From Rheinheimera sp. UJ63 (GTDB lineage Bacteria; Pseudomonadota; Gammaproteobacteria; Enterobacterales; Alteromonadaceae), in the NCBI RefSeq assembly GCF_021568285.1, contig NZ_JAKGTQ010000001.1, positions 124,001 to 188,000 of the forward strand: a stretch of 64,000 nucleotides of DNA, given 5' to 3'. Each line of letters starts with the position of its first letter. The first letter of the stretch is position 1. Shown here in pieces: positions 1 to 64,000 of the stretch. Below the pieces are notes generated by a model. The model was not told the origin of the DNA. It worked only from the letters and a program-made list of their open reading frames with translations, and searched no databases. The translations under genes and the position numbers were made by a program.

Positions 1-1272
1 GTAAATGCCTGGTCTGGCGCCATCGGGCGTGCCAGGAAAATAATGCTGCGCTGCGCCTGGCTGCTCACGGAATGCCTCTACCCGTTTCACGACCAATCCG
101 GCCTTGGGTAAAATGCCAAAATACTCAGGTAATTTTTCTTCAATAAAAGCCAAATATTGCCGTGAGTCGGCTAGGTAGCCTTCCCGCCCTTCATCGGTAT
201 TGGGATAGTAAAATTGATCGTCAGCTTTAATAAATTTGAAAAAGGCCGCCAGATCACCGTCAAACCCTACCTGATCTTTAATGGCAATCATCTCTTTGGT
301 CAGGCGTTCAACTTCATCTAAGCCAATCTGATGAATTTGCTCAGCGGTTAATGAGGTGGTTGTGGAGACGTTTAACATGTAATCGTAATAAGCGACGCCG
401 TTTTTTTGCTTACCTACGCCGGTAGCTATCTCATCGGTTTTGCTGACATCTTCTGCTAACCATTGCTTTAACGCGGTATAAGACGGTAAGAAGTGCTGTT
501 GCAGTGCCAGTTTGGCTTCATGAGTGAGTTGCTCGGCTTCTTTATCACTGAGTTTATCCGCGCTGGTCAGTGCGGCGATCTTCGCTTTCGCATCGCTCCA
601 CAATGGGATATCTTGCGGCGCATCGAGCAATGGCGCACCGGTGATCAAATTATCGATTTGCTCAATGATCCCTTCATAGGCAAAGCGTGGCGCCCGAAAA
701 TCGTCCGCAGCATTGGCCTTGGTGCGCTCCAGTAATTGCATAATCGCTCGGCTGATCCCTTCGATGCGCGACACATAGGCCTGCATATCTTCTTTGTTAT
801 CCACTTTGTGAAAATTAATCAGCATTTGTGGTAACAACGCATGCATACCTTGCATCTGGTTAAACACATAGGTGTTTTTTCGAAATTGCACGCCGTTTTT
901 TGCTTGTTCGTACTGATAAACCCAGATGTCGTAAGAGGTTTGTGCTTCTAAATCAAGTTGGCTGTAATCAAAGCTGCTGGTCAGTTCTGCCACGGTAGCC
1001 GCTAACCAAGCCAATTGCGCCTCTTCAGCTGCAATTGAGACATCATCGACTTGGTTGTATAAGTCTTTGCGCCCCAACATGGTCAACCGTAACGGGCTTT
1101 GCTGTAACTGTTCTTCGTACTTTGTTTCAAACCACTGATTCAGTCGTGCTGTTTCAGAAATGTGTGGTTGTGCGGCTACGGTGTCTACAGTTTGACTAGT
1201 TTGTGTGGTTGGCGCTTCGCCACAACCGGCCAAAAAAGCGACTAAACCTATAGCAATTAAAGACTTACGCAT
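1..1272 (-). CDS. DUF885 family lipoprotein, C-terminus cut off by the window edge
   Basis: An open frame of 424 codons starts at the ATG on 1270-1272 and runs off the left end. The N-terminus is a lipoprotein signal (MRKSLIAIGLVAFLAGCG) with lipobox LAGC, so the protein should be lipid-anchored in the envelope. A helical region follows, with SPLRLTMLGRK near residue 55 and RVEAFREQP and FPGTPDGARPGIY near the window edge. These are typical of DUF885 proteins, which are about 600 residues long and resemble metallopeptidases; the HExxH region would lie beyond the window. It is separated from ubiI by a 162-bp gap. Family assignment is good; substrate unknown. Confidence 0.8.
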   Translation of the reverse strand, partial: MRKSLIAIGLVAFLAGCGEAPTTQTSQTVDTVAAQPHISETARLNQWFETKYEEQLQQSPLRLTMLGRKDLYNQVDDVSIAAEEAQLAWLAATVAELTSSFDYSQLDLEAQTSYDIWVYQYEQAKNGVQFRKNTYVFNQMQGMHALLPQMLINFHKVDNKEDMQAYVSRIEGISRAIMQLLERTKANAADDFRAPRFAYEGIIEQIDNLITGAPLLDAPQDIPLWSDAKAKIAALTSADKLSDKEAEQLTHEAKLALQQHFLPSYTALKQWLAEDVSKTDEIATGVGKQKNGVAYYDYMLNVSTTTSLTAEQIHQIGLDEVERLTKEMIAIKDQVGFDGDLAAFFKFIKADDQFYYPNTDEGREGYLADSRQYLAFIEEKLPEYFGILPKAGLVVKRVEAFREQPGAAQHYFPGTPDGARPGIY

Positions 1273-1434
1273 GGTTAAAATCCTTGTTGAGGAGCTGATG
1301 TCCTCTCAAGACTAACGCGTATAAGCCGGTTAGTCTAAAGAATTTGTGTTGCAGAGTGTTGCTAGAAAGGTGCTAAGCCTTGCGCTGGCGATAACAAAGG
1401 GCTGCGCCTGGCGGCAAACAGCCTAAAGCCCAGT

Positions 1435-2634
1435 TTAATACTTGGCAATGTCTGGTAAGTCGCCACTGTTACCCAGCGCAGCCGCCATCAGCTTTTGTTT
1501 TAAACCTGGCAGTTTATCGGCCAGTAACAAGCCTGCACCACGTAATAATTTCAGTGCCGGTTGCTTGTTACTAAAACCCCGTTTAAAGGCTTCCATCGTG
1601 GCGATCATGCTTTGCGCTTCGACTTTACGCCAGCGCTGATAGGCCAGTAATGCACGAGGCTCTGCCAAGGCTTTACCGCTTTGCAGTTGCTTTTCAATAA
1701 TTTGCGCTAACGCGGCCACATCCATTAAACCTAAATTCATACCTTGGCCCGCCAAAGGGTGAATACTGTGCGCAGCATCGGCCACTAACACAACCCGCCC
1801 CCGCACCCACTCACTGGCATAACGCATGGTCAGTGGAAAAGCATGCCGCTCGCTTGTCAACGTTAAACAGCCCAAGGCGCTTTGGCTTGCCGCCGTAAGC
1901 GCCTGATTAAAGGCGTTGGCATCTAACGCTAATAACTGCTCTGCCCGTGCCGTGTCGGCACTCCAAACAATAGAGCATTGCTGTGCATCGGGTAAAGGTA
2001 ATAATGCTAGCGGCCCAGTGGGTAAAAACACTTGCCGCGCCACGCCTTGATGTGGATCTTGGCATTGAATACGCGCCACAATCGCCTGTTGCTGATAATC
2101 CCAATGCGTTAACGGTAGCTGTTGCTGCTGCCGTACAAAAGAATTGACCCCATCAGCGCCCACCAGTAACTGACTCAATAAAATGTCACCGCTGGCGAGC
2201 TGCACTAACACTTCGCGCTCGGTTTGCGCCAACTGGCTAATCTTTGCTTGAAAGAAACACTGCACATTATTGTGTGTTTGTAGCTGCTGATATAACTGCT
2301 GGCGGATCCCTTCGTTATCACAGATCCAACCCAGTTGCGGCAACTGCGGTGGCTCTGCACTAAACTCAATACGACCAAAGCTATCAGCTTCCCACACCGC
2401 CATCGACGAGTAAGCCGCCGCTTGCGCCATAATAGGGTCTGCCACACCTAAGTGACTGAGTAAACGCATCGAAGCCGGGTTTAACGCACTGACCCGCTGA
2501 TAGGTTAACTCGGACGATGTTGGCGCAGCGCCCTGCTCGACTAAAGCAATCTTTAAACCTAAGGGCGCCAATAACAACGCCAAGGTAAGCCCCGCACTGC
2601 CGCCACCGACGATAGTAATATCAAGATTTTGCAT
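1435..2634 (-). CDS. ubiI: UbiI-like FAD-dependent ubiquinone-biosynthesis hydroxylase
   Basis: This is a flavoprotein monooxygenase of the UbiH/UbiF/COQ6 family, predicted to hydroxylate the polyprenylphenol ring in aerobic ubiquinone synthesis. It has the N-terminal FAD-binding motif ITIVGGGSAGLTLALLL, a central VGADGVNS motif, and the C-terminal ADAAHSIHPLAGQGMNLG that contacts the flavin. Length is about 399 residues, as usual for the family. I chose the ATG at 2634 (MQNLDIT), which matches UbiI N-termini and has GGAA upstream; an ATG four codons earlier is possible. It overlaps the end of ubiH by 14 bp, implying translational coupling. Order pepP-ubiH-ubiI is as in E. coli. UbiI versus UbiF rests on synteny. 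Confidence 0.87.
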   Translation of the reverse strand: MQNLDITIVGGGSAGLTLALLLAPLGLKIALVEQGAAPTSSELTYQRVSALNPASMRLLSHLGVADPIMAQAAAYSSMAVWEADSFGRIEFSAEPPQLPQLGWICDNEGIRQQLYQQLQTHNNVQCFFQAKISQLAQTEREVLVQLASGDILLSQLLVGADGVNSFVRQQQQLPLTHWDYQQQAIVARIQCQDPHQGVARQVFLPTGPLALLPLPDAQQCSIVWSADTARAEQLLALDANAFNQALTAASQSALGCLTLTSERHAFPLTMRYASEWVRGRVVLVADAAHSIHPLAGQGMNLGLMDVAALAQIIEKQLQSGKALAEPRALLAYQRWRKVEAQSMIATMEAFKRGFSNKQPALKLLRGAGLLLADKLPGLKQKLMAAALGNSGDLPDIAKY

Positions 2635-3862
2635 AAGAGGTTCCATAGCCCATGGTTTGCCGTGCTAATGGCTGTTTTAACTGATCATTCAGTAATAATG
2701 CTAACAACCCCACATTGCGCGCCAAGGCAATTAAACGAGAGCGATTAGAAAAGCTGCGCACCAGCGCATCAGTCAGTTGGATCACTTGCGCCATATCGGC
2801 TTGTCGCGCCAGCTGATAACGGCGTAACTGCGGGTAAGTGCCCACTTCGTTTAAAGTACCACTGGCAAGCAGATCGCTTAAACAAGCAATGTCGCGTAAG
2901 GCTAAGTTAAAGCCCTGTCCGGCAATCGGGTGCAAGCTGTGTAAGCTATTACCTAGCAACGCCAACCGATGCCCGACCACTTGCGGGCTTTGTCGCAGTA
3001 CCAAGGGATAAGATGCTCGCTGACCACAGCCAGTAAATTGCCCTGCGCGATAGCCAAAGGCTTGTTGTAATTTTGCCAAAAAATCAGGCTCAGACAAAGC
3101 CATTAGCTGCTCGGCTTGCTCAGGGCTAACGGTCCAAACGACTGAATAGCGATTATCGACTAACGGCAGCAAAGCTAAAGGCCCATGCTCGGTAAAACGT
3201 TCATAAGCTTTATGCTGATGGCGCTGGGCAATAGCCACATTACAAATGATCGCGGTTTGCTGATAAGGCTGTTCACTTTGCGTAATACCGGCAAGTTGAC
3301 GAGTAGCCGATTGGCCACCTTCGGCAATGACCAGTAAACGAGCAGCAATGGCGCTGCCATCTTGTAAAGTCAGTTGTTGCTGCGCTTGACGGCTTTGCAG
3401 TTGGCTAATTTGATTGGGTTGATAACGCGTGATTTGCGGATAGCGCGACAACTTCGCCGTTAATACCGCGCCTAGGTGTTCCACTTCGACAACTTGGCCT
3501 AATGCCGGTAAGCGATATTCTGCGGCTGATAGCCAAGTTTTACCGAAATGGCCGCGATCGGATACGGCGATCTGTAAAATAGGGCAGCTGTGGCGGGCTA
3601 ATTCCGCCCAAATACCTAATTGCTGAAGCTGTTCGACACTGGCCGCAGCCAAAGCAATACTACGGCTGTCAAAACTGGCTTGCGGCGCGCTGGCCGCTTG
3701 CTGCTCGACTATCGCGATAGTCAGTTCGGGGCAACGCTGGGCAATGCTCAACGCCAGCATAGAGCCAGCCATACCGCCACCGGCAATAACCAAATCAAAG
3801 TTTGCTGCGCCCTGCGGGCTGGATGCCAGCTCTGGCGCGGCTGAAGGCTCTATGGTTTTCAT
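2621..3862 (-). CDS. ubiH: 2-octaprenyl-6-methoxyphenol hydroxylase UbiH
   Basis: This is the second FAD-dependent hydroxylase of the pair, acting on the ubiquinone ring precursor in the Ubi complex. The FAD motif LVIAGGGMAGSMLALSIA begins near residue 24, and the conserved C-terminal motif LLGNSLHSLHPIAGQGFNLA lies near residue 305. The 413-residue length is slightly above UbiH norms because of an Ala/Ser-rich N-terminal extension of about 20 residues. It follows pepP by about 50 bp and overlaps ubiI. The upstream ribosome site is weak, fitting expression from a shared transcript with pepP. Confidence 0.9.
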   Translation of the reverse strand: MKTIEPSAAPELASSPQGAANFDLVIAGGGMAGSMLALSIAQRCPELTIAIVEQQAASAPQASFDSRSIALAAASVEQLQQLGIWAELARHSCPILQIAVSDRGHFGKTWLSAAEYRLPALGQVVEVEHLGAVLTAKLSRYPQITRYQPNQISQLQSRQAQQQLTLQDGSAIAARLLVIAEGGQSATRQLAGITQSEQPYQQTAIICNVAIAQRHQHKAYERFTEHGPLALLPLVDNRYSVVWTVSPEQAEQLMALSEPDFLAKLQQAFGYRAGQFTGCGQRASYPLVLRQSPQVVGHRLALLGNSLHSLHPIAGQGFNLALRDIACLSDLLASGTLNEVGTYPQLRRYQLARQADMAQVIQLTDALVRSFSNRSRLIALARNVGLLALLLNDQLKQPLARQTMGYGTSYAKS

Positions 3863-3911
3863 GCAAGCACTTTTCCTAGCAAATTAGCCGGTTTATCAGA
3901 TGAAACAGGCT

Positions 3912-5213
3912 TTACTTCATTAACTGCTCTATCTCGGTAAGGCTTTTTACACAGCTGGCGGTAAGGTTCTCGTAGCCATCAGCCGTTACCAAAATATTGT
4001 CTTCAATTCGCACCGCAAGCCCCCACCATTTTGCGGCGGCGGCACAACCGGCAGGAAAATACAGACCCGGTTCAATGGTTAACACCATACCGGCGACAAA
4101 GGGTCGATCTTGCCCCGCGATTTTATAAGCCCCGACGTCATGCACGTCTAAACCTAGCCAATGACCAATACCGTGCATGAAATATTGTTTACAGGCTTTT
4201 TGCTGAATAAGTTCAGTTAACTCACCTTGTAATATACCCAGCTCAACTAAGCCCGTGGTTAAGATTTGTTCCGCTAAAGAGTTTAAATCGGCAAAGGTAC
4301 AACCGGGTTTCACGGCAGCAATACACGCAAGCTGTGCATCTAACACTAACTGATAAATGGCTGCTTGCTCAGGTGTGAAACGCCCATTGACCGGAAAGGT
4401 ACGGCTAATGTCGGCAGCATAACCTTGCAACTCACAGCCAGCGTCAATCAATACTAAGCTGTTATCCGCCAACTGACTGGCATTTTCAACATAGTGCAAA
4501 ATACAGCCATTTTCGCCACTGCCAACGATGCTGTTGTACGCGGGGAAACGTGCGCCCTGACGGGCAAATTCATGCAAAATCTCCGCTTCCAGCTGATATT
4601 CCCAGGCACCGACCTGACAAAAACGCATCGCACGCTGATGCGCTTGGCTGCTGATCTGCGCCGCTTGCCGCATAATGTGCAATTCTTCCGGCTGCTTAAC
4701 CAAGCGTTGTTCACTACTGAGCGGTCGTAAATCGTGCCATGCCGTCGGAGCACTGTCGCCACGCTTTTCGCGCTGCCGCAACACCGCCATGATCTGACTA
4801 ATTTGCTGCTCTAAGCCTGAGTGTTCACCTAAATTAAGATATACCGCCGTTTTACCATTTAACGCCTGAGTAAGCTGTGTTTGCTGCTCAGTTTGACTAC
4901 AGGCCTCAAGCCCCAGTGTTTTAAGCGCCGCTGCGGGGCCTAAGCGTCGACCTTGCCACATTTCAGCGAAAGCATCTTTGTCGCGGCACAGCAGTAAACT
5001 GGTGCTGTCAGCATCGGTTGCTTTGCTTAAAATCAGTAAGGCATCCGGCTCGTTAAAGCCGGTGTAATACCAAAAATCGCTATGCTGGCGAAAAGGATAC
5101 TCGGTGTCACGACTGCGCGTTTGCTCTGAAGCCGCGGCGATAATCGCCACACTGTGCTCGGGTAGTTGCGCAAGCAGTTGTCGACGACGTTGCTGAAAAT
5201 ATTCGGGTAACAT
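3912..5213 (-). CDS. pepP: Xaa-Pro aminopeptidase P
   Basis: This is a cytoplasmic metallopeptidase (M24B) that removes N-terminal residues preceding proline. The N-terminal creatinase-like domain contains the conserved YPFRQHSDFWYYTGFNEP. The catalytic domain has metal ligands in LVLIDAGCELQGYAADISRT (two Asp), MHGIGHWLGLDVHDVG (His), LTIEPGLYF (Glu) and RIEDNILVT (Glu). I start at the internal ATG (MLPEYFQQRRR), which aligns with E. coli PepP and has GAGG just upstream; a TTG nine codons earlier (5240) is less likely. It sits between ygfB and ubiH in the conserved ygfB-pepP-ubiH-ubiI order. Confidence 0.93.
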   Translation of the reverse strand: MLPEYFQQRRRQLLAQLPEHSVAIIAAASEQTRSRDTEYPFRQHSDFWYYTGFNEPDALLILSKATDADSTSLLLCRDKDAFAEMWQGRRLGPAAALKTLGLEACSQTEQQTQLTQALNGKTAVYLNLGEHSGLEQQISQIMAVLRQREKRGDSAPTAWHDLRPLSSEQRLVKQPEELHIMRQAAQISSQAHQRAMRFCQVGAWEYQLEAEILHEFARQGARFPAYNSIVGSGENGCILHYVENASQLADNSLVLIDAGCELQGYAADISRTFPVNGRFTPEQAAIYQLVLDAQLACIAAVKPGCTFADLNSLAEQILTTGLVELGILQGELTELIQQKACKQYFMHGIGHWLGLDVHDVGAYKIAGQDRPFVAGMVLTIEPGLYFPAGCAAAAKWWGLAVRIEDNILVTADGYENLTASCVKSLTEIEQLMK

Positions 5214-5294
5214 AAAGCCTCGGTTTGGGTCATCTGCCAAGCTGTATTTGGCCTAAGCGCACCTTTCGCTTAGCCTACAACGCCCATCAACAGA

Positions 5295-5876
5295 TTAATG
5301 CAGTGTTTTACTTACAGGGCCTTTATCTTGAAACTTTTGCCCGACATCGTTAAAGCAACTGAACACCATTAACCGAATATGTTCGAGTACCATGTAATAA
5401 GCTTCTTCGTTTTCTTCAGCACTGCTATCAGAGCTGGTAGTAAGATCCACTTTGGTCACTTCGGTCAATTGCTCTACCGCTTCGCGCACATCTTCTGACA
5501 CTAAAGACAGATCCGTTTGCTGCACCGCAAAACCAACTAAAAAGGCTTGTGTCCATTCCACCATGGCTTCTAACCGTTCAACCAAGGCATCATCTTCGTT
5601 GGGCAGCAATAGTGCAAAATCGTATTCACCGCTTTGTAAACTGATAGCAGTATTGCTAATTAACTGCTGGACGTCGGCTTTTAGCGCTGCAGGTAAAGCC
5701 TGACCATCATTTAAAAAATCGTATAACACGGCTAAGAAGTCAGCCGATTTCGCAGATAAGCCACCGCTGAGTAAACCACTAATTAAACCATGCAGCTCGG
5801 CGGCCGATGCCATCACATGGGCTTGCTCAAGTGCCGTACTCCAACGATCATAACTGTGAATCAAAGAACCGGGCAT
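5295..5876 (-). CDS. ygfB: UPF0149 family protein YgfB
   Basis: This 193-residue cytoplasmic protein belongs to the all-helical UPF0149/YgfB family. Recognisable features are the N-terminal AAELHGLISGLLSGG and the central WTQAFLVGFAVQQ, both conserved in YgfB. The C-terminus has an acidic EENEEAYYMVLEHIRLMV segment. The ATG at 5876 has GGGGTG upstream. It is the first gene of the minus-strand group ygfB-pepP-ubiH-ubiI and is divergent from the 6S RNA gene. Biochemical role is not established from sequence. Confidence 0.9.
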   Translation of the reverse strand: MPGSLIHSYDRWSTALEQAHVMASAAELHGLISGLLSGGLSAKSADFLAVLYDFLNDGQALPAALKADVQQLISNTAISLQSGEYDFALLLPNEDDALVERLEAMVEWTQAFLVGFAVQQTDLSLVSEDVREAVEQLTEVTKVDLTTSSDSSAEENEEAYYMVLEHIRLMVFSCFNDVGQKFQDKGPVSKTLH

Positions 5877-6012
5877 AGCACCCCTCGCCTAAAAAAATCA
5901 AAGTAGCTTATGCTAACACCCCCACCCGTTTTGGCCAATACTGCTAGGGCTATGCTCTGCAGGCCAAAGTGCATAAACAAACAGCAAACAAACCGACAAT
6001 TTATCGAATAAT

Positions 6013-6041
6013 TTAGACAGCGCCGTTACGGATGTTATACT
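6013..6041 (+). promoter_or_regulatory. Sigma-70 promoter of the 6S RNA gene
   Basis: A -35 box TTAGAC (6013-6018) and a -10 box TATACT (6036-6041) are separated by 17 bp. The start point implied is about 6048, exactly where the predicted 6S RNA begins. Good box quality and placement support it. Confidence 0.75.
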
Positions 6042-6047
6042 TAAGGC

Positions 6048-6228
6048 GTTCTCTGGGTTGTTTGTGTGCTTGTTGACGTCCCTGAGCCGATAATTGTTTT
6101 ACCTAGGGATGCTTTTGCGTTGCTTTTGTGCAGGCCCGGCTTGTACTGGGAAGCCTACGGTGACCATTGGCCTTCCGCCTTGAACCTTGGGTTCAAGGGC
6201 TTAAATAAGTTACGGCAACTTGGAGAAC
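6048..6228 (+). ncRNA. ssrS: 6S RNA (RNA polymerase-binding regulatory RNA)
   Basis: 6S RNA binds sigma-70 RNA polymerase as a mimic of an open promoter. The sequence carries recognisable conserved blocks: TTCTCTGGG near the 5' end, CCCTGAGCCGATA at about 6080-6092, GAAGCC..CGGTGACC in the middle, and the paired CCTTGAACCTTGGGTTCAAGG at about 6179-6199. The termini pair: GTTCTC (6048-6053) with GAGAAC (6223-6228). Length of about 181 nt fits the family. It lies just upstream of fau (ygfA), the classic ssrS-fau arrangement. Exact ends are inferred from the terminal stem. Confidence 0.9.
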
Positions 6229-6296
6229 ACTTACAAACCGCCTCAGGCTCAGCGGTTTGTCTTTGTCATTCCGATTTTGCGAGGCTGCAGCAAGAC

Positions 6297-6896
6297 ATGT
6301 TAAGTCGTCAGCAATTGCGTACAGAAATGCGACAGCGTCGCCAAGCCCTTTCTGCCGCAACCCAACATAGCGCCGCCCTTGCGCTCTGCCAGCAAATCCT
6401 TAGCCAACCTGACATCATGTGCCAACAACACTTTGCTTTATACCTAAGCAACGATGCCGAAATTAATACCAGCCCATTAATCAACGCCTTACTCAACGCT
6501 AATAAACAGCTGTATTTACCGGTACTGCATCCTTTTGTCAGTGGCTATTTGTTATTTCAGCATTACTTGCCTTCAATGCCGATGCGAACAAACAAATTCG
6601 GTATTGCCGAGCCCGTTTGGCATTGCCAACACATTAAACCGGTGGCCGAGCTCGATGTTATTTTTACGCCCTTAGTCGCTTTCGATGATCGTGGCCAACG
6701 CTTGGGTATGGGCGGTGGTTTTTACGATCGTACGCTTGCGCCGTTAAATCATCTCGCTGCGCCAGCGCGCACACCGCAATTAATTGGTTTAGCGCATAAT
6801 TGCCAGCAATGGCCTGAATTACCCATAGCGCCCTGGGATCAGCCCATGGCGGCTATCGCGACACCTTCACATTTTTGGCGTTTTAACGCCGACTGA
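6297..6896 (+). CDS. fau: 5-formyltetrahydrofolate cyclo-ligase
   Basis: This enzyme converts 5-formyl-THF to 5,10-methenyl-THF with ATP, in one-carbon metabolism. Motifs are the N-terminal LRTEMRQRRQALS, the central LYLPVLHP, and the C-terminal VAFDDRGQRLGMGGGFYDRTL that binds nucleotide and folate. The frame stays open upstream to a GTG at 6066, but that part coincides with 6S RNA. The ATG at 6297 gives a normal 199-residue protein, so I use it. It is probably processed from or co-transcribed with the 6S RNA, as in E. coli. Confidence 0.92.
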   Translation: MLSRQQLRTEMRQRRQALSAATQHSAALALCQQILSQPDIMCQQHFALYLSNDAEINTSPLINALLNANKQLYLPVLHPFVSGYLLFQHYLPSMPMRTNKFGIAEPVWHCQHIKPVAELDVIFTPLVAFDDRGQRLGMGGGFYDRTLAPLNHLAAPARTPQLIGLAHNCQQWPELPIAPWDQPMAAIATPSHFWRFNAD

Positions 6897-6984
6897 GCAG
6901 ACAGAGCAAAAGCAACACTGTCTTTTTTTAACACAGCCGATATAATATCCATCTGTATGGCTAAACGTATAAAGTAGATAAGCA

Positions 6985-7641
6985 ATGACTCAAGATGAAA
7001 TGAAACGAAATGCTGCCCGCTCAGCACTGGCTTTTATCCCTGAGAACTCGATTGTCGGTGTCGGTACCGGCTCTACCGTGAATCATTTTATCGATGCCTT
7101 AGCCGAGATTAAGCATAAAATCACTGGCGCTGTGTCTAGCTCGGAGCAATCCACAGCACGATTAACCGCGCTGGGTATTCCGGTGTTCGACTTAAATGAC
7201 GTGGCGAGCTTTAATGTGTATATCGATGGCGCTGACGAAATTAACCCGCAGCGCCATATGATTAAAGGTGGCGGTGCCGCATTGACTCGCGAAAAAATTG
7301 TTGCCGCCGTAGCCGATACCTTTATTTGTATTGTTGATAGCAGCAAGCAAGTAGACGTGATGGGCCGTTTCCCGTTACCGGTTGAAGTGATCCCAATGGC
7401 CAGCGCCTATGTTAGCCGCGAATTAAGCAAACTGGGTGGCAAACCGGTTTTACGCCAAGGCGTAATTACAGATAACGGTAATCAGATCATTGATGTACAC
7501 GGCTTAGCCATCACCGATCCGCTGCAACTGGAGCAACAATTAAACAATATTGTCGGCGTAGTTACCAACGGTATTTTTGCTCAGCGTAATGCCGATATCG
7601 TGCTGGTTGGCACAGCTAACGGCACCCAAACCTTAAAATAA
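6985..7641 (+). CDS. rpiA: Ribose-5-phosphate isomerase A
   Basis: RpiA interconverts ribose-5-phosphate and ribulose-5-phosphate in the pentose phosphate pathway. The 218-residue length is standard. Motifs visible: substrate loop [16 protein letters not shown] (residues 26-41), [26 protein letters not shown] with the catalytic Asp and Glu, and the C-terminal [11 protein letters not shown]. It is followed 83 bp later by serA on the same strand, as in many gammaproteobacteria. Confidence 0.96.
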
Positions 7642-7724
7642 TAAAATGCAGCACCGAAGCTGCAGCAATACGACGACAATCATAGGCAGCATTTTTTAAT
7701 TTAATTAAGCACAAGAGACGTGAC

Positions 7725-8951
7725 ATGGAAAAATTTTCGCTAGCAAAAGACAAGATTAAAATCCTGCTGCTCGAGGGTTTGCACCACAGTGCCGTACAAA
7801 CCTTTAAAGATAATGGTTATACCAATATCGAGTATCTGAAGACTTCGTTACCAGAAGATGAGCTGATTGAGCGAATCAAAGATGCACATGTGATCGGTAT
7901 TCGCTCGCGCACTCAGCTGACCGAGCCGGTATTAGATGCCGCCAATAAACTGATGGCAATTGGTTGTTTTTGTATTGGTACTAACCAAGTGGATCTGCAT
8001 GCCGCGTTAACTCGCGCCATTCCGGTGTTTAATGCGCCCTTCTCTAACACGCGTTCGGTTGCCGAGTTAGTATTAGGCCAATTAATTATGCTGTTACGTG
8101 GTATTCCACAACGTAACGCCGCTGCCCATCGTGGCGAGTGGTTAAAAACGGCAGACCAATCGTTTGAAGCCCGCGGTAAAACCTTGGGTATTATTGGTTA
8201 TGGCCATATCGGTACGCAGTTAGGCATCATGGCTGAAAATATCGGTATGCGCGTGCAATTTTATGATATCGAAAGCAAATTAGTGTTAGGTAACTCAACA
8301 CAAGTTGATTTAGAAACCTTACTGAAAACCTCAGATGTGATCAGTTTGCATGTACCTGAAACCGTACAAACTCAAAACATGATTGGTGAAACAGAACTGG
8401 CGCTAATGAAACAAGGCGCGATCTTGATCAATGCTTCACGCGGCACGGTGGTCGATATTCCGGCACTCACCGCCGCTTTAGAAAGCCAAAGGTTGGCCGG
8501 CGCCGCCATTGACGTCTTCCCTATCGAACCCAAAGGCAACAGCGAAGAGTTTGTTTCACCCCTGCGTCAATTTGATAATGTAATTTTGACTCCGCACATC
8601 GGTGGTTCAACCCAAGAAGCACAAGAAAACATTGGCTTTGAAGTGGCGGGTAAGCTGGTGAAATACAGCGATAACGGTTCAACACTATCCGCTGTTAACT
8701 TCCCTGAAGTATCCTTACCCGAGCACAAAGGCCGCTCACGCTTGTTGCATATTCACAAAAACCAACCTGGTATGCTGACTAAGATCAACGAAGCTTTTGC
8801 AAGGCATAATATCAATATTTCTGGTCAGTACTTACAGACCGTACAAGAAATTGGTTATGTGGTAATTGATATTGATTCTGAAGATAGCGAACTGGCGTTA
8901 AATGAATTAAAAGCGATCCCAGGTACATTAAGAGCCCGTATCCTGCACTAA
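7725..8951 (+). CDS. serA: D-3-phosphoglycerate dehydrogenase
   Basis: SerA is the first step of serine synthesis, oxidising 3-phosphoglycerate with NAD+. The 408-residue protein has the substrate domain (IGIRSRTQLT), the Rossmann motif LGIIGYGHIGTQLG near residue 158, the INASRGTVVD motif, catalytic LTPHIGGSTQEAQENIG, and a C-terminal ACT domain (HKNQPGMLTKINEAFARHNI) for serine feedback. Length and ACT domain match the E. coli type. The downstream gap contains a hairpin repeat element rather than a simple terminator. Confidence 0.97.
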   Translation: MEKFSLAKDKIKILLLEGLHHSAVQTFKDNGYTNIEYLKTSLPEDELIERIKDAHVIGIRSRTQLTEPVLDAANKLMAIGCFCIGTNQVDLHAALTRAIPVFNAPFSNTRSVAELVLGQLIMLLRGIPQRNAAAHRGEWLKTADQSFEARGKTLGIIGYGHIGTQLGIMAENIGMRVQFYDIESKLVLGNSTQVDLETLLKTSDVISLHVPETVQTQNMIGETELALMKQGAILINASRGTVVDIPALTAALESQRLAGAAIDVFPIEPKGNSEEFVSPLRQFDNVILTPHIGGSTQEAQENIGFEVAGKLVKYSDNGSTLSAVNFPEVSLPEHKGRSRLLHIHKNQPGMLTKINEAFARHNINISGQYLQTVQEIGYVVIDIDSEDSELALNELKAIPGTLRARILH

Positions 8952-9011
8952 TTGAACACCAACTAGTGAATGCGCTTAAAAAATGACCTTGAGTCTAATA
9001 CAAATCAGTTG

Positions 9012-9188
9012 AGCATGACCTGTTTGCTCTAATTCAACCGTTGAAGGCCATGGATGGCCGGACAAATTCGTTGGGAACGAATTTGAACAGCTTTGTTGGC
9101 CCGGAAGGGTGAACTTCAGGAATGAAGTTCATCATCGAGCCTCAGGGATGATTCATGACGTGTTGATGTGAGCAAACCGCGTCATGCT
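9012..9188. repeat. Dispersed multi-hairpin element, copy A
   Basis: This element fills the 320-bp gap between serA and the DUF481 gene. Imperfect terminal inverted repeats (9012-9029 and 9170-9188, half-site AGCATGAC..TTTGCTC) enclose several hairpins: GGCCATGGATGGCC; a stem CAAATTCGTT/AACGAATTTG; and GAACTTCA (9111-9118) with TGAAGTTC (9123-9130). A 35-nt block (9037-9071) is identical to the reverse complement of 61317-61351, and similarity continues through the remaining core. No coding potential is seen in the gap. Confidence 0.8.
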
Positions 9189-9271
9189 AAACATTACACT
9201 GCTCGATATTAACCCTAAATCCCTTTTTTGTTTTGTTCAATATCTTAAAGCTTAGCTGTACCACCACTCAT

Positions 9272-10060
9272 TTAAAAAGCATAAACCAGTGAAGCCGACG
9301 TTTCTGTATCTGTCGTTTCAGCATCGCCTTCAGGCTCAGAGTTATAGTTCACACTAAAACTTAAACGCATGCCTAAACGACCATTAATTTGCGATGTTAA
9401 CGACGTGCGACTGGTAAATATCGAGTTATTGCCATCCAGCGATACGTTTCCCTCAAAAGTCTGCCGAAAACGACTGCCTTTATACAACTCTTGATCGAAG
9501 TTGGCCGCTAAAAACCAGATTAAACCACGGCTAGTGTTACCCGATGCTGCTTCGCGATAGGCAAAACCCGGGCCGGTTTCTAAGTCTAAATAGTTAGCTT
9601 GGTGCTCATAAATACGGTTAGCATAACCTGTTACCAACTGCCCTTGCTGTTTAAAAGCCCCGAGCATGTCATAGGCATAGGCTGCACGGCCAAAGAATGA
9701 CTGTGTACCACTTAGGAATTTATAATTGCTTTGCCCCGTGAACGCGTAACGCTTTATGGTCGTTTGGCTAGTCACATCACCGGTGTCTGTATTGGTAAAT
9801 TGATTTTTTTGTAACCGCCCCTGAAACTGATACTTATTCCGAAAATACTCAGTGTCATGCACCATTTCGGTGACCAGCCGCCAGCCTCGTGCTTCGGTAT
9901 TTCCGTCGATAAACAAAAAGCCGAGTTCGATATCACCCGTAATGGTGCCCAAAATACCCAAATCGATAAATTCAGGCAACGTTCCCGCATCGTTCTCGGG
10001 TTCTTCGTTGGCGAGTACACTAAAGGACAGTAATCCGAGCAAAAGTATTAAAACAGGCAT
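9272..10060 (-). CDS. DUF481 family outer-membrane protein
   Basis: The 262-residue protein has an N-terminal signal peptide (MPVLILLLGLLSFSVLA, cleavage after ANE expected). Alternating beta-strand sequence ends in an aromatic residue (SASLVYAF), typical of outer-membrane barrels. GDIELGFLFIDGNTEARGW and the following KYQFQGRLQKNQ region match DUF481 (YdiY-like, described as salt-induced). The ATG at 10060 is forced by a TAG eight codons upstream. It lies downstream of gltX on the same strand; a 7-bp stem hairpin (10097-10123) sits between them. Confidence 0.82.
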   Translation of the reverse strand: MPVLILLLGLLSFSVLANEEPENDAGTLPEFIDLGILGTITGDIELGFLFIDGNTEARGWRLVTEMVHDTEYFRNKYQFQGRLQKNQFTNTDTGDVTSQTTIKRYAFTGQSNYKFLSGTQSFFGRAAYAYDMLGAFKQQGQLVTGYANRIYEHQANYLDLETGPGFAYREAASGNTSRGLIWFLAANFDQELYKGSRFRQTFEGNVSLDGNNSIFTSRTSLTSQINGRLGMRLSFSVNYNSEPEGDAETTDTETSASLVYAF

Positions 10061-10136
10061 GTTAGGCGTAATTTCTTTATGGGGTTTCTAAGTAATGCTA
10101 GCGCCGAATCTTCAGACGCTAGCTCTGGCTAACCGC

Positions 10137-11549
10137 TTAGTTACTTTCAGCGCGTTGCTTTATATAGTCAAGTGCTAGTGTGATCCGCGCTAAAGCACGC
10201 TCTTTGCCGACTAAATACAACGTCTGATCCAAAGCAGGTGAGTTACCGCCACCGGTAACCGCCACACGCAATGGCATGCCGACTTTACCCATACCTAAAC
10301 CCAATGCTTCTGCTGCTGCATTAATCGTTTGGTGGATATTGGCCGCATCCCATGTGCTGAGTTCAGCCAGTTTGGCTTGAACTAACGCTAAAGGTTCCGC
10401 TGCAACAACACGTAAATGCTTTTTCGCTGCATTTTCTTCAAACTCGCTGAAGTCTTCGTAAAAATAACGGCTGACTTCTACCAACTCTTTTAGCGTTTTT
10501 ACCCGCTCAGCTTGCACGCTAATCACGTCAGTAAGCGCCGGGCCGTTTTCAGTATTCAGCTTTTGCTCTGCCAGATGCCAAGCTAAGTGCTCAGCCACCT
10601 GCTCTGCTGGCAGCGTTTTCATATAATGCTGGTTAAGCCAAATCAGCTTGTCAGTATTAAAAGCAGAGGGTGCGCGGTTACAGGCAGACAAATCAAAGAG
10701 ATCTTTTAATTCATCAATACTAAAAATTTCTTGATCACCATGAGACCAGCCCAAACGCACTAAATAGTTTAATAACGCCTGCGGTAAGAAACCATTATCG
10801 CGATACTGCATCACGCCAACAGCGCCGTGGCGCTTGGATAAGCGCTTGCCGTCATCGCCTAATATCATCGGTACGTGTGCGTATTTTGGAATATCTGCAC
10901 CCAATGCCGCTAAAATGTTCATTTGCCGAGGCGTATTGTTAACATGGTCATCACCGCGGATCACATGAGTAATCCCCATTTTCCAGTCATCTACCACTAC
11001 GGTCAGGTTGTAAGTTGGGGTACCGTCGCTACGAGCAATAATCAAATCGTCCAGCTCGGCATTAGCAATTTCAATGCGGCCTTTGATCATATCGTCAATT
11101 ACCACGACACCATCTAGTGGGTTTTTAAAACGAATAACATAAGGCTTGTCGCTCGGGTGATCGGTTCTGTCACGCCACATACCGTTGTATTTGGGTTTTT
11201 CCCCGGCGGCCATTTGCGCTTCACGCATGGCGTCTACTTCTTCAACAGTACAAAAGCACTTATAGGCTTTGCCTTCAGCTAATAATTGCGCAACCACCTC
11301 TTTATATAAATCAAACCGCTGAGTTTGATAATAAGGGCCTTCATCGTGATCCAGCCCCAACCACTGCATGCCTTCTAAAATGGCATCAACCGATGCCTGC
11401 GTCGAACGCTCTAAATCGGTATCTTCAATACGCAGGATAAATTTACCCCCCTGCTTTTTAGCGTATAACCAGCTAAATAAGGCAGTACGAGCACCACCAA
11501 CATGCAAATAACCGGTTGGGCTTGGGGCAAAACGAGTCACCAATGACAT
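10137..11549 (-). CDS. gltX: Glutamate--tRNA ligase
   Basis: This class I aminoacyl-tRNA synthetase charges tRNA-Glu. The HIGH-type motif is [20 protein letters not shown] at the N-terminus; the KMSKS-type motif is KRLSKRHG; a Rossmann core and a helical anticodon-binding C-terminus follow. The correct start is the ATG at 11549 ([11 protein letters not shown]), giving 470 residues; the frame stays open 48 codons further upstream without a family match. The adjacent divergent tRNA-Val array matches the gltX-valU order of E. coli. Confidence 0.96.
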
Positions 11550-11708
11550 AATTTTTCCATATCTGACTGAACAAGCTATAAGCTGGCTATTGTAGCAATG
11601 CCAGCCGCAGGATGCACCAAAGCTGTCGTTGTTCATGCAGACTTTTTCGGCAATAGGCAAAATGCTGTTCACTTTTGCGGCAAGCGGTAGCATTTTCAGA
11701 AAATAAAG

Positions 11709-11736
11709 TTGACACTCTTTTCTTGCTGCCTATAAT
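11709..11736 (+). promoter_or_regulatory. Consensus sigma-70 promoter of the tRNA-Val array
   Basis: A perfect -35 box TTGACA (11709-11714) and a perfect -10 box TATAAT (11731-11736) are separated by 16 bp, about 18 bp upstream of the first tRNA. The discriminator (GAGCGCCATC) after the -10 box is GC-rich, as in stringently controlled tRNA promoters. Confidence 0.85.
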
Positions 11737-11753
11737 GAGCGCCATCACAGCGT

Positions 11754-11829
11754 GGATTGTTAGCTCAGCTGGGAGAGCACCGCCCTTACAAGGCGGGGGT
11801 CACTGGTTCGAACCCAGTACAATCCACCA
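11754..11829 (+). tRNA. tRNA-Val (anticodon TAC), copy 1
   Basis: A complete 76-nt cloverleaf: acceptor stem GGATTGT/ACAATCC, D-arm TAGCTCAGCTGGGAGAGCA, anticodon arm CCGCCC TTACAAG GCGGG with anticodon TAC, T-arm CACTGGTTCGAACCCAGT, and an encoded CCA tail. The sequence closely resembles E. coli valT/valU. It is first in the array behind a consensus promoter. Confidence 0.97.
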
Positions 11830-11850
11830 ATTTGATGTTTTAAACTTAAA

Positions 11851-11916
11851 TGAGAGCACCGCCCGCTCTTTGCTAAGACAGGGTTGCCACTGATTTGAAT
11901 TCAGTACAATCCACCA
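11851..11916 (+). pseudogene. Degenerate tRNA-Val-derived unit 1
   Basis: It begins at GAGAGCACCGCCC and ends in AGTACAATCCACCA like the intact tRNA, but the acceptor 5' strand and half the D-arm are missing. The anticodon arm is replaced by GCTCTTTGCTAAGACAGGG. No cloverleaf is possible. The same altered middle recurs in units 2-4. Confidence 0.75.
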
Positions 11917-11949
11917 ATTTGATGCTCCCTTCAGGTAAAACTGAAAACT

Positions 11950-12025
11950 GGATTGTTAGCTCAGCTGGGAGAGCACCGCCCTTACAAGGCGGGGGTCACT
12001 GGTTCGAACCCAGTACAATCCACCA
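11950..12025 (+). tRNA. tRNA-Val (anticodon TAC), copy 2
   Basis: Identical over 76 nt to the copy at 11754, with anticodon TAC and encoded CCA. It begins 196 bp after the start of copy 1, separated by degenerate unit 1. Confidence 0.97.
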
Positions 12026-12043
12026 AATTTTTTTAAACTTAAA

Positions 12044-12109
12044 AGAGAGCACCGCCCGCTCTTTGCTAAGACAGGGTTGCCACTGATTCCTACTCAGTAC
12101 AATCCACCA
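12044..12109 (+). pseudogene. Degenerate tRNA-Val-derived unit 2
   Basis: It has the same truncated form as unit 1: AGAGAGCACCGCCC, the altered anticodon region GCTCTTTGCTAAGACAGGG, and a 3' end CAGTACAATCCACCA. The T-loop is changed (GATTCCTACTC instead of GGTTCGAACCC). It cannot fold as a tRNA. Confidence 0.75.
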
Positions 12110-12133
12110 ATTCTGCAAAAGTTATACTCCCAT

Positions 12134-12209
12134 GGATTGTTAGCTCAGCTGGGAGAGCACCGCCCTTACAAGGCGGGGGTCACTGGTTCGAACCCAGTAC
12201 AATCCACCA
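12134..12209 (+). tRNA. tRNA-Val (anticodon TAC), copy 3
   Basis: A third identical 76-nt tRNA-Val(TAC) with CCA. It is the last intact tRNA of the array; in E. coli the corresponding array ends with tRNA-Lys, which is not found here. Confidence 0.97.
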
Positions 12210-12318
12210 TATCCTTTTTTTAAACCAATCCAATTTCTTGTTTGCTCAGTTTTAAGAGCACCGCCCGCTCTTTGCTAAGACAGGGTTGCCACTGATTCAA
12301 ACACAGTACAATCCACCA
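12210..12318 (+). pseudogene. Degenerate tRNA-derived unit 3 (109 bp)
   Basis: The unit contains a poly-T stretch, a decayed 5' part (TCTTGTTTGCTCAGTTTTAA), the altered anticodon region GCTCTTTGCTAAGACAGGG, and a CAGTACAATCCACCA tail. It is repeated almost exactly as unit 4 immediately downstream (two substitutions in 109 bp). Confidence 0.78.
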
Positions 12319-12427
12319 TATCCTTTTTTTAAACCAATCCAATTTCTTGTTTGCTCAGTTTTAATAGCACCGCCCGCTTTTTGCTAAGACAGGGTTGCCA
12401 CTGATTCAAACACAGTACAATCCACCA
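12319..12427 (+). pseudogene. Degenerate tRNA-derived unit 4 (109-bp duplicate of unit 3)
   Basis: It differs from unit 3 only at two positions (TTTTAATAGC for TTTTAAGAGC, and CGCTTTTTGC for CGCTCTTTGC). The head-to-tail arrangement indicates a recent tandem duplication of an already decayed tRNA copy. Confidence 0.8.
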
Positions 12428-12547
12428 AATTCTATCTGAAACTCATCTAATTTATTGCCAACTCAGCTGGGTAAGCACCGCCTGCTCTTTACCAAGACGC
12501 GGTTGTCACTGGTTCGAGCGTTTCACGCCGCACCGTACAATCCACCA
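12428..12547 (+). pseudogene. Degenerate tRNA-derived unit 5
   Basis: It keeps more of the 5' half (ATTGCCAACTCAGCTGGGTAAGCACCGCC) and a T-loop GGTTCGAG. The anticodon arm is expanded (TGCTCTTTACCAAGACGCGG), and about 14 nt (CGTTTCACGCCGCA) are inserted before the CCGTACAATCCACCA tail. The acceptor stem does not close (ATTG against CAAT only). Confidence 0.7.
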
Positions 12548-12650
12548 TATCCTTTTGAAACCAATCTAATCTATTGTTAGCTCAGCTGTAAGAGCACCAC
12601 CCGCTTTTTACCAAAAGATGGTTGCCATTGGCCCACCTGCCAAGCACTAA
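12548..12650 (+). pseudogene. Degenerate tRNA-derived unit 6 (3'-truncated)
   Basis: The 5' half is recognisable (CTATTGTTAGCTCAGCTGTAAGAGCACCACCCG). The similarity fades after TTTTTACCAAAAGATGGTTGCCATTGG, and there is no CCA tail. It is the last and most decayed unit of the array. Confidence 0.65.
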
Positions 12651-12793
12651 CATTAATATTTGCTATCCCTGCCTCTCTGACCTAGGCTTTTATGCAAGCT
12701 ACACATCACCACTTACTATTTTCAATAGCTAACCTATTATCATCGTTGCCTTCTTAAGTCGTTGGGCGCACAGAACAACTAAAGGAAGTAATT

Positions 12794-13417
12794 ATGACAT
12801 TACACGTTATAGGTCTTGGCCTTGGCCGCACGGGCACCTTTTCACTTAAAACGGTGCTTGAACAACTTGGCTTTGGGCCTTGCCATCATATGGAGCGCAT
12901 TGCCAAAGACCGCGCAACACAAGTGCCGCTGTGGAACAAGGTGCTCGATAAAACGACGGGGTTTGAGCAGGTATACCGCGGTATGGCAAGTGCCGTAGAT
13001 TGGCCCACCGCCGCCTTTTCTGAAGAGTTACTGCAAGCTTATCCCAATGCCAAATTTATTTTAACCCATCGCGATGCCCAGTCTTGGGCTGAAAGCTTTG
13101 GTTCAACAATCTATACCTTATTAGCCGCGCGCAAAGACACACCACCCGACGTACAAGCCTGGCTCGATATGGTCGTTAAGATAATTGAAAAGTCTGGCTT
13201 TAGTATGGGGCTGGATGCCCAAGGCTTAGCTGAGCGCTTTAACGCGCATAATCAACGGGTTAAAGCCTTAATTCCCAAAGATCAGTTATTGGTTTATCAA
13301 GTAAAAGAAGGTTGGCAACCCTTATGTGACTTTTTAGATGTGCCAGTGCCGAGCACGGATTTTCCGCGCACCAATAATCGTGAAGAATTTTGGGAACTGA
13401 TCAAGGGCGCGACCTAA
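12794..13417 (+). CDS. P-loop sulfotransferase-family protein
   Basis: The 207-residue protein begins with IGLGLGRTGTFSLKTVLEQL, the 5'-phosphosulfate-binding loop of the Sulfotransfer_4 (NAD-dependent-epimerase-adjacent) sulfotransferase group, followed by GFGPCHHMERI. FILTHRDAQSWAESFGSTIY is the conserved 3'-phosphate-binding region. The C-terminus has VKEGWQPLCDFLDVPVP, also typical. Strong AAAGGAAG ribosome site precedes the ATG. It is monocistronic, followed by a hairpin (about 13440-13467). The acceptor molecule cannot be inferred. Confidence 0.85.
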   Translation: MTLHVIGLGLGRTGTFSLKTVLEQLGFGPCHHMERIAKDRATQVPLWNKVLDKTTGFEQVYRGMASAVDWPTAAFSEELLQAYPNAKFILTHRDAQSWAESFGSTIYTLLAARKDTPPDVQAWLDMVVKIIEKSGFSMGLDAQGLAERFNAHNQRVKALIPKDQLLVYQVKEGWQPLCDFLDVPVPSTDFPRTNNREEFWELIKGAT

Positions 13418-13814
13418 CCTTTCTATGTTAATCAGCTTAAAGGAGCATACGTTAAGTGCGTATGCCCCTTCGTTGTGTTTCAGATTTTGTCGGATTCATT
13501 TGCCAATAACATACTGGCTCTGTTGGTACAATTAACCAAAGTAGCGCATTGTAATAAACAACAACCTACCTCAATTCAGCATTCAAGGCATTGCCCTAGA
13601 TTTTATCCATTTAAGCAACAAACTGACAAACTCAAACAACATCCACATCGTCATTGCAGATTCAGATAATGTGCTTGCAACGTTTACTTCAGTGACCAAA
13701 CGCATAGACTAAGTGTGAGTTATACGTCAAAACGAACATACGGTCATGGCTGCACTGTAGTATGCTGTTAATATCATCACTCGATCACACGCAACGTGCA
13801 GCAGGAAACCGCTT
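13418..13814. other. 397-bp intergenic region with hairpin and possible coding remnant
   Basis: A hairpin GCATACG...CGTATGC (about 13444-13464) follows the sulfotransferase gene and may end its transcript, though no clear T-run follows. From 13551 to a TAA at 13710-13712 the plus strand is open for 53 codons without a start (ending in IVIADSDNVLATFTSVTKRID), with protein-like composition. It is preceded by an in-frame TAG, which suggests a decayed gene end. Nothing else is recognised. Confidence 0.4.
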
Positions 13815-14720
13815 ATGCCCCATTCCCACCACCATGGCACAGAAAACCTTGGCGATGGCAAACTGCTTGTTGCCGTGGTCATCAATGTTTTACTCACCGT
13901 AGCGCAAATTATTGGCGGTATCATCTCGGGCAGTTTATCGCTGATTGCCGATGCCATGCATAATTTAAGTGATGCCGCTTCGCTGGGTATCGCCATCTTT
14001 GCCCGCAAGATAAGCCGTAAACCCGCCGATGAATTGAAAACCTTTGGCTATAAACGGGCCGAAGTGATTGCAGCGCTAATTAACCTCACCACCTTAATCA
14101 TTATTGGCTTATATCTTATTTACGAAGCGTTATGGCGTTTAGCTGAGCCACAAGAGATCGCCGGTTGGCTGGTGGTTATTGTGGCCAGTTTTGCGTTGCT
14201 AGTCGATGTGGTCACCGTGCTTCTGACGTATGCGCAATCAAAAAACAGTATGAACATTAAAGCCGCCTTTTTACATAATGTCTCCGATGCCCTCGCCTCC
14301 GTGGCAGTGATTATCGCCGGCACCTTAATTTTGCTTTACCAATGGTACTGGGTGGATACCTTGTTGACATTACTGATTGCCGGCTATGTGCTTTGGCAAG
14401 GTTTTAGCATGCTGCCTAAAGCTAACCATTTATTGATGGATGGCACACCTGAGCATATAGACATCCCACAGGTTATTACGGCCATGCAAGCGGTAGATGG
14501 CGTAACAAACGTGCATCATGTGCATATCTGGCAAGTCGATGAACAGCACAGTGCGCTTGAGGCGCATGTTGTGGTGGAAAACATGGATGTGGCAGCACTG
14601 GAGAAAATAAAAACCACCTTAAAAGCACTATTAGCCCGTGAGTTTCGTATAGGTCATTCCACCTTAGAATTCGAGCATGCCACCCTGACTAACTGCAATA
14701 ACGCGCAAGTTTGTCATTAA
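13815..14720 (+). CDS. CDF-family cation efflux protein (CzcD/ZitB type)
   Basis: The 301-residue inner-membrane protein has six predicted transmembrane segments and the CDF signature LIADAMHNLSDAASLGIAIFA in TM2, providing Asp/His metal ligands. TM5 carries the partner site HNVSDALASVAVIIAG. The N-terminus is His-rich (PHSHHHG), and the C-terminal cytoplasmic domain has VHHVHIWQVDEQHSALEAHV, typical of Zn/Cd/Co-exporting members. AGGAAA precedes the ATG. It probably exports zinc in exchange for protons; metal specificity is inferred. Confidence 0.92.
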   Translation: MPHSHHHGTENLGDGKLLVAVVINVLLTVAQIIGGIISGSLSLIADAMHNLSDAASLGIAIFARKISRKPADELKTFGYKRAEVIAALINLTTLIIIGLYLIYEALWRLAEPQEIAGWLVVIVASFALLVDVVTVLLTYAQSKNSMNIKAAFLHNVSDALASVAVIIAGTLILLYQWYWVDTLLTLLIAGYVLWQGFSMLPKANHLLMDGTPEHIDIPQVITAMQAVDGVTNVHHVHIWQVDEQHSALEAHVVVENMDVAALEKIKTTLKALLAREFRIGHSTLEFEHATLTNCNNAQVCH

Positions 14721-14787
14721 TTTTGCTATGCTTGTAATGAGATTTTAAAGCGGACTAGTCACTTCTTTGCCTTGTCCTGAGGAATAC

Positions 14788-15939
14788 ATGCATTTACCCA
14801 CTGTTGTGATATTAGCTCTGGTAATAAACCTGATTGTGGGTTTTTATTTATACTTACTTTATCGGCGCAAACCCAAAGATCGCTGCTTTCGACTTTGGTC
14901 ATTCTCATCCATCAGTTTTGTGCTGGGTGGCACGCTCGTCGCCTTACGCCCTTATGATATTGCCGCGTTTTTCACCTTCTTTGTTGCTGATTGCTTGTTG
15001 TTATTGGCGCCAATATTGGTGCTGGCGGGGCTCATTCAATTTTCACGTTTTCGCTATACTCGGCGCCGGCGCCAACACGCTTTTGTGCTGTTGGCACTGA
15101 TCGTCATAGCATTGCTAAGTGTCTATCAGCATCCAGGTATCTTGAGTGTGCTGGTTGCGCTGGTCATCGGTGTCACCTTCTGTTTATGTGCCGTGTTGTT
15201 AGAAAAATCGGTAATCACCGAGCCAACCTTTACCCGCTCACTTCAAGGTATTTTTCTGCTGCATGCGCTGACCATGTTTACCCAGATAATGATGATCCTC
15301 TGGCAATGGCAATCTTTAGATATGAATGGCTTACCCGAAAGCTCGGTCTATACCCTGCTCAGCCATATCTTACTGACCACCTTTACCGCTTTATTGCTAC
15401 CCTGGTTATGCTTTTTAAAACTGGAACGCAAACTCACCTTAAAGTCGCAACGCGATGGCTTAACCAAACTGGCCAATCGCGAGCATTTTTTCAATCAGGT
15501 GGAACGTTATTGGCAACAACAGCGCCCTCTGCCTGCCGTATTAATGATGATCGATATCGATTTCTTTAAAAAAATTAACGATAAATTTGGCCATGCGGTA
15601 GGCGATAGCGCAATTAAAGCCGTGGCACAGTTGTTATCTAAACAATTGCGTTGTAACGATATTATTGGCCGTATTGGCGGTGAAGAATATGCTGCACTGC
15701 TGATCGATCTGGATGAAGCCACCGCACTAAAAATTAGCCAACGACTCTGTGAACAAGTTGAAAAACAACTGCAATTTGTGGCTGATGCCAAGGTCGAACT
15801 GACCATCAGTATCGGTTTAGTGCATGTGGATACCTCACAACACGACTACGTGAGTGCGCTAAAAGCCGCAGATGAAGCGCTTTACAGCAGCAAGCGCGCT
15901 GGCAGAAATACCGTAACCCTCGGCGCAGTTGGGCTTTGA
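14788..15939 (+). CDS. Membrane-anchored diguanylate cyclase (GGDEF)
   Basis: The 383-residue protein has about six transmembrane helices in residues 1-210 (starting LPTVVILALVINLIVGFYLYL). A GGDEF domain follows (KSQRDGLTKLANREHFFNQVE ... MIDIDFFKKINDKFGH ... GRIGGEEYAALL). The active-site motif is GGEEY, and an RxxD inhibitory site (RCND) sits five residues before it, so product feedback is expected. It should synthesise cyclic-di-GMP. I start at the ATG 14788, preceded by GAGGAA; a TTG seven codons earlier is less likely. The N-terminal membrane sensor is not recognised. Confidence 0.9.
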   Translation: MHLPTVVILALVINLIVGFYLYLLYRRKPKDRCFRLWSFSSISFVLGGTLVALRPYDIAAFFTFFVADCLLLLAPILVLAGLIQFSRFRYTRRRRQHAFVLLALIVIALLSVYQHPGILSVLVALVIGVTFCLCAVLLEKSVITEPTFTRSLQGIFLLHALTMFTQIMMILWQWQSLDMNGLPESSVYTLLSHILLTTFTALLLPWLCFLKLERKLTLKSQRDGLTKLANREHFFNQVERYWQQQRPLPAVLMMIDIDFFKKINDKFGHAVGDSAIKAVAQLLSKQLRCNDIIGRIGGEEYAALLIDLDEATALKISQRLCEQVEKQLQFVADAKVELTISIGLVHVDTSQHDYVSALKAADEALYSSKRAGRNTVTLGAVGL

Positions 15940-15950
15940 CACCAAGAATT

Positions 15951-16499
15951 TTAGAATGGATTAATGGCAAAGCCTTGCTGTTGCAATAGCGCGTGAGCCG
16001 TCATCGCAGAAAGCGCCATATTCACACCGGGTAGCAAGTCAGCATTACTGATGCCATTAGCGGCAGCACTTTGTCCACAAAGGTAAAATTTGACTCCCTT
16101 TTCCTGTAGTTGTGCGATAGCAGTGGCGCTGCTATTTTTTAGTCCATCTTTATTGGCGGCAAAAAACTTTGGGTTTGTCATCTCTAAAGAGGCACTGCCA
16201 TGCACTACCACGGCCAGCTGAATATTTTCTAAAGGCACACCCGCTGCGACATGCATATTGATAAATCGAGCCGCACTTTCTATCGACCGATTTAACTTGC
16301 CTGGTTCTGCAGCTTTAGCGACGTCGAAAGCCAGCTTAAATACCGTATTGACTGGCACCGGCTCAGTTTGTTGCACGGGTGCTGTCGGCCCGAAATCTTT
16401 AAACACGGGGCCGGTTTTAAAATTGTCCAGTTGCGCAGCTAAGGCATTTTCAGTGCAAAGCAATAAGGGTATTAATAAAAGAAAACGGTGTATTTGCAT
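15951..16499 (-). CDS. Periplasmic DsrE-family protein
   Basis: The 182-residue protein has a signal peptide (MQIHRFLLLIPLLLCTENALA) and a DsrE/DsrF-like fold: LAVVVHGSASLEM, then VKFYLCGQSAAANGI with the conserved Cys, and a C-terminal LLPGVNMALSAMTAHALLQQQGF. Such proteins are related to sulfur-relay subunits, but secreted stand-alone versions have no established role. I start at the ATG 16499 (GGACA upstream); upstream codons do not encode a signal. It converges with the diguanylate cyclase gene, ending 12 bp away. Confidence 0.85.
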   Translation of the reverse strand: MQIHRFLLLIPLLLCTENALAAQLDNFKTGPVFKDFGPTAPVQQTEPVPVNTVFKLAFDVAKAAEPGKLNRSIESAARFINMHVAAGVPLENIQLAVVVHGSASLEMTNPKFFAANKDGLKNSSATAIAQLQEKGVKFYLCGQSAAANGISNADLLPGVNMALSAMTAHALLQQQGFAINPF

Positions 16500-16587
16500 G
16501 GTAGTGTCCAACGATTGTTTATAAAGACTATACCTAGCACCCGCGTAATCAACATGCAAGGCCTGCCCCTGTGGTTTCAAACAACTC

Positions 16588-16603
16588 TGTGACCGAGATC
16601 AAT
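16588..16603 (+). promoter_or_regulatory. Candidate CRP-like site upstream of the DUF465 gene
   Basis: TGTGACCGAGATCAAT resembles the CRP consensus TGTGA-N6-TCACA, with a good left half and partial right half. A -10-like TATACT lies at 16625-16630, and no good -35 box is seen. A start near 16637 would place the site centre at -41.5, the class II activator position. Inference only. Confidence 0.35.
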
Positions 16604-16670
16604 AAACCTTTTTTAATTTACGCCTATACTTATCAGGGTAAGACAGTAATTAATCGCATAAGGAAATAAT

Positions 16671-16922
16671 ATGACGCTTGAAAAACATAGCTTTCTCAGT
16701 GAGTTTCCCGATCATCACCATACTATTCGCCATTTAAAGATGCACGACCGGCACTTTGCCAAGTTATTTGATGAATACAACGACTTAGATCACGAAGTAT
16801 TTAGTATTGAATCTGCCGGTACCCCTACTACGGATGACAATTTAGAGCAGAAAAAAATGCGCCGTGTACAGCTTAAAGACTCGCTGCTTGCCATGGTAAA
16901 AAAAGAAGAAGCCGCGCAATAA
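16671..16922 (+). CDS. DUF465 (YdcH-like) small protein
   Basis: An 83-residue hydrophilic, helical protein. MTLEKHSFLSEFPDHHHTIRHLKM, HFAKLFDEYNDLDHEVFSIE and the C-terminal KKMRRVQLKDSLLAMVKKEE match the DUF465/YdcH family, whose function is unknown. A clear ribosome site (AAGGAA) lies 7 bp upstream. It is a single-gene unit ending in a strong terminator. Confidence 0.9.
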   Translation: MTLEKHSFLSEFPDHHHTIRHLKMHDRHFAKLFDEYNDLDHEVFSIESAGTPTTDDNLEQKKMRRVQLKDSLLAMVKKEEAAQ

Positions 16923-16945
16923 CACCAAGCCAAATAATCTTATTA

Positions 16946-16986
16946 ACCACAGCTACGTTTAACAAAAAATGTAGCTGTGGTTTTTC
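16946..16986 (+). terminator. Rho-independent terminator after the DUF465 gene
   Basis: The stem AACCACAGCTAC (16946-16957) pairs with GTAGCTGTGGTT (16972-16983), followed by a T-run. It may also serve the opposite AraC gene, which ends at 17020. Confidence 0.85.
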
Positions 16987-17019
16987 CATCTGCCACTAAA
17001 CTAGCCGTTTACGCAGCGG

Positions 17020-17919
17020 CTAATTGGCTTTAGCGATATGGATAGGCGCTGCCCCAAAGGTTTGTTTAAACACCCGGCTAAAGTGGCTTGGGTTATTAAA
17101 GCCTAACTGATAACACACTTGGCTTATCCGCTCGCCAGTTTGCAGTAACCGATAAGCCTGTTGTAAGCGCAATTGCTGCTGCCACTGCGCTGGGGTTACC
17201 CCAAAAGCTAATTTAAACTGCTGATAAAATTTACTGCGGCTCATGCAAGCAATTTTGCATAACGTTTCAATTTGAATATCTTCGCTTAGGTGTTGCTCAA
17301 TATAGTTCAGCACATTACCCAGCGGTGTTGTTTGGTTGTTTTGCTTACAACTGGCCAACAGTAATTCGCGGCTTTGCTGCTGTAATAAACGGGTAATCAA
17401 TTCGTTTAGCGACAATTCAATTAAATAGTCACGGTGCTGCTCGTTTTCACTGAACAGCGTGATCATTTTTTCCAGTAACTGCTGCGTTTGCGAATTATGC
17501 TGGCCGTGTACCAGCTTCGGCACATAATGAAAAAAATCGCTATGGCTAATTTCTTGTTTGAAATTCAGCGCATCGGCCACGTTACGGATTTTATCGGTAC
17601 TGATTTCAATGGCAAGGCAGGTGGTGGGCTGTTGCAGTGATGCCTCTGGAAAGTCGATAAGTACCTTTTGCCCGGGCGCCAGCACAAAAGATTGATGCGG
17701 TAAAAACGCGCTGTGGTATTGGCAATCGGCGACATGCATCACTTTTTTGCCCGTTAGCATACCGCAAAATAATAACTCACTAGAGTGTAACGCCACCTGC
17801 TGCGCATCTTGATAGGTGTCATAAATACTGAGTTCAGCGTGTTCACCAGCAAAGCTCACTTTGTTTTCAACAAGCACATTAATGCGTTGGCGTTTTTGGG
17901 TGAGTACCGATGTTGTCAT
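17020..17919 (-). CDS. AraC-family transcriptional regulator
   Basis: The 299-residue protein has an N-terminal AraC_N-type ligand-binding domain (residues about 15-180, with PHQSFVLAPGQKVLIDFPEA) and a C-terminal double helix-turn-helix domain: IETLCKIACMSRSKFYQQFK and ISQVCYQLGFNNPSHFSRVFKQTFG. The ATG at 17919 has GGGAG upstream and is preferred to the TTG at 17940. It is transcribed divergently from an aldehyde dehydrogenase gene 170 bp away, so it probably controls that gene in response to an aldehyde or alcohol; this is inference from position. Confidence 0.9.
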   Translation of the reverse strand: MTTSVLTQKRQRINVLVENKVSFAGEHAELSIYDTYQDAQQVALHSSELLFCGMLTGKKVMHVADCQYHSAFLPHQSFVLAPGQKVLIDFPEASLQQPTTCLAIEISTDKIRNVADALNFKQEISHSDFFHYVPKLVHGQHNSQTQQLLEKMITLFSENEQHRDYLIELSLNELITRLLQQQSRELLLASCKQNNQTTPLGNVLNYIEQHLSEDIQIETLCKIACMSRSKFYQQFKLAFGVTPAQWQQQLRLQQAYRLLQTGERISQVCYQLGFNNPSHFSRVFKQTFGAAPIHIAKAN

Positions 17920-17994
17920 AGTCTCCCTCAGTTTGGACAAATAGACAAAAACTCTGGACTAGCAAGCAAGCGTGCTGAATACACCTGCGCTAAT

Positions 17995-18067
17995 GTGAAC
18001 TTATGGCGGCTAAAAAACAATAACTTCCCGCCAGATTTAGCAAATTAATTGCTTAATGCAAGTTCAC
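17995..18067. promoter_or_regulatory. Candidate operator half-sites between the AraC and aldehyde dehydrogenase genes
   Basis: An inverted pair of 8-mers, GTGAACTT (17995-18002) and AAGTTCAC (18060-18067), brackets the divergent promoter region. Between them is a smaller dyad GCAA-ATTAA-TTGC. The motif GACAAA also recurs three times in the region (twice beside the AraC start, once before the dehydrogenase). The arrangement suits an AraC-type regulator; binding is not shown. Confidence 0.35.
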
Positions 18068-18088
18068 TATTTAGACAAAGGATAGACT

Positions 18089-19609
18089 ATGATTTATGCA
18101 AATCCAGGTACAGCGGGTGCCTTAGTTAACTTTAAAGCGCAATATGGTAACTATATTGGTGGTGAATGGGTCGCCCCCATTAAAGGCCAGTATTTTGATA
18201 ACAAAAGCCCGGTAAACGGCAAGGTGTTTTGCCAGATCCCACGTTCGACTAAAGAAGATATCGAATTAGCGCTCGACAAAGCGCATCTCGCTAAAGCCGC
18301 CTGGGGCAGTACCTCTGTAGCGGCACGCAGTAACATTTTACTGAAGATTGCTGATCGTATGGAGCAAAACTTAGAGATGTTAGCCGTCGCAGAATCTTGG
18401 GATAACGGCAAAGCCATTCGTGAAACCCTGGCCGCCGATATACCGCTGGCAATTGATCACTTTCGTTATTTTGCCGGCTGTATACGCGCCCAAGAAGGCA
18501 GTATTGGTGAGATTGACGAAACCACTGTGGCTTACCATTTCCATGAACCACTGGGCGTGGTTGGCCAAATTATTCCGTGGAACTTCCCGATTTTAATGGC
18601 CGCATGGAAACTTGGGCCAGCACTGGCGGCCGGTAACTGTGTCATTTTAAAACCTGCCGAGCAAACGCCCGCCTCTATTTTAGTGTTAATGGAATTAATC
18701 GGCGACTTACTGCCAGCCGGGGTGCTGAATGTGGTAAACGGCTTTGGCAAAGAAGCCGGTGAAGCCCTTGCAACCAGCAGCCGTATTGCCAAAATTGCGT
18801 TTACTGGCTCTACGCCTGTTGGCTCACACATTTTAAAGTGTGCCGCAGAAAATATTATTCCGTCTACCGTTGAGCTTGGCGGTAAATCGCCAAATATCTT
18901 TTTTAACGATGTGATGGATAAAGACGATTCATTTCTTAGCAAAGCGATTGAAGGTGCGGTGCTGGCCTACTTTAACCAAGGTGAAGTTTGTACTTGCCCG
19001 TCACGGCTGTTTATTCAAGAAGATATTTACGAGCAATTTATTGCGCGCATTTTAGAGCGCACGCTGCAAATCAAGCGCGGCAACCCACTGGATAGCGAAA
19101 CCATGGTCGGCGCTCAAGCCTCCCAAGCACAGTTTGATAAAATTTTAAGTTACATTGAAATCGGCAAAAAAGAAGGCGCACAGGTGCTAACCGGCGGTCA
19201 GGTTGAGCAACTAAGCGACGATTTAAACGGCGGCTATTATATTCAGCCCACCATCTTAAAAGGCACTAACGATATGCGGGTATTCCAAGAAGAAATTTTT
19301 GGCCCAGTGATTTCGATGTCAACCTTTAAAGATGAAGCCGAAGCCCTGCAGCTGGCTAACAGTTCAGAATTTGGCTTAGGCGCTGGGGTTTGGACGCGCA
19401 ATATGAATCGCGCCTATCACTTTGGCCGTAAAATTGAAGCCGGTCGGGTGTGGACGAACTGCTACCATATGTATCCGGCGCACGCGGCCTTTGGTGGCTA
19501 TAAGAAATCCGGTATTGGCCGAGAAACCCACAAACTGGCACTGAATCATTATCAGCAAACCAAAAACTTATTGGTCAGTTACAGTGAAGATCCGTTAGGT
19601 TTCTTCTAA
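18089..19609 (+). CDS. Aldehyde dehydrogenase, AldB/ExaC type
   Basis: The 506-residue NAD(P)+-dependent enzyme oxidises an aldehyde to the acid. Motifs: [23 protein letters not shown] (cofactor-binding), [24 protein letters not shown] with the general-base Glu, and [17 protein letters not shown] with the nucleophile Cys. The EVCTCPSR context, N-terminus [10 protein letters not shown] and C-terminal [13 protein letters not shown] are typical of the acetaldehyde dehydrogenase II (AldB/AcoD/ExaC) branch. AAGGAT precedes the ATG. A divergent AraC regulator lies upstream. Natural substrate is likely acetaldehyde or a similar short aldehyde (inference). Confidence 0.93.
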
Positions 19610-19655
19610 CCTAAGCGTTTGCAAACCTGATAAACCTATAGTGTTACAGGTGAAT

Positions 19656-19679
19656 ATCCGCCCTCAGTGCAGGGCGGAT
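19656..19679 (+). terminator. GC-rich hairpin downstream of the aldehyde dehydrogenase gene
   Basis: ATCCGCCCT (19656-19664) pairs perfectly with AGGGCGGAT (19671-19679) across a 6-nt loop. No T-run follows, so termination is uncertain; it may stabilise the mRNA 3' end. Confidence 0.4.
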
Positions 19680-19762
19680 GTCGCATTGCTTCAGCATGTA
19701 AATTAGCTTAGCGCAGGTCTTTAACGGGTAAAGGATAAACACTAAGCGCAAAGTGATTAACG

Positions 19763-19792
19763 AAAAACCGGCATCAAGTCATACCGGTTTTT
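19763..19792. terminator. Bidirectional terminator between converging genes
   Basis: AAAAACCGG (19763-19771) pairs with CCGGTTTTT (19784-19792), giving an A-run and a T-run on either side. It can end transcription from the aldehyde dehydrogenase (plus) and from the lipoprotein gene that finishes at 19831 (minus). Confidence 0.75.
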
Positions 19793-19830
19793 ATGCTATA
19801 GCGCTTATCGCACACTCCTGAATCAGCGCA

Positions 19831-21915
19831 TCACTGCCGATTACTCAGATACACTGGAATAATCGCCACCGACTCGGGGGCCGTTACCGCAAAACTGGCG
19901 TTGGCAGCAATATTACCACCGGCACTGTTCAAGATATTATCAAAGCGTAACACGCGGTTATTCGACTTTTCGGCAACATACAGATGCTCACCGCTATACA
20001 TAATATCAACCGGATTACCGAGCAAGGTATTCGCGCCACTGATATTAACGGCTATGTTGGTTAAACCTTCAGCACTGCTGGCATTATTTATAATATAAAT
20101 TTTACCATCGGTGGCATCGGCCGCACTGCCCACATCAGAGACTATTAACGCATCACTGGCAAAATCATAATCAATACCATGTAAATTGGTTGGCGCTGCC
20201 ACAGCAACACCGGAGACCGCGGGGGTGATCATACGATCTGCAGTGCTAATGACACTGCTACCCGCTAGCCATTTCGCTCTAACTTGATTAAACACCGCAA
20301 CACTGCCATTGGTTAAGGCGACAAAAGCACGATCTGTGGTGGGATCATAATCAACATCCCACGGTTGCGCCGGGGCGGTGTTTAAGGTTAATAGTGGCGC
20401 GGCATTACCGCTAGCACAGGCTGAATAAATGAATACGCCCGGTGTTGTCGCATTATTTTCAGCCACAAAAATCAAACCTGAGGCAGAATCAACATCTAAG
20501 CCTTTGGGTGAAATTAAGCCCGTGTTACTTCCGGTAATGATCCGATCTTGCGCCGCAGAATATTGCTCGCCTAAGCGCATAGTCGCGACACGGTTAGAAA
20601 TCACAATGCCACCGCTAGTCGCCGTATCAAAAGTGGTGTAGCTGTCACCGGCTAAATCAAAGGTGACGCTTTCAATATTTTGTAGCGCATTATATTGGCC
20701 TAAGTTACTGGTTAAAGGCGCATTTAATCGGCTTATTTGCCCTGTTGTCGGGCCTGTTACCGCGGGATTACTGGATACCGCAACGCCGAGTAACACCGCA
20801 GCACTGCTGATATCAGAAATATCGGCGTCTTGGCGCGAAGCGGTCAGTTCAACCAATGCTTCAGGTTTAATGGCGCTGGTTGTTAAATCAGGCGCAATAT
20901 CACCGCTTGCACCTGCAAAAATATTGGCGTACACCAAAATGGCATCATTGGCTTTTTCGGCAATGCGTAATTCGCTGCCCGATAAAATAATATCTACCGG
21001 ATTACCCAGTTTAGTTGCGGGGCCTTTAATGACTCGGCTGGGCACAACATTACCATCGACCATTGATATGTTATTAAGTACAAAAATTGCGCCATCGGTG
21101 GCATCGGAGGCACTGCCAACATCCGAAAGGACCATTTTGTCAGATAAACGATCGTAGGCAATCCCATGTAAATTAATCGACTGTTTAGCCCCATTGCTAT
21201 CAACCGGGGTGATATTGCGCGTTGGCATCGCGGCATAGTTGCTTGCAACATAATTATCGTAAACCGACAATACGCCATTTGTTAGCGCCACATACAGCCT
21301 ATCGTTATTGTCATCGTAAAACAGATCCCACGGCATCGCATCGGTGGTGGTGGTAGCTAACGGCGCGACATTCCCCGCCGCGGCGCCGCCATATACGGTG
21401 ACTTGCATTGCGGTTTGATCGGCAATAAACACTAAACCACGCATCTGAGAATAGGCAATTCCTTTGGGATTAACTAAACCGGTTGTCGCACCGGTAATTT
21501 CCCGATCACGATTTAGGTTAAACGCAGCGCCATCAGCACGTTGTGCTATCTGACAAAAGGTTTTAAGGCTACCGTTCATGCTGTCACCGGCTTGCACTAA
21601 ATTGCCCAGCGGATCAAGCGCCAGCCCTTCATTATTTAAGCCCGTTAAACGTTTCAGCATAGCGGCATTTTGATTAACCACATCCACGGTATTGCGGTTA
21701 TCCGTGCCATTGTTAGCGATAAGAAAATTAGCGGCGGCGAAACCGGGCTGGCCATTGTTACCTATGGGGCCAGGCTGGCCTGGTTGCCCTGTGGCGCCCA
21801 TTTCACCGGGTGCACCATCATCACCATTACAACCCGATAAAGCCAATAACATGGCGAGAGCTAATGCGCTTAAAGCTAAAGGCCCTGTCGGCCGAACTAA
21901 TTTTGATGTTGTCAT
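19831..21915 (-). CDS. Lipoprotein with collagen-like segment and duplicated beta-propeller
   Basis: The 694-residue protein has a long signal with lipobox (ALSGCNGDD), then a short collagen-like Gly-X-Y run (GAPGEMGATGQPGQPGPIGNNGQPG). The rest is two homologous halves of NHL/YVTN-like repeats. Matching blocks in both halves: ITGATTGLVNPKG / ITGSNTGLISPKG; MPWDLFYDDNNDRLYVALTNG / QPWDVDYDPTTDRAFVALTNG; NLHGIAYD / NLHGIDYD; SDVGSASDATDGAIFVLNN / SDVGSAADATDGKIYIINN; LGNPVDII / LGNPVDIM. It is thus a surface-anchored double propeller, suited to protein or glycan binding. Function is not known. The gene is monocistronic and bounded by a terminator. Confidence 0.8.
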   Translation of the reverse strand: MTTSKLVRPTGPLALSALALAMLLALSGCNGDDGAPGEMGATGQPGQPGPIGNNGQPGFAAANFLIANNGTDNRNTVDVVNQNAAMLKRLTGLNNEGLALDPLGNLVQAGDSMNGSLKTFCQIAQRADGAAFNLNRDREITGATTGLVNPKGIAYSQMRGLVFIADQTAMQVTVYGGAAAGNVAPLATTTTDAMPWDLFYDDNNDRLYVALTNGVLSVYDNYVASNYAAMPTRNITPVDSNGAKQSINLHGIAYDRLSDKMVLSDVGSASDATDGAIFVLNNISMVDGNVVPSRVIKGPATKLGNPVDIILSGSELRIAEKANDAILVYANIFAGASGDIAPDLTTSAIKPEALVELTASRQDADISDISSAAVLLGVAVSSNPAVTGPTTGQISRLNAPLTSNLGQYNALQNIESVTFDLAGDSYTTFDTATSGGIVISNRVATMRLGEQYSAAQDRIITGSNTGLISPKGLDVDSASGLIFVAENNATTPGVFIYSACASGNAAPLLTLNTAPAQPWDVDYDPTTDRAFVALTNGSVAVFNQVRAKWLAGSSVISTADRMITPAVSGVAVAAPTNLHGIDYDFASDALIVSDVGSAADATDGKIYIINNASSAEGLTNIAVNISGANTLLGNPVDIMYSGEHLYVAEKSNNRVLRFDNILNSAGGNIAANASFAVTAPESVAIIPVYLSNRQ

Positions 21916-22162
21916 GACGTTGTCCTTACGTTTATCAACTGAGTTTGATGAGTGGCATAGCTATTGGCTTTGCTGCTAAATACTCATCTTCAATTGCAGT
22001 AACGACTCACTTGAATAATTAGATGCAACTATTTGGATATTTTTTATCAATGAAATCGGCAATTTAAAACCTGTTTAATATCAGTATGTTTGTTGAAAAT
22101 TCGCACCTTGCCTTCATTCGCGATACTATAAGTAATTGCTTTAAGAACATTGTACTTACACG

Positions 22163-22178
22163 TTAAGGAGCCATTTTG
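22163..22178 (+). promoter_or_regulatory. Ribosome site that fixes a TTG start
   Basis: AAGGAG (22165-22170) is followed five nucleotides later by TTG (22176-22178). No ATG is suitably placed, so the strong Shine-Dalgarno sequence decides the start of the amidoligase gene. Confidence 0.7.
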
Positions 22179-23174
22179 AGTGAGCATAACACCACGCATT
22201 GGCTGCCACCTCAGCAGCAAAATCATCAGAATGCCGAACGACAAGTCGGGGTTGAATTAGAATTTGCTGGCTGCCAGCCCGAGTCGATTGTCGATTGTAT
22301 TACCGCAAGTTTTGGCGGTAAGGTAATTAAACATTCGATCTTCAACTACCAGATCAAAGACAGCCGTGTAGGCGATTTTCGGATGGAACTCGATGCTGAA
22401 CTCTTGCAAAAGATCGTTGCGACAGAAGAGAGTGCGCAGCAAAGCAGTGCTATTTATCAAGCGGCCGAGCAATTATTGAAATCGGCAGCAGAGCAACTGG
22501 TGCCTTGGGAAGTGGTCACGCCACCGATCAACGTCGGTCAGTTGGCTGAATTGAATACCCTCTTTCATTGTTTACGCGAAAATGGCGCGGTCGGCACACG
22601 CAAAGCCGCACGTTATGCCTTCGGTTTACACTTAAATCCCGATCTGCCTAATCTTCAGGTGACAACCTTAGTCAGGTATCTGCAAGCCTATATGTGTTTG
22701 TATGATTATATTTATGCTAAAGAGAACATCGACCTCGTGCGCAAGCTTACGCCCTATATCGATAACTTTAACAAAGACTATATTCTTAAGGTGGTAGACC
22801 CACAGTATCAACCTGATTTAGATAGCTTTATTCGCGACTATATGGCGTACAACCCGAGCCGCAATCGCAGTTTAGATTTATTACCATTAATTGCGCACAT
22901 CGATGAAAAATGGGTAGACACGCATCCAGAGCGCGCCTTAATCAAGGCTCGGCCCACCTTGCATTACCGCTTACCCAACTGCGATATTGATAACCCGAAT
23001 TGGGATCTATCTAAACCCTGGCAGCGCTGGCTTAAAGTTGAACAACTGGCGGATCAGCCCAAACTGCTAGCACAATTTATCGATGAGTTTCGTGCCGACT
23101 ATCAACGCTTGACGCGCGATCTTGATAAAAAATGGCTAACCCGCAGTACAGAATTACTGCAAAGGTTAGGCTAA
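22176..23174 (+). CDS. Putative amidoligase (Amidoligase_2 superfamily)
   Basis: The 332-residue protein resembles predicted COOH-NH2 ligases related to glutamine synthetase and the ATP-grasp-like amidoligases. Its N-terminal RQVGVELEFAGC is the characteristic Mg-binding Glu strand; ARYAFGLHLNPDLP is the conserved His-containing core strand; RPTLHYRLPNCDID lies near the C-terminus. Such enzymes join a carboxylate to an amine with ATP. It is followed 4 bp later by a class I amidotransferase-like hydrolase, the pairing expected for making and cleaving an amide or gamma-glutamyl bond. Substrate unknown. Start is TTG with a strong AAGGAG. Confidence 0.75.
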   Translation: MSEHNTTHWLPPQQQNHQNAERQVGVELEFAGCQPESIVDCITASFGGKVIKHSIFNYQIKDSRVGDFRMELDAELLQKIVATEESAQQSSAIYQAAEQLLKSAAEQLVPWEVVTPPINVGQLAELNTLFHCLRENGAVGTRKAARYAFGLHLNPDLPNLQVTTLVRYLQAYMCLYDYIYAKENIDLVRKLTPYIDNFNKDYILKVVDPQYQPDLDSFIRDYMAYNPSRNRSLDLLPLIAHIDEKWVDTHPERALIKARPTLHYRLPNCDIDNPNWDLSKPWQRWLKVEQLADQPKLLAQFIDEFRADYQRLTRDLDKKWLTRSTELLQRLG

Positions 23175-23178
23175 CGCA

Positions 23179-23877
23179 ATGATGAAAAACGCTACCAAAC
23201 CGCTTATCGCGGTAACTGGCCCACGTAAACGCTTTCCCATTGGTTGGTGGGCTATCCGTTTTAATCTATGGCTGGTGGGCTTGCGCGGTATTTATCTTTA
23301 CCCTGGCGGGCCAGAGCTGAACCAGCCGATCAGCGGGCTGATTATTAGTGGTGGCGATGATATTCATCCTGAGCATTATGGTGAGGGTGCACGCGAAACC
23401 AGCCGTTATGACCCCGCTCGCGATAAACTGGAAATGACCCTGCTTGAACAATATCTCGATTCGGGGCTGCCCATTCTCGGCATTTGTCGCGGCGCACAGC
23501 TGCTTAATATTGTGGCGAACGGCTCGTTACATGCCGATATCCGCCCTGATCGCCAGAAAACCCCCAATGCCTACACCGCATTACCGGTTAAAGAGGTCAC
23601 GGTGGCACAGAAGAGCCAACTGAGCCATTGTGTCTCGCCCAGCCGCTTTAGTGTCAATAGCCTGCATAACCAAGCGGTTAAACGCTTAGGCGATAACCTG
23701 ATTATTACCGCCAGAGATGCCGATGGTTTTGTGCAAGCGATTGAGCATAAGCATCGATTTGTAGTGGGCGTGCAATGGCATCCCGAGTATTTACCCTATC
23801 TGCCCGCACAACGTGAGCTGTTTCGCTGCTTTGCGCGGGCGGTAAAGCGCTTTAGCAAAGGCAACAAGGCAAATTAA
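23179..23877 (+). CDS. Class I glutamine amidotransferase-like peptidase (C26 family)
   Basis: The 232-residue protein has the gamma-glutamyl hydrolase / PuuD-like triad: nucleophile Cys in ILGICRGAQLLNIV, and His and Glu in VGVQWHPEYLP. LIISGGDDIHPEHYGE matches the C26 family. It has no synthetase domain, so it either hydrolyses a gamma-glutamyl amide or delivers ammonia to the adjacent amidoligase. It starts at ATG four bases after the upstream stop, without its own strong ribosome site, so translation is probably coupled. A terminator follows. Confidence 0.87.
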   Translation: MMKNATKPLIAVTGPRKRFPIGWWAIRFNLWLVGLRGIYLYPGGPELNQPISGLIISGGDDIHPEHYGEGARETSRYDPARDKLEMTLLEQYLDSGLPILGICRGAQLLNIVANGSLHADIRPDRQKTPNAYTALPVKEVTVAQKSQLSHCVSPSRFSVNSLHNQAVKRLGDNLIITARDADGFVQAIEHKHRFVVGVQWHPEYLPYLPAQRELFRCFARAVKRFSKGNKAN

Positions 23878-23886
23878 ACAAATAAT

Positions 23887-23911
23887 AAAGGGGATGTCTG
23901 CCATCCCCTTT
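23887..23911 (+). terminator. Rho-independent-type hairpin after the amidoligase operon
   Basis: AAAGGGGATG (23887-23896) pairs with CATCCCCTTT (23902-23911) across a 5-nt loop. The short T-run makes it a modest terminator; it also lies just past the end of the converging DUF1499 gene. Confidence 0.65.
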
Positions 23912-23938
23912 CGCCTTACTGCATTTACGTTGTAAAGA

Positions 23939-24646
23939 TTATAACGCGCTATTGATGCTGCTGATTAAGCTGTTAATACGTTCAGCATTTTTACCAACAT
24001 CACTTCTGCCGACGCGTGATTTACTGCGAATATCCAATAAGCGCATCTCGCCGTTATCCACCACGCGAATAATCACATCATCTTTAAAGCCGAACCATGC
24101 CGTGGTGTGCGTCGCTTCGATAATACCGGCTGTGCGGTCAACATTGACGATTTCCATGCCGTAGCTTTTCACTGCGGCTTCGGCTGCAGCAAACACTTGC
24201 TCAAGGCTTTGGGAATATTGCTGGGTCGCCAGCTCAGGATAGGCAACACGTTGCTGCTCGGCCGTTTCTTCGCCAGCATACGCGACCGGGTTGGGGGCAT
24301 CTGCCCGCAACGGAGCAATGGCAATAAACTCAGGTGGATTGACTAAGTCAGTCGAAATATCATGAATAGGCGGTACTGAACGCGCTTTATTCAATAAACT
24401 GACGGGCACTGCCACCGCAAATAGGGCCAACAATGCTGAAGCAGCGGCTAAACCCCAATTACTATTTTTACGTTTCAGCACTAAGTACACTAATAACAGT
24501 ACTAGGGCTGCGCCTCCCACATAGACACCATAACGCAGGCCAGCAAAAGCCGTGCTCAGCGCAAACAGGCCATATTTATATAACAGGCCAGGCAACACTA
24601 CCATTAAAAAGGCAACGAAACTGACCAGAATCACTAAGATGTTCAT
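23939..24646 (-). CDS. DUF1499 family membrane protein
   Basis: The 235-residue protein has three hydrophobic segments in residues 1-85 (starting ILVILVSFVAFLMVVLPGLLY), then a soluble DUF1499 domain: MEIVNVDRTAGIIEATHTTAWFGFKDDVIIRV and LLDIRSKSRVGRSDVGKNAERI. These motifs are conserved in the family, whose function is not known. It is a single gene on the minus strand. Confidence 0.87.
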   Translation of the reverse strand: MNILVILVSFVAFLMVVLPGLLYKYGLFALSTAFAGLRYGVYVGGAALVLLLVYLVLKRKNSNWGLAAASALLALFAVAVPVSLLNKARSVPPIHDISTDLVNPPEFIAIAPLRADAPNPVAYAGEETAEQQRVAYPELATQQYSQSLEQVFAAAEAAVKSYGMEIVNVDRTAGIIEATHTTAWFGFKDDVIIRVVDNGEMRLLDIRSKSRVGRSDVGKNAERINSLISSINSAL

Positions 24647-24946
24647 ACCGTGTATCCTATTATTGTTTTAGCTGTTGATGAAATACCAGCAGTTAATACT
24701 AGCAGGGATCGCATCTGGACTTATGTTAATCTTATAAACTTAGGCTTTAATCGGTAAAAGACGTTTTTAGCCACTTTGCGCCAAGCGCTATGTGGCGAAG
24801 CCTAGGCTTGAGCCAGCGCAAGGCAGCTTAACTAAAAACCTCTTAAAATCAGCAAAATATGCGATGAATAATTGCGACTAAGCAGTTATTCTGTGCAAAA
24901 AAGTTGCTATAGTGTGTTTGACTAACCTTTAGGATTATTGCCAACG
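24647..24946. other. Intergenic region upstream of the pseudo-receiver gene
   Basis: About 300 bp between divergent genes. I see a short imperfect hairpin around 24774-24797 (GCGCCA..TGGCG) and an AT-rich stretch with TATAGT at 24908-24913 that could be a -10 box, but no convincing -35. No gene or known element is recognised. Confidence 0.4.
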
Positions 24947-26572
24947 ATGGATAGCTCGCTAGAACGCGATGAACGAATTCTGATTATTGACGAACAAGCC
25001 TTGTCACAGAGCTATTTACGCTATGCGTTAGAAAAGTTGAGCTATCAAGATATTACGGTGGCCGATCGGCCGCAACTTGCCCTTACCCTGTGTCGAGAAA
25101 ATCATTACGATCTGATTATTTGCTCTTACAACCAAGGTGAAGGCAAAGACGGTTACCAACTATACGAAGAACTGAAATTTAATGGCTTACAAAAATACAC
25201 CACCGGTGTCATTTTTATCAGTGCTGAAACCGATCCTACCCTTGTGCACAGTGTTATCGAACTGCAACCCGACGAGTTTTTAGCAAAACCTTTTGCCATT
25301 AAAGACTTGCAGGTGCGTATCGAGCGGGTCTTAAAACGTAAAGAACAACTTCGCCCACTCTATCAATTATTAGATGCGCAAAACCATGATGCCGCTCTAA
25401 GCTTTATTGATGAGCAACTGTCTGATGCCAACCAGCGCAAGTGGTTTCCGTTATTATTAAAGCTCAAGGGCGATATTTTATTAAACTTGGCGCGTTATAA
25501 AGAGGCCGAGCAGTACTTTCAAGCGATGCTGGCGATCCAACCCTTTAACTGGGCGCGCATGGGCTTGGTGCGCTGCTATTTAAAATTGGATAAAGAGTCG
25601 CAGGCTTTTAGTGAATTAGAAGCGATGCTGATGCGTTCAGACAGCCGCTTATTTGCTTTAGATCTGCTTGCCGAATTAGAGTTTAAACAAAAACGTTATC
25701 AAGAAGCGCAGCAGCATCTGATTGATGCCGCTGATTTAGCACCACGCAATTTATTACGCCAACAAAAGCTGTTTCATATGTCGCGGTTAAATCATGATTA
25801 TGAAACGCAATACCGTGCGGCAAAAGACATGGTTAAATTTGCACGGTTTTCAATTTTCGAACAGCCCGACTTGTATCTCAATTTGGCCAGAGCCAGTATT
25901 GATTTTGCGCTGAGCAGTGAAGATGAAGAACAGAACGTGCGTTTAAATCGCCAAGCTACCCAGAGCTTAGTCAGTTTACAAAAACAGTTTAATAAGCATG
26001 AACTGTCTGAGCAGCAACATATCATTCAAGCGCGGTTGCATTATTTACAAGATAATAAAGAAAAGGCCAAAGCCTTACTGCGTAGTTTAAAAGTCGATAC
26101 GCCCATTCATTCGTTAGAAGATGCGCTGGATAAAGCTAAAGCGATGCATGAAGTAGGCTTAACTGAAAATGCCGAACATTTGTTTGAGCAGATCAGTGAT
26201 TATTGTCTGAAAAACCAAGCGGATCCGATGTTAAATGCTTATTTACAACAAGAAAAAGCCGAGCGCAAACAAATGCAACTGGGCCCACGCGAACTCAACA
26301 ACAGTGCGGTGCAGTTATATCAACGTGGACATTGGGAGCAGGCATTCGCCGCGTTCTCATTAGCCCATCAGGTGATGCCTAGAAATGCGGGTATTGCGTT
26401 AAACTTGTGGCAAACCATTCTGACTTCACCGCGGCCGTTGTGCCCGATAAAAGAGCAAAATAAGTTATTACGTCAGTGCCAGCGAATTATTGAGCAAGCG
26501 ATGTTAAAACCCGATCAGCAACAGCGCTATGATCAACTTAAACATAAACTGACACCGGCCGCTAATCTTTAG
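24947..26572 (+). CDS. Receiver-like (pseudo-receiver) protein with TPR repeats
   Basis: The 541-residue protein has an N-terminal CheY-like domain (residues 10-128) and then helical tetratricopeptide-type repeats (for example KLKGDILLNLARYKEAEQYFQ, LDLLAELEFKQKRYQEAQQHL). The receiver keeps the acidic pair (ILIIDEQ), the switch Ser (IFISAE) and the conserved Lys (FLAKPF). The position of the phospho-acceptor Asp is Ser60 (LIICSYNQGEGKDG, codon TCT at 25124-25126). It is therefore probably a phosphorylation-independent adaptor. I start at ATG 24947; a TTG three codons earlier is possible. It overlaps the converging DUF2919 gene by 11 bp. Confidence 0.82.
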   Translation: MDSSLERDERILIIDEQALSQSYLRYALEKLSYQDITVADRPQLALTLCRENHYDLIICSYNQGEGKDGYQLYEELKFNGLQKYTTGVIFISAETDPTLVHSVIELQPDEFLAKPFAIKDLQVRIERVLKRKEQLRPLYQLLDAQNHDAALSFIDEQLSDANQRKWFPLLLKLKGDILLNLARYKEAEQYFQAMLAIQPFNWARMGLVRCYLKLDKESQAFSELEAMLMRSDSRLFALDLLAELEFKQKRYQEAQQHLIDAADLAPRNLLRQQKLFHMSRLNHDYETQYRAAKDMVKFARFSIFEQPDLYLNLARASIDFALSSEDEEQNVRLNRQATQSLVSLQKQFNKHELSEQQHIIQARLHYLQDNKEKAKALLRSLKVDTPIHSLEDALDKAKAMHEVGLTENAEHLFEQISDYCLKNQADPMLNAYLQQEKAERKQMQLGPRELNNSAVQLYQRGHWEQAFAAFSLAHQVMPRNAGIALNLWQTILTSPRPLCPIKEQNKLLRQCQRIIEQAMLKPDQQQRYDQLKHKLTPAANL

Positions 26573-27032
26573 TAACCGGTAACGGCCACTCTCGAAACAC
26601 CTCTGGTAAGGTACGCGAGCGACACAGCCAGGCAAAGCCTAGCCCTAGCCCTACTACGGTAAACAAACGCCATGGGGCATCTAAAATGGCATCGGCCGGC
26701 AGATCATACAGCGTATAGGCCAGATCAGCACCACAACAAAGCAGTAAAATGGGTAAACCAAAACGCCAGACATGCCGCCAGCCGGCATGACGTTTATCAC
26801 TGCGCTGCGACAAGGCGGCAACAACCAGTAAAACGGGTAACGCCAATAAGCAGGCAATCAGAAAATCTTGCTGCTGCGGATAAAACAGTTTCAACATGTC
26901 TTTTTGCTGCGCAGGTACGGTTAACACCAAGACCCAACTCAGATAAGGCCGCAGCAATAAAATCAGTAACCAATATAAACGCATCGGTACAGGGACTAAA
27001 CCGTATTTATCTAATAATGGCCACTCTTTCAT
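26562..27032 (-). CDS. DUF2919-like inner-membrane protein
   Basis: The 156-residue protein has four predicted transmembrane segments (LYWLLILLLRPYLSWVLVLTV, FLIACLLALPVLLVVAAL, FGLPILLLCCGADLAYTL, LFTVVGLGLGFAWLC). The N-terminal pattern of a short DKYG-LVPVP-MR segment before the first helix resembles DUF2919/YfeZ. I start at ATG 27032 because GAGG lies 6 bp upstream; other starts at 27050 or 27071 are weaker. It lies downstream of ligA on the other side of a convergent junction; function unknown. Confidence 0.65.
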   Translation of the reverse strand: MKEWPLLDKYGLVPVPMRLYWLLILLLRPYLSWVLVLTVPAQQKDMLKLFYPQQQDFLIACLLALPVLLVVAALSQRSDKRHAGWRHVWRFGLPILLLCCGADLAYTLYDLPADAILDAPWRLFTVVGLGLGFAWLCRSRTLPEVFREWPLPVTKD

Positions 27033-27085
27033 CAGCTGCCTCGCCAACATAACATCGCCATTACTGCCCACACTGCAAATATAGA

Positions 27086-29191
<2,106 letters not shown>

Positions 29192-30082
29192 TTAACGATG
29201 GATCAAACGCTGCCGTTGGAACTCACGGATCCGTTCAACATAATGTCGTACCGTTTGTACTGTTAATACACTACGTTGACCATCTAACACCTGACCACCA
29301 AATTCTTCTGCTAATTTTTTTGCAGCGTTATTCATTAAGTTAAAGTTTTGCAATGGCTCACCTGGCCCTGGCAAGGTCATAAATAAACTTAAACCACGGG
29401 TCGACAGTTGTTCCATTTTATCCAGGGCAAAGGTCCCCGGATTAAACATATTGGCGAGGCTAAATAATACTTCGCCATTACCGGCACTGTCTTGATGACG
29501 ATGGAAAATATCCATATCACCGTATTTAAAACCTAAAGGCGTTAAGGCTGACAGTAATTCTTGGCCTTGGATCTCTTTGTTTTCGGGTAACAGCACGTAC
29601 AAAATCAACACTTCTGATGACGACGCTTCAGACTCGCTGGCACTGCTACTGCTGTGAGCACTGTCTGTCGCAACCTCGTTCTCGTAATCAAAGTCATCGA
29701 CAGCCGATACGCTCGGCTCTGCTTGCTCTATGGCTGAAAAATTTAAACTCGGCTCTTTTGGCTCACTAAATAAATCGTTTTGCTCTGCTGGGCGCTGCAC
29801 ATCAATGGGCCGGCTCTGCGGTTTAGGCTCTGGTCGAGGCGTATTAAAACGCTTTAACTCTACCGGCTTTTTAGCCGCAGCCGCCCCTTTAACCACTCGT
29901 ACAGGGCCTACGCCTAACTCATCAAAGCCTTCAGCCGTGTCATCCTTGGTATTTTCTTCTGGATGATAACGGTGTTGCGTTTTCGAGCTGTTTTTACGCA
30001 CCGTCCATAAGCCATGTAAAAATAAGCCGCCCAATACCAGGGCACCTAAAATAATTAAAACCATACGCAAGTCGCTAGCCAT
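29192..30082 (-). CDS. zipA: Cell division protein ZipA
   Basis: ZipA tethers FtsZ to the inner membrane at the division septum. The 296-residue protein has an N-terminal anchor (MVLIILGALVLGGLFLHGLWTV), a Pro/Glu/Ser-rich flexible linker (residues about 35-155), and the C-terminal FtsZ-binding domain (VLILYVLLPENKEIQGQELL ... GDMDIFHRHQDSAGNGEVLFSLANMFNPGTF). It sits 21 bp after smc, probably co-transcribed, and before ligA. Confidence 0.95.
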   Translation of the reverse strand: MASDLRMVLIILGALVLGGLFLHGLWTVRKNSSKTQHRYHPEENTKDDTAEGFDELGVGPVRVVKGAAAAKKPVELKRFNTPRPEPKPQSRPIDVQRPAEQNDLFSEPKEPSLNFSAIEQAEPSVSAVDDFDYENEVATDSAHSSSSASESEASSSEVLILYVLLPENKEIQGQELLSALTPLGFKYGDMDIFHRHQDSAGNGEVLFSLANMFNPGTFALDKMEQLSTRGLSLFMTLPGPGEPLQNFNLMNNAAKKLAEEFGGQVLDGQRSVLTVQTVRHYVERIREFQRQRLIHR

Positions 30083-30103
30083 TTCTTATACCTTTCACTG
30101 TTC

Positions 30104-33100
30104 TTAGGCTACTGCCAGCTTGACAGCATCGTCTACATCAACCGCCACCACTCGAGAGACGCCGGGTTCCTGCATAGTCACCCCCATTAATTGCGCGGCC
30201 ATTTCCATCGCAATTTTATTGTGGCTGATGTAGATAAATTGTACCGTTTCAGACATCTCGCGCACCAAATTACAAAATCGACCCACATTGGCATCGTCTA
30301 ATGGTGCATCGACCTCATCCAGCATACAAAATGGCGCAGGATTAAGCCTGAAGATTGAAAATACTAATGATAAAGCGGTTAACGCTTTTTCACCACCGGA
30401 TAATAAATGAATTGTACTGTTTTTTTTACCCGGCGGTCGCGCCATGATACTCACACCGGTTTCCAGTAAGTCTTCATCGGTTAAATCTAAGTAAGCGCTA
30501 CCGCCACCAAAGACTTTAGGAAACAATTGCTGCAACCCTTGGTTGACCTGTTCAAAGGTCTCTTTAAAGCGTTGCCGTGTTTCCCGATCAATTTTTCGCA
30601 TTGCTGTTTCCAGCGTATCGAGTGCCGCAATTAAATCGGCATGTTGTTCATCTAAATACTGTTTGCGCTCAGCTTGTTGCTGATATTCCTCTATCGCGGC
30701 TAAATTAATAGCGCCAAGTCGGGATACCGCATCAACGGTTTTATCCAGTTGCTGCTGCCATACGGACTCTTGCGCGTCTGCCGGTAAATCCGCTAACACA
30801 CTTTTTAAGATGACTTGCTGTTCTCGCAAGAGTTCCAACATATTGTTAGCACGAACTCGGTAACCCTCAGCATCTAAGCGCAACGACTCCAGTTTCTTTT
30901 GCTGTTGCGCGACTAAGTGCACTATACCTGATTGACCTTGCTCTAGGGCACGAATTTGTTGCTCAATCGTCGATAAATGCTCATTCGCCTGTTGCAAAGC
31001 CTGCTCAGCATCCACATGCAAGCCTAAATTTTCCTGCAACTGTGCTTGTAACAGCTCGCTTGGATCGGCTTGTTGCTGCAGTTGTGTGGTTAACGCATCA
31101 ATTTGCGATTGTAATTGTTGCTGTTGCTCATGGGCACGATTGAGATTCTGGGCAAGGCTTTGCTGCTGACGCTGACAAAGCGTTTGCTGCATTTGTTGCT
31201 CTAGTAATTGTTGGCGTAACCGCTCGCTTTGTCCACGTAAATGACTTTCTTGCTGCCGAGCCTGTTGCACGGCCTGCTCAAACTCTGATTGCTCAGCTTG
31301 TTGCTCACTTAATTGCTCAGCAACCACCTCTTGTTGATCGCGTAAAGGCTCGCTGCTAGCTGCAAGTAGCTCCAGCTCATCCTGTAACGCGGCGATGGTT
31401 TCAACAAATTGCTGCCGTTGCTGTTGTCGCTGCGCTAAAGCTTGTTGTTTTAACTGCACAGCGGTTTGCTGTTGCTGCCAAGCGGTTTTTTGCTGTTCTA
31501 ATTGCTGCTGTAACGCCGTACATTGGCTATGTATGTCTTGCCAGCGCTGTTTTGCGGTTTGAGCCGTCGTCTCGGCCTCGGCCAGTGCAGCAGTTAATTT
31601 TTGCTGTTCAGCCATTAATTGCTGTAAACGCTCTTGGCGCAATAAAGCACTGTCGGCCGCATTGGCGCTGGGTAATTGCCCCCAGTTTTGTCCCAGCCAG
31701 ATCCCTTGCGGGCAAATCACAGATTGCCCCGCAGCTAATTGGGTTTGCATCACTTTGGCCTGCGCCAACGACTCTGCAACTAAAATATGTTGAAAGCTTT
31801 CAGGATAAGGCCCACTAAGCACCTGGGCGGCTAAGGTACCGGGCACGGCACTTTGCGCTGCAGCGTCTAAATAGGTTTGCGCTTCATTCTGAGCAGCAGA
31901 GCCAATTTGCGCATGTTGTAACTCGCCTAAGGCAAAGGCTACAGCAAGCGCCCAACCCTCGGCTAATTCCAACTGTTGTAAAACCTGCTGTGCTGGGCTC
32001 GGTAAAGATTGCTGGATCGCCGTGAGTCGCTGAGCTTCATTATGCACCAGCTGCCATTGATTTTGCAGTTGCTGCAGCTGCTGTTGTGTTTGCTCGCGTT
32101 GTTCGGCTGCAAGAGCTAAGGTACTTTGCAAGGTTGCGAGTTGCGCACTGCTTTGAGTAACGGCGGCAGCTAGTACGGTTTCTTGTTCGGTTAACTGGGC
32201 TAACGCCAAGCTTAATGCTTGCTCGTCAATGGCTTCGAGCTGTGCTTGCTGCCGCTGCAATTGTGCTGATACTTGCTGTTGCTGCTGCGCGAGATGCTGT
32301 AACTGCATCATCAATTGTTGCTGTTGCTGACGTAAACTAAAACGTTGCTCTTGCCATTGTTCAAAGCGTTGTTGTTGCAGCTGTAACGCTTGTGAAGCCA
32401 ACAGTAACTGCTCGTCAACTTCGGCTAACTGATCCTCTAACAGCGCTATCTGTGGCTCAAATTGCGTCAGTTGCGCCGTGTAATCGGCTAATAGCTGCTG
32501 ATCAGCCTGTTGATGTTGGCTAAATTGCTGCAAGCTGTCTCGTTTTTGTTGGAGTTGGCTTTGCAAAAACTGCTGTTGCTGCTGCTGATTGACAATTTGC
32601 TGCTCTAACTTACTGATACTGGCACCGAGCTGATAATATTGCTGCTGACAGCGCTCTTGCGAAGTACGTGCCTCTACCGCCTGCTCTTTTAATTGCACTA
32701 AGATGCGCTGATCGCCTTGCTGGCTGGTTTCAAACTTAAGCAGTTCAGTTTCTTCTGCCGCCAGTTGTTGCTCAAGGCCGGTTAATTGCTGATTAAATGC
32801 TAACCATTTAATGGTTGTCACCTCAGCTTTTAATTTGCGCTCTTGCGCTTTCAGTTCTTTGTAACGCTCAGCGGTAGTGGCTTGGCGTTTTAACTTATCG
32901 ATATTTTTGGCTAATTCATCACGCACATCGGCTAAACGATCTAAATTGTCGCGCGTATGCCGGATCCGATTCTCCGTTTCGCGCCGCCGCTCTTTGTATT
33001 TTGAAATCCCCGCCGCTTCTTCAATAAACACCCGTAATTCTTGCGGCTTAGATTCGATCAGCCGCGAGATCATACCTTGTTCAATAATGGCGTAACTACG

Positions 33101-33514
33101 AGGCCCTAGCCCTGTGCCTAAAAAGATATCGGTAATATCACGACGACGACATTTACTGCCGTTTAAAAAGTAGCTGGATTGTGCATCGCGGGTGACCAAA
33201 CGCTTTATGGCAATTTCGCTGCGATCGGCCATTTGACCGGCTAAGCGGCCTTGCGTGTTTTCAAAGACTAATTCTACAGACGCTTGAGCGACGGGTTTAC
33301 GCTGGGCCGAACCGTTAAAAATAACGTCTGTCATGGCATCGCCACGCAGATTCTTGGCCGAGCTTTCGCCCAGCACCCAGCGTACTGCATCAATAACATT
33401 TGATTTGCCACAGCCGTTAGGCCCAACCACCGCTGTCATCGCTTCAGGAAACGGCACAGTGGTCGGATCGACAAAGGATTTAAAGCCGGCAAGTTTAATC
33501 TGTTTTAAGCGCAT
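30104..33514 (-). CDS. smc: Chromosome segregation ATPase SMC
   Basis: SMC is the condensin ATPase that organises and segregates chromosomes. The 1136-residue protein has the N-terminal ATPase half (LAGFKSFVDPTTVPFP, Walker A VVGPNGCGKSNVID), two long coiled coils around a hinge (about residues 500-650), and the C-terminal half with signature LLSGGEKALTALSLVFSIF and Walker B FCMLDEVDAPLDD. The coiled coils are strikingly rich in glutamine (many QQQQ runs). No scpA/scpB genes are in the window. It leads directly into zipA. Confidence 0.95.
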   Translation of the reverse strand: MRLKQIKLAGFKSFVDPTTVPFPEAMTAVVGPNGCGKSNVIDAVRWVLGESSAKNLRGDAMTDVIFNGSAQRKPVAQASVELVFENTQGRLAGQMADRSEIAIKRLVTRDAQSSYFLNGSKCRRRDITDIFLGTGLGPRSYAIIEQGMISRLIESKPQELRVFIEEAAGISKYKERRRETENRIRHTRDNLDRLADVRDELAKNIDKLKRQATTAERYKELKAQERKLKAEVTTIKWLAFNQQLTGLEQQLAAEETELLKFETSQQGDQRILVQLKEQAVEARTSQERCQQQYYQLGASISKLEQQIVNQQQQQQFLQSQLQQKRDSLQQFSQHQQADQQLLADYTAQLTQFEPQIALLEDQLAEVDEQLLLASQALQLQQQRFEQWQEQRFSLRQQQQQLMMQLQHLAQQQQQVSAQLQRQQAQLEAIDEQALSLALAQLTEQETVLAAAVTQSSAQLATLQSTLALAAEQREQTQQQLQQLQNQWQLVHNEAQRLTAIQQSLPSPAQQVLQQLELAEGWALAVAFALGELQHAQIGSAAQNEAQTYLDAAAQSAVPGTLAAQVLSGPYPESFQHILVAESLAQAKVMQTQLAAGQSVICPQGIWLGQNWGQLPSANAADSALLRQERLQQLMAEQQKLTAALAEAETTAQTAKQRWQDIHSQCTALQQQLEQQKTAWQQQQTAVQLKQQALAQRQQQRQQFVETIAALQDELELLAASSEPLRDQQEVVAEQLSEQQAEQSEFEQAVQQARQQESHLRGQSERLRQQLLEQQMQQTLCQRQQQSLAQNLNRAHEQQQQLQSQIDALTTQLQQQADPSELLQAQLQENLGLHVDAEQALQQANEHLSTIEQQIRALEQGQSGIVHLVAQQQKKLESLRLDAEGYRVRANNMLELLREQQVILKSVLADLPADAQESVWQQQLDKTVDAVSRLGAINLAAIEEYQQQAERKQYLDEQHADLIAALDTLETAMRKIDRETRQRFKETFEQVNQGLQQLFPKVFGGGSAYLDLTDEDLLETGVSIMARPPGKKNSTIHLLSGGEKALTALSLVFSIFRLNPAPFCMLDEVDAPLDDANVGRFCNLVREMSETVQFIYISHNKIAMEMAAQLMGVTMQEPGVSRVVAVDVDDAVKLAVA

Positions 33515-33575
33515 CCAGCCGTTGCGTTATTGTAATCATTGGATTTTTTCAATCTACCTAAATTCAACAGTACTG

Positions 33576-34229
33576 TCACTTGCTAATTCGGTTAACTGGG
33601 CGCGTTTGTAGGTTTTTCTGTCGCCAACGTTCGGCTTTTGCCATGACATCCACGGTACGCCGCTTTTTAGCCGGTGCAACGCTAACAATTACCACCGGTC
33701 GCGAGATGATCAGGTTATTTGGATAGATAATGCGCTCATTATCGGTGGTTTTCAGCACCGTATTGAATAAATGAATTTCTGCAATATCGCCCTCTAACGC
33801 ATTATTACCATCAATAATGCGCACCTTACTGCCTTCAGCAAAGTCTTTTTGCCCCAGTAAGATAAAGAAAGCCGTAACGTTACTGATTAATGACCATGAA
33901 GCGAATAAGGCGACACCGGCTACCGCAATGATCGATGAAGCCAACACCAATAAGCCACGAATGTCGACGCCCCAAACGATGCTAAGCATCACCAGTAACA
34001 CTAACAACAATAAGATATGAAAAACCACCAATGCCCGTTTATTCATGTCCGGACGCATCCGCCGGCCTTTTAGTAAGCCGTAAATAACGGGCACGAGGCG
34101 GCGACTGATCAAAATATAAGCCAGCACAGTCAAAACCGATAACCCTAGCTGGATGACGGTTGGATTTAAATAGCCGCTTAATTGCTGCAGCAAGTCGCTT
34201 TCAGCAATAATGGATTGCTCTACACTCAT
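33576..34229 (-). CDS. MscS-family mechanosensitive channel
   Basis: The 217-residue protein has three predicted transmembrane segments, then the MscS pore and beta domain: GVALFASWSLISNVTAFFILLGQKDFAEGSKVRIIDG and EIHLFNTVLKTTDNERIIYPNNLIISRPV. These motifs identify a small MscS homologue that probably releases solutes on osmotic downshock. Its C-terminal vestibule is short compared with E. coli MscS (286 residues). It begins 2 bp after ycgN, as part of a tight minus-strand cluster. Confidence 0.88.
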   Translation of the reverse strand: MSVEQSIIAESDLLQQLSGYLNPTVIQLGLSVLTVLAYILISRRLVPVIYGLLKGRRMRPDMNKRALVVFHILLLLVLLVMLSIVWGVDIRGLLVLASSIIAVAGVALFASWSLISNVTAFFILLGQKDFAEGSKVRIIDGNNALEGDIAEIHLFNTVLKTTDNERIIYPNNLIISRPVVIVSVAPAKKRRTVDVMAKAERWRQKNLQTRPVNRISK

Positions 34230-34231
34230 GC

Positions 34232-34726
34232 TTAATCCAAGTCATTCAATGGCCAGCTAACAATATAATCTTCGAACTTGTCCATATCGACCTGATCTTC
34301 GGAGATGGTTTTGTTGCGTACCGACATTTGTTTTTTATGCATTAAGCTTTTTTTACCGCCGTTAAGTAGCGGATGCCAAGACGGTAAGCCTCTACCTTCA
34401 TGTAAACGGCGATAGGCACAACTGGTCGGCATAAAAAAAATATCTTTTAAATTATCTTTGGTGAGTTTGATACAGTCAGGCACCAGCACGGTGCGTTGCG
34501 TGTATTCGGTACATTCGCATTTATGGCTGTTTAAATAGCGACAGGCAATATTACTGAAATGCACTTGCTCATCTTGATGCAACACTGCAGTAGGACCTTC
34601 GCTTTCGTCATCATCGATAAATTTATTCAAACAACATTTAGCACAGCCATCACACAAGGCTTCCCATTCTTCATTATTCATCTCGGCCAGCGGTTTGTGC
34701 TGCCAAAAATTCTCTGTTAAAGCCAT
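34232..34726 (-). CDS. ycgN: UPF0260/YcgN family Cys-cluster protein
   Basis: The 164-residue protein has the YcgN signature: WEALCDGCAKCCLNKFIDDD, a CxxCAKCC cluster likely to bind Zn or an Fe-S centre, then CRYLNSHKCECTEYTQR and a conserved MPTSCAYRRLHEGRGLPSWHPL. It directly abuts the ycgM-like gene with no gap. The ycgL-ycgM-ycgN grouping near minC matches E. coli. Function is not established. Confidence 0.92.
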   Translation of the reverse strand: MALTENFWQHKPLAEMNNEEWEALCDGCAKCCLNKFIDDDESEGPTAVLHQDEQVHFSNIACRYLNSHKCECTEYTQRTVLVPDCIKLTKDNLKDIFFMPTSCAYRRLHEGRGLPSWHPLLNGGKKSLMHKKQMSVRNKTISEDQVDMDKFEDYIVSWPLNDLD

Positions 34727-35389
34727 TTATGCGGTTACCTGCGTTGTTACCGAGAAAAAGTCAGCGAGCTCTAGCGTTAACACATCACCATCTTGCAATG
34801 GCCCTACTCCTGCAGGCGTACCTGTTAGAACAACATCGCCGGGTAGCAAAGTAAAATGCTGGCTCATTTCGCTGATTAACTGATTAATGCCACGGATCAT
34901 ATTGGCGCTATTGCCTTGTTGGCGCAGCTGCTGGTTTACCGATAAGCTAAAATCTAATTGTTGCGGATGCTGCACTTGGTTTTTAGGAACAAAACCACTC
35001 AGCGGACAAGCACCATCAAAACCCTTGGCGATTTCCCAAGGACGCCCCTGTTGCTTCAACTTGGCCTGCACTTGGCGCAGCGTCAAATCTAAAGCCAAAC
35101 CGTAACCCCAGATTGCATCATTAACTGTGGCATAATCGGCTTTGCATAATCGGCTTTTAATCAATACCGCGATTTCGAGCTCGTTATGCACCTCGCCCTG
35201 CTGCTGCGGGATACTAAATTGCGGCGCTAATGGCACCAGCGCCGTGGCCGGTTTAATAAAAAACAAGGCTTCGGGAGCGGTGGTACTTTGCATTTCGGCG
35301 ATATGGTCTTGATAATTTTGACCAATACACACCACCTTACCCACAGGTAAGGCGATATCGACGTTGGCCATCGTAAGATGTTGATACAT
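34727..35389 (-). CDS. ycgM: Fumarylacetoacetate hydrolase-family protein (YcgM-like)
   Basis: The 220-residue enzyme is of the FAH fold. Motifs: KVVCIGQNYQDHIAEM, HNELEIAVLIKSRL with acidic metal ligands, GYGLALDLTLRQVQ, KGFDGACPLSGFV and GDVVLTGTPAGVGPLQDGD. Members hydrolyse or decarboxylate acylpyruvate-type or related oxo-acids; the physiological substrate here is not known. It is the middle gene of the ycgN-ycgM-transglycosylase-ycgL cluster. Confidence 0.9.
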   Translation of the reverse strand: MYQHLTMANVDIALPVGKVVCIGQNYQDHIAEMQSTTAPEALFFIKPATALVPLAPQFSIPQQQGEVHNELEIAVLIKSRLCKADYATVNDAIWGYGLALDLTLRQVQAKLKQQGRPWEIAKGFDGACPLSGFVPKNQVQHPQQLDFSLSVNQQLRQQGNSANMIRGINQLISEMSQHFTLLPGDVVLTGTPAGVGPLQDGDVLTLELADFFSVTTQVTA

Positions 35390-35391
35390 GT

Positions 35392-36447
35392 TTAGCCCTG
35401 CTCTGCCACAATCAGATCGGCCAAATAGCCAACACTGGTTACGAAATAATAAGAACGATTCCAGTGCATTAAACTTTTGTAATTACTATAAGCTAAGAAG
35501 GCACGACCTTTTTCACCGTCAGGCATAATTAATGCCGCCGGCTGCTCACTTTTCGGTAAAGCGCTACCATTTAAACGGGTGACACCCAGTTTGTGCCATT
35601 GCATCACACTGCGCTCAGAGGCATCCCAACGTTTTAACCACTCGGTACGGGCTAAGCTGCCGCGCTGAATGGCATGGCTCGGATCAAAATTGGCCGGCAG
35701 TAACACTTCACGCCCCCACGTTTTGTTGTTATCCCAACCCTGGTTTTTTAAATAATTGGCGATAGAAGCGAAAACATCCAGCTCGTTAGTCCAAATATCT
35801 TTTTTACCATCACCATCCCCATCTTGGGCATAAGCCATAAAAGAACTTGGCATAAATTGGCTTTGCCCCATGGCGCCAGCCCAAGAGCCTTTCATGTTTT
35901 CGAGCGTGATATGGCCTTCGGCCAGAATATCTAGCGCATTATAAAACTCTTGGCGAAAAAAGGTTTCGCGACGCCCTTCATAGGCAAGGGTGGCTAAAGC
36001 AGAGGGAATGGAATAAGTGCCCATAAAACGGCCAAAGCTGCTTTCTAAACCCCAAAGCGCGATAATAAAGCGTGGCTGTACACCATAGCGTTGGCCAATT
36101 TGTTCTAGTTGCGGTAGGTATTGTTGATAACGCTCGCGCGCCATACGAATGCGAATTTCACTGACCCGCTTTGGTAAATAGGTGTTGAGCGTTTCAACCA
36201 CTTCAGGCTGGCTGCGATCGGCGCTCACCACCCGCTCATGAAATTCCAGGCTGGAGAATACGGCATCTAATAAAGCAGCATCATAGCCTTTGGTTGCTGC
36301 TTCTGCTTTTAAGGCCGCGGTATAGCTGGCAAAGTCGGGTTTAGCCACTTCGGTAGATTGAGCCACCTCAGTATTCGCCAGTGCCACTGAACTGCAAAGC
36401 CATAAGCCCGCGGCGGTAGTCAGGCGACGCCATGTTAATCCTGTCAT
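35392..36447 (-). CDS. MltB-type lytic murein transglycosylase
   Basis: The 351-residue protein cleaves peptidoglycan glycan strands. It has a signal peptide (RRLTTAAGLWLCSSVALA), no lipobox, and the SLT_2 catalytic region: IIALWGLESSFGRFMGTYSI with the catalytic Glu, FRQEFYNALDILAEGHI, and KGSWAGAMGQSQFMPSSFMAYAQDGDGDGKKDIW. It is close in size to MltB and should act in the periplasm. A GGAGAG site precedes the ATG. It is inserted between ycgL and ycgM, unlike the E. coli order, and is 11 bp downstream of ycgL. Confidence 0.92.
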   Translation of the reverse strand: MTGLTWRRLTTAAGLWLCSSVALANTEVAQSTEVAKPDFASYTAALKAEAATKGYDAALLDAVFSSLEFHERVVSADRSQPEVVETLNTYLPKRVSEIRIRMARERYQQYLPQLEQIGQRYGVQPRFIIALWGLESSFGRFMGTYSIPSALATLAYEGRRETFFRQEFYNALDILAEGHITLENMKGSWAGAMGQSQFMPSSFMAYAQDGDGDGKKDIWTNELDVFASIANYLKNQGWDNNKTWGREVLLPANFDPSHAIQRGSLARTEWLKRWDASERSVMQWHKLGVTRLNGSALPKSEQPAALIMPDGEKGRAFLAYSNYKSLMHWNRSYYFVTSVGYLADLIVAEQG

Positions 36448-36458
36448 ACTTCTCTCCT

Positions 36459-36743
36459 TTATTCTTGCAGCGAAGACGCGTTAGACGCTTTATGTGCTGC
36501 CAGCAAATTTTCTGGTGGGGGCGGTAATTGTAAATAGTAGCCTTGCTCGGTTAAAGCGGCTTTCACCTTTTCGATTTCAACTTGGGCTAAATGTTCCCGT
36601 TTAGCTAAATTGAGCAAGGTAACCAGTTGCGGCTTACCGAAGCTTTGCAGTAATAAAGCGGGGACCTTTTCGAAGTCATCACGCTTTTCAATATACAGAT
36701 AAGTGCCTTCTTTACGCAGGCTACGATAAATGGCGCATAACAT
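36459..36743 (-). CDS. ycgL: YcgL domain-containing protein
   Basis: A 94-residue protein matching the YcgL family: [24 protein letters not shown], then [15 protein letters not shown] and a C-terminal [14 protein letters not shown]. The family has a compact alpha/beta fold and unknown function. It is divergent from minC (146 bp), as in E. coli, and begins the minus-strand cluster. Confidence 0.93.
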
Positions 36744-36889
36744 AGAATAAAACTACTTCACTAACTTGCCTAACAGATAGCAAGACTATAACATGAAGCT
36801 CAGGTCTTGCGTAATGGCGCCGCTCGTCGGTAACGCAAATAATAACGCTGCAATGGCAGTAATAATAATAGCAAAAGCACTGAATTTTT

Positions 36890-37588
36890 ATGTCTGAACA
36901 CACCTTAGAGTTAAAGGGCAGTTTGTTCCCTTTGTCCGTGTTACATTGTACTGATCTAAGCATTCATACCCTTGAGCCCCTTCTCGCTGAAAAACTCGCC
37001 CAAGCACCGGGCTTCTTTTATCAGGCGCCTATCGTATTAAATCTACAAGATAATCGGAATGAGCCTGACTTTGTTGCGTTAAAACAGGTATTTACCAAAT
37101 TAAATTTAGTACTGGTTGGTGTAACCGGTGCCAATAATGAGCAAAAAACGGCAGCGCAACAAGCGGGCTTAGCCGTACTACAAGCCGGTAAAGCGCCGGT
37201 CAAAGCGGCTGCAGCCGTCGTTGAAAAAGCCGTTCAACCGCAAGTACCACAGAGCACCATGGACAGCAAAGTGGTTGAACAAACAGTTCGTTCAGGCCAA
37301 CAAATTTATGCTAAAGGCGCAGATCTGATTATCAAAGGTGCCGTTGGCGCCGGCGCTGAAGTGATTGCCGATGGCAACATCCATATTTATGGCTCCCTTC
37401 GGGGTAAAGCCATTGCGGGAGCTAATGGTGATCATAGCAAACGCGTGTATTGTTTTAATATGCAGGCAGAATTAGTGTCGATAGCTGGAAACTACTGGCT
37501 TAGCGATAGTCTGCAAGGTGAATTTTGGGGCAAACCGGCCTGCATTAAATGGCAGGACGAGAGCTTAGTCATTTCAGAATTAGTGTAA
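36890..37588 (+). CDS. minC: Septum site-determining protein MinC
   Basis: MinC blocks FtsZ polymerisation away from midcell. The 232-residue protein has the N-terminal FtsZ-inhibiting domain and a C-terminal beta-helix domain with RSGQQIYAKGADLIIKGAVG and ADGNIHIYGSLRGKAIAGANG, the conserved MinC block. No strong ribosome site is visible before the ATG. It starts the minCDE operon, 11 bp ahead of minD. Confidence 0.95.
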   Translation: MSEHTLELKGSLFPLSVLHCTDLSIHTLEPLLAEKLAQAPGFFYQAPIVLNLQDNRNEPDFVALKQVFTKLNLVLVGVTGANNEQKTAAQQAGLAVLQAGKAPVKAAAAVVEKAVQPQVPQSTMDSKVVEQTVRSGQQIYAKGADLIIKGAVGAGAEVIADGNIHIYGSLRGKAIAGANGDHSKRVYCFNMQAELVSIAGNYWLSDSLQGEFWGKPACIKWQDESLVISELV

Positions 37589-37599
37589 GGATCGTCACT

Positions 37600-38409
37600 A
37601 TGGCAAAGATTATTGTGGTTACATCGGGCAAAGGCGGTGTCGGTAAAACCACCTCCAGCGCAGCGATAGGTACCGGTTTAGCGTTGGCTGGCAAAAAGAC
37701 CGTTATCGTCGATTTTGATATTGGTTTGCGTAACCTCGATTTAATTATGGGCTGCGAACGCCGAGTTGTTTATGATTTTGTTAACGTTATCAACGGTGAA
37801 GCGAATTTAAAACAAACACTGATTAAAGATAAACGCGTAGAAAACTTGTTTATTTTACCGGCATCGCAAACGCGCGATAAGGACGCCTTAACCCGTGATG
37901 GTGTTGAGCGTGTACTGAAAGAATTATCTGAAGATTTTGATTTTATTATTTGTGACTCGCCAGCGGGTATCGAATCAGGCGCAATGATGGCGCTTTATTT
38001 CGCCGACGAAGCGGTCGTGGTGACCAACCCTGAAGTGTCGTCAGTTCGCGATTCTGATCGCATTATCGGTATGCTATCCAGCAAATCACAACGCGCCGAG
38101 CATGGTAAAGATGGCATTAAAGAGCACTTGCTATTAACCCGCTATAACCCTGAGCGCGTGTTAAAGGGCGAAATGCTGAGCGTAGAAGATGTCAAAGAGA
38201 TTTTAGCCATCGAACTGATAGGCGTGATCCCTGAATCTCAAGCGGTGCTCAATGCCTCTAACTCAGGCCAACCCGTTATTTTAGATAAAGACAGTGATGC
38301 TGGTCAGGCTTATTTAGATACCGTACAACGCCTGCTAGGCGAAACACGGCCATTCCGTTTTCTGACCGTTGAGAAAAAGGGCTTTATCAAAAGGATTTTT
38401 GGAGGATAA
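37600..38409 (+). CDS. minD: Septum site-determining ATPase MinD
   Basis: MinD is a membrane-cycling ATPase that recruits MinC and oscillates with MinE. The 269-residue protein has the deviant Walker A motif IIVVTSGKGGVGKTTSSA, FIICDSPAGIESGAM, and a C-terminal amphipathic membrane helix ending KKGFIKRIFGG. The correct start is the ATG at 37600; the upstream open frame overlaps minC. minE follows after 3 bp. Confidence 0.97.
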   Translation: MAKIIVVTSGKGGVGKTTSSAAIGTGLALAGKKTVIVDFDIGLRNLDLIMGCERRVVYDFVNVINGEANLKQTLIKDKRVENLFILPASQTRDKDALTRDGVERVLKELSEDFDFIICDSPAGIESGAMMALYFADEAVVVTNPEVSSVRDSDRIIGMLSSKSQRAEHGKDGIKEHLLLTRYNPERVLKGEMLSVEDVKEILAIELIGVIPESQAVLNASNSGQPVILDKDSDAGQAYLDTVQRLLGETRPFRFLTVEKKGFIKRIFGG

Positions 38410-38412
38410 CTA

Positions 38413-38673
38413 ATGTCGCTACTGGATTATTTTCGTTCAACTAAAAAAAATACCGCCAGCACGGCCAAAGAGCGCCTGCAAATCATTGTGGCTCATGAGC
38501 GCAAAAGACGCTCTGGCCCAGATTACTTGCCGCAAATGGAACGCGATATATTAGAAGTCATTCGTAAATATGTCGATATCCCTGCAGACCAAATTGCCGT
38601 GTCACTGGAACAACGCAGTGATGAACTGTCAGTACTCGAGCTAAACGTTACTTTCCCCGATGATAAGCGCTAA
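38413..38673 (+). CDS. minE: Cell division topological factor MinE
   Basis: The 86-residue protein stimulates MinD ATPase and creates pole-to-pole oscillation. The N-terminal [31 protein letters not shown] is the anti-MinCD helix region and the rest ([17 protein letters not shown]) the dimerisation domain. It is the last of minCDE, with the next gene 41 bp away. Confidence 0.96.
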
Positions 38674-38714
38674 GTAGCGCTTTTTATCCTAACTCTATGT
38701 CAAAGGAGCAGACA

Positions 38715-40436
38715 ATGCGCAAGACCCTTATTGCCGCCGCTATCGTTGCCGCAGGCGTCGCTGGCTATTTCGCCCTCAATCAATCATCGACCAGCGCGAG
38801 TTCGTTTACCGAGCTAGACTACGTTCCTGCAGATACCGCGCTGTTTTCTGGCCAGTTTACTGCTCTAGATATCGTGTCTTATTTAAAAAGCCTCGGTATG
38901 TCACCGGCACAATATAATTCTGACGAAATGCAGCAAGCGATGGCCGCATTATCTGAGGATGGCTCGCCAGCATTGAAATTTGCCATAGCCTTATTTCAAG
39001 ACTACCTGACCGTATTAACGTCACCAGAAACCTTTGTTGCCAACACCGGCATTATGGCCAAAACACGCTCGCTGAGTTATTTAGTTGGCGCGGCACCGGT
39101 GGTGCGTTTTGAAGTGTCTGACGCTTTAGCCTTTCAAGCTTTCTTTGAGCGCGCCGCGACCCAAAGCGGCGTCGTCTCTGAACAACGCCAATTAGGCGAG
39201 CACAGCTATCAGGTTTACCCGTTAGGTGATGCCATGCCTGGTTTAGAGTTGTTGGTCAGTATTGATCGCGGCTGGGGTACGGTGGTATTACACAACACGC
39301 AATTATCGGCTGAGCACCGCGCGCAAAGTTTAGCGCAAAGTAAGCCTGCACAAAATTTAGGTAACAGCCAAAAGCTCACCGAAATGAGCAAGAAATATCA
39401 ACTGCATCAAGATGGTATTGGTTTTTTAAGTACCGAACAGTTGGCTTTAGCTTTCACCACTACCGATGGCAATCAATTAGCTAAAGATTTGCAGTTAACT
39501 TTTACAGATGGCCTACCTGCTGCGCTTGAAGTGTGGCACAGCGATGCCTGTCGTACTGATGCTGCCATGCTGGCGAAAACCTGGCCAGGGTTAGTGATGG
39601 ATGCCAAAATTGCCCAGCAAGATAACAGCGGTTTACATATGAGCGGCACGATGCTTTGGCCTACAGAAAGCAAAATTGCTTTAGAAGGCATGCAGAGTAT
39701 GCAAGGCTTTATCCCGTCGAGCTTAGCGGGTGGGATCCACCCGTCCATGTTCTACCTAGCCATGGGCACTGAGATCAGCCAACTGACCCCCGCTATTAGT
39801 AAAATGTGGGCTGGCATGACAGATCTGACGCTTAGCTGTGAGCCACTTGTGGCGATACAAGAGCAAATGAAAGCGCAAAACCCTATGATGATGTTAGCCA
39901 TGGCCGGTATGGCTGCCAATGGCTTGCAAGGTGCTTCAGTAACCATTAATGGCTTTAGCATCGACATGAACACAGGGCAGCCAAAAGCGGCTGATGCCTT
40001 AGTAACCTTGTCGGCTGATAATCCACAAACCTTATTAGCGAATGCCAAAGCGATGTTACCGCCTTTGGCGAATATTACGCTGCCAGCTGATGGCGAAGAT
40101 ATTGCCGTGGCGGATATTTTCCCACCCGTCGCTATGCTTAATTTAGATGTACGGCTAAAGCTAAGCGGTAATCACCTCTTGTTGTATGTGGGTGATAAAG
40201 CTACCGCTCAAGCACAGGTGATTGCTAAAGAAGCCTTAAAGAAAAACGGCATGATTGCTTTTGGTATGGATTATCAACAGTTCTTTGCCGCACTGGGTGA
40301 AATGTTTGTCATGTCAGGACAACCTATGCCTGCCGAGCTTGAATCGATGCTGCAATCAGATATGAAAATTGGCATGTCTGTTGGTGTCAACGAGCATGGT
40401 GTCGTGATCAGCACAGAAATGAAGCTGGCGGACTAA
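38715..40436 (+). CDS. Membrane-anchored or exported protein of unknown function
   Basis: The 573-residue protein has an N-terminal hydrophobic segment (TLIAAAIVAAGVAGYFAL) that could be a signal anchor. The rest is extracytoplasmic-looking, with alternating mixed alpha/beta sequence and many Met and Leu residues but no motif I recognise. The start is the ATG at 38715, six bases after AAGGAG; an ATG at 38697 overlaps that site and is rejected. It follows minE by 41 bp and may be transcribed with min. A terminator lies 40 bp after it. Function unknown. Confidence 0.75.
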   Translation: MRKTLIAAAIVAAGVAGYFALNQSSTSASSFTELDYVPADTALFSGQFTALDIVSYLKSLGMSPAQYNSDEMQQAMAALSEDGSPALKFAIALFQDYLTVLTSPETFVANTGIMAKTRSLSYLVGAAPVVRFEVSDALAFQAFFERAATQSGVVSEQRQLGEHSYQVYPLGDAMPGLELLVSIDRGWGTVVLHNTQLSAEHRAQSLAQSKPAQNLGNSQKLTEMSKKYQLHQDGIGFLSTEQLALAFTTTDGNQLAKDLQLTFTDGLPAALEVWHSDACRTDAAMLAKTWPGLVMDAKIAQQDNSGLHMSGTMLWPTESKIALEGMQSMQGFIPSSLAGGIHPSMFYLAMGTEISQLTPAISKMWAGMTDLTLSCEPLVAIQEQMKAQNPMMMLAMAGMAANGLQGASVTINGFSIDMNTGQPKAADALVTLSADNPQTLLANAKAMLPPLANITLPADGEDIAVADIFPPVAMLNLDVRLKLSGNHLLLYVGDKATAQAQVIAKEALKKNGMIAFGMDYQQFFAALGEMFVMSGQPMPAELESMLQSDMKIGMSVGVNEHGVVISTEMKLAD

Positions 40437-40475
40437 ACCCCGTTTAGCGGTTGTAACCGCCTGAAAGATACCTCA

Positions 40476-40501
40476 AGCCAGAGCCATGCTCTGGCTTTTT
40501 T
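40476..40501 (+). terminator. Rho-independent terminator at the end of the min-downstream gene
   Basis: AGCCAGAG (40476-40483) pairs with CTCTGGCT (40489-40496), followed by TTTTT. It also overlaps the end of rarD, which converges on it. Confidence 0.85.
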
Positions 40502-41411
40502 ATAGCTTGTTTAAGTTGGCTTTTCGCGATTGGCGCGAGTTACGCCAAGCATCATAGCTGTAACAAATCAGCCCCGCCCAAATAAAACTAAAGGTAAATA
40601 AGCGCTCGGCCGCAAACGGCTCTTGATAAAGCCAAACACCAAAGATAAACATAAAGGTTGGACCGATATATTGAAAGAACCCCATTGTTGACAAGCGTAA
40701 GCGACGCGCACCAGCAATAAAGCACAGCAAAGGGATCGTGGTCACAAAGGCCGCGGCCACAAGATAAGCGTTTAACGCCAAGGTGTTGTCTAACAAATTA
40801 ACGGCTGAACTCTCTGCGAAGGTGTTCCAATACCACAGCGCCAGTGGCATTAACAATAAAGACTCAAAAAACAAACCGGTAATGGCATCGACCGCCAATT
40901 TTTTGCGTAACAAACCATAGATCGCAAAAGAACACGCCAAGGTTAAAGCGACCCAAGGCAAAGCACCAAAACTGATGATTTGCCACAACACACCTGCCGC
41001 TGCCAGCGATACCGCCAGCCATTGTAATTTACGCAAACGCTCGCCCAAAAACACCATACCTAGTAGCACATTCAGCAACGGATTAATGTAATAGCCTAAG
41101 CTGGCATCGAGCATGTGTTTATTATTCACCGCCCAAATAAATAACCACCAGTTGCCACCCAGCAATACCGCAGTCAACAATAAGCTAGCCAACATTTTCG
41201 GCTGACGAAACACCCTAAACGTGCTTTGTACTTGGCGCAGTGCGACAATCACCAAAGCTAATAACAGAAATGACCAAACGATACGGTGAATTAAAATTTC
41301 CGCAGCCGGGATATAATCAATCTGTTTGAAGTATAACGGGGCAATGCCCCATAAGGTATAAGCACTGGCAGCAAATACACCACCGAGTTTTTGTTCACGC
41401 GTTAACGACAT
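40500..41411 (-). CDS. rarD: EamA-family transporter RarD
   Basis: The 303-residue protein has about ten transmembrane helices and the RarD opening GGVFAASAYTLWGIAPLYFKQ, then LIHRIVWSF and NWWLFIWAVNNKHMLDASLGYYINPL, conserved in RarD. I start at ATG 41411 (MSLTREQ, GGGGTGG upstream); 34 upstream codons have no family match. The physiological substrate is not known. It converges with the gene downstream of minE. Confidence 0.88.
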   Translation of the reverse strand: MSLTREQKLGGVFAASAYTLWGIAPLYFKQIDYIPAAEILIHRIVWSFLLLALVIVALRQVQSTFRVFRQPKMLASLLLTAVLLGGNWWLFIWAVNNKHMLDASLGYYINPLLNVLLGMVFLGERLRKLQWLAVSLAAAGVLWQIISFGALPWVALTLACSFAIYGLLRKKLAVDAITGLFFESLLLMPLALWYWNTFAESSAVNLLDNTLALNAYLVAAAFVTTIPLLCFIAGARRLRLSTMGFFQYIGPTFMFIFGVWLYQEPFAAERLFTFSFIWAGLICYSYDAWRNSRQSRKANLNKL

Positions 41412-41576
41412 AACCACCCCGTAAATTAGCGGCTGATTATACGCAGAACGCTGGGATGCGTCTGCCTCTATCTGCGCTAAACCCTGCCAGCTTGTTAGCT
41501 GCTGCATAAACACGGCAGTGAAAGATAGGGCGTTACATCAATATAAACAATAGCTTAAATAATGCAGACCTTAGGC

Positions 41577-41607
41577 AAAAAAAAGCGACTAGCCAAAGCT
41601 AGTCGCT
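41577..41607 (-). terminator. Terminator of the DUF4397 lipoprotein gene
   Basis: On the minus strand AGCGACTAGC and GCTAGTCGCT form a perfect 10-bp stem with a 4-nt loop, followed by a run of T (the A-run at 41577-41584 on plus). It lies 33 bp past the stop of the gene. Confidence 0.88.
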
Positions 41608-41639
41608 CAAGATACAGGGAAAAGTATTTCAATAACGAC

Positions 41640-43007
41640 TTAGTTAAAATCGTCTAATAAAATCAAACCCACATTACCGGTTAAACCTGCTCCATCACGA
41701 GCTACGGCGGTGTAAATCTTATTGGCAGCTAAGTCTAATGATAACGGCCCGATAGCAGCCGTTTTGCTACCCGCGGGTGTTACCGTAACAAAGTAAGTAC
41801 CTTCAGCTAGCGATACATAACCGGTGTCGGCTTTAAATGGCACAGCTGCAAACGCAGGGGTGGCAGCGCTGATATCATTAGTAGCAGTAACATAGATATC
41901 AACAGGACCGGCTAAGGTAGACCCATGCACAATACGCACTTGTGCTTCAGTGGCAACACGACGTGGCATATCCGCTAACACTAACGGCTCAATGGTATCA
42001 TTTTGCAAAGAACCCACGGCTAACACACTGTAAAACGCCCCTGCATCTAAGGTCAGATCTGCATCGATAACCACTATACTGTTATCTGCAGCTGCGGCAA
42101 CTTTGACATTGTAGGTATCTGGATCAACACCCACATAATCAGTAAAGTCTGGAAAAGATAACGCCGAAACGAGTTCAATACTGTCATTCACAATAACATC
42201 AACAGCAGGTGCATCAGAGACGTTATGTACGACGCGCACTGAAGAAGTGGTGTTAGCATCAGCCACATCAAAGAAGCTGCCATCTGGAGCAACCGCTAAC
42301 AATGAGACAGGTGAAGCACCTGATAAGCGGTTATTGATTGCCGCTACCACTAAATCCGTGCCTGCGGCTAACTCTAAAGTACCTGAGTCAAATACAACGG
42401 TAGATTGGCCAGGTAGTGTAATACGGACACGATAGTTACCTGCTGGCACATCTACCGGCGCAGTAAAATCTTTATAATCTAGAGTTGCTAAGGGTGCGGT
42501 TAAAGCATCCGTTGGCGCAGTAACATGCACATCCACAGTGGGTGCTGCTGAGGCCGCATGCACGACTTGTACACGGATGTTACCCGCAGCCAGTGGCGCA
42601 ACGTCAGAGTTAACCACTAGCGGTTCTAAGGTTTCATTTGCTACAGAGCCAACAGCAAATACGTGGTAGTTGGTCGCTTCGGCTAACGTCACACCCAATG
42701 GGCCAATCACTGTAGCGGTGCTATTACCCGGTAAAATGGCATCAACCGCAACTTGGTATGTGTCCGGAGTCACATTGAAATTTGCAGAGCTCTGTGCATA
42801 AGCCAAACCCGATACTGCGTTCGCGCCAAAACGAATATTGACATCAGGTGCATCTGACGAGGCATGTACAAACTTCAAGGTAGCATCGGCAACGGCAGCT
42901 GGCTGACCTGGTGGTGTGATGGTTTCATCATCGTTGCTGCTGTTACAAGCACTTAGAGAAAGCATTGCCACAGAAGCTAAGGAAAGTGTTAATATTTTCT
43001 TCATCAT
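41640..43007 (-). CDS. DUF4397 repeat lipoprotein
   Basis: The 455-residue protein has a lipoprotein signal (MMKKILTLSLASVAMLSLSAC) and then four tandem DUF4397 domains. Each begins with a motif such as LKFVHASSDAPDVNIRF, VQVVHAASAAPTVDVHV, VRVVHNVSDAPAVDVIV or VRIVHGSTLAGPVDIYV and ends in a Y-x-V strand (GNYRVRITLPG, GTYFVTVTPAG). It should be a surface or periplasmic Ig-like beta protein. I start at 43007, with AAGGG upstream. It ends in a strong terminator. Function not known; adhesive or structural role is a guess. Confidence 0.88.
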   Translation of the reverse strand: MMKKILTLSLASVAMLSLSACNSSNDDETITPPGQPAAVADATLKFVHASSDAPDVNIRFGANAVSGLAYAQSSANFNVTPDTYQVAVDAILPGNSTATVIGPLGVTLAEATNYHVFAVGSVANETLEPLVVNSDVAPLAAGNIRVQVVHAASAAPTVDVHVTAPTDALTAPLATLDYKDFTAPVDVPAGNYRVRITLPGQSTVVFDSGTLELAAGTDLVVAAINNRLSGASPVSLLAVAPDGSFFDVADANTTSSVRVVHNVSDAPAVDVIVNDSIELVSALSFPDFTDYVGVDPDTYNVKVAAAADNSIVVIDADLTLDAGAFYSVLAVGSLQNDTIEPLVLADMPRRVATEAQVRIVHGSTLAGPVDIYVTATNDISAATPAFAAVPFKADTGYVSLAEGTYFVTVTPAGSKTAAIGPLSLDLAANKIYTAVARDGAGLTGNVGLILLDDFN

Positions 43008-43152
43008 TAATACCCTTTTAATTGATAAGCGGGAAAATTTACGCCGTCTCAAAATTGCGGGATCAATCGAAAAAGTTGACAAATATCGAAAAAAAACACC
43101 TATTTTTTACATAAATCTATTTAGCGTTAACGAACGTTGTTAACCAGTTAAC

Positions 43153-44286
43153 TTAAAAGTCGACATGTGCTGGTTTGGGTAAAAACGGTTTTAGTAGCTC
43201 TGCACGCCAGCCTCGTAAATATTCAGGGATCGGTAATTGTGCACGTTGCTCATCGGACACCCGCCAACACCAATTAAAAAACTCATGTAATTGCCGACGG
43301 GTTGACAAAAATGCGGCGGGCAAACCACTACTGGCAGCGGCATCTTTCACCGCCTGCCCCAGTTCAGCTAACACCACCTTTTCTCCGGCAAAACGGTCAA
43401 GATGATAAAAACGTTGTGGACACTGCTCTGGCGCTAACGCTTTCGCCTGCTGAATTAACTCCACTAATAGTTTGGCATGTCGACGCATATCACGTGTCGC
43501 CATGCCGGGTATATTCAATAAACTTTCTGGGGTGGCCGGGCGGCGTTTCGCTAATTCCAGCAACTGAGCATCTTTAGCCACTAAGCCCAGTGCCAGATCT
43601 TTGCTACTGGCATACTGAAAACGCCAACTTACGATGTCACGTAATACCGCTAATTCACGACTATTTAATTGGGTACTGTTTTTAATCTCTAAAAACTTAA
43701 ATTGATCAGGCAATTGATGCTGGCGACGTTGCAATAATTGTTGCCCTTCTGCGAGTAAAACTTCGAGCTGCTGCGGGGTTTTAAATTCAGTGAGCAAACG
43801 TTGATACACATCGAGCAAGTATTTTACATCATTCGCAGCATACGCTAGCTGTGCGGGCGCTAATGGCCTGGCCAACCAATCGGTACGCGCTTCACTCTTA
43901 TCGATCACCGCACCGGTAATTTGCTCGACCAAACGAGCATAGCCAATACTCCCACCCCAACCGATCACTTCCGCTGCAAGTTGAGTGTCAAACAAGGGAG
44001 TGATCTGCGTAATATTAATGGTTGCAAAAGCTTCTAAATCTTCGGTGCAAGAATGCAAAATTTTACAAATATGCGGCGCTGCAAACAAAGTTTGTAATGG
44101 CGTCCAATCATCAATGGCCAGAGGATCAACCAACGCAAAATGCTGGCCATCAAATAATTGAATTAACCCTAACTTCGGTGACAGGGTACTTTGCCGGATA
44201 AACTCAGTATCAACCGCTAAGCTAGGCTGCTCTGCTGCCTGCAAACAAAAACGGGCTAAACTTTGATTATCACTAAGCAACGACAT
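43153..44286 (-). CDS. rnd: Ribonuclease D
   Basis: RNase D trims 3' ends of tRNA precursors. The 377-residue protein has the DEDD 3'-5' exonuclease core: AVDTEFIRQSTL (Asp, Glu), LHSCTEDLEAF (Asp), and AYAANDVKYLLDVYQ (Tyr/Asp). HRDC domains follow (ELAVLRDIVSWRFQYASSKD). It lies after fadD on the same strand, in the conserved rnd-fadD pair. Confidence 0.95.
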   Translation of the reverse strand: MSLLSDNQSLARFCLQAAEQPSLAVDTEFIRQSTLSPKLGLIQLFDGQHFALVDPLAIDDWTPLQTLFAAPHICKILHSCTEDLEAFATINITQITPLFDTQLAAEVIGWGGSIGYARLVEQITGAVIDKSEARTDWLARPLAPAQLAYAANDVKYLLDVYQRLLTEFKTPQQLEVLLAEGQQLLQRRQHQLPDQFKFLEIKNSTQLNSRELAVLRDIVSWRFQYASSKDLALGLVAKDAQLLELAKRRPATPESLLNIPGMATRDMRRHAKLLVELIQQAKALAPEQCPQRFYHLDRFAGEKVVLAELGQAVKDAAASSGLPAAFLSTRRQLHEFFNWCWRVSDEQRAQLPIPEYLRGWRAELLKPFLPKPAHVDF

Positions 44287-44300
44287 GGTGTTCTCTCTTC

Positions 44301-44327
44301 AAAAAATAAAGCCGGCAATCGCCGGCT
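44301..44327 (-). terminator. Terminator between fadD and rnd
   Basis: On the minus strand AGCCGGC and GCCGGCT form a 7-bp stem with a 4-nt loop, followed by TTATTTTTT. It ends at the 48-bp gap upstream of rnd, so rnd probably has its own promoter or depends on readthrough. Confidence 0.8.
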
Positions 44328-44334
44328 CTAAGTA

Positions 44335-45990
44335 CTAACCGCGTAATTCGCGGCGTAGGATCTTGCCTACATTCGTTTTGGGTAATTCCTTGCGGAATTC
44401 TACCAGTTTCGGCACTTTGTAGCCCGTTAAATGTTGCTTACAGTGCGCGATGACTTCTTGTTCGGTTAAAGAAGGATCTTTTTTCACGATAAACACCTTA
44501 ACCACTTCACCCGCAACGTCGTTTGCAACACCCACTGCGGCCACTTCAAGTACCTTCTCGTTCATGGCGACAACTTCTTCAATTTCATTAGGGAAGACGT
44601 TAAAGCCTGACACTAAAATCATGTCTTTTTTACGATCGACAATATAAAAGAAACCTTGCTCATCCATCCGGGCAATGTCTCCGGTGTAAAGCCATTCATC
44701 TTTAATGGTTTTAGCGGTTTCTTCTGGGCGGTTTAAATAACCCAGCATCACTTGTGGGCCACGCACTAACATTTCACCTGACTCACCTGGGGCGACATCG
44801 TTACCGTTATCATCAATTAAACGGATATCCGTAGACGGTGCCGGTAAGCCAATACTGCCGTTAAAGTCTTCTAAGTTCACTGGGCTTAAAGTAACCAGTG
44901 GGCAGCACTCCGTTAAACCGTAACCTTCCAATAAGCGACTCTTGGTGACTTTTTTCCAGCGCTCGGCGACAGGCCGTTGCACCGCCATCCCGCCACCCAG
45001 AGAGAGTTTGAGCGAACTAAAATCCAGTTTGTCAAAACCCGGCGTATTCAACAAACCATTAAACAAGGTGTTGACGCCCGTGATCGAAGTAAACGGAAAT
45101 TTAGCGAGTTCTTTAACAAAGTTGGGCATATCACGTGGATTGGTGATCAGTAAATTGGTGCCACCGAGCTTAAAGAACACAAAGAAATTCGCCGTTAGCG
45201 CAAAGATGTGGTAAAGCGGTAACGCCGTGACAACATACTCTTTTCCTGCCACTAAAAAATGATCTAAAAAGGCACTGGCCTGTTCTAAGTTTGCCACCAT
45301 ATTGCGATGAGTTAACATGGCGCCTTTTGATACGCCGGTGGTCCCGCCGGTATACTGCAAAAAGGCAATATCTTCACCGCTGATGTTTGGTTTTTGCCAT
45401 TGCAGCGCAGCACCTTCTTTCAGCACTTGTTTAAAGGGGATGGCTTTACGCAGTTGATAGGCGGGTACCAGCTTTTTCACGTGTTTCACGACGAAGTTAA
45501 CGACCGCACCTTTGACACTACCTAACATATCACCCATCTTGGTTAAGATGACATGTTCAACTTGTAATTGTTTTTCTACCGCCATCAGCGTGTGCGCAAA
45601 GTTATCGACGATAACAATAGCTTTGGCTTTAGAGTCTGACAGCTGATGTTGTAATTCCCGAGGCGTATAAAGGGGGTTTACGTTGACCACGGTACAACCG
45701 GCACGCAAGGTTCCCATTAGCGCCACTGGGTATTGTAAAAGGTTAGGCATCATAATCGCGACAGCGTCGCCTTTAACCAAACCCAAGGTATTTTGCAAGT
45801 ACGCGGCAAAGGCTTGGCTTTGCTGATCTAACTCACGATAGGTAAGACTTTTACCCATATTGATAAAAGCGTCTTTATCGGCGTAAGTTTCAATGCTACG
45901 GCTAAAAATGTCGTTTAATGACGAATAATGATCGGGATCAATTGTTGCCGGCACACCTTCAGGATAACTCTCTAACCAGACTCTATCCAC
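44335..45990 (-). CDS. fadD: Long-chain fatty-acid--CoA ligase
   Basis: FadD activates long-chain fatty acids with ATP and CoA for beta-oxidation or phospholipid use. The 551-residue protein has the AMP-binding signature [47 protein letters not shown], and the C-terminal GEWLYTGD-type region ([20 protein letters not shown]) with catalytic Lys in [13 protein letters not shown]. Length matches E. coli FadD (561). Confidence 0.95.
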
Positions 45991-46166
45991 CGTCTACTCC
46001 TTTTTTGAAGTTTTTCTATCTGGTCGCTGTCAGGCATCTATGCTGTATTCTGACAAAACCATTTATCGTTATAGTTGTGTTGATGTTATACAGTAATTAC
46101 TGCGGCCATCTAAATACTGAGTTTTTACTCTAGGTTAATCATCCCATAAATGTCTGCAGCAGACAA

Positions 46167-47033
46167 TCAATCTACGCTGTCGACGTCTTGCGGTTTAATA
46201 AATTTCAGTGTCATGCGATCACTTTCACCAATGTTTTGGTAAAAATCGCGATCTTCTTGTCCTAATGCCAACGTTGGCGGCAAGGTATAAACCCCTTTCA
46301 CATAATCTTTGGTATCTTTTGCATTGGCATTGACTTCACTGCGGTCAATTAAGTGAAAGCCAATCGCCTCAGCAACAGCGATTAAATAGGCTTCATCGGT
46401 GTAACCTTCAACGGCATAACTGGTCAGTTCGGTCACTTTAGCCGCACGGTGCTCAACCATTCCTAAGATACCGCCCGGTTTAAGTACCCGAAACATATTT
46501 TCTAACGTTGCTCGCAAATGTCCTGCCTGATCCCAAATATGTACATTGCGAAAGCTCAATACCATATCAAATTGGTCAGCGGCCAGCTGCGGAATAAAGT
46601 TGGGGGGATCTAACGCGACGCGAGATACTTGGCCAAAAGTGGCTTCTTGCTGCAATATGCGCTGCTCTAAACGGTTGGTCAGTCGAGTCCAGAACACACT
46701 TTTTTCATCCGCATTATTGCCACCATCTAAACGAAAATGCGCAATGGTCAATTGCCCTTCATCCTTTAAAAACGGCGCCAAAATCTCGGTATACCAGCCT
46801 CGTACCGGCCAAATTTCTAAAACGGACATTTGCGGTTCAATACCAAAAAACATTAAGGTTTCAACTGGATGGCGGTATTGGTTGCGCTGCAAGTGAGCCT
46901 CGCCACGCGAACGACTCTCCGACAATTCGGTCAAACGCTGCTGCCATTCGGTGGCATTATTAGCAACGCTCGGCGCAGGCATTAATGCCAGCAATAAACC
47001 TAAAGACACTATGCTTGTTGTTATTTTTTTCAT
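46167..47033 (-). CDS. Exported SAM-dependent methyltransferase-like protein
   Basis: The 288-residue protein has a signal peptide (MKKITTSIVSLGLLLALMPAPSVA) ahead of a class I methyltransferase-like fold. Motif I-like is SVLEIWPVRGWYTEILAPFL; FDMVLSFRNVHIW and FRVLKPGGILGMVEHRA are later strands. It resembles a group of predicted secreted methyltransferases of unknown substrate. SAM is not normally present in the periplasm, so either it acts there by other means or the signal is not cleaved; this is open. Monocistronic. Confidence 0.8.
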   Translation of the reverse strand: MKKITTSIVSLGLLLALMPAPSVANNATEWQQRLTELSESRSRGEAHLQRNQYRHPVETLMFFGIEPQMSVLEIWPVRGWYTEILAPFLKDEGQLTIAHFRLDGGNNADEKSVFWTRLTNRLEQRILQQEATFGQVSRVALDPPNFIPQLAADQFDMVLSFRNVHIWDQAGHLRATLENMFRVLKPGGILGMVEHRAAKVTELTSYAVEGYTDEAYLIAVAEAIGFHLIDRSEVNANAKDTKDYVKGVYTLPPTLALGQEDRDFYQNIGESDRMTLKFIKPQDVDSVD

Positions 47034-47257
47034 AGTAAAACCTTGTTACATAACATTATTAAGATGCGAACTCTGCATAAGGCACTGCGATCAAACAATC
47101 TACTTTAAGATAACGCCCTATTTGCCCAAAAGTCCAGCAAAAGCACCCTGCATACTGGCATCATTTTTTAGCCACTCTGCCGCAAGCGCCTTGGCGTTGT
47201 CATATTCATCCTTTAAACTGCAACGCTTCTCTGTTGTTTAAATACACAAGGTATCTG

Positions 47258-48550
47258 ATGCGCGCATTATTATTGCTACCCGTAATCGCTTTTGCCTCAA
47301 CCGCCGCTACTGCAGCGCCAAAAAATATTATTTACATGATTGGTGATGGTATGGGTCCCGCTTACTTAACAGCCTATCGTTATTATCAACACGAGGGGGA
47401 CCTCCCTGTCGCTAACACGATATTTGATGATTTACTCAAGGGTACTGCCAGCACCTACCCTGACGACGATACCCTGGTTACCGACTCTGCCGCAGGTGCT
47501 ACGGCTCTGGCCACGGGTGTAAAAAGCTATAACGGCGCTATAGCAGTCAATCGCCAACACATACCGATTAGCACTATGATGCAACTGGCGAAACATCAAG
47601 GTAAGGCTAATGGTGTGGTCGCAAGTTCTCAGGTTAACCATGCCACTCCCGCGTCCTTTTTAGCCCACAATATCAGTCGGCAAAATTACAATCAGATTGC
47701 AGACATGTACTTTGACTATCGGATCAACGGCAAGCCGGTAGCGGATGTGATTTTAGGCGGTGGTACTCAGTTTTTTATCCGTGAAGATCGGCATCTGGTT
47801 AATGAATTTAAAAACGAAGGTTATCAGTACATCGATAATTGGCAGCAACTTGACTCGCTGACCCGCGCACCGGCACTGGCACTGATGGCTGACGTTGCGT
47901 TACCTGCTGCCCTTAATGCGACTGAACCAAGACAACTGGCGACACTGACCAGCAAAGCCCTACAATTATTAAGCCCTGCTGAAAAAGGTTTTATGTTGAT
48001 GGTAGAAGGCAGTCAGATTGACTGGTGTGGCCACGATAACGACATCGCCTGTGCCATGGCTGAAATGGATGATTTTGCCAACGCTATCGCCGTTGCTAAA
48101 GCCTATGTTGATGCCAATCCTGATACCTTATTAATCATTACTGCAGATCACGAAACCGGTGGCATGTCGTTAGGCGCGGCAGGCAAGTATTTATGGTTAC
48201 CAGAGGTCATTAAAGGAGTATCAGCCACGGGTCGTAAAATAGCAGATGAGCTTAATGCTGCCCCCGATGACAACACCGCGTTAGCACGCTGGCTAGCTCT
48301 TACCAAGATCCAACTAACCAAAGAAGAACAGCAACAATTGTTAGCGGCTCGCGGCAAAGAGCAAAAAGCCTTACGCGAAGTGGCGGTTAAACTTGTGGCT
48401 CAATATTCTTACACCGGTTGGACAACAGGCGCCCATACCGCGGTGGATGTCCCTGTCATGGCTTATGGTAAAAACAGTGAAGATTTCCACGGCTTTATGG
48501 ACAATACCGATATTGCTAAGCAATTAATCAAGTATATCAGTAGCCATTAA
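47258..48550 (+). CDS. Alkaline phosphatase
   Basis: The 430-residue protein is exported (signal MRALLLLPVIAFASTAATA) and of the alkaline phosphatase superfamily. It has YMIGDGMGP (metal-binding Asp), nucleophile Ser in VTDSAAGATALATGVKSYNGAI, ITADHETGGMSLG, and WTTGAHTAVDVPVMAYGK. It should release phosphate from monoesters in the periplasm. I use ATG 47258 (AAGG upstream) rather than the TTG at 47234. No clear Pho box is seen upstream. Confidence 0.9.
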   Translation: MRALLLLPVIAFASTAATAAPKNIIYMIGDGMGPAYLTAYRYYQHEGDLPVANTIFDDLLKGTASTYPDDDTLVTDSAAGATALATGVKSYNGAIAVNRQHIPISTMMQLAKHQGKANGVVASSQVNHATPASFLAHNISRQNYNQIADMYFDYRINGKPVADVILGGGTQFFIREDRHLVNEFKNEGYQYIDNWQQLDSLTRAPALALMADVALPAALNATEPRQLATLTSKALQLLSPAEKGFMLMVEGSQIDWCGHDNDIACAMAEMDDFANAIAVAKAYVDANPDTLLIITADHETGGMSLGAAGKYLWLPEVIKGVSATGRKIADELNAAPDDNTALARWLALTKIQLTKEEQQQLLAARGKEQKALREVAVKLVAQYSYTGWTTGAHTAVDVPVMAYGKNSEDFHGFMDNTDIAKQLIKYISSH

Positions 48551-48651
48551 GCCTTAGCGGGCTTAAAAGCGCCCAGTCGTTATTCTTGCCGGATGGTTAA
48601 GTGTTTCTAATACAACACTTAACTATTCAGTATTAACTTGCGCTTTGTTGT

Positions 48652-49158
48652 TTATTCACTACGTAAACCGGTTAATTGCTCGCGTAACTTTGGCGCACTG
48701 GTATCGTTGTGTAGCCATATATTAAAAAACGCGGGCCCAAAAGTGTTGTCTGCAACCACCCCTGTTTTGGTGCCATTAAAATAAAACTCAACACTCGAAT
48801 CGGCTAACAGCACTGCCGCTAAACGATCACCTTCTTTCACATCTTGCCACAGCGTTTTTAATTGTTCAGCCCAATCAGCTTGTTGCGCAGTGGTGCTTTG
48901 TTTCAGCTTTTTCCACTCATCAACTGTTGCCTCGATGAACTGATCACGGCTAATCTTGCGTTTATAGGTTAACTCTAACAATAACGGCGAGCTTTGCTGG
49001 TAATCAACATAACGGCCATCGCGGGTCGCTAAACGTGCATCGTATAACTGCCAAAATAAATAACGGTAACTACCTTGGCCAACGGTCTCGAGTTGCGGTA
49101 CCGCAAACAACGGGAATGACACACCCAGTGCTAAAATAATACCCAATAACTTACGCAT
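48652..49158 (-). CDS. Chalcone isomerase-like secreted protein
   Basis: The 168-residue protein has a signal peptide (MRKLLGIILALGVSFPLFA) and the bacterial chalcone-isomerase-like pattern: GQGSYRYLFWQLYDARLAT, LLLELTYKRKISRDQFIEAT, DGDRL-type VKEGDRLAAVLL, and FGPAFFNIWLHNDTS. In other gammaproteobacteria such proteins occur with SDR, DUF2878 and cyclopropane-fatty-acid synthase genes in a stress-linked lipid cluster. The SDR and DUF2878 genes are its upstream neighbours here. Actual activity unknown. Confidence 0.85.
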   Translation of the reverse strand: MRKLLGIILALGVSFPLFAVPQLETVGQGSYRYLFWQLYDARLATRDGRYVDYQQSSPLLLELTYKRKISRDQFIEATVDEWKKLKQSTTAQQADWAEQLKTLWQDVKEGDRLAAVLLADSSVEFYFNGTKTGVVADNTFGPAFFNIWLHNDTSAPKLREQLTGLRSE

Positions 49159-49218
49159 AGCCCCTCCAAATAACTTGCCAAAAGCCGCATTGTGATGCCG
49201 CCGACGATAATGTTTAGA

Positions 49219-49755
49219 CTATTCCTGAGCCGAACCGTTCAACTCTTGCTCTGTGCTGGTCTCTAACAGGCTTGGGATCTTACCGAAAATCACGCCTAAC
49301 AAGCCCCAGACTAAACATAAAACGATGTAAGAAGTCACGCCTGCTGGGAAGCTCATGACACCGTCACTTAATGCCGCACCGCCAATATAAGACAGCGGCC
49401 CACCGGTCGCGCCCAAGGCAAAGCCCAGCCAAGGTTTTGTTAAGAAACGACTCATCACTTCAACCAGTGCTAACGCAAATATGGCCCACAACAAAATAAA
49501 CCACAGCGGTAGCCATGCCAATTGCGCAAAGCTTAGGATCCCTGTTGCGACTAATAACGAGTCAACGCTGATACCTATAATGGCAGCCGCCAATACCAAA
49601 TAACGCGCCTTCATTGACGGCAGTTGCCAAAGACCATAAAGCAAATAAGCTAAAACCGGCCAAAAAGCCAATTGCTGAAAATAGACCAGTAAAAACCAAC
49701 TTAACTCAAAGCCAATTAATACTCGCCAATTTAATTTAACCTTAACGCTGCTCAT
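49219..49755 (-). CDS. DUF2878 family membrane protein
   Basis: The 178-residue protein has six or so hydrophobic segments (LIGFELSWFLLVYFQQLAFWPVLAYLLYGLW ... SYIVLCLVWGLLGVIF) and the DUF2878 conserved GATGGPLSYIGGAAL. It overlaps the SDR gene by 4 bp (ATGA), so the two are translationally coupled. Function unknown; grouped by context with lipid-modifying enzymes. Confidence 0.87.
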   Translation of the reverse strand: MSSVKVKLNWRVLIGFELSWFLLVYFQQLAFWPVLAYLLYGLWQLPSMKARYLVLAAAIIGISVDSLLVATGILSFAQLAWLPLWFILLWAIFALALVEVMSRFLTKPWLGFALGATGGPLSYIGGAALSDGVMSFPAGVTSYIVLCLVWGLLGVIFGKIPSLLETSTEQELNGSAQE

Positions 49756-50489
49756 GATTGCTTCATCTTGGCTGCCAACTTACAGCGTAAACCGTAAGGC
49801 AACACACTCAACGTTTTTAATAAATAGGCTAAGCGTCTTGGAAAACGCAGCCGTAACTTTCCCGCTTCGATGCCATCAAAAATAAGTTTAGCTGCGGCGG
49901 CCACAGGCATTAAGAAAGGCATCTGAAAATCATTTTTTTGCGTTAATGGCGTATCAATAAAGCCGGGTTCAATCAAACAAATATGAATACCACTGTCAGA
50001 TAAATCGACGCGTAAACTATCAACAAAATAACTGACCGCAGCTTTACTGGCACCGTAGGCTTCTGAACGCGTAAAAGGAAAAAAGTGTGCCATTGAACTG
50101 ACAATTGCTAAAGTTTTGCCGGCTTTTAAACGTGGTAATAACAGCTTAGTACTGCTAACAACAGCCTGAAAATTAATGGCAAACGTTCGTGCAAACGCAT
50201 CTAAATCGAGGTCATTAGCTTCGACATATTCGCAATTACCGGCATTTAACAGCACCACATCAAAATGCAGTGCTGCCGGTAAACTGGCTTGCCATTCTTG
50301 CATTGCTGCATAATCTGTTAAATCTAAACTGACAGGGATAATTTTTTCAGGATGTTCAGCAGCCAGTGCCGCTAACTTATCTTCTGAGCGAGCCACCGCG
50401 TAAACCGTCCAGCCCTGCTGTGCATAATAGCTTGCGGTTTCGCGGCCAATACCTGAGCTTGCACCCGTAATAAGAATCGTTGCAGACAT
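49752..50489 (-). CDS. Short-chain dehydrogenase/reductase
   Basis: The 245-residue SDR has the NAD(P)-binding TGASSGIGRETA, NAGN motif (LLNAGNCEYV), and catalytic Ser/Tyr/Lys (IVSSMAHF, YGASKAAVSY). I start at ATG 50489 because AGGAG lies 6 bp upstream; the frame is open 11 codons further. It starts the small operon SDR-DUF2878 with the chalcone isomerase-like gene downstream. In relatives this SDR sits in a cluster with amine oxidase, DUF1365 and CFA-synthase-like genes, which are not in this window. Confidence 0.88.
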   Translation of the reverse strand: MSATILITGASSGIGRETASYYAQQGWTVYAVARSEDKLAALAAEHPEKIIPVSLDLTDYAAMQEWQASLPAALHFDVVLLNAGNCEYVEANDLDLDAFARTFAINFQAVVSSTKLLLPRLKAGKTLAIVSSMAHFFPFTRSEAYGASKAAVSYFVDSLRVDLSDSGIHICLIEPGFIDTPLTQKNDFQMPFLMPVAAAAKLIFDGIEAGKLRLRFPRRLAYLLKTLSVLPYGLRCKLAAKMKQS

Positions 50490-50666
50490 ATTCACTCCTG
50501 TTATGTCGCTGAGTTCACTCACGCATTAGCCTCTATAAGCAAGGCCAAATAAATAGTAAGCGAGCAAGAAAGATATAACTTGTACGTAAAGGAATTAGAA
50601 CAGTTCAGTGTGGCAGTAGAAGGGATAAGCGAAGCGAAAAAAATTAAAGCAAACAATTAACAGCCA

Positions 50667-50975
50667 TTAAGCGTACAGATCGACACCTAGCATAGCTTGA
50701 ACTTCGCTACGGCGTTGTTCGTTTTGCAAGCTTTGATAGGCAGCAACCGCGCGTTCGTTGCGTTGTTCCGTGTTATCGCGAAAAGATTGGCGGTTAGTTT
50801 GCGCTTCCCGCTCGCTATCTAATCGCTCCACCGCATCACGCTCAAAACGAATACCCGCCGTTTCTTTAACCACACTCTCCCGCTCTGGCTGCACCGTACG
50901 ACTCGGCTGTGGCCGATTCGTTGCCGGATTTAGCAAGCTACTGGGATTAATGTTGTTACTGGCGTTGATGCTCAT
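50667..50975 (-). CDS. Small hydrophilic protein of unknown function
   Basis: A 102-residue protein rich in Arg, Glu, Asn and Gln, with a likely disordered N-terminus (MSINASNNINPSSLL) and helical charged C-terminus (ERNERAVAAYQSLQNEQRR, ending MLGVDLYA). No signal peptide or membrane segment. I do not recognise a characterised family. Its reading frame has protein-like composition and an ATG start, and it is flanked by non-coding DNA. Function unknown. Confidence 0.6.
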   Translation of the reverse strand: MSINASNNINPSSLLNPATNRPQPSRTVQPERESVVKETAGIRFERDAVERLDSEREAQTNRQSFRDNTEQRNERAVAAYQSLQNEQRRSEVQAMLGVDLYA

Positions 50976-51095
50976 GCAAGCTCTTAGCTAATGGACAGTG
51001 TTCTAATTATAGACAAGTAATCAACCAACAAGCCAGTAACTTTTACAAACAGTGATATTAATACGCATTTGCAAGCTGGCATCTCTAAGCTAACG

Positions 51096-51183
51096 TCTCT
51101 GAGTATGGTCAGACCTGTACCGGAGTGCGGTCTGACCAGTCTCAGAGTGTGGTCGTACCTGTCTCAGAGTGCGGTCTGACCAG
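51096..51183. repeat. Four tandem 22-bp repeats with inverted motif
   Basis: Four 22-bp units lie in the 236-bp gap after tsaB. Each has an alternating right half: GGTCAGACCTG, GGTCTGACCAG, GGTCGTACCTG, GGTCTGACCAG. The alternate forms make 10-bp inverted repeats (TGGTCAGACC with GGTCTGACCA). It may act as a terminator or protein-binding site; no coding potential. Confidence 0.75.
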
Positions 51184-51211
51184 TCTTTGGCAATGTGAGT
51201 GTGGTTAGGGG

Positions 51212-51910
51212 TTAACGGCCGGGCAGTTTTTGCCAAGTGACTTCGTCACGCACATAAACCGGTTCGGCCTGCTCTGCTGCAACAAAGTGGCCCTGTTGCC
51301 ATGCCTGATCAGCAAAAGGCAACATGTATTGTGCTGAGGGATATAGAATATCTTTGGCCACGCTGGCTGAAAGTATGCCTTGCAGCTGGCTCTGATAGGT
51401 TTGCCAGCCGGTGCCGACGGCCATTACCTCAGTGTCAAAATTTAAAGCGGTTATCGCTGCGGGTAAGGCGCTAGGCTTTGCAGCCACTTCAGCGCTAATC
51501 GCCTGCATCAAACCCTGCTCATCACGAGCATAGACAGCCAAATAAACTTCAGCCATCCGCGCATCAATCGCAGCAATAACGTGCTGAGCATTTTTTAACT
51601 GCGCAGCAGCTTGTGCCATCGCTGCCAAAGTCGAAACGCCATATACCGGCACATCGACACCAAAGGCTAAACCTTGTGCGACCGACACGCCAATCCTTAC
51701 GCCAGTAAAACTCCCAGGGCCACGGCCAAATACGATACCGTTTAGCTGATTCAGGTTAATACCGGCCTCAGCCAGTAATTGCTGCACCATGGGTAGAATA
51801 CGTTTGCTGTGTTGTTGCGGGCATACTTCGTCTAGGGTCAGTATTTTGCCATTGTGACTTAACGCGACGGAACAGGCTTCGGTAGAAGTATCTAACGCTA
51901 AAAAATTCAT
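51212..51910 (-). CDS. tsaB: tRNA threonylcarbamoyladenosine biosynthesis protein TsaB
   Basis: TsaB (YeaZ) partners TsaD to make t6A at position 37 of ANN-decoding tRNAs. The 232-residue protein has the ASKHA-type start MNFLALDTSTEACSVALSHNG, PMVQQLLAEAGINLNQL, and the conserved GRGPGSFTGVRIGVSVAQGLAF. It overlaps yoaA by 4 bp, as in E. coli where tsaB and yoaA are adjacent. The downstream gap has tandem 22-bp repeats. Confidence 0.95.
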   Translation of the reverse strand: MNFLALDTSTEACSVALSHNGKILTLDEVCPQQHSKRILPMVQQLLAEAGINLNQLNGIVFGRGPGSFTGVRIGVSVAQGLAFGVDVPVYGVSTLAAMAQAAAQLKNAQHVIAAIDARMAEVYLAVYARDEQGLMQAISAEVAAKPSALPAAITALNFDTEVMAVGTGWQTYQSQLQGILSASVAKDILYPSAQYMLPFADQAWQQGHFVAAEQAEPVYVRDEVTWQKLPGR

Positions 51911-53853
51911 GAGTTTCCTTGTTGCTGCTCTTTTAAACCTTGTATCTCTTTTAAAAACTGACTGGCCGCACCGAGATCACGCGTTCGCCGCATCGGTGGC
52001 AAGCTTTTTAAAAAGGTCGCCCCATAGGGTTTAGTCACCAACCGATTATCGCAAATTACCAGCACACCGCGATCGGTTACATCACGGATCAGTCGGCCGA
52101 CCCCTTGTTTTAAGGTAATCACCGCTTGCGGTAATTGTACCTCAGCAAAGGGATCTTTACCGCGCATCGCACAATCTTCCACCCTCGCTTGTAACAACGG
52201 ATCATCTGGCGAGGCAAAGGGTAGCTTATCTATAATGACACAGCTTAAGGTATCACCACGTACATCAACGCCTTCCCAAAAACTGCCGGTACCCAGCAGC
52301 ACCGCATTTTCTAATTTCACAAATTGTTCTAACAATAAGCGTTTACCGGTAGAGCCTTGAATAAGCACCGGCTGGCGAATTTGTTCAGGTAAGGCTTTCG
52401 CCATCATCTGTAACATACGATGGCTGGTAAATAAAAAGAAGCAACGGCCGTTATTAGCGGTAATCAGCTCTATCGCCATAGTTAATAAAGCATGCATCAT
52501 TGCAGGCTCGTGCGGCTCTGGCATAAATCGCGGCACACAGAGCAGCGCTTGTTGCGCATAATCAAACGGGCTTTCGAGTAACAGGGTATCCGCCCCCGTT
52601 AAGCCCATTTGTTGTTGATAATGGGTAAAGCCTTCATCTACCGATAGCGTGGCTGACGTAAAAATCCAGCTGCGCTGCTCAGCAAACACCAGCTTGTTAA
52701 ATTTATCGGCAATACTCAGTGGCGTTAAATGCAAACCAACATGCAATTTGCTGGTTTCGAACCAAAGACTCACGCCCGTTTGTTCAACCTGCAGTAATTT
52801 TTGCAGTTGGCTTTTAAGCTGCGCTAAACGCTCGTAGCAATTATCCAAGGTTTGGCTGCGCCCTAAGCTACTTTTAACAATCTGGTACAACATATCTAGC
52901 GCATCGTTAATGCGGGTGATCGCCGTTTGCATAGCCGGGTTTTGATAAGCTTGCCGCCAATTGCCCCGCGCGGGATCTGTGGCAAATTGCAGCCGCCAAT
53001 CGCGAGTCAGGCTTGCCACTTTATCGGCTGCCTTGCTTAGCTGCATGACATCTTTTAACTCTGCCTTGCCAACTAACTCAATGTCTTTACACAGATCTTG
53101 TAAAATACGGCTAGAGAAATGTTCGCCAAAATACTCACTGGCGATATCAGGGATCTGATGCGCTTCATCAAAGATCACCACTTCCATTTCTGGCAACAAC
53201 TCACCAAAGCCAGTATCTTTTAAGGCTAAGTCAGCAAAAAATAAGTGATGATTCACTACCACAAGATCGGCGGCCTGTGCCTCTTTGCGCGCTTTGAGTA
53301 AATGACAATCTTCATAAACGGGGCAGTCTTTACCCAAGCAGTTATCGGTAGTACTGGTTACATAGGGTAAGGCTTTGGAGTCTTCGGCAATATAGGTTAA
53401 TTCGCCGATATCGCCGCTGTGCGTCTCCGCAGACCATTTTTTAATTAAGCTTAAATCGGCGATCAGTTGCGGATCAGCTACCGGAATATGCTGATAATGC
53501 TGCTCTAAACGAAACAAACACAGGTAATTTGAGCGGCCTTTGAGTAAAGCCGTTTTAACCGGTAACGCTAAGGCTTGAAGTACGGTTGGCAGATCACGAA
53601 AGTACAATTGCTCTTGCAGGTTTTTCGTTCCGGTTGATAACACCACTTTTTTACCAGACAGTAACGCAGGCACTAAATACGCATAGGTTTTACCGGTACC
53701 CGTTCCGGCTTCTACCACCAAGGCACCGTCTTTTTGAATGGTTTGTTCAACAGCGGTTGCCATTTCCAGTTGCGCGGCCCGAGGTTTAAAGCCTGCAATA
53801 TGCTGCGCGAGTATACCGTTTTCAGCAAAGGCTTTGGCAGACTTAACGGCCAT
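51907..53853 (-). CDS. yoaA: DinG/YoaA-family ATP-dependent helicase
   Basis: The 648-residue XPD-like 5'-3' DNA helicase has Walker A VVEAGTGTGKTYAYL, Walker B DEAHQIPDIA, an iron-sulfur site formed by Cys residues in DNCLGKDCPVYEDCH plus one near YLCLFRLEQ, and C-terminal LPFASPDDPL and VGRLIRDVTDRGVLVICDNR. The neighbour tsaB marks it as YoaA rather than DinG. It likely acts in repair of damaged replication forks. Confidence 0.92.
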   Translation of the reverse strand: MAVKSAKAFAENGILAQHIAGFKPRAAQLEMATAVEQTIQKDGALVVEAGTGTGKTYAYLVPALLSGKKVVLSTGTKNLQEQLYFRDLPTVLQALALPVKTALLKGRSNYLCLFRLEQHYQHIPVADPQLIADLSLIKKWSAETHSGDIGELTYIAEDSKALPYVTSTTDNCLGKDCPVYEDCHLLKARKEAQAADLVVVNHHLFFADLALKDTGFGELLPEMEVVIFDEAHQIPDIASEYFGEHFSSRILQDLCKDIELVGKAELKDVMQLSKAADKVASLTRDWRLQFATDPARGNWRQAYQNPAMQTAITRINDALDMLYQIVKSSLGRSQTLDNCYERLAQLKSQLQKLLQVEQTGVSLWFETSKLHVGLHLTPLSIADKFNKLVFAEQRSWIFTSATLSVDEGFTHYQQQMGLTGADTLLLESPFDYAQQALLCVPRFMPEPHEPAMMHALLTMAIELITANNGRCFFLFTSHRMLQMMAKALPEQIRQPVLIQGSTGKRLLLEQFVKLENAVLLGTGSFWEGVDVRGDTLSCVIIDKLPFASPDDPLLQARVEDCAMRGKDPFAEVQLPQAVITLKQGVGRLIRDVTDRGVLVICDNRLVTKPYGATFLKSLPPMRRTRDLGAASQFLKEIQGLKEQQQGNS

Positions 53854-53999
53854 AGGTTATCCAGACGAAAACGGGCAAATTGCAATAGCTCACTGGCACT
53901 CCACAAAGGCTTGATTAGCTTAAACGCAGGCTTTGAAACGCTAACGTAACCGCTGCATAAGATGTAATGCTGGCTATTATGCCTTGTTCAGCTAAAAAA

Positions 54000-54248
54000 T
54001 CAGACAAAAATATCTAAATGCCCGTCTTTATCAACATGCTGATCTTCTTCGGGAGTGGTGTAAGGAGCGGCAGGATAATCATCAGCGGAGCCGGTTTTAT
54101 AACCAAAACGGCGTAAAATAAGGTACTTTTGCTCTTCGCGCTTGAGGGGCTCAAGGCGTGCTTCTTTAAAAACAGGCAGCACCGTTTTCGGGTCCGGCTC
54201 AATCGGCGTTCCCGGAATACGTTGTATAAATGGCATAAAAGCATCCAT
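54000..54248 (-). CDS. Small cytoplasmic protein of unknown function
   Basis: An 82-residue protein (start MDAFMPFIQRIPGTPIEPDP) with a strong CAGGAGG ribosome site 7 bp before the ATG. It is hydrophilic with a short charged middle (EARLEPLKREEQKYLILRRFGY) and an acidic C-terminus (EEDQHVDKDGHLDIFV). No recognised family, signal peptide or membrane segment. The strong ribosome site supports it being real. It lies 146 bp from the start of yoaA and divergent from the his leader region. Confidence 0.65.
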   Translation of the reverse strand: MDAFMPFIQRIPGTPIEPDPKTVLPVFKEARLEPLKREEQKYLILRRFGYKTGSADDYPAAPYTTPEEDQHVDKDGHLDIFV

Positions 54249-54558
54249 TTTTGCCTCCTGTCCGTAATTAAAATGTTATTTGGGTCTCACATTATTATAT
54301 CGGCGGCAAATCGCATCACTTTAACGCTATCAGTGCAATGCATGCCTATACAACCTGACCACATTTTAACCAAATGGTTTAATTTTTAAAACCGCGACTC
54401 TGCAACTGTTTAGCTTAAAAAAACACAACATTAACTTATGCTATTGATTTTAATATATTTACACTGAATTACTCGTTGGATTACTTGAAAAAAGCGCTTG
54501 CGAAAAACAGTCTGCTGCAGTAACTTGTATAGCATAGCATTTTGGATAAATTTACAGC
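54249..54558. other. Intergenic region upstream of the his leader
   Basis: About 310 bp of AT-rich DNA between the divergent small gene and hisL. It should contain the his promoter; TATAGCATAGCAT at about 54528-54540 offers -10-like sequences but I find no convincing -35 spacing. No other gene or element is seen. Confidence 0.4.
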
Positions 54559-54600
54559 ATGAATCGTTCAACAGTAACATTGCATCATCATACAACCTAG
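54559..54600 (+). CDS. hisL: his operon leader peptide
   Basis: A 13-codon frame reading MNRSTVTLHHHTT with three consecutive CAT His codons ends at TAG 54598-54600. It lies 125 bp upstream of hisG and just before the attenuator stems, the standard arrangement for histidine-tRNA-controlled attenuation. E. coli HisL has seven His codons; three is fewer but still adequate for sensing. Confidence 0.85.
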   Translation: MNRSTVTLHHHTT

Positions 54601-54695
54601 CCTTACCGCTTAGGTGGAGGGCTGTTGTCTGGGCCTCCGGTGCATCTTGTTACTCGCAACCCCGCAGGCCTAAGCCACGGGGTTTTTTGTTTTTA
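54601..54695 (+). promoter_or_regulatory. his operon attenuator (alternative RNA stems and terminator)
   Basis: After hisL, CTTAGG and the segment GGTGGAGG can pair with later segments: GCTTAGG (54608-54614) with CCTAAGC (54669-54675), and GGAGG with CCTCC (about 54616-54638). The terminator stem is AACCCCG (54658-54664) with CGGGGTT (54678-54684) followed by TTTTTT. Stalling at His codons would favour the antiterminator and readthrough into hisG. Confidence 0.8.
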
Positions 54696-54724
54696 ATTAC
54701 AGTTTTTAATTTTCGGAGTGACCA

Positions 54725-55633
54725 ATGAGTCCAGCCATTGAAAGTAAACGTCTTCGCATCGGTATGCAAAAGTCAGGTCGTTTGTCGATTGAATCACAAG
54801 CGCTGCTTAGTAGCTGTGGTTTAAAAATCAATTTACGTGAACAACGCTTAATTGCTCACGTTGAAAATATGCCGATTGATATTTTACGGGTGCGCGATGA
54901 TGACATCCCAGGCTTAGTAATGGACGGCGTCTGTGATCTAGGCATTATCGGCGAAAACGTATTAGAAGAAGTATCACTGCAACGGCAAATCGATAACGAA
55001 AGCGCGGACTATGAAGTGCTGGCCCGCTTAGATTTTGGTGGCTGTCGCTTATCGATTGCCGTACCACAAGAAGAGCAATATCAAGGTGTAAGCAGCCTTG
55101 AAGGTAAAACTATTGCCACTACTTACCCACGTTTACTGACACGCTATTTAAAGCAGCAAGGCGTGAATGCCCGCGTAGTAATGCTGACCGGTTCTGTTGA
55201 AGTGGCGCCGCGCGCCGGTTTAGCTGATGCCATCTGTGACCTCGTGTCTACCGGTGCCACCTTAGAAGCGAATGGTTTAAAAGAAGCTGAAGTGATCTAC
55301 CGCAGTAAAGCAGTACTGATCCAACGCAAAGGTTTAGCTGATGCTCAGCACCAGAAACTGATTGCTAAGTTAATGCCTCGCATTCAAGGCGTGATGCAAG
55401 CCAACGAAAGCAAATACATCATGCTGCACGCCCCGCGCGCTAAGTTAGACGAAGTGATTGCCTTATTACCTGGTGCAGAAAACCCAACCTTACTGCCTTT
55501 AGCTGGCAATAACGATATGGTGGCCTTGCATGTGGTCAGCAGCGAAACCCTGTTCTGGGAAACCATGGAACAGCTCAAAGCACTGGGCGCCAGCTCAATC
55601 TTAGTATTACCTATTGAAAAGATGATGGAGTAA
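54725..55633 (+). CDS. hisG: ATP phosphoribosyltransferase
   Basis: HisG performs the committed step of histidine synthesis, joining ATP and PRPP, and is feedback-inhibited. The 302-residue protein is the long form with a C-terminal ACT-like domain. Motifs: [60 protein letters not shown] lies 6 bp before the ATG. Followed after 3 bp by hisD. Confidence 0.97.
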
Positions 55634-55636
55634 TCG

Positions 55637-56959
55637 ATGCAACGCTTTAACTGGAGTCAACTTGATCAAGCTGGCCAACAAGCTGCCTTGGCCAGACCGG
55701 CCCTGCCTGATTCAGCCAGCCTTGCGCCGAAAGTACGCGAGATCATTGCAGCGGTGCGAGCAGAGGGTGATGCAGCCTTACGACGTTTTAGTCAGCAATT
55801 TGATCAGCTTTCCGATAACCCATTGGCGTTAAGTGCCAGCGTGCAGCAGCAGTTGTTAAGCCAATTACAACCTGAGCGCAAAGCCGCTATTGAATTAGCC
55901 TATGACAATATTCGCAAGTTTCATGCGGCGCAATTACCGCGGGATATCGAAGTTGAAACCAGTGTTGGCGTAATGTGTCAGCTGAAAAGTCGCCCGATTG
56001 GCAGTGTCGGCCTGTATATTCCTGGCGGTAGTGCGCCCTTACCTTCTACGGTGTTGATGCTGGGTGTTCCGGCGCAGTTAGCGGGCTGCCCGCGTGCAGT
56101 CTTGGTAACGCCCCCAGGTAAGCCACTCGCTACCGATATTGCACCCGAAATTATTTATGCCGCTAACCTTTGTGGCATTACCGAAATTTATACCATTGGC
56201 GGCGCACAAGCCGTGGCGGCGCTGGCTTACGGTACAGAGACGATTGCCAAAGTGGATAAAATTTTTGGCCCAGGCAATCGCTATGTTACTGAAGCAAAAC
56301 AGCAAGTAAGCCAAGATGCGAAAGGCGCGATGATTGATATGCCAGCCGGCCCATCTGAAGTGCTCGTGCTGGCCGATGCTCAGGCTAACCCAGAGTTTGT
56401 CGCAGCAGACTTACTGTCGCAGGCGGAACATGGCCCTGATTCACAGGTGATTTTAGTTAGCGATAGCGCAAGTTTGCTGGATGCCGTAGAGCAAGCCCTT
56501 AGTGTGCAATTAGTCGCCCTACCGCGCCGTGATATTGCTGCGCAAGCGCTAGCACACAGCCGAGCCATCTTAACAACCGACTTAGACAGCGCCATTAGCG
56601 TGACCAATGCCTATGCGCCTGAGCACTTAATTGTGCAAACAGAGCAAGCTGAGCTACTCACTGAGCGCTTTACCAGCGCAGCCAGTATTTTTGTTGGCGC
56701 GTGGACGCCCGAATCCGCTGGGGATTACGCCAGTGGCACTAACCATGTGTTACCCACTTATGGTTATAGCCGCACTGTCTCAAGCTTGTCGATGACCGAT
56801 TTCTTCCGCCGCTTTACCGTGCAGCAATTATCTGCCACCGGGATGCGTAATATTGGCCCCGCCATTGTCACCCTGGCTGAAGCCGAAAGTTTAGAAGCGC
56901 ACGCCAATGCGGTACGGTTACGCTTGGCCAGTTTATTAAAGGAGACTGAACATGTCTAA
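55637..56959 (+). CDS. hisD: Histidinol dehydrogenase
   Basis: HisD carries out the last two steps, histidinol to histidine. The 440-residue protein has GLYIPGGSAPLPSTVLM, FGPGNRYVTEAK, DMPAGPSEVLVLAD, LSQAEHGPDSQVILV and the catalytic-region HVLPTYGYSRTVSSLSM. It overlaps hisC by 8 bp. Confidence 0.97.
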   Translation: MQRFNWSQLDQAGQQAALARPALPDSASLAPKVREIIAAVRAEGDAALRRFSQQFDQLSDNPLALSASVQQQLLSQLQPERKAAIELAYDNIRKFHAAQLPRDIEVETSVGVMCQLKSRPIGSVGLYIPGGSAPLPSTVLMLGVPAQLAGCPRAVLVTPPGKPLATDIAPEIIYAANLCGITEIYTIGGAQAVAALAYGTETIAKVDKIFGPGNRYVTEAKQQVSQDAKGAMIDMPAGPSEVLVLADAQANPEFVAADLLSQAEHGPDSQVILVSDSASLLDAVEQALSVQLVALPRRDIAAQALAHSRAILTTDLDSAISVTNAYAPEHLIVQTEQAELLTERFTSAASIFVGAWTPESAGDYASGTNHVLPTYGYSRTVSSLSMTDFFRRFTVQQLSATGMRNIGPAIVTLAEAESLEAHANAVRLRLASLLKETEHV

Positions 56960-58028
56960 GGTACACCCGCTGGCCCGTGATGCCGTTAAAGCTATCGTGC
57001 CTTATGCTTCAGCTCGCAGCTCAATGAGTGGCGGTGCGGTGTGGCTTAATGCTAATGAAAACGCGCTAGCGCCCGCTTATCAGTTAGATGACACCTTTAA
57101 CCGCTATCCGTCTTGTCAGCCCAAAGCCGTGATTGATGGCTACGCTGCGTATGCAGGATTAGCTGCCGAGCAAGTATTGGTAAGCCGTGGTGCAGATGAA
57201 GGCATTGAGCTCTTGATCCGAAGCTTCTGCGAGCCAAAGCAAGATAGCATTACAATTTGCCCACCGACCTATGGCATGTATGCCATTAGCGCCGAGAGCA
57301 ATCAAACGCCGGTGAATAAAGTACTGCTAAAAGATAATGAACGCTTAGATTTACCCGGCATTTTTGCTACCTCGCCAAAGCTTGTGTTTATTTGTAGCCC
57401 CAATAACCCGACCGGTGATCTCATTCCTCGTGAAGATATTATCGCGGTGTTAGAGCACTTTACCGATCAAGCCTTAGTGGTGGTTGATGAAGCCTACATT
57501 GAATTTGCCCCAGAGGCGTCTGTGGTGTCGCTACTGAGCCGCTACCCGCACTTGGTGATCCTGCGCACGCTATCTAAAGCCTTTGGCTTAGCGGGCTTAC
57601 GTTGTGGTTTTACGTTGGCCGCGCCTGAGATTATCAACGCCCTGAAAAAAATGATTGCGCCCTACCCGATTGCCGAGCCGGTGGCACAAATTGCTGCGCA
57701 AGCGCTATCGCCCGCCGGTATCGCGCAAATGCAACAGAGTGTGGCTACCATAAATGCTTTACGTGATGACTTTATTACGCTTGCCGCAAGCTTACCGGGC
57801 ATTGATAAAGTATGGCCAAGCAATGCTAACTATGTATTGTTGCAAGTAAGCGATGCCGCAGCCTGTGTTAATGCGCTGATTGCAGAAGATATTTTGATCC
57901 GCAACCAATCTAGCCAACTGGGTTTATCGCAGGTGGTTCGGGTATCCATTGGCAGCCCAGCAGAAATGCAGCGTTTAGCCGGCGCTATGCAACGTTATTT
58001 TCAACCTAATCAGAGAGAAACCGCATGA
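56952..58028 (+). CDS. hisC: Histidinol-phosphate aminotransferase
   Basis: This PLP enzyme converts imidazole-acetol phosphate to histidinol phosphate. The 358-residue fold-type I protein has [56 protein letters not shown] and the PLP-Lys motif [17 protein letters not shown]. It overlaps hisB by 4 bp. Confidence 0.97.
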
Positions 58029-59095
58029 GTGGCCAACCTATTTTATTTATCGATCGTGACGGCACCATGGTAGAAGAGCCGCCAATAGACAAGCAGCTCG
58101 ATAGCCTTGAAAAATTGGCCTACGAGCCAGGCTTAGTGCCGGCGCTATTAAAACTGCAAGCGGCGGGTTATCGCTTAGTGATGGTGACCAATCAAGATGG
58201 TTTAGGCACCGACAGCTTTCCGCGCGATACCTTTGATGCACCCCATAACAAAATGATGCAACTTTTAACCTCGCAAGGTATTCAGTTTGATGATGTGCTG
58301 ATTTGCCCACATTTTGAGCGGGATAACTGCAGTTGCCGCAAACCGAAACTCGGTTTGGTCAAAGACTACCTGCAACAAGGTAAAATCGATTTTACCAATT
58401 CTTATGTGATTGGCGATCGGCTAACTGACGTGCAACTGGCTGAGAACATGGGCTTACCGGCTTTTCAGTATCAACGTGACAGCTTGGGCTGGGCCGAAAT
58501 CACCAAACGCTTATTAAGCCGTGGCCGCAGCGCAACCGTGGTGCGTACCACGCGCGAAACCGATATTAAAGTGACAGTCGATTTAGATAGCAGTGGTAAT
58601 AACCTGTTCAACACGGGCGTCGGCTTTTTTGATCATATGCTAGAGCAAATAGCCACCCACGGCGGCTTCTCATTGCAAGTGGAGGTGAAAGGCGATTTAC
58701 ATATCGACGATCACCACAGTGTTGAAGATACCGCCCTCGCCCTAGGCCAAGCCTTAAAGCAAGCACTGGGCAATAAGCGAGGCATCAACCGCTTTGGTTT
58801 TGTGCTGCCGATGGACGAGTGCCGCGCCGAGTGTATTTTAGATTTATCGGGTCGGCCGCTGTTTGTGTTTAACGGCGAGCTGGGCGAAGGTGCGGTGGGC
58901 GGTTTAACGCTGGAGATGGTGCCACACTTTTTCCGCTCAATAAGCGATGCCATGTTGATGTCTTTGCACCTGAGTATTACCGAAGGCAATAAACACCATA
59001 AAGTAGAAGGTTTATTCAAAGCCTTTGGCCGAGCACTGCGCCAAGCCATTACCGTATCGGGTGAAGCCTTACCAAGCTCAAAAGGAGTGTTGTAA
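58025..59095 (+). CDS. hisB: Bifunctional histidinol-phosphatase / imidazoleglycerol-phosphate dehydratase
   Basis: The N-terminal half is an HAD phosphatase ([29 protein letters not shown], a Cys-rich zinc site [17 protein letters not shown]). The C-terminal half is the dehydratase with [19 protein letters not shown] and [18 protein letters not shown] metal-binding His repeats. Length 356 matches the fused gammaproteobacterial form. It abuts hisH by a 1-bp overlap. Confidence 0.97.
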
Positions 59096-59688
59096 TGAGT
59101 TTGGTGATTGTTGATACCGGCTGTGCCAACATCAGCTCGGTGTATTTTGCGGTAAAACGCTTAGGTGTTGAGCCTGTAATAAGCCGTGATGCTGCGGTCA
59201 TCCGTGGTGCCTCGCGGGTCATTTTACCGGGCGTTGGCACCGCAAAAGCAGCCATGCATAATTTAGCCGAGCGCGAGCTGATCGGCACCTTACAAAGCCT
59301 AACGCAACCGATGCTGGGTATTTGCCTTGGTATGCAAATGCTCACCGCCCACAGTATGGAAGGTGATGTCGCCTGTTTAGGATTAATTCCAGGCGAAGTG
59401 GCACCGCTTAATGCTGCCGGTTTACGCTTACCGCATATGGGCTGGAATACCTTGCACCAGATCAGTAAGCACCCCATTTTGGCCGGCTTTACTGAACAAG
59501 ATTATCTGTATTTTGTGCACAGCTTTGCAGTGGTGCCGAGCGAATATAGCTTAGCACAATGCCACTATGGCTCTGACTTTGCCGCGGTTATTGGCAAAGA
59601 TAATGTGGTCGGTGCGCAATTTCACCCTGAGCGCTCAGGTAAAGTGGGCGCGCGATTATTACAAAACTTTCTGGAGTGGCAGTTGTGA
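59095..59688 (+). CDS. hisH: Imidazole glycerol phosphate synthase, glutaminase subunit
   Basis: HisH supplies ammonia to HisF. The 197-residue class I glutaminase has nucleophile Cys in [12 protein letters not shown] and His/Glu in [16 protein letters not shown], with [10 protein letters not shown] near the start. hisA begins within its last codons (GTGA). Confidence 0.97.
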
Positions 59689-60422
59689 TTATTCCGGCGA
59701 TAGATTTAATTGACGGCACAGTCGTGCGTCTATACCAAGGCGCTTACGATAAAACCACCGAGTACACTTTCAGCCCCTTTACGCTTCGCGATAGCTATGC
59801 CAAAGCCGGTTCGCCGCTACTGCATGTGGTTGACCTCTCGGGTGCCAAAGATGCCAGCAAGCGGCAAATTGCCCTGTTAACCAAGCTAATGACCGACGCG
59901 CCATTGCAAATTCAAGTTGGCGGTGGGGTGCGCAGCGAGCAAGATGTGATGGATTTACTCGCCGCCGGTGCTAGCCGCGTGGTGATTGGTAGCTTAGCAA
60001 TTCGGGAGCCTGAGTTGGTACAAGGCTGGATCCGCAAGTACGGCGGTGAGCGCATTGTGTTAGCCTTAGATGTAGCCATTAATGCCCAAGGCGAAAAAAC
60101 CTTACCTAGCCACGGTTGGATTGAAGAGTCTGGCGTAACACTAGAGCAAGTGTTAGACGGTTATATTGCTGCCGGTGCTAAGCATGTGCTTTGTACCGAT
60201 ATCAGTAAAGACGGCACCTTAACTGGCGCTAATGTGGCGTTATACCGTGAGCTTAGCAGTAAGTATCCAACGCTGGCTTGGCAAGCGTCTGGCGGCATTG
60301 GTTCATTAGCCGATATCCAAGCGTTAATTGGCTCGGGTGTCGCGGGGGTGATCTTAGGTCGCTCGCTGTTAGAAGGTAAGTTTACGCTTGAGGAGGCCAT
60401 TGCATGCTGGCAAAACGCTTAA
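59685..60422 (+). CDS. hisA: ProFAR isomerase HisA
   Basis: This TIM-barrel isomerase catalyses the fourth step. I use the GTG start at 59685, which overlaps the hisH stop as GTGA and gives the usual [19 protein letters not shown]; a GTG three codons earlier adds no family match. Other motifs: [41 protein letters not shown]. It overlaps hisF by 19 bp. Confidence 0.96.
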
Positions 60423-61177
60423 TTCCCTGTTTGGATGTGCGCGATGGCAAGGTAGTAAAGGGCGTACAGTTTCGTAACCATGAAATTATTGGTGATATTG
60501 TGCCTCTGGCCCAGCGCTATGCCGAAGCCGGCGCAGATGAATTGGTATTTTACGATATTACGGCGTCGAGTGATGGCCGGGTGGTTGATAAGAGCTGGGT
60601 GCGCCGCATTGCTGAGGTGATTGATATTCCCTTTTGTGTGGCCGGTGGCATTAAATCGGTGGCAGATGCCGGCAAAATTTTGGAGATGGGCGCGGATAAA
60701 GTGTCGATTAACAGCCCTGCCCTAACTAACCCGCAGTTAATTGCTGAGCTTAACCAAACCTATGGGCAGCAGTGTGTGGTCATTGGGATTGATAGCTTTT
60801 TTGATGTGGCATCGGGCCAATATCAGGTGTATCAATTTACGGGCGATGAGAGCCGTACCCAGAAAACGCAGTGGTTAACTCGCGATTGGGTAACTGAGGT
60901 GCAGCGCTTGGGTGCCGGTGAGATTGTGCTGAACTGCATGAATCAGGATGGGGTGCGGCAAGGTTACGATTTGGCGCAGCTGAAAACCATTCGGGATCTG
61001 TGCAAGGTGCCGTTGATCGCCAGTGGTGGTGCCGGCGCAATGCAGCATTTTACCGAGGTGTTTCAGCAAGCCGATGTGGATGGGGCCTTAGCAGCCAGTG
61101 TCTTCCACAAAGGTATTATTCAAATCAGCGAGCTAAAGGCGAAGTTACTGGCCGATGGTATTAGTATACGTCCTTAA
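60404..61177 (+). CDS. hisF: Imidazole glycerol phosphate synthase, cyclase subunit
   Basis: HisF uses ammonia from HisH to form the imidazole ring and AICAR. The 257-residue TIM barrel has [19 protein letters not shown] with catalytic Asp, [41 protein letters not shown] and [17 protein letters not shown]. In E. coli hisI follows with overlap; here 541 bp of repeats intervene. Confidence 0.97.
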
Positions 61178-61214
61178 AAGGAAAGCCATAAAACCCACGC
61201 AAGCACTACGTACA

Positions 61215-61362
61215 TTTTTTCTGTGACACGCCGTGAAGCTTCCCCGGGGCTAGATTGTGAATATCATCCATGATATTCACCCGTTGGGACAGCAGAGCTG
61301 TCCAAATGCGTTCCTGACGAATTTGTCCGGCCATCCATGGCCTTCAACGGTCACAGAAAAAA
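61215..61362. repeat. Dispersed multi-hairpin element, copy B (opposite orientation)
   Basis: Perfect 13-bp terminal inverted repeats TTTTTTCTGTGAC (61215-61227) and GTCACAGAAAAAA (61350-61362) bound a core that matches copy A (9012-9188) in reverse complement; 35 nt (61317-61351) are identical. Hairpins: GTGAATATCA/TGATATTCAC (61257-61280), GGACAGC/GCTGTCC type, and GGCCATCCATGGCC (61329-61342). Confidence 0.8.
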
Positions 61363-61371
61363 GTATCTCCG

Positions 61372-61470
61372 CGCTTGCTTAGTTCTGAGCTTTCTCCAAG
61401 GTAAAAGCTGGGAAGTCCCAGCGCAACACTGATAATGCTAAGCAAAGCGTCTTTGGCATGGATGCCAAAG
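61372..61470. repeat. Nested inverted repeat in the his spacer
   Basis: CGCTTGCTTAG (about 61372-61382) is complementary, with one bulge, to CTAAGCAAAGCG (about 61438-61449). Inside lies a GCTGGGA/TCCCAGC hairpin, and just after it CTTTGGCAT/ATGCCAAAG. It is a compact structured unit similar in style to the neighbouring element but not homologous in sequence. Confidence 0.6.
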
Positions 61471-61722
61471 AGGAGCCTACAGGGAAGTATTCACGGCGTC
61501 TTTGCGTGCAATATCAGTGTGAAGCGGTACAGAATTTACAACGACTTTGCATGCACTATCAGTTTAAAGCGTGACAGTATTTATAACGATTTTGCGTGTA
61601 GTATCAGTGTGAAGCGTTACAGTATTTACAATAACTTTATGTGCAGTATTCATCTAAAACGCACTAGAGATAACGCTAATGATACGTGGCAAAATACACA
61701 TTCGAACGTGAGAATTAAATGA
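61435..61722 (+). CDS. Doubtful open frame across 45-bp tandem repeats
   Basis: A 95-codon frame from ATG 61435 runs through the four 45-bp repeats (61495-61674), giving 15-residue repeats such as [15 protein letters not shown] and [15 protein letters not shown]. It ends in TGA within the hisIE start (ATGATG at 61719). The repeat length being a multiple of three keeps it open by itself, and no ribosome site or homologue is evident, so it may not be a gene. It could couple translation to hisIE. Confidence 0.25.
61495..61674. repeat. Four 45-bp tandem repeats
   Basis: Four consecutive 45-bp units share a core such as CTTTGC-TGCA-TATCAGT-T-AAGCG-TACAG-ATTTA. Units 1-3 are similar to each other; unit 4 is degenerate. 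They lie directly upstream of hisIE. Confidence 0.85.
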
Positions 61723-62336
61723 TGAACCAACAACAGATTGAACAACTGAGCTGGCCTGAAAATCAGTTACTGCCTGCCATAGTGCAACATGCCATCTCAG
61801 GTAAAGTGCTGATGCAAGGGTATATGAACCCCGAGGCACTTTCTCACACTCTTGCAAGCAACACGGTTACCTTTTTCAGTCGCAGTAAACAGCGCTTGTG
61901 GACCAAAGGTGAAAGCTCAGGTAACACCCTAAGTTTGGTCAGCATTGACCAAGACTGTGATGCCGACAGCTTACTGATTATGGCGCTGCCGGCCGGCCCT
62001 ACTTGCCACGAAGGCACCGAAACCTGCTGGCATGATAATGACGCCAATAGCCCACAACTGAGCTTTTTGTATGACTTAGAACAAGTGATTGCCAGCCGTG
62101 AAGGTGCCGATCCGAAAAGCAGCTATACCGCCAGTTTATTCGCCCGAGGCGTAAAACGCATTGCGCAAAAAGTGGGGGAAGAAGGTGTGGAGTCAGCCCT
62201 AGCTGCGATGGCAGGTGATAAAGAAGAGCTGGCAAACGAAGCAGCAGATTTAATCTTCCACTTACTTGTTTTGCTGCGTAGTCAAAAATTAGCACTTAAT
62301 GATGTCATTAAAGTGCTACAAGATCGTCATAAATAA
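61719..62336 (+). CDS. hisI: Bifunctional phosphoribosyl-AMP cyclohydrolase / phosphoribosyl-ATP pyrophosphatase
   Basis: HisIE performs steps 2 and 3 of histidine synthesis. The N-terminal cyclohydrolase has [32 protein letters not shown] and metal-binding QDCDADSLL and [11 protein letters not shown]. The C-terminal pyrophosphatase has [18 protein letters not shown] and [15 protein letters not shown]. Length of 205 is normal. It is set apart from hisF by repeats, so it may need readthrough or its own promoter. Confidence 0.96.
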
Positions 62337-62477
62337 CAATACGCTAGCCATTTATCTCGGCTGACAACGTCTCATACTAGGCGTTTCAGCCTTTATCCTG
62401 ACATCGTTCGAACAAAATATATGCTATTCTTAACAGTGACGTTTTGGCTTAAAGACCATGGGTAGCTGGACGTTGGG

Positions 62478-62512
62478 GTGATTTAGCGCTTGCTGCAACA
62501 ACGCTAAATCAC
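62478..62512. repeat. Perfect 11-bp inverted repeat upstream of the last gene
   Basis: GTGATTTAGCG (62478-62488) and CGCTAAATCAC (62502-62512) form a perfect stem with a 13-nt loop. No T-run follows on either strand, so it may be an operator or mRNA leader structure for the downstream diguanylate cyclase. Confidence 0.6.
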
Positions 62513-62551
62513 AACTTGAGTTAACGCCTGACAAATAATGGATTAATTGGC

Positions 62552-64000
62552 ATGGGCAAATTTAAAGAAGACATCAAATTTGATGTCCAAAATCTTAACC
62601 CTTTGCTGGCGTCGTGGCAGTTTTCAGCCAGTAGCCAAGCACCGGATGCGCAACAGTCTGTTCTAAAAACCTTAGACCTCAACCTGCTAAATAGCATTTT
62701 TGAGAACTTTCAAAAAGCCTTGGGCGTGTCAATCGCGCTGATTGATTTACACGGTAAAGTCGTCTCTTCATCTAACTGGCAACGCGTTTGTATGCAGTTT
62801 CATCGTCAGCACCCTGCTAGCCTTAAAAATTGCATTAGCTCTGATACTACTCTCGCCAACGAAGCGATAAAACAGCAAGATTTTGCCACTTATGCATGTT
62901 TAAATGGCTTAATTGACTGTGCAGCGCCAGTAAAAATACTCAATAAGCACGTGGCTAATCTTTATATTGGCCAATTCTTTATAAAAAAACCGGATTTAAA
63001 CTTTTTTAAACAGCAAGCAAAAGCACTTAGTTTTGATGAAGATAGCTATTTAAAAGCGATTGCCGAAGTCCCTATTATCCCAGAATCAAAAATTGAAGCG
63101 ATGATGAAGCTGATCGCTTTTCTGGCAGAACAAGTCGCAGAGCTGAGCCATAGCAATTATAAAGCTGACCGCATGCTGCAAATTGTCGAGCAACAAGTAA
63201 AAAATCGAACGCACGAATTAGAAATGCAAAACCAGATCCTCAGTATGATCAGTCATGGTTCAGCATTGTCAGATGTTTTAATACAACTTGTTCGACAAAT
63301 TGAAGCCCAATATCCTGAAATATTATGCTCGATACTGATACTCGATGAAGCGCAGTATTGTTTACGCGTGGCCGCCGCCCCTTCGTTACCTCAAGCCTTT
63401 AATGATGCTATTGATGGATTAACACCGGGTCCTGATGCCGGATCTTGCGGCAGTGCGGCTTACAGTGGCCAAGCCGTTATGGCTGAAGATTTATTACAAC
63501 ATCCTCATTGGCAAGCCTATCGCGAATTAGTGTTATTGAACGAGTTAAGAGCCTGCTGGTCAATTCCGATAAAAAATGCCCAAGGTAAAGTGTTAGGCGC
63601 ATTTGGCTTTTATCAAAAAGAACCCGGCTTACCCTCGGCTGAGTTTAGCAGCAAGATGGCCATTTTCAGTAACTTAGCTGAGCTTGCCATTTCCCGCTCG
63701 CTCTCAGCTGCACATATTCATAAAATGGCATTTTATGATCATCTCACCGGTTTAGCCAATCGCCGCTTATTGGATGATCGCCTACAACTGGCTTTTAAAC
63801 AAAGCAAACGCAGCAACAGCTTTGGTGCTTTATTATTTATCGATTTGAATAATTTCAAGCCCGTGAACGATCGCTTTGGCCATAAAGTGGGTGACTTACT
63901 ACTGATTGAAGTAGCGAATCGGTTAACAAATCAAGTACGAGAAGTGGATACTGTCGCTCGCTTAGGGGGTGATGAGTTTGTGATTGTGTTATGCGATTTA
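62552..64000 (+). CDS. PocR-GAF-GGDEF sensory diguanylate cyclase (3' end outside window)
   Basis: The frame is open for 483 codons from ATG 62552 to the window edge. The N-terminal part (residues about 45-190) matches the PocR ligand-binding domain: FQKALGVSIALIDLHGKVVSS, then CLNGLIDCAAPVKI and NLYIGQFFI. A coiled segment and a GAF domain follow (PGPDAGSCGSAAYSGQAVMAEDLL). The GGDEF domain begins at YDHLTGLANRRLLDD and has RLGGDEF with an RxxD (REVD) inhibitory site. It should make cyclic-di-GMP in response to a small ligand. An EAL domain after the edge cannot be excluded. Confidence 0.88.
   Translation, partial: MGKFKEDIKFDVQNLNPLLASWQFSASSQAPDAQQSVLKTLDLNLLNSIFENFQKALGVSIALIDLHGKVVSSSNWQRVCMQFHRQHPASLKNCISSDTTLANEAIKQQDFATYACLNGLIDCAAPVKILNKHVANLYIGQFFIKKPDLNFFKQQAKALSFDEDSYLKAIAEVPIIPESKIEAMMKLIAFLAEQVAELSHSNYKADRMLQIVEQQVKNRTHELEMQNQILSMISHGSALSDVLIQLVRQIEAQYPEILCSILILDEAQYCLRVAAAPSLPQAFNDAIDGLTPGPDAGSCGSAAYSGQAVMAEDLLQHPHWQAYRELVLLNELRACWSIPIKNAQGKVLGAFGFYQKEPGLPSAEFSSKMAIFSNLAELAISRSLSAAHIHKMAFYDHLTGLANRRLLDDRLQLAFKQSKRSNSFGALLFIDLNNFKPVNDRFGHKVGDLLLIEVANRLTNQVREVDTVARLGGDEFVIVLCDL

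Follow-up and report, generated by a model that had tools for sequence, protein, structure and literature searches.

Nested mobile palindromes in Rheinheimera sp. UJ63 and a 71-bp hairpin module found across the class, probably related to rtT and a small-RNA family

ERIC repeats have been known since 1991 (date from a source excerpt). ERIC inserts, the rtT repeats and one small-RNA family have so far been catalogued apart. Insertions of about 70 bp within ERIC are reportedly described by Wilson and Sharp in 2006, and this "~70-bp insertion" we take to be the module, M, that is characterized here. Our data show that ERIC, tRNA copies and other palindromes share a single 71-bp module, which inserts by a fixed rule and occurs in about 40% of the sampled genomes of the class, and they suggest that M unites these separate entries. 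REP/BIME elements with their RAYT systems resemble the elements treated below in being extragenic, placed at gene 3' ends, assembled into nested mosaics and made of hairpins; they differ by the GTAG foot and by RAYT linkage, neither of which was found for M. IS200/IS605-type single-strand elements insert in one orientation, without target site duplication (TSD) and beside subterminal hairpins, as M was found to do. CsrA-binding RNAs of the TwoAYGGAY and CsrB/RsmZ types share with M the GGA in hairpin loops, in pairs, whereas M and the outer palindrome S that surrounds it here are dispersed, mobile and present in both orientations, and are not single-locus sRNAs.

The window analysed here is a stretch of 64,000 nucleotides from Rheinheimera sp. 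UJ63. It holds two copies, A and B, of a hairpin element, and each consists of two nested pieces, an inner M in an outer S. This nesting was recognised from copies that lack the middle (L005, L006, L007, L011) and from matches in other genera. The features are as follows, with bit scores from R2, a covariance model of M alone.

7725-8951, + strand: serA (NCBIfam), upstream neighbour of copy A
9012..9188, + strand: copy A, 3' of serA; module M nested in an outer palindrome S whose ends are of type 1
9046..9059, + strand: S hairpin GGCC-AUGGAU-GGCC of copy A, adjoining the point of M insertion on its 5' side
9063..9133, + strand: module M of copy A, between GGA 9060-9062 and ATC 9134-9136; R2 81.4 bits
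9063-9085, 9088-9098, 9100-9109 and 9110-9131, + strand: hairpins H1 (loop UGGGA), H2, H3 and H4 (loop AGGAAU) of M in copy A
9143..9150, + strand: S site CAGGGAUG of copy A, 3' of M
61212..61365, - strand: copy B, between hisF and hisIE of a his operon; M nested in an S whose ends are of type 2 (TTTTTTCTGTGAC arms)
61256..61325, - strand: module M of copy B, between GGA 61326-61328 and ATC 61253-61255; R2 77.7 bits
61329..61342, - strand: S hairpin GGCC-AUGGAU-GGCC of copy B
61437..61509, + strand: second S-like element, without M, in the copy B spacer; CUUUGGC-AUGGAU-GCCAAAG, CCUACAGGGAAGUAUUCACGGCG

An earlier note on this DNA had reported a 35-nt identical block in A and B, and the longest block common to both is indeed 35 nt (ACCGTTGAAGGCCATGGATGGCCGGACAAATTCGT, in opposite orientation). 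The paired arm changes that it described in a central hairpin read as claimed, GAACTTCA/TGAAGTTC in A against GAATATCA/TGATATTC in B, and so do the outer ends, said to differ between the copies yet to self-pair in each: AGCATGACCTGTTTGCTC/GAGCAAACCGCGTCATGCT, nearly complementary, in A and TTTTTTCTGTGAC/GTCACAGAAAAAA in B. One mismatch in the H1 arm of copy B is the sole imperfection named. Folded as RNA, copy A reached -77.6 kcal/mol (z -6.6) and copy B -59.0 kcal/mol (z -4.8), with 0 of 200 shuffles equal in either case; as a DNA fold, copy A gave a z of -7.6. The spacer that holds copy B (hisF and hisIE by NCBIfam) measures 541 nt, and the likeness of its second, M-less element to the S1 shell was reached by 0 of 500 shuffles, that to S3 by 58 of 500.

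An alignment of 21 copies yielded a multibranched fold. S is laid out as variable arms, CAACCGUUG, a stem with CAUGGAUG, GAGCC, CAGGGAUG (or like) and a conserved UU(C/U)A(C/U)GGCGUG. M, of about 71 bp, comprises four hairpins and begins GA-C-H1 (by eye): H1 (9 bp, loop NNGGA) is followed by AAC, a variable H2, H3 (often GCCC GNA GGGC) and H4 (7-8 bp, loop ANGGAN), and then by GUAAUC or like. The covariation on which the earlier note relied became stronger as copies were added, from both-side changes in 22 of 49 predicted pairs (21 copies) to double changes in 25 of 25 pairs in 54 copies of M (alignment A4), with 299 double-change cells against 13 one-sided ones. Its score was 0.605, compared with 0.170 in shuffled alignments and at most 0.121 with the partners slid; since A4 is a MAFFT alignment of pieces chosen with R1 and its structure was written by hand from that same alignment, the excess over the slid versions is biased in favour of the structure, although we do not attribute the size of the excess to this bias. 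On the way from A3 to A4, 19 of 73 matches were dropped, 18 of them partial or near-duplicate, and then L099, with an expanded H2.

Loops and pairs were counted in 163 distinct copies of M, from 169 rows. GGA lies in the loop of H1 in 158 and of H4 in 153 copies, compared with 6 for H2 and 5 for H3. The H1 loop is exactly NNGGA in 151 copies, and H4, closing pair included, has the form CANGGANG in 113, CAGGANG in 23 and another form in 27, the N positions being free; a GNA triloop is found in H3 in 93 and in H2 in 48 copies. Among 4027 stem cells, 3793 (94%) are Watson-Crick, 48 are G-U, 28 A-C and 158 other mismatches (3557 of 3720 Watson-Crick without the last H2 and the outermost H4 pair). 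The tRNAs of the same loci have G-U in 46 of 854 pairs, so that G-U is about a quarter as common in M stems as in tRNA stems, a comparison that covers the G-U share only because ARAGORN lists no A-C. In M, mismatches other than G-U are commoner than G-U.

The same paired changes could in principle arise without any selection on structure, if during replication the template switches from one arm of the palindrome to the other (quasipalindrome correction) and both arms are rewritten at once. Indeed, the 299 to 13 ratio of double over one-sided standard changes in A4 and the few mismatches are what such a process would leave, and H4 of copy B is separated from that of its ortholog in genome G011 (L250) by two clean double changes, with single changes and indels elsewhere in the copies. 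Whatever the model, some of the paired changes probably come from such arm-to-arm switching. However, the GGA loops and the inter-hairpin bases are conserved class-wide while the stems drift, which drift alone does not explain, a common loop is found in H1 and H4 and not in H2 or H3, and switching may supply the changes yet still act under selection. As the whole account of the paired changes, template switching is very doubtful.

The comparison with ERIC bears on what M is. Searching a phage collection with copy A gave short matches in Klebsiella, Salmonella and Escherichia-phage records, with near identity over 31 nt, and R2 scored 65-67 bits in the Salmonella, Klebsiella-phage and Escherichia-phage records. 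Filled E. coli loci scored 71.7 (L272, L273) and 65.5, 54.6 and 36.4 bits (L274), and R2 found no M in the empty E. coli loci L275-L277. The host repeats around M in Klebsiella, Salmonella and E. coli are presumably ERIC, judged by the ERIC sequence. Three states occur at the panC-rpnC locus of E. coli: ERIC is missing from strains NN5 and MN06021, strain N96 carries an ERIC of 127 bp that contains GAGTGAATCCCC, and the sequence in PV15-279 and L73 is GAGTGA-M-ATCCCC, with an M of 71 bp and no duplication. An 81-base query made of this M and a few flanking bases had matches in 604 of 5426 E. coli genomes, in 601 of them across 80% or more of the query; this is a count of query matches. The ERIC insert of about 70 bp and M are thus alike in covariance score (65-72 bits), in the GA^ATC site, in the 71 bp and in the lack of a duplication. 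The outer elements, by contrast, show no likeness beyond chance: 216 (S1), 85 (S2) and 265 (S3) of 500 shuffles were as good, compared with 0 of 500 for a control pairing of the Klebsiella ERIC with the 127-bp E. coli ERIC. S is not ERIC; the likeness is at chance level. The statement of the earlier note that no named element could be recognised is only partly right. When the window and copies A and B were compared with Rfam, no family passed the threshold at the elements; M, however, we take to be the insert of the enterobacterial ERIC, and it scores below threshold against two Rfam families. A single E. coli ERIC (L274 515-779) holds three separate M insertions.

The junctions of M follow a simple rule. 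Of 163 copies, 141 have GA as the two bases immediately 5' of M, and the commonest end of M is TAATC (46 copies). S without M reads GGCCGGA^ATCGAG (L005, L006, L251, L260, L263) and filled S reads GGCCGGA-M-ATC, which places M in S at GGA^ATC without target duplication; three of these M-less copies (L251, L260, L263) lie at the his locus. Other M-less copies vary at this point. Together, the sites are GTGA^ATCCCC in the E. coli ERIC, GGA^ATC in S and TTCGA^ATCC in tRNA, with no duplication. M is thus a non-autonomous mobile hairpin that inserts at specific sites, in one orientation and without a TSD.

Moreover, 57 of the 169 copies of M lie in tRNA-bearing loci (ARAGORN). Joining the flanks of M regenerated the local tRNA in 29 of these 57 (at least 15 of 20 bases; 11 at 20 of 20), and in none when the windows were moved outward as a control. 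Most of these sites are GTTCGA^ATCC in the T loop, and three are GGCTGA^A in the D arm of tRNA-Ser. M is sense to the tRNA in 26 of the regenerating copies and antisense in three, all in tRNA-Phe, whose T arm has GGAATC on the opposite strand; the orientation of M is set by the DNA target and not by transcription. Further hosts, identified by eye, are palindromes like GTCATTCC..GGAATCC (L118, L128, probably L143) and like CTTTGG..CAAAGA (L116, L117, L127, L129). Before some tRNA-linked copies of M (L084, L088, L092, L098, L132; by eye) stands an inverted, partly deleted tRNA 3' end, so that an outer stem is built from tRNA sequence.

The element is not confined to the two copies of the window, which had been raised as a doubt: BLAST with copy A found 19 places (E<=1e-3) in the 3.84-Mb genome, and R2 found M at 18 (E<=0.01). 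Copy A also had at least one match in each of the 24 other genomes of the genus that were searched, but of 16 genomes that represent other families of the order only 2 had a match. An exact 23-base pattern occurred in five contigs of three Alishewanella species, in a collection of named genomes from which very near relatives of the window were perhaps left out. R1 matched 73 of 118 genomes of the family. Across the class, R2 found M in 149 of 369 genomes and 119 of 272 genera (E<=1e-4, under strict filtering, at the cost of weak matches), scoring 66-96 bits at the upper end among the class matches listed. Carriage by phages or plasmids was considered and rejected: copy A had no match in the plasmid collection and only 30-31-nt pieces of M in four records of the phage collection, two of which, the Salmonella contig and the Klebsiella stretch, contain chromosomal genes, and an exact 25-base H1 pattern had no match in viral contigs.

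Presence and absence vary within the genus. Behind serA, S with M is absent from all 15 other genomes of the genus inspected (by eye, 300 nt), one of which has S alone (L235). In the his spacers of 16 genomes, classed by the first element read, we found S with M in two (own and G011), S alone in three, S inverted in three, another S-like element in one, an unrelated spacer in one and no element in six. The divergence between his spacers with and without S is too great for placing the ends of S and so for reading a TA target duplication of ERIC type. S thus stands in both orientations at hisF-hisIE across species (L250 compared with L251, L255 and L260), as though its long inverted arms let the centre turn over.

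By ORF calls from a simple longest-first rule, in which individual cases are possibly wrong, the 169 copies of M lie between convergent genes in 42 cases, between divergent genes in 25, between tandem genes with the GGA strand sense in 29 or antisense in 28, and in long ORFs in 34, with an incomplete flank in 11. For the 56 copies of the same genus, the numbers are 21 convergent, 5 divergent, 14 sense, 13 antisense, 1 in long ORFs and 2 incomplete. Gene 3' ends are favoured by the element in the genus; the strand is not. At some loci (L060, L061, L062, L064), M is nested in a MITE-like repeat with ends like AGGGCTTGTTGAC, which has near-identical copies in the own genome, so M also hitch-hikes. 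A tandem array of about five units of ~118 bp (G000:C1:1123362-1124016) was matched by R1, is absent from the R2 matches and was left out of the counts of M.

The earlier note had proposed selection on structure or a palindrome-driven mobile element of REP/MITE-like kind. This proposal is borne out by the dispersed family, the presence/absence polymorphism, the precise insertions and the strong covariation; the suggested REP-type driver, a Y1 transposase, is not. A REP-type M mobilised by a RAYT (TnpA-REP, Y1) transposase would agree with the hairpins and the TSD-free oriented insertion of M, with the two Y1 genes of the own genome and with a weak association of Y1_Tnp with M (108 of 149 genomes with M, 117 of 220 without; odds ratio 2.3). 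However, the own Y1 genes adjoin other repeats (by eye), inverted GGGTCAGGTCTTGC and tandem GGTACTGGTCTGACC (L048, L049), and not M; M lies within the stretches of up to 3 kb read on either side in only one of 42 Y1 loci (two own and 40 from other genomes, among the matches listed); and no Y1 transposase was found at E<=1e-5 in 41 of the 149 genomes with M. M also lacks the 5' GTAG/GTGG foot, the tetranucleotide at the hairpin foot that the excerpt of PMC6006769 gives as the mark of REP. We consider this alternative extremely improbable. Linkage to an IS200/IS605-type cognate transposase was sought for Y1_Tnp, and none was found.

The best explanation of copies A and B as a whole, in which we have moderate confidence, is that of nested non-autonomous mobile palindromes. 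S is a genus-level interspersed palindrome, mostly at gene 3' ends. M goes into its hosts always the same way round, behind GA and mostly in front of A, and duplicates no target; the hosts are S here, ERIC in enterobacteria and the T loop (or D arm) of tRNA copies. That the copies are mobile nested elements is very probable, given their dispersal, polymorphism, precise insertion and loop conservation with stem covariation. More tentatively, and with a chance somewhat below even, M may move as folded single-stranded DNA, acted on in trans by a putative enzyme that would recognise the GGA loops of the terminal hairpins H1 and H4, by analogy with IS200/IS605 ends, which are recognised via hairpins. 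The need for the hairpin to form in DNA would keep the stems largely Watson-Crick, with template-switch repair of the arms contributing, and the inserted elements might act, if at all, as extragenic 3'-end hairpins.

Several observations speak against this explanation. Mobility is read from polymorphism, and A-C or other mismatches make up 186 of the 4027 stem cells, so that class-wide pairing is far from perfect. The slight excess of G-U over A-C in M (48 to 28, p 0.03) would fit RNA as well as single-stranded DNA, the U-G pairs conserved in 19 and 20 of 21 copies in the S stem P2 would fit an RNA fold, and the H4 loops come closer to the known motif of an RNA-binding protein than recognition by a DNA transposase would call for. 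Two questions become testable: which enzyme moves such miniature palindromes, and whether the GGA loops serve that enzyme or CsrA.

Indeed, M and S might be portable CsrA/RsmA-binding RNA modules, the two GGA-loop hairpins of each piece forming the unit for one CsrA dimer, and transcribed copies might titrate CsrA or put host mRNAs or tRNA transcripts under Csr control. According to the excerpt of PMC7652899, CsrA sites are ANGGAN hexaloops, CsrB repeats read CAGGA(U/A/C)G and the SELEX consensus is RUACARGGAUGU; M has ANGGAN with GGA in the loops of paired hairpins, and the two H4 forms counted above match these patterns. TwoAYGGAY is proposed, in the excerpt of PMC4333381, as a CsrA-binding RNA whose motifs generally come in pairs, and it shares Rfam clan CL00106 with RsmV. 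At locus L089 it matches above threshold (1599-1766, minus strand) beside copies of M at 1522-1599 (+) and 1429-1504 (-), overlapping them by one base only. The own genome has one CsrA, with M at G000:C1:442418-442496 (-), 621 bp 3' of csrA (443117-443272 -) on the same strand, and in at least six genomes (G482, G455, G467, G439, G405, G382; by eye) M lies 492-1236 bp 3' of csrA, likewise on the same strand.

Against this, this proximity may come from adjoining tRNA genes, which attract M (tRNA-Arg, -Arg and -Ser at the own locus L050). The GGA strand is balanced between tandem genes, both overall and in the genus, S stands in both orientations at one his locus, the antisense tRNA insertions of M follow the DNA target, and G-U pairs are few in M stems. 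These stems have about 8-9 pairs, whereas the SELEX hairpins have mostly at most 4 (excerpt of PMC7652899), and the E. coli rtT, a probable relative of M, has no GGA loops. CsrA was found in 135 of 149 genomes with M and 178 of 220 without; of the 14 with M and no CsrA match, 8 are less than 90% complete and 5 (G169, G232, G279, G351, G446) at least 95% complete. The associations of both Y1 and CsrA with M may reflect genome size. An RNA role of M remains putative because, despite its CsrA/RsmA-like H4 loops, M shows no strand bias to transcription; judged from the sequences, with the loop consensus for it and strand neutrality against it, the portable CsrA-binding module is unlikely. Combining it with mobility, M would be a selfish DNA module and a class-wide mobile CsrA/RsmA-binding hairpin. 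Its two end loops would be recognised both by the mover of M and, in transcribed copies, by CsrA. The copies in ERIC, in S, in further palindromes and in tRNA operons, among them the operons behind csrA, would then add up to a drifting, species-specific Csr sponge, with rtT, AaHKsRNA22 and the ERIC inserts as offshoots of one module. This combination we hold to be quite unlikely. In any case, striking covariation in intergenic repeats can stem from mobile DNA hairpins and does not by itself imply a functional RNA.

Two registered RNA families resemble M. The tRNA-Gln-linked copy L132 matches RtT RNA (rttR of the E. coli tyrTV operon, RF00391) with 35.8 bits (gathering 45), a match that takes in its inverted tRNA 3' end. 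Conversely, R2 scores the K-12 rtT repeats weakly, at 17-20 bits with filters off; their site is TTCGA^ATCC in the T loop of tRNA-Tyr. Unlike M, rtT has lost the GGA loops of H1 and H4, and scores are below threshold both ways. AaHKsRNA22 (Aggregatibacter sRNA 22, RF02902) has the H1-H2-H3-H4 plan in common with M and matches the E. coli M with 36.3 and L132 with 32.3 bits, below its gathering score of 39.8; it differs as a registered sRNA and not a mobile module, and its H4 loop was compared only in part. S-like elements match the Yersinia sRNA family Ysr224 of Rfam with 30-43 bits (gathering 70), the second element of the copy B spacer weakly, with 30.7. All these scores being below threshold, we read the three families as relatives because layout and insertion site agree, and not from the score alone. 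M probably links rtT and AaHKsRNA22, as far as such comparisons of sequence go. In the literature searched by topic and sequence, mostly without subscription papers, we recognised no description of M as a class-wide mobile module, and absence from print is not claimed.

Elsewhere in the window, at 11754-12650, three tRNA-Val(TAC) genes stand before several decayed repeats that resemble tRNA-Val and keep their ..GTACAATCCACCA ends intact, which looks like a tRNA array in decay.
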